This document shows positions 1 through 32,872 of a DNA stretch of 32,872 nt, piece by piece (the stretch's first letter is position 1; each line of letters opens with the position of its first letter). Below the pieces are notes generated by a model. The model did not search any database, was not told the DNA's origin, and saw only the letters and a list, made by a program, of their open reading frames with translations. This DNA comes from Oscillospiraceae bacterium (lineage in GTDB: Bacteria; Bacillota; Clostridia; UBA1381): the NCBI GenBank assembly GCA_022509005.1, contig JAFLUC010000025.1:1-32872 (forward strand). Direction: 5' to 3'. The translations under genes and the position numbers were made by a program.

Positions 1-57
1 CTATCACAGAAAGCTGTATTAGTCTATATTTACAGAAAACTTTTCACAGTCTCAACT

Positions 58-96
58 CAAAAGAAAAACCGCATGAATGCAGTGTTCATGCGGTTT
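58..96 (-). terminator. Intrinsic terminator downstream of integrase
   Basis: Perfect 12-bp inverted repeat (arms 66-77 and 85-96, 7-nt loop). Read leftward, the stem is followed by a T-rich tract (TTTTTCTTTT, 61-70 on the plus strand as A's). It would end the leftward lysogeny transcript just past the integrase. It could instead belong to a host gene if the attachment site lies between it and the integrase. Confidence 0.65.
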
Positions 97-111
97 GTAG
101 ATATTCGAATG

Positions 112-128
112 ATTATCTCTTTGATAAT
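112..128. promoter_or_regulatory. Operator-like palindrome, same arms as the repressor operators
   Basis: ATTATC-TCTTT-GATAAT. The 6-bp arms and the 5-nt spacing are identical to the perfect operator at 2995-3015. On the minus strand it matches the 17-bp operator core at 15 of 17 positions. It lies beyond the 3' end of the integrase, so it might be a distant auxiliary operator or a chance AT-rich match. Confidence 0.35.
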
Positions 129-150
129 TGTAAATCCCGTAACCATGCCA

Positions 151-191
151 CTTTGAACATCTAATGTTTGAAACGTGTTAGAAGTTCAAAG
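151..191. repeat. Imperfect inverted repeat, candidate integrase core (att) site
   Basis: Arms 151-164 and 178-191 pair at 13 of 14 positions around a 13-nt centre that itself contains GTTTGAAAC. The right arm overlaps the integrase stop codon (186-188). No T-tract follows on either strand, which argues against a terminator. Position next to the integrase end suits an attL core, but the partner attR is outside the window, so this is inference. Confidence 0.3.
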
Positions 192-1262
192 CTTGTTTAA
201 TTCCGCTTTTAACTTTTCAAATTCTATGTGTGAATATACTTGTTCACCAATACCTTTACCACTATGACCTTGTATTTTGCGCCGCATAGCTTCATCAAGT
301 TGCTTTTCATGCCACATGGTAGTGAATGTGTGCCGGGTGTCATCCGGCGTATGCTCTTTGGTTATACCCTTATCATTCGTATATTGAAGTATTCCCATAT
401 CCTGTAATAACGGTGTCCAATAGCTATCGACATACTGTGCGTGGTTTGTATCGAATCTGAAGTTTCTACCATTCAACTGTGTTATTAAGTATTCAGTACC
501 TTTATCATGCCATTGTTTGAAGAATGGATATACTTTTTCATGTATCGGAACTTTACGAACCGCATTATCATTTTTACCTTTATCAATATAAAAGGATCGT
601 TCTTCAAGGTTTACACGATCACGCTTGACATTAAATAATTCACCCGGTCTAACGCCTGAATATATCAACATGAGTATTAACCGCACATATATATTATCAG
701 GCTTTTCAGACCAATTCCAAAGAACCTTTATTTCATCATCTGTAAATCGGTAATGTTTATCGCTCTTGGTCGGTTTTCCTATATCTAAAAATTCAACCTT
801 GTGGTGATCTTTTCCGATAATATCATTCAATACCGCATAATCAAATACTTGGCTTAACATTATTTTTAGCTTCTTCAGTGTGGGGTAATTCTTACCTGAA
901 TTATCCACAACAGACTGTAAATGAAGTAGCTTAATATCTATCATTTTCAAGTCTTTTATCCTATCACAGAGCTTGTAAGAAGCCTTATACCCATTAATAT
1001 TTGAACGACTGATATTTTCAAATTTACGTTCAGACCATTTCTCATATACTTCCGCAAAGGTCATTTTGGATTGTAAACTATAAGGATTTTTATTGTACTC
1101 AGCGAGTGCAATCAATCCTTCTTCTCTTGTTTCATAATATCCAATAATGGTATATAGCCTTTTTGCGTCAGAATCATAACCTGTTGTTTTTTGTGCAACG
1201 TAGGGTTTTCTTCTATTGCCGGATAACTTATATACCGAACCGAATCCATTCGGTAATTTCAT
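186..1262 (-). CDS. int: Tyrosine recombinase (phage integrase)
   Basis: Site-specific recombinase that would integrate and excise the prophage. The N-terminus (about residues 6-62, GFGSVYKLSGNRRKPYV) looks like an AP2-type arm-binding domain, followed by a SAM-like core-binding domain (about 66-165) and the catalytic domain. Catalytic candidates are R205 (SGVRPGEL), K237, R310 (DDTRHTF), H333 (QGHSG) and the nucleophile Y343 (QVYSH). The position that is usually the first His of HxxR is Asp (D307). Length of 358 residues is normal. The start at 1262 has an AAAGGAG site at a suitable distance. Last gene of the leftward lysogeny cluster, ending at a possible att site. Confidence 0.95.
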   Translation of the reverse strand: MKLPNGFGSVYKLSGNRRKPYVAQKTTGYDSDAKRLYTIIGYYETREEGLIALAEYNKNPYSLQSKMTFAEVYEKWSERKFENISRSNINGYKASYKLCDRIKDLKMIDIKLLHLQSVVDNSGKNYPTLKKLKIMLSQVFDYAVLNDIIGKDHHKVEFLDIGKPTKSDKHYRFTDDEIKVLWNWSEKPDNIYVRLILMLIYSGVRPGELFNVKRDRVNLEERSFYIDKGKNDNAVRKVPIHEKVYPFFKQWHDKGTEYLITQLNGRNFRFDTNHAQYVDSYWTPLLQDMGILQYTNDKGITKEHTPDDTRHTFTTMWHEKQLDEAMRRKIQGHSGKGIGEQVYSHIEFEKLKAELNKL

Positions 1263-1292
1263 AAAAATACACTCCTTTTCTTGATTTAGGTA

Positions 1293-1321
1293 TTGAAATT
1301 AGAGTGTTTTTATGATAAAAT
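1293..1321 (+). promoter_or_regulatory. Candidate rightward promoter
   Basis: TTGAAA (1293-1298), 17-bp spacer, TAAAAT (1316-1321) with an extended -10 TG at 1313-1314 in the form TGATAAAAT. It points away from the integrase start and would produce a very short RNA ending at the terminator at 1367-1400. The same TGATAAAAT occurs in inverted orientation in the right arm of the surrounding repeat. Confidence 0.4.
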
Positions 1322-1362
1322 AATTCTTGGGTTAGATGTTATTTTATCATAAGTAACACTCT
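1301..1362. repeat. Long inverted repeat upstream of integrase
   Basis: Left arm 1301-1323 and right arm 1339-1362 are near-perfect inverted copies (one bulge and one mismatch) around a 15-nt loop. Both arms contain TGATAAAAT on opposite strands. It lies in the integrase 5' leader and could be an operator, a leader hairpin controlling integrase, or a pair of facing promoters. Confidence 0.6.
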
Positions 1363-1400
1363 TTATATCTCCGGCTGTTGGCGCAGTCGGGGATTTTTTT
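1328..1400 (+). ncRNA. Possible ~70-nt small RNA
   Basis: Inferred only from a rightward promoter-like sequence (1293-1321) and a strong rightward terminator (1367-1400), with no ORF between and no rightward gene nearby. Its 5' part would be complementary to the integrase leader, and its 3' end reaches the last codon of the lipoprotein gene. No known RNA family is recognised. Confidence 0.25.
1367..1400 (+). terminator. Intrinsic terminator, rightward
   Basis: 11-bp stem with two G-T pairs (arms 1367-1377 and 1384-1394, loop TTGGCG), followed by seven T's (1394-1400). It is oriented rightward although the flanking genes run leftward, so it ends an RNA starting between here and the integrase, or shields the lysogeny genes from rightward readthrough. 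Confidence 0.7.
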
Positions 1401-1848
1401 ATTGTTCAAGTCTTAAGATATCGTTATAAAAAATTAATACGGTATTATCCAATTGTTCAACCAATAAATCCCTGTTTCGCTCCAACGCAGGTTGAATATC
1501 ATCCATAGTTTCTGAGCTCTCAACAGTTTGCTTATATGAAGCAACTAGAACATCTATTTCGTCTTGCCTTATTTTCAAATCTGATAATTCTTTATCGGTT
1601 AATTTTTTTGGTTCTACACCTTGCCGCTCACAGGCTTTTTTAGCATATTCTATACGCTGCTCTTGAGTGGAGGCATTTAAAGCTTTATTCATTAAATCGG
1701 GGACACTTTCGTTTGAATTGTATGTATCGTTGATATTGGCGCTCGTTGCTGTTGGTGTTGGTGACGGCGAAGGTTCATGTTCGCTGCCGCACCCGGCAAG
1801 AGTTAGCAGTGATAATACCACTAACACAACTAATAATGTTTTTCTCAT
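1399..1848 (-). CDS. Small secreted lipoprotein, function unknown
   Basis: 149 residues with a typical lipoprotein signal: basic start, a hydrophobic stretch (about residues 5-17) and lipobox LAGC with Cys20 as the lipidated residue. A Pro/Ser/Thr linker (PSPSPTPT, about 27-34) leads to a charged, helix-rich domain (about 50-149). It should be anchored on the outer face of the membrane. It sits 35 bp downstream of the ImmA-like gene in the lysogeny operon, so it is probably made in the lysogen. Lipoproteins at this position in other Gram-positive prophages (Ltp of phage TP-J34) block superinfection; that role here is inference, and no Ltp repeat is evident. An AAAGGATG site precedes the ATG. 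Confidence 0.85.
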   Translation of the reverse strand: MRKTLLVVLVVLSLLTLAGCGSEHEPSPSPTPTATSANINDTYNSNESVPDLMNKALNASTQEQRIEYAKKACERQGVEPKKLTDKELSDLKIRQDEIDVLVASYKQTVESSETMDDIQPALERNRDLLVEQLDNTVLIFYNDILRLEQ

Positions 1849-1883
1849 AATATCATCCTTTCTTTTTATATGTAAGGAGTATA

Positions 1884-2465
1884 TTACTCCTTGTTTTGCT
1901 TTATATAGTCAGTGAAATTATTATACACCCGCCTTTCCAATGGACTTGTCAAGAACTTATTTCTTTTGTACAGCTCTCTCATACGATTAGCTCGTAGCTC
2001 TGCTGCTTGGTAGCTTATTTCACAAGCCTCTTTTATTTCTTCCGGTGTGTGCAAGTCCAATCCCAAAAGCACACACGCCGGAGCTAACAAGCGGCTTGCG
2101 AAAATATCTGCTTCTGTTTCAATCTGCGGCTTATCGGTATTGATAGTTCGTGCATGGTGCCCGCCTTTGAGAGGGTGTCCTAAAAATATATGACCTAATT
2201 CATGGGCTATTGTGAACCGTGCTCGTTCTTTCGACATTGTATCATCATAAATAATATACCACTTATCACCTCTCAAAACGCTTGTGCCTATTTCGCCGTT
2301 GGTCAGTTTTTGTACAATGCTGTTTTTTAATATTTTTATTCCTGCACCGGTAGCAATTGAAATAACATTAATTGGCAGGGAATTTATATTATAATCAATT
2401 AAAACCTGCCATGCGCTATCGCGTGCGTATTTATATCGTCCATATGATTCATACGACTTATTCAT
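1884..2465 (-). CDS. ImmA/IrrE-family metallopeptidase
   Basis: Zinc peptidase with the motif HELGH (His88, Glu89, His92) and a probable third ligand Glu118 in the sequence ETEADIFASRLL, the standard ImmA/IrrE (M78) layout. In ICEBs1 and related phages this protease cleaves the partner XRE repressor when the SOS response or another signal appears, relieving repression. The repressor gene is directly upstream (stop at 2517, 51 bp gap), which supports that pairing. The ATG at 2465 has a good GAGGTGATT site. 193 residues, slightly longer than the core domain; the C-terminal 60 residues are helical with no recognised motif. Confidence 0.93.
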   Translation of the reverse strand: MNKSYESYGRYKYARDSAWQVLIDYNINSLPINVISIATGAGIKILKNSIVQKLTNGEIGTSVLRGDKWYIIYDDTMSKERARFTIAHELGHIFLGHPLKGGHHARTINTDKPQIETEADIFASRLLAPACVLLGLDLHTPEEIKEACEISYQAAELRANRMRELYKRNKFLTSPLERRVYNNFTDYIKQNKE

Positions 2466-2516
2466 TAAATCACCTCGGGAATATCATTCCCTAAGTGAAA
2501 TTTAATATTTTAGAAA

Positions 2517-2942
2517 TTACAGGTCATCATCGCTCGTAACACCTGGTGCATTTTCTAATATGTCTAACTCTTCGGCTGACATCTCTATAATCTGTGGCGG
2601 AGTGTGATTTTCGCTTCTTGCAGCACGCCAAACATATCTTGGCTCATTATCAATATCCAACATTTTGTTTATTGCCGGCTGCATATCAGGGTGTTCTCGG
2701 TATGCGGTTATCAGTTTTTTATCAGAGTCATTCCATAACTGTCTTCGAAGCCCAAGAAGTTCGTTAGCATCGGCGTCAAGAATTTTAAGAATTTCTGAAA
2801 ACATAAAGAAGTCAGGCTCGCGTTTATCCTTTTCCCAATAGTTTAATCTTGTAGGAGTTATATTTAAAAGTTCCGCAAGCTTTTTTTGAGAAAGTCCTTT
2901 CTTTTCACGAGCAGCAACTAATCTTTTTCCAAATCCATCCAT
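2517..2942 (-). CDS. XRE-family lysogeny repressor (ImmR/cI-like)
   Basis: 141 residues. The N-terminus (about residues 4-62) is an XRE helix-turn-helix with the recognisable turn LSQKKLAELLNITPTRLNYWE. The C-terminus lacks the S24 peptidase Ser/Lys pair of CI/LexA repressors and instead carries the VWRAARS element and acidic tail seen in repressors paired with ImmA proteases. The start at 2942 was chosen because AGGAGGTA lies 5 bp upstream; a longer frame reaching 3023 has no such site and would run through the operators. It should bind the palindromes at 2976-3085, shutting the rightward promoter and tuning its own. Confidence 0.92.
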   Translation of the reverse strand: MDGFGKRLVAAREKKGLSQKKLAELLNITPTRLNYWEKDKREPDFFMFSEILKILDADANELLGLRRQLWNDSDKKLITAYREHPDMQPAINKMLDIDNEPRYVWRAARSENHTPPQIIEMSAEELDILENAPGVTSDDDL

Positions 2943-2961
2943 AACACTACCTCCTATATTC

Positions 2962-2990
2962 AATATACACCATTTATTATCATTTGTCAA
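2962..2990 (-). promoter_or_regulatory. Leftward lysogeny promoter
   Basis: On the minus strand TTGACA (2985-2990), 17-bp spacer and TATATT (2962-2967). Predicted transcription start is near 2955, leaving a leader of only about 13 nt before the repressor ATG. The -35 box lies inside a degenerate operator copy, which fits repressor autoregulation. Confidence 0.8.
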
Positions 2991-3085
2991 TATAAAATTA
3001 TCAAAATGATAATTTTTCCCCAAAAAGGTATTGACAAATAAGCAAAAGGGTAATATAATATATCTATAATTAGCAAAATGCTAAT
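2976..3085. promoter_or_regulatory. Array of four repressor operator-like sites
   Basis: Two strong palindromes share the pattern ATTAnC-AAAAT-GnTAAT: one at 2995-3015 (9-bp arms) and one at 3069-3085 (7-bp arms). A third copy at 3038-3054 matches the 3069 copy at 14 of 17 positions, and a shortened one lies at 2976-2991. Centres are about 22, 41 and 31 bp apart, near whole helical turns. They cover the leftward -35 box, the gap between promoters, the rightward spacer and the rightward start point. Binding by the repressor at 2517-2942 is inferred from position. Confidence 0.75.
3031..3059 (+). promoter_or_regulatory. Rightward early promoter
   Basis: TTGACA (3031-3036), 17-bp spacer and TATAAT (3054-3059), a full consensus promoter. 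Operator-like sites lie in its spacer and directly over its start region, so it should be strong and repressed in the lysogen. It is the only clear promoter found that can serve the rightward early genes. Confidence 0.88.
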
Positions 3086-3120
3086 ACGCTTGAAAGTGGG
3101 GTGAGGCGGTGATTATTCCT

Positions 3121-3273
3121 ATGATTTATCCGGAAGCCTTCATGACTTCTATAAAACCAAATACAGATGATAAGTTGACGGGAGAAAAACAAAAGAGCGT
3201 CCCGAATACGAAATCCGACGCTCTTGACGAAGGCACAATATCAAAAGATGCTATTCAGCCTGAAAACCGATAG
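3121..3273 (+). CDS. Possible 50-residue early protein
   Basis: First ORF after the rightward promoter. ATG at 3121 is preceded by AGGCGGTGAT at a good distance; an in-frame GTG at 3109 is less likely. The product is short, hydrophilic and rich in Lys, Asp and Asn, with no recognised domain. Its 3' half overlaps the terminator of the leftward gene 3251-3601 and the last 23 bp of that gene, so part of its sequence is constrained for another reason. It might be only a leader of the early transcript. Confidence 0.4.
   Translation: MIYPEAFMTSIKPNTDDKLTGEKQKSVPNTKSDALDEGTISKDAIQPENR
3184..3225 (-). terminator. Intrinsic terminator of the leftward gene 3251-3601
   Basis: 9-bp perfect stem (arms 3193-3201 and 3217-3225, 15-nt loop). 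Read leftward it runs into TTTTGTTTTT. Read rightward there is no T-tract, so it should stop only leftward RNA and let the early transcript pass. Confidence 0.75.
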
Positions 3274-3601
3274 ACCGGCGAGGCTCTTCTGGATTTGGAC
3301 GCTCAACGGCGCATAGCATAAAATTTAACTGGTTAATATGCTGAATAAGTTGAGCACGGGAACCATCAGGTAATAATCCGTAAAAGCAAATTAAACACGG
3401 ATTTTTATATGATATTTGCCCTACGGTGAGCGTTATGGAATGCCCGAATGATGCTAATTGTAACCCAACATTTTTAGAATTATCGAGACAGCTTTCAAAA
3501 AGTTGGATTTCTTTTTTAAGATGTAAGTACACATCTCTGGCATTCGCGCTCCCGACTGGGGCTGCGTTTTCAACAGCACGAATCATATCGTTTACACTCA
3601 T
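3251..3601 (-). CDS. Phage protein of unknown function, antisense within the early region
   Basis: 116 residues from the ATG at 3601, which has GGAGGTGATT upstream; the frame extends further to 3649 without a site. It has its own leftward promoter (3621-3649) and its own terminator (3184-3225), so it is a single-gene unit facing the early transcript. No domain is certain; the small size, a Cys-containing beta-like centre (NPCLICFYGLL) and lysogeny-region setting recall DUF6173-type phage proteins, which is a weak match from memory. Since its transcription does not depend on the early promoter, it may be made in the lysogen and shut down by antisense transcription when the early promoter fires. 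Confidence 0.75.
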   Translation of the reverse strand: MSVNDMIRAVENAAPVGSANARDVYLHLKKEIQLFESCLDNSKNVGLQLASFGHSITLTVGQISYKNPCLICFYGLLPDGSRAQLIQHINQLNFMLCAVERPNPEEPRRSIGFQAE

Positions 3602-3620
3602 TACAATCACCTCCACGGTG

Positions 3621-3649
3621 ATTATAGCACAAAAAGACAAAATTTGCAA
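3621..3649 (-). promoter_or_regulatory. Leftward promoter for gene 3251-3601
   Basis: On the minus strand TTGCAA (3644-3649), 17-bp spacer and TATAAT (3621-3626). Start predicted near 3614, 13 nt before the ATG. None of the ATTAnC/GnTAAT operator palindromes overlaps it, so it looks independent of the phage repressor. Confidence 0.75.
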
Positions 3650-3682
3650 GAAAATGATTAAAGATTGGAGGTGAACTTAAAA

Positions 3683-3877
3683 ATGTTTAGAAATTTGGAA
3701 GCTGAACAGGCTCGTAGTGGACTGACAAATCAGCGAGTTGCTGACAAAATAGGAATTTCGCGTAGCTCATACGAACACAAAAAGAAAACAGGCAAGTTTT
3801 ATTTGTCGGAAATTTTTAAGTTATGCGAATTGTTCAATTGTGAGTTCCTGTATTTATTTGCCAAAGATGCAGCATAA
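3683..3877 (+). CDS. Small XRE-type DNA-binding protein (Cro-like position)
   Basis: 64 residues and almost entirely one helix-turn-helix: LTNQRVADKIGISRSSYEHK at about residues 14-33, then the C-terminal helices of the fold. ATG at 3683 has GGAGGTG 9 bp upstream; an in-frame TTG at 3665 overlaps that site and is rejected. It is the first DNA-binding gene of the rightward region and so takes the place of Cro, although the leftward gene 3251-3601 separates it from the operators. Target sites are not known. Confidence 0.85.
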   Translation: MFRNLEAEQARSGLTNQRVADKIGISRSSYEHKKKTGKFYLSEIFKLCELFNCEFLYLFAKDAA

Positions 3878-3916
3878 TCAGGGATGAAAACAAATCAGCA
3901 TAGGAGGTAGAGAAAT

Positions 3917-4351
3917 ATGGGAAGATGTGAATCAGCCAAGATTGTTAAGATAATTGAAGTGAAATTTGTAAAAGGATCAGGAGTAAAAAACGATCCGACA
4001 CACGAAGTCACAGAGTACTGGACTTTAGACGGAGTAAAGATTGCAGAAATAGATGAATGGGCGAAGCTTAATTCAGAGCCGAAAAATGAGGATATTCCGG
4101 ATTTAGTCAATGCTGAAAACAATTGCCGTAATCGGTTAATCGATTGTTGTTTCAATAATATTGAGGCAGAGCGAGCAAGATGCGGAATGACAGTAGAAGT
4201 TCTTACAAATCATTTGGGCGTAACAAGAAAAACATATTATAACTGGTGCAATAAAGGATCCATTCCAAGAGAAAAGCTTGAAAAAATGGCTGATCTTTTT
4301 GAGACAACAACAGACTATCTGTTAGGACATACAATAGTAAAATCAGCATAG
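3917..4351 (+). CDS. Two-part protein: small phage domain fused to XRE helix-turn-helix
   Basis: 144 residues. The N-terminal part (about 8-52) has the pattern KGSGVKNDPTHEVTEYWTLD, which matches a family of tiny stand-alone phage proteins with a G.G...DP..EV..YW..DG core and unknown function. The C-terminal part (about 82-140) is an XRE helix-turn-helix (MTVEVLTNHLGVTRKTYYNW) closely resembling the neighbour at 3683-3877. The fusion is intact in frame with AGGAGG before the ATG at 3917. Probably an early regulator; which DNA it binds is unknown. Confidence 0.8.
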   Translation: MGRCESAKIVKIIEVKFVKGSGVKNDPTHEVTEYWTLDGVKIAEIDEWAKLNSEPKNEDIPDLVNAENNCRNRLIDCCFNNIEAERARCGMTVEVLTNHLGVTRKTYYNWCNKGSIPREKLEKMADLFETTTDYLLGHTIVKSA

Positions 4352-4366
4352 GAGGAGGTGATACAA

Positions 4367-4600
4367 ATGTCCGAAGTTAAAATACACAGCGTTCTGTCGG
4401 CGGATTACTCTAAGGAGTATAAGGATTTTGTATTTGAATACATAACAATGAAAAGACACAAAGACAAGGATGTCGAGACATTCGACGAAGATTTTCACGC
4501 CGCTTTATGTGCAGAACATGAAAGAGCTTTTAAGCACGGCTTTTTAACCGCAATAAAAATATTAGGCGGCAATTTTGAAGCATTTTTAACGAATATGTAA
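4367..4600 (+). CDS. Small early protein, function unknown
   Basis: 77 residues, starting at the ATG at 4367 behind an excellent GGAGGAGGTGAT site; an in-frame GTG at 4358 lies within that site. Charged N-terminus and a C-terminal helix (ERAFKHGFLTAIKILGG) that resembles the ends of many small Clostridia phage proteins, including its neighbour at 5029-5253. No catalytic motif. The 15-bp gap to the previous gene suggests cotranscription. Confidence 0.75.
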   Translation: MSEVKIHSVLSADYSKEYKDFVFEYITMKRHKDKDVETFDEDFHAALCAEHERAFKHGFLTAIKILGGNFEAFLTNM

Positions 4601-4629
4601 GTAAACTAAATGAAAGGAGTTTTGAAAAA

Positions 4630-5028
4630 ATGTTTGCAAAGCGTATGAAAGAAGCTATGCAGAATAGCGGCATCAATCAGAAGCAGCTATGTGAAATTAC
4701 CGGATTATCAAAATCCGGCATCAGTCAGTATTGTTCCGGCAAAAACAAGCCAGGCGAAGCTACACTAAAGCAGATTGCCAATGCGCTGAACGTATCGGTG
4801 GAATGGCTGATAGAAGACGATACACAGACCGGGAATATCTTACCCGTCAATAACCTTTCTCTTGAAGTAGCAGCAAAGCTCATGGGAGTGGGCAGGCAGT
4901 TTATAAGAGAGGGCTTAAAGAGAGGTACATTGCCTATAGGAACAGCAGTCAAGTTTCCTTCCGGTAAGTACAGATACTACATAAGCGTGAAGAAATTCAC
5001 GGAGTTCACAGGAATCGAGGTGGCATAG
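4630..5028 (+). CDS. Regulator with XRE domain and second, excisionase-like DNA-binding domain
   Basis: 132 residues. Residues about 3-63 form an XRE helix-turn-helix (INQKQLCEITGLSKSGISQY). After a linker (about 64-75), residues about 76-132 (LSLEVAAKLMGVGRQFIREG, then GKYRYYISVKKFTEFTG) look like the stand-alone helix-turn-helix proteins common in Clostridia phages, with a shape similar to MerR/excisionase proteins. It could act as an early regulator, as the excisionase partner of the integrase, or both. AAAGGAG precedes the ATG; the stop abuts the next ATG at 5029. Confidence 0.85.
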   Translation: MFAKRMKEAMQNSGINQKQLCEITGLSKSGISQYCSGKNKPGEATLKQIANALNVSVEWLIEDDTQTGNILPVNNLSLEVAAKLMGVGRQFIREGLKRGTLPIGTAVKFPSGKYRYYISVKKFTEFTGIEVA

Positions 5029-5253
5029 ATGGATATTGCTGATATTATTGAGAGCATCGCAATCAAGCTTGCTGAGGATGATTCTTTTTCAGAATTGGAA
5101 CGTGATTTTGATACCAAATACATACCACAGAATGAGCCTTCGGAAATAGAAAATGATTTTTTACTTGTATGTTCAGATACATATGCAAGAGGCGTAAAAA
5201 ACGGAATTAAAGCAGGTGTGAAGATGGTATTTGATTTGATGAGGCTATGTTAA
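5029..5253 (+). CDS. Small early protein, function unknown
   Basis: 74 residues, acidic N-terminal two thirds and a C-terminal helix (YARGVKNGIKAGVKMVFDL) similar in pattern to the 4367-4600 product and to DUF6809-like phage proteins; the match is weak. It starts at the base after the preceding stop codon, with GAGGTGG in the preceding gene serving as ribosome binding site, so translation is likely coupled. Confidence 0.7.
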   Translation: MDIADIIESIAIKLAEDDSFSELERDFDTKYIPQNEPSEIENDFLLVCSDTYARGVKNGIKAGVKMVFDLMRLC

Positions 5254-5268
5254 GTAAGGAGTGTAACA

Positions 5269-5631
5269 ATGATAAGTAGTATCGGTTTTCAAACACTGGC
5301 GATTCATGCCAGCATGATAATTACATTCGCGGCGGTCGTTGTCCGGCGACAAAAGCGCGAGCGTGAGGCGGCAGAGACCCGTGAGATGCATAAGGCGGCA
5401 TATGATGCCGAAATTGAACAAGTCGGAGAACGTGTTAAGCGTCAGATGATGGCTGCAGTGGCAGTAAACGCGCCGTTACAGATACCGTTGCAAAATAAGG
5501 CTCGACAGCGATGGATTCCCGGACGAAAGGGAATGAGCATTACCGAGGCTGAGTTTAAAATTCTATGCGGAGGTGAGAGCGGAAAAAATAAAAATGCGCC
5601 CTTATATAAGAGCGCAAACGGCATACTATGA
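5269..5631 (+). CDS. Small membrane-anchored protein, function unknown
   Basis: 120 residues. A short hydrophobic segment (about residues 8-25, ending in AAVVV) is followed at once by RRQKRERE, so a single N-terminal membrane anchor with the bulk in the cytoplasm is likely. The rest is a charged helix (about 30-62) and a basic tail. No family recognised. A ribosome binding site (AAGGAG) lies before the ATG. Its last codons overlap two palindromes (5595-5616 and 5619-5671), so its C-terminus may be shaped by DNA or RNA structure. Confidence 0.65.
   Translation: MISSIGFQTLAIHASMIITFAAVVVRRQKREREAAETREMHKAAYDAEIEQVGERVKRQMMAAVAVNAPLQIPLQNKARQRWIPGRKGMSITEAEFKILCGGESGKNKNAPLYKSANGIL
5595..5616. 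repeat. 22-bp near-perfect palindrome
   Basis: TGCGC-C-CTTATATAAG-A-GCGCA: 10 of 11 base pairs match, the exception being one C/A pair. It lies in the end of the 5269-5631 gene, two bases before a longer inverted repeat. No T-tract follows; DNA-binding site is more likely than terminator. Confidence 0.6.
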
Positions 5632-5671
5632 TATACCCAAACTAACAATTATAGTATATCATAGTATGCCG
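5619..5671. repeat. 18-bp perfect inverted repeat before the recombination genes
   Basis: Arms 5619-5636 and 5654-5671 are perfect inverted copies (GGCATACTATGATATAC in the left arm) around a 17-nt loop. The left arm carries the stop codon of the upstream gene. It would form a very stable RNA hairpin, yet lacks a T-tract, so an RNA-processing or attenuation element or a protein-binding site are both possible. Confidence 0.8.
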
Positions 5672-5694
5672 GAAAATTCAAGGACTAATTTTAG

Positions 5695-5718
5695 AAAATC
5701 GAAAACGTTTTCGAATTT
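5695..5718. promoter_or_regulatory. 24-bp palindrome, copy A
   Basis: Core TCGAAAACGTTTTCGA (5699-5714) is perfect; 11 of 12 pairs match over 24 bp. It ends directly against the GGAGGT site of the AAA ATPase gene. Two further copies lie at 14146-14169 and 19952-19975. The central CG with A/T-rich arms resembles operators of LacI-family regulators such as CcpA. Confidence 0.7.
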
Positions 5719-5728
5719 GGAGGTAATA

Positions 5729-6991
5729 ATGATTAAAATTAATGGATTTCAGCTTGAAAACGTCAAGCGAATAAAGGCAGTTGAGGTTCATCCCAATGAA
5801 AACGGGCTTACAGTAGTAGGCGGCAAGAACAATCAGGGCAAAACCTCAATATTAGATTCAATAGCATGGGCGTTGGGCGGCGATAAGTTTAAGCCGTCAC
5901 AGGCAGCGCGTGACGGATCTGCCATACCGCCGTTTTTGCACATTGAATTATCAAACGGGCTTATTGTAGAGCGTAAGGGCAAAAACAGCTCATTGAAGGT
6001 AATAGATCCGAATGGCAACAAGGGCGGACAGCAGCTTCTTAATGAGTTTATAGAAACGCTTGCTCTTGATTTACCTAAGTTTATGAATGCATCCGGTAAG
6101 GAAAAAGCGAATATTCTGCTGAAAATAATTGGGGTAGGCGATCAGTTGTATGAGCTTGATCGACAAGAACAGGACGTATACAACCGCCGTCATGCAATAG
6201 GTCAGATTGCAGATCAGAAGCTCAAATATGCGCAGGAGATGCAGCAGTATCAAGGAGTGCCTGAAGAACCCGTGTCAATTACAGAGCTTATCAAACAGCA
6301 GCAAGATATACTTGCGCGGAACGGTGAAAATAAGCGAAAGCGTGAGCTTGCCGATACATACAGAGCAGAGGTAGAAAAATACACCGTGATAATGGCTGAA
6401 ACAAAGCTCAAACTGGATGCAGCTATGGAAAATCTTAGGATTGCTGAAAAGGATGCCGCAGATTTGCATGATGAAAGCACCGCAGAGCTTGAAAGGAGCA
6501 TTGCAGATATAGAGAGTATCAATATTAAAGTCAGAGCCAATCTTGACCGCGAGAAAGCGTTTGAAGATGCAGAACATTACAAAAATCAGTACAATGACCT
6601 TACATCTCAGATAAACGATATACGTACAAAGCGTACAAATCTGCTGAATAACACGGATTTGCCGCTTAAAGGGTTATCTGTGAGCGATGGAGAGCTGTTG
6701 TATAACGGGCACAACTGGGATAACATGAGCAGTTCAGAACAGCTGAGAGTATCAACAGCAATAGTTCGCAAGCTTAATCCGAATTGTGGATTTGTGCTGA
6801 TAGACAAGCTTGAGCAGATGGATATTGATACATTGAATGAATTTGGCGCATGGCTTGAATCGGAAAATTTACAGGCGATTGCAACAAGGGTAAGTACCGG
6901 ATCAGAATGCGCGATTATAATAGAGGATGGTTACGGGCGCGAAACCCCGGAACCGCCAACACAGAAAAAATGGAAAGCAGGTGAATTTTAA
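5729..6991 (+). CDS. AAA ATPase, SbcC/RecF-like, of the phage recombination module
   Basis: 420 residues. Walker A GKNNQGKT at residues 32-39, a long charged helical middle (about 160-310) likely to be a short coiled coil, and near the C-terminus a signature-like MSSSEQLRVSTAI and a Walker B region GFVLIDKLEQMD. This is the compact Rad50/RecF layout of many phage ATPases. Next to the Sak4-like and DUF669 genes it probably takes part in end processing or recombination-dependent replication. The start at 5729 has GGAGGT 5 bp upstream; the frame stays open back to 5573 but that part has no site. It overlaps the next start by one base (TAATG). Confidence 0.88.
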   Translation: MIKINGFQLENVKRIKAVEVHPNENGLTVVGGKNNQGKTSILDSIAWALGGDKFKPSQAARDGSAIPPFLHIELSNGLIVERKGKNSSLKVIDPNGNKGGQQLLNEFIETLALDLPKFMNASGKEKANILLKIIGVGDQLYELDRQEQDVYNRRHAIGQIADQKLKYAQEMQQYQGVPEEPVSITELIKQQQDILARNGENKRKRELADTYRAEVEKYTVIMAETKLKLDAAMENLRIAEKDAADLHDESTAELERSIADIESINIKVRANLDREKAFEDAEHYKNQYNDLTSQINDIRTKRTNLLNNTDLPLKGLSVSDGELLYNGHNWDNMSSSEQLRVSTAIVRKLNPNCGFVLIDKLEQMDIDTLNEFGAWLESENLQAIATRVSTGSECAIIIEDGYGRETPEPPTQKKWKAGEF

Positions 6992-8130
6992 TGAGAATAA
7001 CAACGGGTATAATTCGTTCAGCCAAAAAGGTTGTGATTTATGGTCCTGAGGGTATAGGAAAGTCAACATTTGCGAGTTTCTTTCCGAAAGCATTGTTTAT
7101 TGATGCAGAAGGATCTACAAAAACTATGGATGTATCAAGGCTTCCGAAGCCTACATCATGGACTATGCTGTTTGATGAAATACGGTATATTCTTGCCAAT
7201 CCTGATGTTTGCACAACACTTATAATAGATACAATAGACTGGGCTGAACGTCTTTGTATTGAAAATGTATGTGCAAAGCACAACAAAAAAGGCATAGAAG
7301 ATTTTGGGTATGGCAACGGGTATGTATATGAGCAAGAAGAGTTTGGAAAGCTGCTCAACATACTTGATGAGGTCATTGAATGTGGAATCAACATAGTGCT
7401 TACTGCTCATGCACAGCTGCGAAAGTTTGAACAGCCTGATGAAACAGGTGCTTATGACAGATGGGAGCTGAAGCTTGGCAAAAAGACCGGCTCTTTAATT
7501 TCTCCTCTTGTAAAAGAGTGGGCAGACATGGTTTTATTTGCAAACTATCAGACATTTGCAGTAGCCGCAGACGATAAAGGGAAGAAGTTCAAGGCGCAGG
7601 GCGGGAAGCGCGTAATGTACACGTCGCATCATCCGTGTTGGGATGCAAAGAACAGGGACGGTCTTTCTGAAATACTGCCGTTTGAGTATGCGGCAATACA
7701 GCATTTGATTCCTAAGGATCGTGTGATATCGGGCATACATAATACAGAGCCGAACGATACGCCTATGGTTGAAGTATCAACGGGGAAACAGTCAGCAGAC
7801 GAAACGCACATACTTGTGACAGAGGATATAGCAAAAGAAATATCAGATAATTCGTCGGATGGGTTTATAGATCTTAGCGGTACAGAAACACCATTTGATA
7901 ATGAACCGTTATATTCTCCGGGGCTTCCGAAAGCACTAACAGATTTAATGTCGGCAAATGGTGTAACAGAAGCCGAAATTAAGAAGGTTGTAGCCTTAAA
8001 AGGCTATTACACAGAAGATACGCCAATACAAAACTATGATCCCGGTTTTATGAATGGCGTACTTATAGGGGCTTGGAATCAGGTAAAAAACATGGTAATG
8101 CAGCAGAGAAATGACAATTTGTCATTCTAA
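6991..8130 (+). CDS. Sak4-like RecA-fold ATPase (phage nucleotide-binding protein)
   Basis: 379 residues. Walker A GPEGIGKST at residues 18-26, then FIDAEGSTKTMDV, and a Walker B region TTLIIDTIDWAE (about 71-82). LTAHAQLRKFE and the GxYDRWELKLGKK stretch are typical of the phage P-loop family known as Sak4, a single-strand annealing and RecA-like recombinase. The C-terminal third (about 270-379) is variable and probably holds partner-binding segments. It is followed by a DUF669 gene, the usual single-strand-binding partner of Sak4, which supports the call. Confidence 0.9.
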   Translation: MRITTGIIRSAKKVVIYGPEGIGKSTFASFFPKALFIDAEGSTKTMDVSRLPKPTSWTMLFDEIRYILANPDVCTTLIIDTIDWAERLCIENVCAKHNKKGIEDFGYGNGYVYEQEEFGKLLNILDEVIECGINIVLTAHAQLRKFEQPDETGAYDRWELKLGKKTGSLISPLVKEWADMVLFANYQTFAVAADDKGKKFKAQGGKRVMYTSHHPCWDAKNRDGLSEILPFEYAAIQHLIPKDRVISGIHNTEPNDTPMVEVSTGKQSADETHILVTEDIAKEISDNSSDGFIDLSGTETPFDNEPLYSPGLPKALTDLMSANGVTEAEIKKVVALKGYYTEDTPIQNYDPGFMNGVLIGAWNQVKNMVMQQRNDNLSF

Positions 8131-8152
8131 AAATTGAAAGGAGAAAAAAACA

Positions 8153-8626
8153 ATGGCATTAAACAATATCGATAGAGAATTAGGCTGGGATGATGAAATA
8201 GAAAAGGATAGCAGTGATTTTGTCATACTGCCGGAAGGTGATTACAATTTTACCGTGACCGGATTTGAAAGAGGGAGACATAACGGCTCTGATAAGCTGC
8301 CGGCATGTAACAAAGCGATTTTGTCAATAAAGCTTGAAGGCGCAGCTGGAACCACCACAATAAAACACAATCTGTTCCTGCACAGCAAGTGCGAGGGTAT
8401 GTTGTGTGCATTCTTTACAAGTATAGGACAGCGCAAAAAGGGCGAAAAGCTCCGTATGAATTGGACTACAGTAACAGGTTCACGCGGCAGGTGTAAGGTC
8501 GGCATACATGAGTATCAGGGACGTGATGGAGATACAAAAAAATCAAATCAGATAACGCGATTCTATGAACCGGAAGAACAGTCGTCTTTTAATACGGCAA
8601 AATCCTTTACACCCGGCAATTTCTAA
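8153..8626 (+). CDS. DUF669-type protein, likely single-strand DNA-binding
   Basis: 157 residues with the family pattern: an N-terminal acidic stretch, ILPEGDYNFTVTGFERGRH, a central beta-rich part and the GRCKVGIHEYQGRDG element, ending in an acidic or aromatic tail. DUF669 proteins replace SSB in phages with Sak4-type recombinases and are proposed to bind single-stranded DNA and load the recombinase. Clear AAAGGAG before the ATG. Lies between the recombinase and helicase genes, as in many Firmicutes phages. Confidence 0.88.
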   Translation: MALNNIDRELGWDDEIEKDSSDFVILPEGDYNFTVTGFERGRHNGSDKLPACNKAILSIKLEGAAGTTTIKHNLFLHSKCEGMLCAFFTSIGQRKKGEKLRMNWTTVTGSRGRCKVGIHEYQGRDGDTKKSNQITRFYEPEEQSSFNTAKSFTPGNF

Positions 8627-8640
8627 TGGGGTGATATGCA

Positions 8641-10221
8641 ATGGAATTACGACCATATCAGAATGAGGCAAAGGATGCTGTATTCAATGAATGGAGTAAC
8701 GGGCGGCAAAAAACGCTGCTCGTACTCCCGACCGGATGCGGAAAAACTATTGTTTTTGCCAAAATAACAGAGCAATGCGTAAATCAGGGCGAGCGCGTAC
8801 TTATCCTTGCGCACCGCGGGGAACTGCTTGAACAGGCATCCGATAAACTATACAAAGTAACCGGACTTAGAACGGCAATAGAAAAGGCGGAATCAACATG
8901 CATAAACAGTTGGTACCGGGTTACGGTCGGTTCAGTACAGACGCTTATGCGCGAAAAGAGACTCAATAGGTTTGATCGAGATCATTTTGACACTATAATC
9001 ATAGATGAAGCTCATCACTGCATATCTGACAGTTATCAGAAAATATTAGATTATTTTGATAATGCAAATGTGCTTGGAGTTACAGCGACCCCAGACAGAG
9101 GGGACATGAAAAATCTCGGCACGGTATTTGAAAGTCTTGCATATGAATACACATTACCTAAGGCTATTAAAGAGGGATATTTAAGCCCTATAAAGGCGCT
9201 TACAATCCCGCTGAAGCTTGATATAACAGCGGTTGCAACTCAGGCGGGAGATTACAAAGCAAACGATTTGGGGACCGCTCTGGATCCGTATTTATACCAA
9301 ATAGCGGACGAAATGGCAAAAGTATGTATGAACAGAAAAACAGTCGTATTTCTGCCACTCGTAAAGACAAGTCAAAAATTCAGGGATATACTCAATGAAA
9401 AAGGTTTTTGCGCTGCAGAAGTCAATGGCGAGAGTGCGGATAGGACGCAGGTGCTTGATGATTTTGACAATGGAACATACAATGTTCTTTGTAACTCCAT
9501 GCTTCTTACGGAAGGCTGGGACTGTCCATCAGTTGATTGTGTGGTGGTGCTGCGGCCGACAAAGGTTCGTAGTCTTTACAGTCAAATGGTAGGACGCGGA
9601 ACAAGGCTTGCACCCGGAAAAGATTACCTGTTATTACTTGATTTTTTGTGGCAAACCGAAAAGCATGAGTTGTGCCGGCCGGCATGTCTTATATGCGAAA
9701 AAGAAGAAGTCGCTCAAAAAATGACAGAGAAAATCGAGAATGCCGGAATACCAATTGACATTGAAGAAGCAGAGCAGGAAGCTGAAAACGATGTTGTTTC
9801 GCAGCGCGAGGAGGCTTTAGCGCAAGCATTACAGGCAATGAAAGCCCGCAAACGAAAGCTTGTGGATCCACTACAGTTTGAAATGTCTATACAGGCAGAG
9901 GATTTGGCAGGGTATGTTCCGGCATTCGGCTGGGAGATGATGCCGCCTTCAGACAGGCAGCTACATACGCTTGAAAAGCTCGGTATTTTCCCTGATGAAA
10001 TTGAATGTGCCGGGAAAGCTGCTAAAATCCTTGACAGGCTCGACAAACGCAGACGTGAAGGACTTACAACCCCAAAACAGATTCGTTTTTTGGAAAGCAG
10101 AGGTTTTCAGCATGTCGGCACATGGCAGTTTGAAACAGCACGGCATCTTATTGACCGTATAGCAGGAAATGGGTGGAGAATACCAAACGGAATTAATCCG
10201 GCAGAGTATATAGGAGCGTGA
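8641..10221 (+). CDS. Superfamily II DEAD/DEAH-box DNA helicase
   Basis: 526 residues. Motif I PTGCGKT at residues 30-36, Motif II DEAH at 122-125, Motif III-like VTATPDRGD, and Motif VI QMVGRGTRLAPGK in the second RecA domain. The C-terminal 150 residues form an additional charged helical domain seen in phage replicative helicases of this type. It probably unwinds at replication forks or recombination intermediates. The stop TGA lies within the leader of the next gene, three bases before its ATG. Confidence 0.93.
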   Translation: MELRPYQNEAKDAVFNEWSNGRQKTLLVLPTGCGKTIVFAKITEQCVNQGERVLILAHRGELLEQASDKLYKVTGLRTAIEKAESTCINSWYRVTVGSVQTLMREKRLNRFDRDHFDTIIIDEAHHCISDSYQKILDYFDNANVLGVTATPDRGDMKNLGTVFESLAYEYTLPKAIKEGYLSPIKALTIPLKLDITAVATQAGDYKANDLGTALDPYLYQIADEMAKVCMNRKTVVFLPLVKTSQKFRDILNEKGFCAAEVNGESADRTQVLDDFDNGTYNVLCNSMLLTEGWDCPSVDCVVVLRPTKVRSLYSQMVGRGTRLAPGKDYLLLLDFLWQTEKHELCRPACLICEKEEVAQKMTEKIENAGIPIDIEEAEQEAENDVVSQREEALAQALQAMKARKRKLVDPLQFEMSIQAEDLAGYVPAFGWEMMPPSDRQLHTLEKLGIFPDEIECAGKAAKILDRLDKRRREGLTTPKQIRFLESRGFQHVGTWQFETARHLIDRIAGNGWRIPNGINPAEYIGA

Positions 10222-10223
10222 TT

Positions 10224-12452
10224 ATGAAAAACGAAAATTTAACAGAGTTACTTGAATACATAAATCCGGCCGAATGCGATTATCAAGAATGGGTTAATAT
10301 TGGCATGGCTCTGAAGTATGAAGGATATAGCATAAGCGACTGGGAGCAGTGGAGCAGCAGGGACACAGCCCGTTATCACAAGGGCGAGTGCGCGAGTAAG
10401 TGGCAGACATTTAACGGCAGCTCATCACCGGTTACGGCCGGAACAATAGTTCAAATGGCTAAGAATGGCGGATGGCATCCTGCAAAAGAATCATACGAAC
10501 TTGATTGGGATGCTGAGATAGGCGCTAAAGAAGATTATGTATTTATTGACAAGGACTGGATTGAGCATAAAGAGTTAAATATACCTTCAGAATGGAATCC
10601 GGTACAGCAGCTCATCACATACCTTGAAACGCTGTTTGAAGCGTCAGAAAATGTGGGTTATGTAACGCAGAGCTGGGCTAAAGAGAATAAGTATTTGCCA
10701 TCTTCTGGGAACTATGACAGGACCGCAGGTCAGCTCATAGAGGAACTTAATAAATGCAATGGCGATTTAGGCGCGGTAATAGGCGATTATAAAGAAGAAG
10801 CAGGTGCATGGATACGGTTCAACCCTCTTGACGGAAAGGGCGTTAAAAACGAGAATGTGACCGAATACAGGTATGCGCTTGTCGAATCAGACAGCATGGA
10901 GATTGAGAAGCAGAATGCTATTATACGAGAACTTGAATTGCCTGTTGCGTGTTTGGTCCACAGTGGCGGCAAAAGCCTGCATGCTATTGTAAAGATAGAT
11001 GCTATGAACTATGATGAGTACCGCAAGCGCGTTGATTACTTGTATATGATATGCCAAAAAAACGGTCTTATAATAGACAGACAAAATAAAAATCCATCAC
11101 GCTTATCACGTATGCCCGGAATTATGCGGAGGGGCAGAAAACAGTATTTGCTTGATACTAATATAGGTAAAACTTCATGGGATGAGTGGAAAGAGTGGAT
11201 CGAGGGCATTAATGACGATTTGCCCGACACTGAAAGTATAGCGGATATATGGGATAACCTTCCTGAATTGTCACCGCCGCTTATAGACGGGGTTTTAAGA
11301 CAGGGACACAAAATGCTTATAGCGGGACCATCCAAAGCAGGAAAATCATATGCATTAATAGAGCTGTGCTGTGCCATTGCGGAAGGGCATAGATGGCTTG
11401 AATGGAATTGCACACAGGGCAAGGTTCTGTATGTGAATCTTGAACTTGACCGCGCAAGCTGTCTGCACAGATTTAAAGATGTATACACGGCGTTAGGATG
11501 GCAGCCTAAGAACCTTGCCAATATAGATGTATGGAATCTAAGAGGCAAGTCTATACCAATGGATAAGCTCGCTCCGAAGCTTATACGCCGCGCCAATAAG
11601 AAGAATTACATTGCAATAGTAATAGATCCTATATACAAGATTATAACCGGTGATGAAAATAGCGCTGATCAGATGGCGCACTTCTGCAATCAGTTTGATA
11701 AAGTGTGTACAGAGCTGGGATGTGCAGTTATTTACTGTCACCATCACAGTAAGGGTGCGCAGGGCGGCAAGAAGTCTATGGATAGGGCATCCGGTTCAGG
11801 TGTGTTTGCGCGCGATCCTGATGCGCTGCTTGACTTTATCGAGCTTGAAGTTACGGACGAGCTTATAAAGCAGGAGCAGAACAAGGCTGTATGTGAGCTG
11901 TGTATGAATAAACTTCGTAAATTTAATCATCAGGATGATGTATCGCAAGATGATATGTGCAGCGAAAAAGCTATGTTAAAGGCCTGTATGGACTGTTTAA
12001 GCAATGAGGAATATGAGGATATAGAGAGAGCGGCAGAAGCCGTTAGAAAGGCTGTACAGGCTCGCACAGCGTGGCGAGTAGAGGGGACACTAAGAGAGTT
12101 TCCGAAATTCAACGCTCTGAATATGTGGTTCTCATATCCGATACATAAGGTAGATCGTCATGGCGGCTTACAGGACATTCAGCCGGAGAGTGAAAAAGCA
12201 GGGTACCAAAGAGGTATAGAGGAACGCAAAAGAAACAACCAGAAAGAAAATGAGAAAAAAAGAGAGAAGTTCATTCATATTGTAGAGAGTTGCAATTATG
12301 GAGAGCCGCCGACTTTTCAGCAGGTTTATGAGGCGTTAGGATTAGCCCCAAACACAGCTCGTGATTGGATAAAACGGTATGGGTATGTCATAGAAAAAAA
12401 CACAAAAACCGTAATTAGTCAAGAGGAGTATGATAAAAAATACAGCCATTAA
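10224..12452 (+). CDS. Primase-helicase with RepA-like AAA domain
   Basis: 742 residues. The N-terminus (about 1-85, with YQEWVNIGMALKYEG) matches the PriCT-2 type domain. The middle (about 210-310) is primase-like and contains LVHSGGKSLHAIVKID, similar to the archaeo-eukaryotic primase motif. A RecA-fold domain of the RepA/AAA_25 type follows: Walker A AGPSKAGKS at about residues 367-375, IAIVIDPIYKI as Walker B and the YCHHHSKG element. The C-terminus (about 690-742) looks like a helix-turn-helix. It should prime and unwind DNA at the origin, which may be the intergenic region directly after it. AGGAG precedes the ATG at 10224; an in-frame GTG at 10218 is less likely. Confidence 0.9.
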   Translation: MKNENLTELLEYINPAECDYQEWVNIGMALKYEGYSISDWEQWSSRDTARYHKGECASKWQTFNGSSSPVTAGTIVQMAKNGGWHPAKESYELDWDAEIGAKEDYVFIDKDWIEHKELNIPSEWNPVQQLITYLETLFEASENVGYVTQSWAKENKYLPSSGNYDRTAGQLIEELNKCNGDLGAVIGDYKEEAGAWIRFNPLDGKGVKNENVTEYRYALVESDSMEIEKQNAIIRELELPVACLVHSGGKSLHAIVKIDAMNYDEYRKRVDYLYMICQKNGLIIDRQNKNPSRLSRMPGIMRRGRKQYLLDTNIGKTSWDEWKEWIEGINDDLPDTESIADIWDNLPELSPPLIDGVLRQGHKMLIAGPSKAGKSYALIELCCAIAEGHRWLEWNCTQGKVLYVNLELDRASCLHRFKDVYTALGWQPKNLANIDVWNLRGKSIPMDKLAPKLIRRANKKNYIAIVIDPIYKIITGDENSADQMAHFCNQFDKVCTELGCAVIYCHHHSKGAQGGKKSMDRASGSGVFARDPDALLDFIELEVTDELIKQEQNKAVCELCMNKLRKFNHQDDVSQDDMCSEKAMLKACMDCLSNEEYEDIERAAEAVRKAVQARTAWRVEGTLREFPKFNALNMWFSYPIHKVDRHGGLQDIQPESEKAGYQRGIEERKRNNQKENEKKREKFIHIVESCNYGEPPTFQQVYEALGLAPNTARDWIKRYGYVIEKNTKTVISQEEYDKKYSH

Positions 12453-12713
12453 AGGTATTACGACAACCTAAAAAATAAGGTCAATGTAATAGGTACGAAC
12501 ACCTAATTTTCAAGTTGCTATAAAAATCACGATGACCTGAAAATTAAGGTCGCCGGAGTTCAGCGGTAATATATATACTCTGTATATATATTTAGCCGTT
12601 CCGTATAACGTCACGTGTGTTCGGTAGATAGCCACCTACGGTGCGTGGCTATCATACCGATACACGCTTGACGATGACAAAGGAAAATTTCAGAAAAAGA
12701 AAGGAAGTAAAAA
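12453..12713. other. Putative phage replication origin (non-coding, palindrome-rich)
   Basis: 261 bp without an ORF between the primase-helicase and the next gene. Three parts can be seen. First, seven AGGT/ACCT words in alternating orientation (12453, 12466, 12478, 12491, 12501, 12535, 12547), two of them as ACCT-8 nt-AGGTC pairs. Second, an AT-rich perfect palindrome at 12568-12592 (11-bp arms of TA repeats around TCT). Third, a long hairpin with arms 12621-12635 and 12645-12660, 15 pairs with one bulged A and a 9-nt loop, extended by CGTGT/ACACG outside. Iteron-like words, a duplex-unwinding-like element and a large hairpin together suit an origin; a regulatory leader is the alternative. 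Confidence 0.55.
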
Positions 12714-12938
12714 ATGGGAAAACGAAAAAGCTATAGAGAGTTATATGGGTTCATAAGAAAAATGCCTCCGCTGTACAACACGCTGCCAAATGAACAATTT
12801 GATATTATGAAAAGTGAAGTCGCTCAGTGGTTGATAAAGCAGCCGGACGCTATTCAGATAATATTGTCTGGTGCAACAGCCAGCGGTCATATTGTTTATG
12901 ATTCACATACAGGTAAATGGAAAGGCGTAGATGTATGA
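12714..12938 (+). CDS. Small phage protein, function unknown
   Basis: 74 residues; AAAGGAAG precedes the ATG. Ends with IVYDSHTGKWKGVDV, a tail seen in small proteins of replication regions of other Firmicutes phages, none with known function. First gene after the putative origin, and its stop overlaps the RusA start (ATGA), so the two are translationally coupled. Confidence 0.75.
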   Translation: MGKRKSYRELYGFIRKMPPLYNTLPNEQFDIMKSEVAQWLIKQPDAIQIILSGATASGHIVYDSHTGKWKGVDV

Positions 12939-13330
12939 CAACTGAATTTTTCATGGCAATGGTGCCGCCGACTAAAACGCATCAGGAGAAGCAGGTCAAG
13001 GTTATAAATGGCAAGCCGGTATTTTATGAACCTCATGAATTAAAAGAGGTACGGGCAAAGTTGAAAGCGAATTTATCAAAATGGGTGCCTGAGAAAAAAT
13101 ATACTAACGCGGTGCAGCTTATTTGCAAATGGTGCTTCCCGATAACAAGGGGACACAAAAACGGCGAATATAAAATTACAAAGCCTGACACTGATAATAT
13201 GCAGAAGATGCTGAAGGATGTTATGACCGACTTGGGATTCTGGAAGGATGATGTGCTTGTAGCAAGCGAGATATGCGAAAAGTTCTGGGCGGATATACCC
13301 GGAATATACATCAAGATCATTGAATTGTGA
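12935..13330 (+). CDS. rusA: RusA-family Holliday junction resolvase
   Basis: 131 residues. The diagnostic pattern KPDTDNMQKMLKDVMTDLGFWKDD carries the metal-binding acidic residues D85, D87 and D105/D106, matching D70, D72 and D91 of E. coli RusA, and the basic K94. It would cut branched DNA arising from recombination-dependent replication or before packaging. The start at 12935 overlaps the upstream stop; the frame stays open a few codons further back without a site. Confidence 0.92.
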   Translation: MTTEFFMAMVPPTKTHQEKQVKVINGKPVFYEPHELKEVRAKLKANLSKWVPEKKYTNAVQLICKWCFPITRGHKNGEYKITKPDTDNMQKMLKDVMTDLGFWKDDVLVASEICEKFWADIPGIYIKIIEL

Positions 13331-13343
13331 GAGGAGCAAAATA

Positions 13344-13880
13344 ATGGATGATAAAACAATAGAATTAATAAATACCGGAATGGTCAAACCGGAGTATGTA
13401 AAAAATGTAACTCATTTCTTTTGCGGAGCGGTTATGGCTGAAAATGATAAACAGAGAAATGTAAGGATGGATGATTTAAGAGAAGCAGTCAACATGGTAG
13501 GGCACAACATAATACATTTCTCAAATGCATGGGCTGAGAAAATCGGCATACGTACTGTTACATGGGAAGATAAATTACTTGAGATTTTTTTCAATCAAAA
13601 GAATATGATTCCGGCATATATAGAATACTGGCTAATTCGTTATTATAATAGTCTACTGGAAGATGTGGGCGGTAATATTGCCAATTATTCAGATCGACAT
13701 TATAACATATACGATAAACTGCAGCGCATGTACGTAGAGCATTACCGCTGGATAAAACAGGACGCTAAAGAAGTTAAAAAAATGAAAGGCGACAGCGGCG
13801 GAAGTTATGCAAGTTATTTTGCAGTGGTGAATATGCCGAAACTTTCAAGATCTATGGCAAAAATTTTTCAGAGCTTATGA
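13344..13880 (+). CDS. Phage protein of unknown function
   Basis: 178 residues, with GAGGAG before the ATG at 13344. Mostly helical with many aromatic residues (for example AYIEYWLIRYYNSLL) and a basic segment near the C-terminus. No family recognised. Lies between RusA and the late regulator, so it belongs to the end of the early operon. Its stop overlaps the start of the next small gene (ATGA). Confidence 0.75.
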   Translation: MDDKTIELINTGMVKPEYVKNVTHFFCGAVMAENDKQRNVRMDDLREAVNMVGHNIIHFSNAWAEKIGIRTVTWEDKLLEIFFNQKNMIPAYIEYWLIRYYNSLLEDVGGNIANYSDRHYNIYDKLQRMYVEHYRWIKQDAKEVKKMKGDSGGSYASYFAVVNMPKLSRSMAKIFQSL

Positions 13881-14026
13881 AACAGGACGAACTTGAAAAA
13901 GTCGCTCTAATGATGGACATGCTGTTTGCGAATAATCTGGACGATGTGTCGGGTGATGAATATGAGCAGTATGCAGCAGCTTATTTACTTGGACGGTTGC
14001 AAGGAAGGAGCGAAATAATAACATGA
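13877..14026 (+). CDS. 49-residue acidic protein, function unknown
   Basis: Short ORF starting in the stop of the upstream gene (ATG 13877, TGA ending at 13880) and ending in the start of the next (ATG 14023, TGA 14024-14026). These two four-base overlaps are good evidence of a translated, coupled gene. The product is acidic and helical (MDMLFANNLDDVSGDEYEQ) with no recognised domain. Confidence 0.6.
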   Translation: MKQDELEKVALMMDMLFANNLDDVSGDEYEQYAAAYLLGRLQGRSEIIT

Positions 14027-14127
14027 ACGAGTTAAAGTCAAGCATTATAAATGCAGTAAATTCATGCAATAAGCACACTAAGCTTATAGTGATATGGAGC
14101 TTCGTATCAAAGCTCTTATCGAAATGA
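14023..14127 (+). CDS. 34-residue ORF, possibly a shortened gene
   Basis: ATG at 14023 behind AGGAAGGAG, coupled to the previous ORF. The first 20 residues (MNELKSSIINAVNSCNKHTK) look like the start of a typical small phage protein. The rest is atypically hydrophobic. In another frame from 14094 to 14147 the DNA reads MELRIKALIEMIEDKAK, a plausible original C-terminus, so a frameshift may have shortened the gene. Confidence 0.4.
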   Translation: MNELKSSIINAVNSCNKHTKLIVIWSFVSKLLSK

Positions 14128-14145
14128 TAGAAGATAAAGCAAAAT

Positions 14146-14169
14146 AAAATCGTAAACGTTTGCGATTTT
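14146..14169. promoter_or_regulatory. 24-bp palindrome, copy B
   Basis: AAAATCG-T-AAACGTTT-G-CGATTTT, 11 of 12 pairs. Aligns without gaps with the copies at 5695-5718 and 19952-19975. Lies 20 bp before the start of the ArpU-like regulator gene. Confidence 0.7.
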
Positions 14170-14189
14170 GAGTAAGAGGGGGTTGATCT

Positions 14190-14600
14190 ATGACAACTAA
14201 AGAATGGCTGAATAGAGCATATAAGCTTGATGTGGAGATTAATCTATTGCTGGAGGAGCAAAAGGCAGCGTATGAACGCGCATGTGGTATAACAGCAGTA
14301 ACCGATTCTGAGCGTGTGCAAACATCTAAAAGGAATACAACCGAAGAAAAGTTTGTTTCCTATGCGGCATATTCGGATATGATAAATAAGCGTATTGATG
14401 AGTTATACGAAATTAAGAACGAGATTTTGGAGGCTATTAATCAGATCGAGAACAATACGCTGCGTCAGTTATTGATTTGCCGGTACATAAGATTTATGAC
14501 ATGGGAGAGTGTGGCCGTAGAACTGGATATCACATTTCAGTGGGCACATATTCTACATAAGCGAGCATTAAAATGTGTCGATAAATTTATCAACAGTTGA
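14190..14600 (+). CDS. Late-gene regulator, DUF1492/ArpU-like with sigma-70 region-4-like end
   Basis: 136 residues. The first part is a long charged helix (about residues 60-95) and the C-terminus (about 96-134, including TLRQLLICRYIRFMTWESVA and WAHILHKRALKCVDKF) resembles sigma factor region 4. Proteins of this kind (ArpU, RinA, DUF1492) sit directly before terS in Gram-positive phages and switch on late transcription. The promoter at 14601-14636 begins one base after its stop codon, and is its likely target. AGAGGGGGT precedes the ATG. Confidence 0.88.
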   Translation: MTTKEWLNRAYKLDVEINLLLEEQKAAYERACGITAVTDSERVQTSKRNTTEEKFVSYAAYSDMINKRIDELYEIKNEILEAINQIENNTLRQLLICRYIRFMTWESVAVELDITFQWAHILHKRALKCVDKFINS

Positions 14601-14636
14601 TTGTAATTGATACTATGTGTATGATATAATGTATCA
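14601..14636 (+). promoter_or_regulatory. Late promoter before terS
   Basis: TATAAT at 14625-14630 with extended TG (14622-14623), and a poor -35 (TTGTAA, 14601-14606, 18-bp spacer). A weak -35 suits a promoter that needs an activator. The -10 is bracketed by a 6-bp inverted repeat, TGATAC (14608-14613) and GTATCA (14631-14636), a candidate site for the ArpU-like protein. Confidence 0.65.
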
Positions 14637-14682
14637 TGTAAAAAACGGACAACAAGACATTTCTTGCCATATCTTTTACTCG

Positions 14683-14716
14683 AAAAAAGGCGCGTTCTTT
14701 ATCGGACGTGCTTTTT
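14683..14716 (+). terminator. Terminator-like hairpin in the late leader
   Basis: Stem GCGCGT/ACGTGC (14690-14695 and 14706-14711), extended by A/T pairs, followed by TTTTT (14712-14716). It lies between the late promoter and terS, so it either ends early readthrough, or acts as an attenuator that late transcription must pass. Confidence 0.55.
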
Positions 14717-14742
14717 GTATGCAATGAAAGTGAGGTGATTCT

Positions 14743-15192
14743 ATGACTGACAAGCAGAAGAAATTTGTAGATGAATATTTGATTGATTGTAACGCAACAA
14801 GAGCGTATAAAGCCGCTTATCCGAATGTGAAGCGTGATGAAGTTGCAAGGGCCAATGCTTCAAGATTGCTAACAAATGCTAACGTTAAAGCCTATATCGA
14901 CGAACAGCTTGAAAAAATGCATAACGAAAAGACAGCTGATGCAAAAGAAGTCATGGAATATCTTACTTCTGTGTTGCGCGGTCAGTCTGAGGCTGAAATT
15001 GTGGTTGTTGAGGGCGAAGGCGAAGGAACATCAAAAGCCCGGAAGATGAAAAAAGCACCGGATGAGCGCGAGCGATTGAAAGCCGCTGAATTACTCGGTA
15101 AGCGATTCGGACTATTCACTGAAAAATTTGATATGAATGTTTCTGCACCGGTACAGATTATAAACGATATACCGAGACCGACGAAGGAGTGA
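14743..15192 (+). CDS. terS: Terminase small subunit
   Basis: 149 residues with the classic N-terminal helix-turn-helix pattern of the Terminase_2 family (LTDKQ-type start, FVDEYLIDCNATRAYKAAYP, then ANASRLLTNANVKAYI). It recognises the packaging site and regulates TerL. The acidic mid-region (VVEGEGEGTS) and C-terminal oligomerisation part follow. GAGGTGATT lies before the ATG; the gene is 6 bp from terL. Confidence 0.93.
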   Translation: MTDKQKKFVDEYLIDCNATRAYKAAYPNVKRDEVARANASRLLTNANVKAYIDEQLEKMHNEKTADAKEVMEYLTSVLRGQSEAEIVVVEGEGEGTSKARKMKKAPDERERLKAAELLGKRFGLFTEKFDMNVSAPVQIINDIPRPTKE

Positions 15193-15198
15193 GGCGCT

Positions 15199-16458
15199 AT
15201 GTCCAGACTTAGCAATATCGTAGCTCCTTCTTTTTATGGGCTATATTATGATGTTACGGATGAAAAGTATACGCATTATTGGCTAAAAGGCGGGCGCGGC
15301 TCTACAAAATCATCATTTATAAGCGTGATGATAATTCTTGGCATGATGCAGAATGAGGGTACAAACGCAGTTGTTATACGAAAGGTTGCGAATGAGCTTA
15401 AAGACAGCGTATATGCACAGTTACAATGGGCAATTGACAAACTCGAAGTATCGGAAAAATGGACTGCCAAGCTATCGCCGCTTGAGCTTATTTACACAGA
15501 AACCGGGCAAAGGATTATATTTCGCGGCGCGGATAAGCCCAAGAAACTGAAATCGACGAAGGTTTCAAAGGGGTATATCCGATACGTCTGGTATGAGGAA
15601 TGTGACGAGTTCGGCGGCATGCAGGAAATAGAGACTATAAACCAGTCTCTCATGCGAGGTGGTCCGAAGTTTGATGTATTCTACAGCTATAATCCGCCCA
15701 AATCACAGCGGAATTGGGTCAATACCGAAGTTCTTACCCAAAGAGATGACAGGCTGGTTCACATGAGCACTTATCTTACAGTTCCAAAAGAATGGTTGGG
15801 CGAACAGTTCATGATAGAGGCGGAACATACTAAGAGGATGAAACCGGAGACCTACAAACACAATTATCTCGGCGAGGTTACAGGAACGGGCGGAGAGGTG
15901 TTCACAAACGTTGTCATCGAACGTATTAAAGATGAGGAAATATCAGAGTTTGATAAAATCAAGCGCGGTGTGGATTTCGGCTATGCTGCGGATCCGTTTG
16001 TTTATATTATCGGCCACTACGACAGTAAGCGCAAATGGCTGTATATTTTTGATGAGATATATAAACATGGGTTGTCAAATGAACGAGCCGCAGAAAAGAT
16101 TAAAGAAAAAGGAAACTACAAGCAGATTATTTACTGTGATTTAGCAGAACCTAAATCAATTAATGATCTCAAGAATCATGGACTTCCGGCGAAGGGGGCT
16201 AAAAAAGGGCCTGACAGCGTTGAATATGGAATTAAGTTCTTACAGTCGCTTGAGCGTATCATTATCGATAATGAAAGATGCCCGGAGACGGCGAAAGAGT
16301 TTCTGAATTACGAGCTTGAACCGGATGGCAACGATGGATTTAAAGACGGGTACCCGGATAAAAACAATCACGCAATTGATGCGGTGCGATATGGCATGAA
16401 CGATGAGATTATGCGAAAGAAAGCAAGGATAGTAAGTAAAAAGGAGTTTTACGGATGA
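15199..16458 (+). CDS. terL: Terminase large subunit (PBSX/Terminase_3 type)
   Basis: 419 residues. ATPase domain with KGGRGSTKSS (about residues 30-39) as Walker A and VWYEECDEF as Walker B region. Nuclease domain begins with RGVDFGYAADP, followed by YCDLAEPKSINDL and the ending NNHAIDAVRYGMND, which carry the metal-binding acids of the RNase H-like fold. It is the motor and nuclease that packages DNA into the head. Length and order are standard. Overlaps portal by 4 bp (ATGA). Confidence 0.96.
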   Translation: MSRLSNIVAPSFYGLYYDVTDEKYTHYWLKGGRGSTKSSFISVMIILGMMQNEGTNAVVIRKVANELKDSVYAQLQWAIDKLEVSEKWTAKLSPLELIYTETGQRIIFRGADKPKKLKSTKVSKGYIRYVWYEECDEFGGMQEIETINQSLMRGGPKFDVFYSYNPPKSQRNWVNTEVLTQRDDRLVHMSTYLTVPKEWLGEQFMIEAEHTKRMKPETYKHNYLGEVTGTGGEVFTNVVIERIKDEEISEFDKIKRGVDFGYAADPFVYIIGHYDSKRKWLYIFDEIYKHGLSNERAAEKIKEKGNYKQIIYCDLAEPKSINDLKNHGLPAKGAKKGPDSVEYGIKFLQSLERIIIDNERCPETAKEFLNYELEPDGNDGFKDGYPDKNNHAIDAVRYGMNDEIMRKKARIVSKKEFYG

Positions 16459-17816
16459 TTATTGACGAAAGGATCATAGCTAATGGCATAACGGTTGAAA
16501 TACTAGCGAAGCTGATACGCAAACATGAAATGAATGCGGGGAAATTTCGCAAATATTATGATTATTACATCGGCAAGCATGATATATTAAATCACACAAA
16601 AGATACGCGGGGAGCAGCAAACAACCGGGTTGTATGCAATCACGCTAAGTATATTGTTGATATTGCGAGGGCGTATCTTGTCGGCAATCCGGTTAAGTAC
16701 GAGGTTTCAAAAGGTTATGACATCGAGAAGATCAAGGATGCATACCTAGAGCAGAATATCGAACATATTGACGGAGAGTTGGTTAAAAATGTAGGTATTT
16801 ATGGCAGAGCATATGAATTAGTATATGCTACTCCCGCAAGCGAGCCAAGAAGTGCATTTATCGAGCCTACAAAGGCGTTTGTTGTGTATAATGATGACTG
16901 CACTCATTTCCCTTTATTTGGCGTGTATTATTACCGCACATTCAATCTTGACGGAGCCGTGTCGGGCTGTGTGTGCAATGTATATACCGAGAATGAAATC
17001 TTCACATACGAAAACGATACAGACGCATGGGAAGGTATGAGGCTTACATACCAGGCTGGACATTATTTTGGCGATGTTCCGCTTATTGAATACAGAAATA
17101 ATGAGGAACGGCAGGGCGATTGCGAGCAGCTTATTCCGCTTATTGATGCATATAACAAGCTCCAGAGCGAGAGAGTGAACGATAAAGAAGATTTTGTAAA
17201 CTCGTTTTTGTTTTTGAAAGATCTTCTGCTTGATTCTGAAGATGTAAGGAAACTTAAACGAGAGCGTATATTGATGGGCGATAAAGACTCAGACGCTAAA
17301 TATCTTAATAAGATTATGGCAGAGTCTGATATAAAAACGCTGCGTGATGATCTGAAATCGGATATACACCGCTTTTCTACGGTTCCCGACCTTACAGATG
17401 AAAAATTTGCAGGAATGCAGTCAGGAATTGCAATACGGTACAAGTTACTGGGTTTTGGGCAAACGACAAAGAATAAAGAGGAAATGACCTCGGCGGGGCT
17501 GAAAAAGAGATTTAAGCTGTACAACCATTATCTCAGTATTTTAGGTGGCATGAAAAATGTTCCTTTACATAGAGTTGATGTAATATTTACTTACAACCTG
17601 CCGGTGAATAATCTTGAAAATGCTCAGATGCTGAATTATCTCGGTGATGATGTATCCCTGGAAACAAAACTTTCACAGCTCGACTTTATATCCGATCCGA
17701 AGGAAGAGGCTGCGCTTGTGAGAGCTGAGAGAGCGGCAGAATATGAGGAGAGAATAAAGAGAGTGGAAGGAATAGCAGGAGGCGGCGGTTATGGCAGGGA
17801 TTTCAATAAGTATTAA
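16455..17816 (+). CDS. Portal protein (SPP1 gp6-like)
   Basis: 453 residues. Recognised by the N-terminal KFRKYYDYYIGKHDIL and the NNRVVCNHAKYIVDIARAYL stretch, typical of Phage_portal SPP1-type proteins, and by its place between TerL and MuF. Forms the dodecameric ring through which DNA enters and leaves. The 3' end overlaps the next gene by 26 bp. Confidence 0.93.
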   Translation: MIIDERIIANGITVEILAKLIRKHEMNAGKFRKYYDYYIGKHDILNHTKDTRGAANNRVVCNHAKYIVDIARAYLVGNPVKYEVSKGYDIEKIKDAYLEQNIEHIDGELVKNVGIYGRAYELVYATPASEPRSAFIEPTKAFVVYNDDCTHFPLFGVYYYRTFNLDGAVSGCVCNVYTENEIFTYENDTDAWEGMRLTYQAGHYFGDVPLIEYRNNEERQGDCEQLIPLIDAYNKLQSERVNDKEDFVNSFLFLKDLLLDSEDVRKLKRERILMGDKDSDAKYLNKIMAESDIKTLRDDLKSDIHRFSTVPDLTDEKFAGMQSGIAIRYKLLGFGQTTKNKEEMTSAGLKKRFKLYNHYLSILGGMKNVPLHRVDVIFTYNLPVNNLENAQMLNYLGDDVSLETKLSQLDFISDPKEEAALVRAERAAEYEERIKRVEGIAGGGGYGRDFNKY

Positions 17817-18132
17817 CGGACTTGATGATGCGTTGGGGCTAATGGATGAAGTTATCGCAGACGTACAGTCGAAACTTCCGCAGGCTATAGCTGAGGCGGG
17901 CAAGACTGTAGAGGGGGCGGCTAAGGACCTTTGCCCTGTCAGGTCGGGCACTTTGCACGATTCAATCAATTCAGAAGCATCAGGAAACACTGCGGTTATA
18001 GGAACAAACGTCGAATATGCAGGGTACGTTGAATTTGGCACCTGTAAAATGGCAGCAAAGCCGTATTTGATACGGGCGCTTGTGGATAACGAGGATGCTA
18101 TTATCGAAAAAATCAAGGCGGCGGTGCTCTGA
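17791..18132 (+). CDS. HK97 gp10-like head-tail joining protein
   Basis: 113 residues with the family marks CPVRSGTLHDSI and YAGYVEFGTCKMAAKPYL. HK97 gp10-like proteins usually help join head and tail and lie after the capsid and connector genes. Here the gene lies between portal and MuF and overlaps the portal 3' end by 26 bp. GGAGGCGG precedes the ATG. The unusual place suggests gene shuffling, or a role in the head interior. Confidence 0.85.
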   Translation: MAGISISINGLDDALGLMDEVIADVQSKLPQAIAEAGKTVEGAAKDLCPVRSGTLHDSINSEASGNTAVIGTNVEYAGYVEFGTCKMAAKPYLIRALVDNEDAIIEKIKAAVL

Positions 18133-19733
18133 TGAAACACAACGATTATTGGGCTGAAGTAGCGTTAGAGCGCGAGCAGGAGGCGCATACAGCGGCGGAA
18201 GAGCAGCTTAAGAATATGTTAGCCATGTACGATGAAGCTCTTGATGATATAAAGGGTGAGATCGGCAGGGTTAAATATAATTATGCAAAGCGATTTGGAT
18301 ATATGGATGATGAAGACGCCGGAATGACAAAGGCTGAAACGCATCTTGCAAGAGAGATTCGGAATTATAATAACGAAAAGCTTACGCAACAGCTTCTTGA
18401 AGCAGGATCAGCCGAGGAGCGCAAGGCCATTCTTGATTTCATACATCGTGATGGGCTTTCTACACGCGCTTATGCATCTCGTATTGAGAGATATAAAGCG
18501 GTTCAGGCGGCCATAGAGCTCAGAATGCTTGTGCTTGAGTATTCGGTGCGAAAAGCCGGTGAAGTCATATGGAAGAACACATACAAGGATAATTATTATC
18601 GGGTATTGGATGATACGGCAAAGGGAATGAATGCCGGAATATCATTCAGCCTTATAGATGATAAGGCTGTTGAGGCGGTTATGTCTAAGCCCTGGCATGG
18701 AAAACGGTTCTCTCAGCGGATATGGGATAACACATCACGATTAGCAAACGAAGCTCAGGAGATTGTAGGCAGATACCTTGTATCGGGTCGGTCTCTTGAT
18801 AAAGCGGTAAAGGAGCTTGCTAATTCGTTTGAGGTCGAGAAATTCCATGCGACAACGCTTATACATACTGAAACAGCTCATGCCCGGGCATTGTCGGACG
18901 CGCAGGCTTATAGGGATATCGGGATTGAGGATTATCGATATTTGGCCACGCTTGACGAAGTAACGTGCGATATATGCGGAGGTCTCGACGGGAAATGTTT
19001 TAAGGTGTCCGATATCAAAGAGGGTGAGAATTTCCCGGTAATGCATCCCAGGTGCCGCTGCACGAGCTGCGTTGCAGAAACCTTTGGAAGCGGCAGACGG
19101 GCAAGAAATCCGCTTACAGGCAGAAATAAGGTTATTGATGATATGTCGTATGATGAATGGCAGCAGAACATGAGTCCGGAAGAGAAACAGGCATTTGCGG
19201 CGGCACAACGCAGTTATAGAAATAAGGCGGCTGATAAGCGACAGCATGAACAATACCGCAAAATTCTCGGCAAAGACGTTCCAAGAAGCCTTGACAAGTT
19301 CCAGGAGTTGAAGTATAATAACACTAATGCAGAAATGTGGCGGTTTGTGAAACTTGATTACAAAAGGCAGAATGCGTTAGTAGAACATCCGGAGTTATCC
19401 TTGCCAAACGCAAAAACGGCAACGGCAGATGATAGAAAGTTCACGCACTATCTTTTTAGTGAAACCAATAAAAAGGGGCAGGCGAAAGGAAGAGCTTTTA
19501 CAAGCAGACTGGGATATGATATTAACAACTATCCAGAGCTAAAGCAAGAGATTTTGACAAGAGCTGCAAAGTATCCGGCCAAATTAAAAGGCAATAACGA
19601 GCACGGAGACTTGTACGAACAGAAGATTGTTTTGTATGGAAACAAAGGAAAACCTGCTAATGTAATATTAGGTTGGATAAATAGTGATACAAGCACAAGA
19701 ATGACAAGTGCGTACATAAAAGAGGTGAAATAG
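18132..19733 (+). CDS. MuF-type minor head protein with C-terminal toxin-like domain
   Basis: 533 residues. The N-terminal 200 residues are helical. The SPP1 gp7/MuF domain spans about 225-315, with THxETAHARAL, the Cys pair DEVTCDICGG and MHPRCRCTSC. Ordinary minor head proteins end soon after; this one has a linker (about 320-400) and an additional domain (about 400-533) with KFTHYLF, GRAFTSRLGYD, ILTRAAKYPAK, VILGWI and TRMTSAYIKEV. That order resembles DUF6883, a small toxin-type domain thought to share the BECR ribonuclease fold. MuF proteins can be packed into the head and delivered with the DNA. A small DUF4926-like gene follows at once. Toxin activity is inference. Confidence 0.85.
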   Translation: MKHNDYWAEVALEREQEAHTAAEEQLKNMLAMYDEALDDIKGEIGRVKYNYAKRFGYMDDEDAGMTKAETHLAREIRNYNNEKLTQQLLEAGSAEERKAILDFIHRDGLSTRAYASRIERYKAVQAAIELRMLVLEYSVRKAGEVIWKNTYKDNYYRVLDDTAKGMNAGISFSLIDDKAVEAVMSKPWHGKRFSQRIWDNTSRLANEAQEIVGRYLVSGRSLDKAVKELANSFEVEKFHATTLIHTETAHARALSDAQAYRDIGIEDYRYLATLDEVTCDICGGLDGKCFKVSDIKEGENFPVMHPRCRCTSCVAETFGSGRRARNPLTGRNKVIDDMSYDEWQQNMSPEEKQAFAAAQRSYRNKAADKRQHEQYRKILGKDVPRSLDKFQELKYNNTNAEMWRFVKLDYKRQNALVEHPELSLPNAKTATADDRKFTHYLFSETNKKGQAKGRAFTSRLGYDINNYPELKQEILTRAAKYPAKLKGNNEHGDLYEQKIVLYGNKGKPANVILGWINSDTSTRMTSAYIKEVK

Positions 19734-19734
19734 C

Positions 19735-19899
19735 ATGAAAATAAAGCAATTTGATACGGTTTTGCTGAAAGACGGACGCGAGGCCGCTATTGTTGAAGTT
19801 CTTGATGATAAATGTTTTATCGCTGATGTAGGAGATTCTCCGGAAGACTGGGATACAATCAGTATAACGATTGATAACATTGAAAAAGTTATAGATTAA
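19735..19899 (+). CDS. 54-residue DUF4926-like protein, candidate immunity protein
   Basis: ATG at 19735, one base after the MuF stop, with GAGGTG inside the end of the MuF gene as ribosome binding site. The product begins MKIKQFDTVLLKDGREAAIV and has the alternating beta pattern with acidic tail typical of DUF4926, a family often next to DUF6883-containing proteins and proposed as immunity. A strong terminator follows within one base of the stop. The coupling to the toxin-like gene and the termination right afterwards suggest a two-gene cassette. Protection is not shown. Confidence 0.8.
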   Translation: MKIKQFDTVLLKDGREAAIVEVLDDKCFIADVGDSPEDWDTISITIDNIEKVID

Positions 19900-19940
19900 G
19901 CACGTTTTTAGCGTATATGATAACGCAAACGTGCTTTTTT
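19900..19940 (+). terminator. Strong intrinsic terminator after the MuF/immunity pair
   Basis: Stem GCACGTTT (19900-19907) pairs with AAACGTGC (19927-19934), with an inner GCGT/ACGC stem, followed by TTTTTT (19935-19940). It interrupts what would otherwise be one continuous head operon. Confidence 0.85.
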
Positions 19941-19951
19941 GATACAAAAAT

Positions 19952-19975
19952 AAAATCGAAAACGTTTTCGGTTTT
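19952..19975. promoter_or_regulatory. 24-bp palindrome, copy C
   Basis: AAAATCGAAAACGTTTTCG followed by GTTTT, 11 of 12 pairs. It is followed by TATAAT (19977-19982) with no -35 in the usual place; the palindrome occupies that place. It may mark a regulated promoter for the scaffold and capsid genes beyond the terminator at 19900-19940. Confidence 0.65.
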
Positions 19976-20042
19976 ATATAATATTGCCCTGAGCATGGCA
20001 TGAAAAGGCTTTATTTTTATACGCGGAAGGAGGTGTGTAGGA

Positions 20043-20594
20043 ATGGATGAGAAGGATATCAAGACAGAGCCAGAGGGCATGACAGGCGACCCGAAACCTG
20101 ATAGTGGCAAGGCTGATGGTAAGCCGGAGAATGAGGGATTTACGCAGGCGGATATTGACGCCGCTGTAAAAGCTGCTCTCGCGGAAAATAACAAGGATAT
20201 TGAAGCGCGTATCAAGAGCGCGCGCGAGGAAGCCGAAAAGCTTGCGACAATGAATGCGGAGGAGCGCCAGAAGGAAGAGCAGCGTATCGAGCGTGAGAAT
20301 TTCGCAAAGGAGAAGGCGGCGCTTGAAGCTGAAAAGCTCAAAATGTTTGCTGAACGTAAGCTTACGGTGGCGGGATTGCCGACTGCTCTTGCTTCGACTG
20401 TCGCTGTAGGTGATGAAAAAACAACACAGGCGAATATTGACGCTCTTGCAGAAACCTTTAACGGTGCTGTTGCAAACGGTGTTAAGGCGAAGCTTGCCGG
20501 AAAAACACCGCATGGCGGCGGAGCAGGCGGGACAGCGTCCGATAAGGACAAAATGAAAGCGGACATCGAGAAAGCGATGAGACGCGGATTTTAA
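20043..20594 (+). CDS. Scaffold protein (DUF4355 type)
   Basis: 183 residues, acidic N-terminus, then a long charged coiled coil (about residues 45-115, with ARIKSAREEAEKLATMNAEE) and a Gly-rich loop before a basic C-terminus (KAMRRGF). This is the typical DUF4355 scaffold that precedes the capsid gene in Firmicutes siphophages. It would guide capsid assembly and then leave or be degraded. AAGGAGGTG precedes the ATG. Confidence 0.9.
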   Translation: MDEKDIKTEPEGMTGDPKPDSGKADGKPENEGFTQADIDAAVKAALAENNKDIEARIKSAREEAEKLATMNAEERQKEEQRIERENFAKEKAALEAEKLKMFAERKLTVAGLPTALASTVAVGDEKTTQANIDALAETFNGAVANGVKAKLAGKTPHGGGAGGTASDKDKMKADIEKAMRRGF

Positions 20595-20617
20595 GACAGA
20601 AAGGAGAATTATTAACT

Positions 20618-21556
20618 ATGGCAGTTAATACACTTGAATTCATCGCTCTTGCGATGACGGCTCTTGATAAGCAGATTGTAGCGGAGTCAACCACAGGCTG
20701 GATGGAACCCAACGCAGACCAGGTTATCTATCACGGCGGTAGGGAGGTCAAAATCCCTATAATTGATATGGATGGTCTTGCGGACTACACCAGAGAAGAG
20801 GGATTCACAAAAGGCGGAGTGGTTCTCAAATATCAGACAAAGGAAATGGGGCAGGACAGAGGCAGAACCTTTACACTTGATTCTATGGATGTGGATGAAG
20901 CAAACTTTGTCGCAAACGCTTCGGCAGTCATGTCCGAATTCCAGCGTAAGCACGTTATCCCGGAGATTGACGCATACCGCTACTCTAAAATTTTTGAACT
21001 TGCAAACGCCAAAAATCGTGTAAATGCCGGTAATGCACATACGGCAAAAACAATATTCTCGGCACTTAAAGAGGACATTGCTTCAATACAGGATACAGCA
21101 GGAGATATTCCGCTTATAGTATCGTTACCGTGGACTGTAATGACGATGCTTGAAAATAACGAGATGATCGCAAAACAGCTTTCCGTTACCGATTTTACCC
21201 AGGGCGAAATAAATATGCGGTTGCGTAAGATTGACAATGCTATTTTACGTCCGGTTCCTTCATTGAGAATGAAAACGGCTTACATCTTCTATAAGGGTGC
21301 TGAAGATACGTCTGGCAGCCCTGACGCAGTTGATCGTAAGAAAGGTGGCTTTGAGGCTAAGTCTGACGCAAAGCAGATAAACTGGATTATTACACCGACC
21401 AATGTGCCGATTGCTATTTCAAAGACGGATAAACTCAGAGTATTTGACCCGAATACAAATCAGTCACACGACGGCTGGAAGATTGACTACAGAAAATATC
21501 ACGATCTGTGGATAAAAGATAATCAGCTTTCGGCTGTTATTGTAAACACACAGTAA
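20618..21556 (+). CDS. Major capsid protein
   Basis: 312 residues. Called by its place directly after the scaffold gene and by its resemblance to capsid proteins paired with DUF4355 scaffolds in Clostridia phages (HK97-like fold expected), including the segment REVKIPIIDMDGLADYTREE and the later PEIDAYRYSKIFELA. An AAAGGAG site precedes the ATG. The stop overlaps the connector start (TAATG). Confidence 0.9.
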   Translation: MAVNTLEFIALAMTALDKQIVAESTTGWMEPNADQVIYHGGREVKIPIIDMDGLADYTREEGFTKGGVVLKYQTKEMGQDRGRTFTLDSMDVDEANFVANASAVMSEFQRKHVIPEIDAYRYSKIFELANAKNRVNAGNAHTAKTIFSALKEDIASIQDTAGDIPLIVSLPWTVMTMLENNEMIAKQLSVTDFTQGEINMRLRKIDNAILRPVPSLRMKTAYIFYKGAEDTSGSPDAVDRKKGGFEAKSDAKQINWIITPTNVPIAISKTDKLRVFDPNTNQSHDGWKIDYRKYHDLWIKDNQLSAVIVNTQ

Positions 21557-21912
21557 TGGCAGCGATTGATAAGGTTAAGGTGCTTTTGGGGATCACCGAC
21601 AGCAGCCCGGATGAGCTTCTGGAGCTGATCATAGCCGAAACCGAGGAATACATAAAGGACTATTGTCATGTAAAGAGTGTTCCGGCAAAGCTTGAGGGAA
21701 TCGTACCTTTTATGGCAACAGATTTATATCGTGCAAAAGGATACGGTTCCTCCGAACTTCCTTCGGATGTGAAGAGCATATCGGAAGGCGCACGTTCAGT
21801 GTCTTACGAGGTAAAGCGTCCGGCAGACGTGTTTTCATCATACAATGCACGGCTAAAAAAGCATCGCAAAGGAAGAATGCCGAGCGATATAAGCAGTGTG
21901 ACGGAGGATTGA
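21556..21912 (+). CDS. Head-tail connector (gp6/gp15-like)
   Basis: 118 residues. KVKVLLGITDSSPDELLELI and the following ETEEYIKDYCH segment are the family's usual helical start. The product forms the ring under the portal. Begins within the capsid stop codon and is 1 bp from the next gene, so tightly coupled. Confidence 0.88.
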   Translation: MAAIDKVKVLLGITDSSPDELLELIIAETEEYIKDYCHVKSVPAKLEGIVPFMATDLYRAKGYGSSELPSDVKSISEGARSVSYEVKRPADVFSSYNARLKKHRKGRMPSDISSVTED

Positions 21913-21913
21913 T

Positions 21914-22243
21914 ATGAATAATCCATTTAAAAGGTTTTATAAAACTCCTGTAAACATTGTCAAAATCGAGGAAAATGGCTCATACAAGAAAACATATACC
22001 GAAACCGCTCTTGCATCTATAAAAGCCGATTTGCAGCCATATAGCGGCGGATTAGCAGAAAAAGAATATGGATTTAAAGAGGAATGCAAGCTGCGAATGT
22101 TTGCAAGCAATGATGAATCCATAAAGATCGGTAACTGCGTAAGACATGATGGAAAGCTGTACAGGATTGTATATGTACCGTGGAGCAACGGACTGCTTGG
22201 TACAGAGGCTTTGTTAAAGGAGATTGATGATTATGTGGATTGA
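21914..22243 (+). CDS. Head closure (stopper) protein
   Basis: 109 residues, mostly beta (for example YKKTYTETALASIKADLQPY and GKLYRIVYVPWSNG), consistent with SPP1 gp16-like head closure proteins, which plug the portal channel. Called mostly from position and fold pattern. Overlaps the next gene. Confidence 0.75.
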   Translation: MNNPFKRFYKTPVNIVKIEENGSYKKTYTETALASIKADLQPYSGGLAEKEYGFKEECKLRMFASNDESIKIGNCVRHDGKLYRIVYVPWSNGLLGTEALLKEIDDYVD

Positions 22244-22574
22244 TATTAACGAAGAAGCAGACAGGATCCTTATAGCTTTACCATATCCGGTCTTTTTTCG
22301 CAGACCGGATACATGGGACGAGCTTCCGACAATCAGCTACTATGATATGAATACATCCGGCAGTTTTTCTACTGATAATACAGAGGATATTTATAAAGGG
22401 CTGCTTGTGGTGGATGTATGGAGTAAGACACCTTCGAAGGGCGCAAGCGTTGCGCAAGAGATAAAAGAAGTAATGAACACTGCCGGATGGTGGTGCGAAT
22501 TAAACAGATTCGTCGATAAGACGGACGGGGTATGTCACCGAACTATGCGGTTCGGGAAAGAATTTTTAAACTGA
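22227..22574 (+). CDS. Tail completion/terminator protein
   Basis: 115 residues from the ATG at 22227, or 113 from ATG 22233; AAGGAG at 22217-22222 fits either less than ideally, so the start is open. Alpha/beta pattern with LLVVDVWSKTPSKGASVAQE is typical of SPP1 gp17-like tail terminators. Directly before the major tail protein, as expected for the last head-tail joining gene. Confidence 0.78.
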   Translation: MIMWIDINEEADRILIALPYPVFFRRPDTWDELPTISYYDMNTSGSFSTDNTEDIYKGLLVVDVWSKTPSKGASVAQEIKEVMNTAGWWCELNRFVDKTDGVCHRTMRFGKEFLN

Positions 22575-22589
22575 AAGGATTGATTTATT

Positions 22590-23252
22590 ATGGCTAATAC
22601 AGAAAATAAGCCGAGAGTTACGATCGGTGTTGACATGTACACATTTTTCAAGGTGACAGAGGACACAGCTGAGGGCACGACATACGGCGAACCGTATTCA
22701 TTACCGGGTACTGTGCAGGTGTCGCCGACAGATAGCGGCGGTTCTGATACATTTGACGCAGATAACGGCGCATATGATGTTGAATCGTATATCGAAAATA
22801 TCGGGCACGAGCTTACAAATGCCGATATTCCTGCGAAGGTTGATATGATGTGGCGCGGACGTGAACTCAAAAACGGCGTTGCAGAGGTTGGAGATGTGAC
22901 TGATCCGCCGATGTTTGCGGTTGCGTGGAGACTTCTTAAAATGGATGGCTCGCATCGCTATGTACGTTATTACAAAGGTAAATATTCGTTTGCTTCAAAC
23001 GTCGGCGGACAGACAAAGCCGTCCAGCGGACCTTCTGAGAAGCAGACAGCAACAGCGACATTTACGGCGGTTAAGCGCGATTCCGACGGTAACTATTATG
23101 CTTACATTGATGAAGATGACATTCCGGAAAACGCGAAGAAGGACTTTGAGGAGAAGTGGTTCTCAGATCCGAATTATTATCCGCCGGGTGCGGAAAATCT
23201 GAAAGTCTCGGATAAAGCGGCGGTTACATCAACGACAAAGAAGGAGGGTTAA
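22590..23252 (+). CDS. Major tail protein (phi13 family)
   Basis: 220 residues. The sequence from about residue 8 (TIGVDMYTFFKVTEDTAEGT) and the core ADIPAKVDMMWRGRELKNGV are typical of phi13-type major tail proteins, which form the tail tube. A Lys/Thr-rich end. GAAAGGA precedes the ATG. Confidence 0.9.
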   Translation: MANTENKPRVTIGVDMYTFFKVTEDTAEGTTYGEPYSLPGTVQVSPTDSGGSDTFDADNGAYDVESYIENIGHELTNADIPAKVDMMWRGRELKNGVAEVGDVTDPPMFAVAWRLLKMDGSHRYVRYYKGKYSFASNVGGQTKPSSGPSEKQTATATFTAVKRDSDGNYYAYIDEDDIPENAKKDFEEKWFSDPNYYPPGAENLKVSDKAAVTSTTKKEG

Positions 23253-23258
23253 TTTATT

Positions 23259-23534
23259 ATGCAGAATACAATTAGTTTTGAACTGAATGGAAAGAAATAT
23301 GTTTCAAAGCCGTTTGATTTTGAAGCGTTTTGTCTTATAAACGAGGCCCATGTCAACACACCGTCAAAATACAGTCACTCAAGTATATACCGTGTCGGTG
23401 GTGCAGCGATTGACCACATGTTCGAAGGGACTGAGGCAACGCAGGAGATAATTGATGAACTGTCAATCCCAGAGAAAGCAAAGCTTGCCCACGCCGCATG
23501 GAAAATATACGCTGAAGAAATAAAAAACGTATAA
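23259..23534 (+). CDS. Tail assembly chaperone gpG equivalent
   Basis: 91 residues between major tail protein and tape measure genes, the place of lambda gpG. The last codons contain the slippery heptamer A AAA AAC; without slippage translation ends two codons later at TAA (23532-23534). AGGAGGGT precedes the ATG. Confidence 0.88.
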   Translation: MQNTISFELNGKKYVSKPFDFEAFCLINEAHVNTPSKYSHSSIYRVGGAAIDHMFEGTEATQEIIDELSIPEKAKLAHAAWKIYAEEIKNV

Positions 23535-23779
23535 AGCGCAAGGGAGACAATCCGACGTCTACAGACAGCTCGTCCGGTGACGGTTCCCCCGGTTTCAGGT
23601 CATTATATGGCATAATGTTTAAAAGTAAGGGGATCCTTCCTGATGCGCTTGCAAAACAGAATCCGCGGTTGTTATTTGAGATGCTGGACAGCGTCAATGA
23701 TTCGTCGGCGGATGAGAAGTCGGAGGCACTTAACCCGGACGAGCTGAATGAGTACGAGAGGATGTTTTACGGATATTGA
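23259..23779 (+). CDS. Frameshifted tail chaperone gpGT equivalent
   Basis: A -1 shift on the heptamer at 23522-23528 lets translation continue at C23528 for 83 more codons to TGA (23777-23779), giving about 173 residues. The added part contains YGIMFKSKGILPDALAKQN and NPDELNEYERMFYG, with good coding character. In lambda both products bind tape measure and tail protein during tail assembly. No independent start with a ribosome binding site was seen for the second frame, which supports the shift. Confidence 0.82.
23522..23528 (+). other. Programmed -1 frameshift site
   Basis: A AAA AAC in the 0 frame (ATA AAA AAC), the standard X XXY YYZ form. Six bases later the 0 frame stops at TAA (23532-23534), while the -1 frame is open to 23779. 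Confidence 0.82.
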
Positions 23780-23845
23780 CAAAGCAGTGTAAAATTGCTT
23801 TGTTGATATCCTTTTGTACTTTTTACAGTACAGGAGGTAAAGAAT

Positions 23846-26800
23846 TTGGCAGATAAAGTAATATCGGTTGAAATCACCGGTGACGCCTCCGGTCTGGTTT
23901 CAGCGGCACAATCAGCACGTGGAGCGTTATCCGGTTTAAGTGGTGCACAGGATGATGCGGCTACTGCTGCCGGCAGAAACACCGAGTCCACAAAAGAAAA
24001 CACTAAGGCTACAGAGGAAAATAGCAAAAAACAAAAAAACGCAGCGCAGCGTATGACAGAATCCGGGAAGAAGTGGAAAGAGGTTGGAGAAGGTATTGAC
24101 CAGGTTACAAAGCCGCTGCAGTATGCTTCTGTTGCTGTGGGTGCTATGGGCGTGGCATCTGCAAAGACGGCTATTGATTTTGAGGATAATTTTGCGAATG
24201 TAAAAAAGACCGTTGAAGGTACGCCTGAACAGCTTGATAAAATTAAACAAGGCATTATAGACCTTACAACAAAAGGCATAAACGGACATTCAGCGTTACC
24301 ACAAACTACAGCTGAACTCACCGAGCTTGCGGCTGCAGGCGGTCAGCTAGGTATCGCAACTGAAAATATTCTGGACTTTACGGAAACAATGGCGCAGATG
24401 GGTACCGCGACAAACCTCTCGGGCGAAGATGGCGCAGCAACACTTGCTCGGTTTATGAATGTGACAAATACGTCGCAGGAGAATGTTTCAAACCTTGGTT
24501 CTGCTATCGTTGACTTAGGCAACAACTTTGCAACAACAGAATCCGAGATAGCAAATCTTGCGCTCAGAATGGGTGAAACAGGCGGAGTTGTAGGAATATC
24601 AGCACAGGATATTTTAGGTTACTCAACAGCGCTTTCATCAATGGGTATCGAAGCCGAGGCAGGCGGCTCTGCTGTAAGCCGTATATGGATGACCATGCAG
24701 AAGGTAGTTGCAGGCGGCGGAGATGAGCTTAAGGCATTTGCCAAGGTGTCAGGCAAGTCATCTGCGGAGTTTAAAAAGCAGTGGAAGGAAGATGCATCAA
24801 AGGCTTTCCAAGATTTCATAAAGGGTTTGTCGAAATCGGAAGATCAGATTTCATTGCTCGATGAGTTAGGGTTTGGTAATATTCGTGACATAGCAGCATT
24901 ACAAGCCCTTGCAAGCACAAAGGGTATTGACCTTATGACGGATGCCTTAGAACGCTCAAATGAAGCATGGGAAGAAAATACAGCATTACAGACGGAGGCT
25001 GACGCAAAAGCTCAAACGACAGCCGGTCAGATGCAAATTGCAAAAAATAACATTACTGAAACAGCCCGATCGCTCGGTGAGGTTATGCTTCCGTCGATCG
25101 TAGACGTGACAAGCGGTATTTCAAACTTTACTCAGAAACTTGCCGGAATGAACGATGCTCAGAAGAAGGCTGTTGTTACCGGCGCGGCCGTAACAGTAGG
25201 AATGGGTGTGCTCGCCAAAGGTGCAGCCGGTGCAATAAAGACTGTAGGCTCAATTAAAGAGGGACTTGGCAAACTCGGCGTTGAGGTTCCAACAATAAAA
25301 AAGATAGGTTCCTCGATAATATCTGGCATAACAAGCCCTGCAGGAATTGCCGCACTGGCAGTTGCAGGTATCGGAGCAGCGGGAGTTGCGGCGTATAAGT
25401 CATGGTATAATTCGAAATATAAATGGGGTGAGGATCTTGCTGAAATCGCTGGCAAGGCTGCTGAAAGTTATGAAAAAGTAAAGTCTTTAGGAGAATTAAG
25501 AAAAGAGGTTCAGCAACTCGACAAGGTTATTGTGTCAAGTGATTCAAGTTCAGATGAAGTTTCGCAAGCACAACAACGCTTACGAGAAATCGCACAGCTT
25601 GTTAAAGATGAATATGGTATTACAGTCACAGCAGACAGTTCACAATTGGATGCTGCTCTTGCAAAATTAGAGAAAATTAAATTAAATGAAGCAAGAGCAA
25701 ACCAAAGCACCTTGAATCAGAATTTAAGTAAGGATTCAAAATCTTATCAAGATTCTCTTGATGAATTATCTGGATTACAAGCAAAATTCGATAAAGAAAC
25801 TGCTTTGAGTACACCTATAAATAATGCTTTGGCAAGCATACAAAGATTGCACGATGCATATCGTAATGATCCTCGTTCAACAGATATTGGTGAAGGTCAT
25901 GATGATCTTGTCAAAGAATATAAAGCAAGCGTTAAAGATGCGCTAAAAGAATACGGTATTAAGCCTAAAGATATAGGGTTTAATGGATATGATAGAGCTG
26001 GGAATGAAACGAATAATATTGATGATTGGACAGAAAAGACTATTACGGATTTTCTAACTGCGTTAGCAGAGAAATCAGAAGAGTTAAATAAAGACCTTGA
26101 TGAAAAAAATGAAAATAGCACCGCAGGAAAATTAAAAATCTTACAAGAATCAATAGATAGTTTCGAGGATCGCAGAAAGGAACTTGTAGGTAACGCTTTA
26201 ACCGAACTCGAATTTGGCGATAGGACAACTGCTATAAAGGATTTGACGGCAGCTGTAAAAGATTATTATGCTTCTGCCGAAGAGACTGCAATGTCTGCTG
26301 TTAAGGCTGAACATAGCATGGAAAGTTTTTCGGAGCTTGCCGGTGATAGTGAAAAAATTGATAATGCGGTACAATCATATCAAAATTATGCGAAAACATT
26401 TGACGCCTCTGCCGAAGAAATCGCCCAGGGTTCTGCGCTTATAGCAAACGGATTCGATTCTGTTGAAAATGCGGCAATTGCCGGTGATGATGCTATTAAT
26501 AATGTTATCACGGATTTGCAGAAATATGGCGAACAGAATGGTTTGTTTGATGGTATGGATAGTGGCGGTATTGCCGCTAAACTTACCGAGATGGCGCATG
26601 CTATGGATTTGCTACCGGATACAAAACATATTGAAATTGATGCCGAAGGTAACACCAATGTTATAGACGAGGTTCAGCAAAAAATCAATGAACTTAATGA
26701 TGAGGGCAAGATCAAGCTTTCAATAAATGCCGATGGCAATGTTGATGTGCTTGATACAACAGACTCAAAGCTTAAAAATCTTGCCAAATCAGGAGCAATT

Positions 26801-28918
26801 GATATCAAATTTAATGTTGATACCGGTGGTTTTGATATTAATGATTTGGGTACCGGTAGTAAATTAGGTGAAATTACAGCAGATGGTACAGTTGTATGGC
26901 ACGTTGATTCGACGGAGGTGGACAATTGCGAGCCTGACAACAAGCCGGCGAATGTGACTTACACTCCCGATTTTACGCAGATTCCCGAGCAAGGACCGGC
27001 GCTTACAGGTATTATTACATATACACCTGTAATAACCGGGAAGCCCGAGGCTACGGGAACGGATTACTTCTCCGGTGGTCTTGCTATGGTCAATGACCAG
27101 AAAGGTATTGCCGACCCGCGTGAGCTTATCATTGACAAGGGCAGGGCATTCATCCCGGAGGGGAAGGATGTTGTACTTCCGCTTTCGAAGGGCGCAAAGG
27201 TCTATACGGCGGCTCAAACGAAGCGGATCATGGCAGGTATCGGGATTCCGCATTATGCAAGCGGTAAGAATAATTCAGATGCTTTTACCAATGCGGTAAA
27301 TGATTATTCGCATTATACGGCTACACATGCGGTAAGCATAACAGAGCAGCTTGAGAAGTGGAATCAACTTCTTAAGGAGACCGCTCAGAACGATAAGGAC
27401 GTTGCGGACGCGGAAGAGAAGATTTACTCACTTCGTCAGAAGCAGTATCAAGAGCAGCTTTCTCACTCAAAGTCGTGGCTTGCGCATGAGCAGAAATATA
27501 ATGCTCTGAGCTATGATGATACTGTTGCGGCTATTCGGCGGATTGAGGCTCGTGTCCAGGAGGCGTATAATAGCGGTCTTATTGCCGAACGTGAATACCT
27601 TGATACAATGCGAGAATGGGATGAAAAATATCTTGATGAGTATATCAGTATGCAGAAAAAGCTTCGTTCTGAAAGCGAATCATATATATCACTCCATGCA
27701 ACAAGAAATGACTGGGACGCAATCAGCGATGATCCTATAAGCGCATATAATCGGGTCAAGGACCGTGAAAAGGATCTGCTTAACCAGGGGCTTGAGGACT
27801 GGGATACATACTATAGCAACCTGAACAGCCTATCAGAAGGAATGCTTGACGATCGAATCAGCCAATCAGAAGAATGGCTGTCCATGCAGAAGCAGTATTA
27901 CAGCATGAACACATCCGAATATATTGCCGGACTTGACAGAATGCTCGATTACACGAACGAGTATTATGATAAGCTGGAAATATCGGATAAGAAGTATACT
28001 GAGGTGACACAAAAGCTTGCGAAAGAGCGAATGGACGCACAGCGGCAGCTTTATGCGGACTGGCAAAAATCGGCTGATAATTATTATAAAATCCGTGAAA
28101 CCTTTGATGACTGGGAAGAGGCTGGGGACAGCAAATCACAGTTTTATTTAAGGTCCATTGCACAGGTCGAGAAGCATTACAGGGACGGCAATTTGTCGTG
28201 GCAGGATTATATGGATGAGTCCATGGAGAAATATCTAAGTATGTATGAGGCGGTCAGTGAGGAATATGCCGACAAGCTTCAGGATATTTCAGATGAAATG
28301 GATGAAGTAAGCAAAAAGTATGCTACTTTAAGGAGCGACCTCACAAAGGAACACGACCAAAAGACCAGAGACAAAGATCTTGCGGAAGTCAACAGGTTAC
28401 TTGATATTTATGAGAACGCGGTTACAGATGCCGGACAGCAGAAGTATAAAGACCTGTTGGAACAAAAGGACCAGCTGTTATATCAACAAAAGCTTGCTGA
28501 TCTTGAAGAGGATGAACAGGCTGCACTTGATAACTTACAGGATAGCTATGATACTATAGAAGCAGAAAAGGCGAGAACCCTTAGCGCGTTGAGAACGGAT
28601 AGTTTTAACATCTTCGGCAAGGTGTCGGATATGAATATTGATACGTCGGACATAAAAGCACTTGCGGAAACGGTCAAGAATACGGTAATATCAGATGCTC
28701 TGACCAACGCACGAGAACTCAGCAACTCTGATACAATAGTTACCATTGTCCGACAGATTGCAAGTCAGATGAGTAAATTCACAGGGGCCACAGGCACAAG
28801 CAACACATATAACAATAACGGCATCTATCATATTGCAAGCGATGCGGCAGCTCAGAAGATGATTGAGGAGCTTACAGGCACAATCGTAAGCGGATTGGGC
28901 GCGGTTATGATAGGTTAA
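23846..28918 (+). CDS. Tape measure protein
   Basis: 1690 residues, the longest gene. Starts at TTG with AGGAGGT 8 bp upstream. The TP901-type core is at about residues 85-360 (VAVGAMGVASAKTAIDFEDN; LAAAGGQLGIATENI; LALRMGETGGVVGIS). Then come hydrophobic segments (about 430-520), a long helical region, GTDYFSGGLAMVNDQ near 1072, and a C-terminal part with repeated units of 70-90 residues rich in W and Y (about 1195-1460). From the usual 0.15 nm per residue the tail should be roughly 250 nm. Residues about 530-1020 are encoded by visibly more AT-rich DNA. The 66-bp gap before it contains a hairpin (23779-23803). Confidence 0.95.
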   Translation: MADKVISVEITGDASGLVSAAQSARGALSGLSGAQDDAATAAGRNTESTKENTKATEENSKKQKNAAQRMTESGKKWKEVGEGIDQVTKPLQYASVAVGAMGVASAKTAIDFEDNFANVKKTVEGTPEQLDKIKQGIIDLTTKGINGHSALPQTTAELTELAAAGGQLGIATENILDFTETMAQMGTATNLSGEDGAATLARFMNVTNTSQENVSNLGSAIVDLGNNFATTESEIANLALRMGETGGVVGISAQDILGYSTALSSMGIEAEAGGSAVSRIWMTMQKVVAGGGDELKAFAKVSGKSSAEFKKQWKEDASKAFQDFIKGLSKSEDQISLLDELGFGNIRDIAALQALASTKGIDLMTDALERSNEAWEENTALQTEADAKAQTTAGQMQIAKNNITETARSLGEVMLPSIVDVTSGISNFTQKLAGMNDAQKKAVVTGAAVTVGMGVLAKGAAGAIKTVGSIKEGLGKLGVEVPTIKKIGSSIISGITSPAGIAALAVAGIGAAGVAAYKSWYNSKYKWGEDLAEIAGKAAESYEKVKSLGELRKEVQQLDKVIVSSDSSSDEVSQAQQRLREIAQLVKDEYGITVTADSSQLDAALAKLEKIKLNEARANQSTLNQNLSKDSKSYQDSLDELSGLQAKFDKETALSTPINNALASIQRLHDAYRNDPRSTDIGEGHDDLVKEYKASVKDALKEYGIKPKDIGFNGYDRAGNETNNIDDWTEKTITDFLTALAEKSEELNKDLDEKNENSTAGKLKILQESIDSFEDRRKELVGNALTELEFGDRTTAIKDLTAAVKDYYASAEETAMSAVKAEHSMESFSELAGDSEKIDNAVQSYQNYAKTFDASAEEIAQGSALIANGFDSVENAAIAGDDAINNVITDLQKYGEQNGLFDGMDSGGIAAKLTEMAHAMDLLPDTKHIEIDAEGNTNVIDEVQQKINELNDEGKIKLSINADGNVDVLDTTDSKLKNLAKSGAIDIKFNVDTGGFDINDLGTGSKLGEITADGTVVWHVDSTEVDNCEPDNKPANVTYTPDFTQIPEQGPALTGIITYTPVITGKPEATGTDYFSGGLAMVNDQKGIADPRELIIDKGRAFIPEGKDVVLPLSKGAKVYTAAQTKRIMAGIGIPHYASGKNNSDAFTNAVNDYSHYTATHAVSITEQLEKWNQLLKETAQNDKDVADAEEKIYSLRQKQYQEQLSHSKSWLAHEQKYNALSYDDTVAAIRRIEARVQEAYNSGLIAEREYLDTMREWDEKYLDEYISMQKKLRSESESYISLHATRNDWDAISDDPISAYNRVKDREKDLLNQGLEDWDTYYSNLNSLSEGMLDDRISQSEEWLSMQKQYYSMNTSEYIAGLDRMLDYTNEYYDKLEISDKKYTEVTQKLAKERMDAQRQLYADWQKSADNYYKIRETFDDWEEAGDSKSQFYLRSIAQVEKHYRDGNLSWQDYMDESMEKYLSMYEAVSEEYADKLQDISDEMDEVSKKYATLRSDLTKEHDQKTRDKDLAEVNRLLDIYENAVTDAGQQKYKDLLEQKDQLLYQQKLADLEEDEQAALDNLQDSYDTIEAEKARTLSALRTDSFNIFGKVSDMNIDTSDIKALAETVKNTVISDALTNARELSNSDTIVTIVRQIASQMSKFTGATGTSNTYNNNGIYHIASDAAAQKMIEELTGTIVSGLGAVMIG

Positions 28919-28928
28919 GGAGGTTCAG

Positions 28929-29795
28929 ATGAAAATAGGATTTTCTTTCAAAGGCATACACAGCCGCGATATGGGTGTGTATGCCTCAACCCGCAGCCGC
29001 TCAGCCTTGCCTGAGGTACGGCGCGAGGCGTTTGAGGCGGATGTCGGGGATGGAGTAACCGAGCTTTCGGCGAATAACGTATATAAACGTTTCCTTTATA
29101 AAGAGAGGGTGTTTCAGATAAATGTTTGTGTTTCTGCGGATGATATTTTCAAGCTGCAGCAGCGAATCTCCAAAGTTGCGCGGTGGCTCAACGGATCCGG
29201 AAAGTTGATATTTGACGATTTACCGGGTGTATACTGGCAGGCATCTATTATATCACCGACTGAGTTTGCACCCGAAGCAAAGGGGCGAAAGGCTGTTCTT
29301 ACGGTATATTTCAATGCACAGCCGTTTTCTTTTGCAGAATTCGCGGCAGCGGAGCGGATACCGATCGGCACGAAGTATATAAAGCTCGGAGATCATATTC
29401 CAATAGGCTTGAAATCTATGCTTACGGTCACAGGCACCGGAACACAGACAATAAAGGCTTACAATATAGGCAACGCGCCAACGAAGCCGGTTATTACAAT
29501 ATACAGTGCGGGAACGTCTGGGTATAACTATACCGTGACAATTACAAAAACAGCGGCGGACGGCACTGTTACAGAGTTTAAATTTAGAAGGAACCCGTAT
29601 ATTCAAGAGACTGTAATTGATATGGATAAGGGTATCCTTACACAGAATGGCGATTTTTTTGTTCCTGCATCAGGCTCATTCTTTGAGCTTGAGCCTGGGG
29701 AAAATACTGTCACTGTTAGTGCGGATTTTGAAAAAACAGTTACGGTTGATTATATACCGAGATTTTTCTATGGGCTGGAGGTAAGTAAATGTTAA
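28929..29795 (+). CDS. Distal tail protein (Dit)
   Basis: 288 residues. N-terminal SFKGIHSRDMGVYAS and SALPEVRREAFE, then VARWLNGSGKLIFDDLPGVY, match the siphophage tail/Dit family. Dit forms the hub linking tail tube and tip. AAGGAGG precedes the ATG; overlaps the next gene by 7 bp. Confidence 0.92.
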   Translation: MKIGFSFKGIHSRDMGVYASTRSRSALPEVRREAFEADVGDGVTELSANNVYKRFLYKERVFQINVCVSADDIFKLQQRISKVARWLNGSGKLIFDDLPGVYWQASIISPTEFAPEAKGRKAVLTVYFNAQPFSFAEFAAAERIPIGTKYIKLGDHIPIGLKSMLTVTGTGTQTIKAYNIGNAPTKPVITIYSAGTSGYNYTVTITKTAADGTVTEFKFRRNPYIQETVIDMDKGILTQNGDFFVPASGSFFELEPGENTVTVSADFEKTVTVDYIPRFFYGLEVSKC

Positions 29796-31279
29796 TACTT
29801 AAGGCGTCGAGCAATGGCACGGCATACAATAATAAAGATGGCGCGGTATTGTCTAAAGTAAAAGGCGTATGTATCACGGAGAAAATAAATGGTGAACGTA
29901 CTTTAAGCTTTGAAATCCCTGTAGCGCATGCGCATGGCATTGCATCAGGAAGAACCGTGCTGTTTGAAGATGAGGAATATAGGGTTGCTCCGCTAAAGAA
30001 ACAAAATGGTATCTATTCGGTAAGCTGTGAGCATATGTTTGTTTTTATGGCCAAGCGCGTTCATCTCCCGTCCATATGCTCAACAGATGACGGTGACTTT
30101 ATAGGCGAGGATTTGTACAAGGTTGCGGAGGCTGCTGATAAATATGTAGGTTATCCTTATGGACAAGTCGATTATTATCTTCTCAAAGATAAGGATATTA
30201 TAAATGAAATGGGATATGTAAAGCTCTCCGGTGATATTGACTATGAGGCGACAGATAAAACAACCCTGTGGGAAACCTTACAAAATATAATTACTTATGC
30301 CGGGCGCGGTGAACTGCTGTATGGCTCAAATTTACACGGCCGAGGGAAGAGCTACGCGCTTGTCGAGACGATCGGGAAGAACAGCGGCGCGGTTATAAAT
30401 CTACCGGATTTGTCGGATGTGGATATTGAAACCGACATCTCCGATACCGTTACAATGTTATGGCCATATGGCGCAAATAACATGGATATTACAGCAGCAA
30501 AAAAGAATATATCGAAAACGCCGTATATTTTATCGCCGCTGCTTGAAAATACAGGTACCGATTATCCTGTGTATGGAAAAATACCGGGAACAAAGACCTA
30601 TGATATTTCAGACATAGAAACTTCTGGACCCGATAAGTTGTTCGAAAGGGCTTTGTGGGAATTCGATCCGGCGAACCCGGACAGAATTGATGTTCCGACA
30701 TACAACATATCAGGGAATGTTAATCAGCTCGGATTGCCGGTCGATATCGCTCTTGGTGATACCGTTACAATCCTTGACGGCGAGGGAAATGTAATCACTG
30801 AAAGGGTTATACAGATAAAACGATATCCTGAATCTGGGAAAGCGTCCGAGGTTGAAATAGGAAGGGTTAAGCGAGATATGTTTTTCTATCTCAACAGGCT
30901 CGGTATATTGGCACAACGATACAATAATATTTCAGCTACCAACGGGAAGATTTACGGTACAAAGGTTACTGGAAATCTTTCTGATTCCGTCTCTGTTACA
31001 ACGGCACTTACAGCCGATTCGGCAGGAACTGCACAGAATGTGAGCAATGGCGTGGTTGTTATAGACAGTTCAGGATTACGTGTGTTGTCCGATGGCGGCA
31101 GTTTTATAAACGCATCCGGTGAAGGTTTCTCAGTGGGTGAGTGTATTGTTATCAAAGATGGAAAAGCGGCAGTGAATACCAATATGCTGCGGCTAAATAA
31201 TATGGCGTTTACCACCGATGGCAGTGGTAATTTGTATTTTAACGGTCAGTTGATTCAATTTGCAGAAGGAGATGGTTAA
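29789..31279 (+). CDS. Tail tip protein (Tal/prophage endopeptidase tail family)
   Basis: 496 residues. KGVCITEKINGERTLSFEIP at the N-terminus and FEDEEYRVAPLKKQNG are characteristic of the Tal/Prophage_tail family, which forms the tip trimer. The C-terminal third is a beta-like spacer with no recognised peptidase motif, so any hydrolase activity would be elsewhere. Reaches the following gene, whose ribosome binding site lies in its 3' end. Confidence 0.88.
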   Translation: MLILKASSNGTAYNNKDGAVLSKVKGVCITEKINGERTLSFEIPVAHAHGIASGRTVLFEDEEYRVAPLKKQNGIYSVSCEHMFVFMAKRVHLPSICSTDDGDFIGEDLYKVAEAADKYVGYPYGQVDYYLLKDKDIINEMGYVKLSGDIDYEATDKTTLWETLQNIITYAGRGELLYGSNLHGRGKSYALVETIGKNSGAVINLPDLSDVDIETDISDTVTMLWPYGANNMDITAAKKNISKTPYILSPLLENTGTDYPVYGKIPGTKTYDISDIETSGPDKLFERALWEFDPANPDRIDVPTYNISGNVNQLGLPVDIALGDTVTILDGEGNVITERVIQIKRYPESGKASEVEIGRVKRDMFFYLNRLGILAQRYNNISATNGKIYGTKVTGNLSDSVSVTTALTADSAGTAQNVSNGVVVIDSSGLRVLSDGGSFINASGEGFSVGECIVIKDGKAAVNTNMLRLNNMAFTTDGSGNLYFNGQLIQFAEGDG

Positions 31280-31283
31280 ATCT

Positions 31284-32381
31284 ATGAGTGTAGAAATAAA
31301 CACAGATTTCAATGGCGAGGTGGGTCTTGATGAGTGGTATCCGATAGTCAAGAGCAATGAGATCGCTTTGGCAGAAGGTATTGATGCAGAGGAGAAAGCA
31401 AGAGATGCAGCAGTTGATAAACTCAGAGAAGAGTGTGAGAATCGCATTATAAACTCAAATCATATAGCCAACGGGGCGGTGTTAGGAAAGCATTATTGGC
31501 AACCGTTACCAACCGGTACGAATCTAGATACAACACGCGGTAATGGGTTTTTCTATTTTGATGACAGTACGTTGCAGAATTGTCCTTGTACACGAGGTGT
31601 ATTTATTCCGATGCATTACAACCGGGAAGGACAGAGTTTAGAGCGATTGCAGATAGTTGTTGACACAAAAAATTCAAAAATATATACGCGATGGGCGAAA
31701 CACGCAGGCTCACATGCAACCTTCGGAGACTGGAAAGATATACTTGAAGAATATGAGCTTCCACCTGCGGCAGTAGGGATACTTGGCGGCATAAAGCCGC
31801 TTTCAAGCGGTAGCACAAACCGATCAGGGCTTGTAATCGGCGAGGACGGCACAACATATGTCAACACAAGAGCTGATCGAGGCATAACGCGTGACGGCGC
31901 GGGTCAGATAGGCATAAACCCGGCGACCACAGCTGAGGCAGCAGCCGGAACAGAAGCCTATAAGCCCATAACACCCGAAACGCTAAAAGCAGAACTTGAC
32001 CGTCGGAATACATACAGCAAAACGCCTGTACGCATAGGTACATGGGCGGATGGAACACCTGTATGGCGCAAAGCGTTTGTCGTAGAATATAAAAATCTAC
32101 AGGATAAGGACGCTGTAAAAATTCAGGATATAGGATTGGATTTTGAAGTTAACTGCTATACATTCGGATTATCACAGTGTTGCACAGTTAAGACAGGGAA
32201 CAACACTGAGTATTTTGGTGATGTGGTTCCCGCGTTCGCTACAAGGAACATAGATCCGTCATATCTGTTTAACATTAAAGAATTGAATAGCTCGATACAG
32301 CAGATGCTTGAAAGTAAAGGCGGCACATTCTACGGCTATATCGATTTTGTAACAGCGGAAAGCAATATAAAGGAGGTATAA
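31284..32381 (+). CDS. Tail fibre/receptor-binding protein with pyocin knob
   Basis: 365 residues from ATG 31284 (AGAAGGAG upstream; earlier in-frame starts overlap that site). Residues about 25-52 are a heptad-like helix (EGIDAEEKARDAAVDKLREE). Residues about 58-160 (NGFFYFDD, GDWKDILEE) look like a pyocin knob domain, and the rest is a short repetitive segment and a C-terminal beta-like domain. It probably contacts the host surface. The variable C-terminus points to receptor binding. Confidence 0.75.
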   Translation: MSVEINTDFNGEVGLDEWYPIVKSNEIALAEGIDAEEKARDAAVDKLREECENRIINSNHIANGAVLGKHYWQPLPTGTNLDTTRGNGFFYFDDSTLQNCPCTRGVFIPMHYNREGQSLERLQIVVDTKNSKIYTRWAKHAGSHATFGDWKDILEEYELPPAAVGILGGIKPLSSGSTNRSGLVIGEDGTTYVNTRADRGITRDGAGQIGINPATTAEAAAGTEAYKPITPETLKAELDRRNTYSKTPVRIGTWADGTPVWRKAFVVEYKNLQDKDAVKIQDIGLDFEVNCYTFGLSQCCTVKTGNNTEYFGDVVPAFATRNIDPSYLFNIKELNSSIQQMLESKGGTFYGYIDFVTAESNIKEV

Positions 32382-32384
32382 GCC

Positions 32385-32663
32385 ATGACAACGATAAAAG
32401 GACAAACATTTTTAACCGTGCGTGCAGAGGCGGGTGAAGTGTACGAGATAAAATACAGCACGCCGCCCAGGATAAGCATGTTAAATAATACATCGGGCGA
32501 GGTGAAAATATCATCATCAGAGGAGTTCGCAGAAAACGGCGCATCAGGATTATACCTGACCATTCCGCAGAACTGGGCGGTGAATGATATCGCCGTGCCG
32601 TTTGAAACGGTGTATATAAAAGCCGAAGCGAGCGGCAATATCGTGATTGAGAGGTGCGGATAA
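32385..32663 (+). CDS. Small tail-associated protein, function unknown
   Basis: 92 residues, beta-rich (EVYEIKYSTPPRISMLNN, VKISSSEEFAENG), ending with IVIERCG. It lies between two fibre genes and its stop overlaps the next start (TAATG), so it may be a fibre accessory or chaperone. AAGGAGGT precedes the ATG at 32385. No recognised family. Confidence 0.7.
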   Translation: MTTIKGQTFLTVRAEAGEVYEIKYSTPPRISMLNNTSGEVKISSSEEFAENGASGLYLTIPQNWAVNDIAVPFETVYIKAEASGNIVIERCG

Positions 32664-32872
32664 TGGGAGGATTTTTTACAGGCGTAGGCGGCGGATTAGG
32701 ATCTGTCGAGACAGAAGAATTAAAGGCGGCGATCGAGGCCGAGGCAAAAGCCCGCAAGGCGGCAGATGATGAGCTGTCGAAACAAATTGACAAATTCAGA
32801 GAAACCGATACAGGCGTATTCGCTGAACGCCTTAACGCGGCAGAAAAACGACTTGACGCGATCACTGCTATA
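32663..32872 (+). CDS. Start of a further tail-fibre-like protein (cut by window edge)
   Basis: 70 residues visible, running off the end. Gly-rich start (GGFFTGVGGGLGSVE) then a heptad-type charged helix ELKAAIEAEAKARKAADDEL that repeats the pattern in the fibre gene at 31284-32381 (EEKARDAAVDKL), so a trimeric coiled-coil fibre is likely. Type cannot be fixed without the rest. Confidence 0.7.
   Translation, partial: MGGFFTGVGGGLGSVETEELKAAIEAEAKARKAADDELSKQIDKFRETDTGVFAERLNAAEKRLDAITAI

Follow-up and report, generated by a model that had tools for sequence, protein, structure and literature searches.

A probable prophage replication origin directly downstream of a gene for a fused primase-helicase

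We analysed a stretch of 32,872 nucleotides (the window), which is a whole prophage contig belonging to the 2.56 Mb genome of an Oscillospiraceae bacterium. The prophage carries an integrase, repressor genes, RecF-like and Sak4-like genes, a DEAD helicase, a primase-helicase, RusA, terminase, portal, and head and tail genes. The preliminary description of this DNA had pointed to a non-coding gap directly after the primase-helicase, and we confirmed that 12453-12713 is free of genes, with the primase-helicase stop at 12452 and the next ATG at 12714. The gap and its neighbours contain the following features.

10218..12452, + strand: primase-helicase, the proposed initiator, with PriCT_2, an AEP primase, a RepA-like RecA-fold helicase and a C-terminal winged helix (phrog_2597, PF08707, PF13481)
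12264..12422, + strand: DNA coding for the C-terminal winged helix (about residues 683-735; predicted helices at 700-707 and 711-720, then two strands)
12348..12377, + strand: DNA coding for the recognition helix (residues 711-720, PNTARDWIKR); residue 716 is the column that predicts a repeat base in relatives
12453..12551, unstranded: whole iteron field, with seven AGGT/ACCT half-words
12459..12471, + strand: iteron 1, TACGACAACCTAA; relatives keep the region, not the sequence
12494..12506, + strand: iteron 2, TACGAACACCTAA
12528..12540, + strand: iteron 3, CACGATGACCTGA
12568..12592, unstranded: AT palindrome, the probable unwinding element, found at the same position in many relatives as TATATATACTACGTATATATA
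12610..12672, + strand: long imperfect hairpin with outer stem GTCA...TGAC, the proposed primase recognition site, with compensatory changes in relatives
12627..12653, + strand: apical hairpin, a 9-bp stem with the 9-nt loop CTACGGTGC; the bulged A follows at 12654
12714..12938, + strand: next gene, phrog_16687, of unknown function
12917-13330: RusA resolvase, downstream of the phrog_16687 gene

As far as we could see, the combination of repeats, palindrome and hairpin is absent from the rest of the window, as had been reported before. Single elements do recur, for example an inverted repeat with arms of about 18 bp at about 5619-5671 (CGGCATACTATGATATAC ... GTATATCATAGTATGCCG), which lies just upstream of the RecF-like gene and has no T tract after it. 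The window also holds three copies of the dyad AAAATCGaAAACGTTTtCG, at 5695-5713, 14146-14164 and 19952-19970. Each copy lies some 15-90 nt ahead of a gene start (the RecF-like gene, a regulator and the gene before the major head protein gene), and the dyad looks like the operator of a LacI-type regulator.

The gap contained no DnaA boxes, and the contig as a whole held 5, with 3.5 expected. A promoter and terminator scan of the gap gave nothing beyond shuffled sequences except one weak terminator-like stem on the opposite strand at 12551-12565, and no Rfam family matched the gap above its gathering score. We found no direct DNA similarity between the gap and phages; the sequence itself is not conserved. 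A GC-skew profile had been proposed as a check, and it made no turn at 12.5 kb. Because the skew follows transcription and gene direction, it carried no information about an origin here.

The primase-helicase is encoded by a 744-aa ORF that holds primase, helicase and winged helix and matches phrog_2597 at 1216 bits, with PriCT_2 at residues 9-81 and AAA_25 at residues 352-514. A model of the full protein (pLDDT 84) had RSF1010 RepA as its best structural match (Z 21.4, rmsd 3.4, 235 residues aligned), with T7 gp4 within about 1 Z of RepA and other hexameric helicases close. RepA (1g8y) was also the only significant phmmer match (E 2.4e-8), and plasmid homologues of the helicase region were mostly annotated as RepA-family helicases of small mobilizable plasmids. 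When the AEP domain was folded alone (pLDDT 91), it matched S-2L PrimPol at Z 14.8 and RepB' at Z 14.3 and 14.2 (with and without initiator DNA), and the next match was at 9.5; the likeness to RepB' is at the level of the fold only (Foldseek E 1.3e-4). In 48 relatives, the Walker A motif and the catalytic-looking residues E223, D225, H255 and D287 showed no variation or almost none. A winged helix is predicted for the last 60 residues, and Pfam HTH families matched this part in several relatives. The protein looks like an RSF1010 RepB' primase fused to a RepA helicase, with a winged helix added at the C-terminus.

We compared the locus with about 160 relatives carrying a phrog_2597 primase-helicase, made up of the best 80 viral and the best 80 bacterial loci together with two from the genome's own family; at least 300 relatives exist, and the loci are not independent samples. 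In most of them, well above a hundred, the gap after the primase holds, in this order, repeated words, usually an AT palindrome, and then a hairpin. Relatives whose primase is 60-86% identical had iterons and hairpin, and mostly the AT palindrome, in this gap. The gene that follows varies among relatives, and the element stays behind the primase. In some relatives these scans detected no clear hairpin or palindrome. Among the relatives listed, the closest primase is 85-86% identical and is encoded by a congeneric genome. One locus with an 86% identical primase, L003, shares neither words nor stem sequence with the window but is laid out alike: its stem has 9 bp, its loop has 9 nt, and one nucleotide is bulged on the 3' arm. 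L004 is built likewise. The preliminary description had named the absence of these structures from relatives sharing the primase as grounds for refutation, and we instead found them in most. It had also proposed looking for conserved words and hairpin covariation among homologues; the covariation was there, but words and hairpins differ in sequence, and it is the geometry of the layout and the pairing of the hairpin that are kept. In the isolated phages that we examined, the gap carried no origin annotation. The Streptococcus satellite phage Javan594 (L291) encodes a shorter RepA-like helicase related to the primase-helicase; behind this gene lies a gap of some 430 nt, and the phage may use a related origin.

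The repeat words of the gap had been described as seven AGGT/ACCT words in alternating orientation. Such words are indeed present, but we counted eight (at 12453, 12466, 12478, 12491, 12501, 12535, 12547 and 12634), and their order is + - + + - - + - rather than strictly alternating. Their density in the gap is the maximum of the contig, and a count of eight was reached in 0 of 2000 shuffles. With free choice of the 4-mer, however, 47 of 500 shuffles (about 9%) held some tetramer with the same frequency, which makes the word count by itself weak evidence. A better unit is the 13-bp repeat YACGANNACCTRA, which occurs three times in direct orientation, at 12459, 12494 and 12528, with intervals of 34-35 bp; 0.04 copies are expected across the whole contig for this pattern, which was defined after the copies had been seen. 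The iteron field further contains two ACCT-N8-AGGT dyads (12466-12481 and 12535-12550) and a 26-nt repeat (12457-12482 and 12526-12551). In relatives generally, words occur in both orientations with spacings of about 11-12 and 26 bp, making the mirrored layout a family trait. Many relatives carry one word between the AT element and the hairpin, where the window has no iteron copy.

The AT palindrome proved to be perfect, as claimed, with 11-bp arms and a 3-nt centre at 12568-12592. In a scan of phage contigs (L170-L289), 33 of 120 matches to the palindrome sat behind a phrog_2597 primase, so the element is enriched near this primase but is not specific as a stand-alone marker. The sequence TATATACTACGTATATA is present in many phage contigs without this primase, and these remaining sites may be origins of other replication modules.

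The hairpin at 12621-12660 was found exactly as claimed, with 9 + 6 bp and a single bulged A at 12654, and we found that it extends outward to 12610-12672 through the GTCA...TGAC stem. Its fold was much stronger than that of shuffled sequences (z -5.3 as DNA and -6.8 as RNA), none of 200 shuffles equalling it. We saw no second hairpin in the gap. The loop starts 66 nt past the start of the AT element, and in most relatives this distance is 61-67 nt. A GC-bearing stem of at least 8 bp (with at least 4 G/C) was present within 120 nt after the AT element in 51 of 78 loci, compared with 0.25 expected from shuffles. One subgroup of relatives (L049, L054, L060, L125 and L138) has its hairpin directly after the AT palindrome, at about 30 nt rather than 61-67, and without the long GTCA/TGAC outer stem.

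A covariance model, R1, was built from six hairpins and run over 73 and 78 loci. In 583 kb and 632 kb of flanking sequence (1.2 Mb), all matches with E <=0.5 fell in the gap behind the primase. The window's own hairpin is divergent and escaped R1; we located it by its fold and its position. Run against 95 genomes of the order, it gave one match, in a genome that carries a close relative of the primase (G047), and missed the divergent copies in the window and in L004. From 33 distinct hairpins, the model-based alignment, which is fitted to the structure, gave 710 scored pairs, namely 659 Watson-Crick, 13 G-T, 16 A-C and 22 other. For the apical stem, 46 loop-anchored stems, which were selected for pairing, contained 2 G-T compared with 5 A-C pairs, and many of these stems differ at most positions. 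Multiple DNA alignments of the hairpins departed from the structure and were excluded from the pair counts. Unlike in RNA, there is no excess of G-U over A-C, so the structure looks to be kept in DNA. An RNA covariance model would favour G-U if anything, and thus the lack of G-U is not an artefact of that alignment.

These results bear on two other roles for the hairpin. It could act in RNA and have nothing to do with initiation, terminating or attenuating transcription of the replication operon or marking a processing site there; its position between two genes of the same direction and its very stable RNA fold would suit this. However, the stem is followed by no T tract and received no terminator call, the G-U count and the lack of a match in Rfam speak against this idea, and the hairpin follows the phrog_2597 primase and co-occurs with iterons. 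We regard a role in RNA as very improbable. Alternatively, the gap could be an origin in which the hairpin does not prime. It would instead extrude as a cruciform, or offer a platform on which the initiator ring assembles or is loaded, an idea put forward for the stem-loop of pRN1. The outer GTCA/TGAC stems and the compensatory changes also fit a duplex-encoded cruciform, and the stem-loop of pRN1 can do without its GTG primer motif (PMC4234260). On the other hand, the 3' side retains the internal asymmetry and R1 scored best on the + strand in nearly every locus, which favours a reading of the hairpin as a single strand, and the AEP domain is similar to RepB', which is a hairpin-binding primase. 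We consider the cruciform or platform unlikely. By analogy with RepB', the hairpin is probably the priming site of the primase-helicase.

The relatives also indicated how the repeat words may be recognised. Across 132 loci, word similarity correlated with identity of the C-terminal domain given the core (partial rank correlation, partial Mantel, 0.40; 0 of 300 permutations), and its correlation with core identity given the C-terminal domain was -0.01. Fifty-eight loci carry GGGAAA or GGGACA words; the x of the helix motif EKTVRxR was N, S, T or D in 46/46 loci with GGGAAA and R in 12/12 with GGGACA. When 727 alignment columns were scanned, only this recognition-helix column was fully informative (58/58), and the next-best column (0.41) was at chance level compared with the mean best value under shuffled labels (0.43). 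Mapped on a tree of the core, the trait shows 11 changes, and word and residue switched together in 10/10 independent pairs on well-supported branches (p 0.002). Loci fetched later agreed in 23/23 cases, three of them with R; the iteron classes had been read from the data before this out-of-sample check, and the helices of the later loci were assigned by alignment. Other classes were less regular: helices of the form xDTxxR went with CCGCAA in 9/10 loci of the first set and in 1/4 new loci, and xN[TSA]V went with GTCAA in 6/8. Three members make up the helix class of the window itself, NTxRDW, and TACGA words are common to them; with so few, it is the least-sampled iteron-helix pair, and the assignment of the window's own iterons is weaker.

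Since one residue close to the C-terminus of the primase-helicase matches one base of the repeats, the protein probably recognises the origin itself, and origin recognition by its winged helix is, as a reading of sequence, well supported. We also lean, with some reserve, towards a broader proposal. In a large group of phages that infect Gram-positive bacteria, a single protein would serve as initiator, helicase and primase, and its winged helix would read the iterons through a simple residue-base code. One base would depend on the x of EKTVRxR (GGGACA with R; GGGAAA with N, S, T, D or A), and xDTxxR/CCGCAA and xNTV/GTCAA would be further classes. Under such a code, changes of one residue and the matching base would repeatedly give rise to mutually exclusive replicons, and the primase hairpin would be kept by compensatory change.

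Covariation of word and helix would be expected too if the repeats were operators, through which the winged helix represses or activates downstream genes with no origin present, and winged helices are often regulators. But operators leave unexplained the AT element, the hairpin, the fixed spacing and the fusion to a primase and a helicase, and there was no excess of sigma-70-like promoters in the gap. This explanation has, in our view, very little chance of being correct. The same comparison refutes a chance clustering of short words and AT-rich palindromes. Chance might have accounted for the AGGT count, as the free-choice shuffles indicate, and for an AT palindrome, which is common in phages, but not for the fold of the hairpin, for stems in so many relatives or for the perfect correspondence between residue and base, and we dismiss it.

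Taken together, we consider it likely that the gap is the replication origin of the prophage and that its initiator is the primase-helicase encoded directly upstream. The comparison of sequences shows the architecture, the linkage to the phrog_2597 primase, the base pairing of the hairpin and the covariation of winged helix and iterons. The preliminary description had proposed the iterons, melting element and priming hairpin of a phage origin, and the relatives support this proposal; we infer the activity of the origin, the sequence of events and a priming role for the hairpin. That the AT element melts and that the hairpin primes is suggested by the layout and by analogy with RSF1010. In the proposed mechanism, the C-terminal winged helix would bind the mirrored iterons, and this binding would load the RepA-like ring at the AT palindrome, which would melt. 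The large hairpin of the + strand would then become single-stranded and fold, the AEP primase domain would recognise it and prime beside it, as RepB' does at the ssi sites of RSF1010, and a host polymerase would extend the primer. This gives a testable origin model for widespread phages of Clostridia, Bacilli and Streptococcus, in which three functions that are split over three proteins in RSF1010 would be joined in one polypeptide. Moreover, the at least 10 independent residue-base switches would amount to a natural experiment, in which an initiator and several repeats of its origin changed together while replication was kept.

Finally, we compared the gap with known systems. Phage origins behind primase genes are known from Sfi21 and phi-adh. 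Corynephage BFK20, like the prophage here, encodes an AEP replication protein, the prim-pol gp43 (cited in PMC4538821). For these three phages, the literature searched described no matching hairpin or winged-helix code, and our searches, made mostly outside the subscription literature, found no description of the origin type of the gap. The preliminary description had matched the layout of mirrored AGGT words to no origin type. The layout is not wholly unlike known origins, given its parallels with PICI, pRN1 and the oriV of RSF1010.

In PICI and SaPI elements, where pri-rep-ori sustains plasmids, the origin also lies directly 3' of the primase/initiator gene and iterons lie beside an AT-rich melting site. 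There, however, two iteron sets flank the AT region, whereas here the iterons are mainly on one side and the hairpin is on the other; a conserved priming hairpin was not found described (all from the portion of PMC6092414 used here). The RepA_N initiator of PLE resembles our case in that its DNA-binding domain covaries with the origin and the rest of the protein does not, and only cognate initiator-origin pairs replicate. PLE differs in swapping domains between two types, whereas here one residue of the recognition helix tracks one base over many independent switches (PMC8263062). The closest positional precedent is pRN1, in which a 100-nt stem-loop directly behind the gene for the replication protein ORF904 (prim-pol, SF3 helicase and winged helix) is essential. 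Both systems have an all-in-one AEP protein with a C-terminal winged helix and a large stem-loop directly downstream, but the helicase here is of the AAA_25 RecA/RepA type rather than SF3, and the clear iterons and AT palindrome of the gap are lacking in pRN1 (PMC4234260).

In RSF1010 (IncQ), RepC binds the iterons, RepA unwinds and RepB' primes at the ssi hairpins (PMC4434180, PMC4538821, PMC4234260). As there, iterons, an AT region and a primase hairpin lie close together here, and they go with a RepA-type helicase and a RepB'-like AEP primase (PMC4434180, PMC4538821). The differences are that the gap is served by one fused protein without a separate RepC rather than by three proteins, that it has one large bulged hairpin rather than two short ssi sites (ssiA and ssiB) on opposite strands, and that its iterons are short and mirrored and belong to a phage genome. 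IncQ replicons are further marked by strand displacement, with synthesis of the leading strand only. The module in the gap is a member of none of the plasmid types tested and, by analogy, would work like a fused RSF1010 initiation system.
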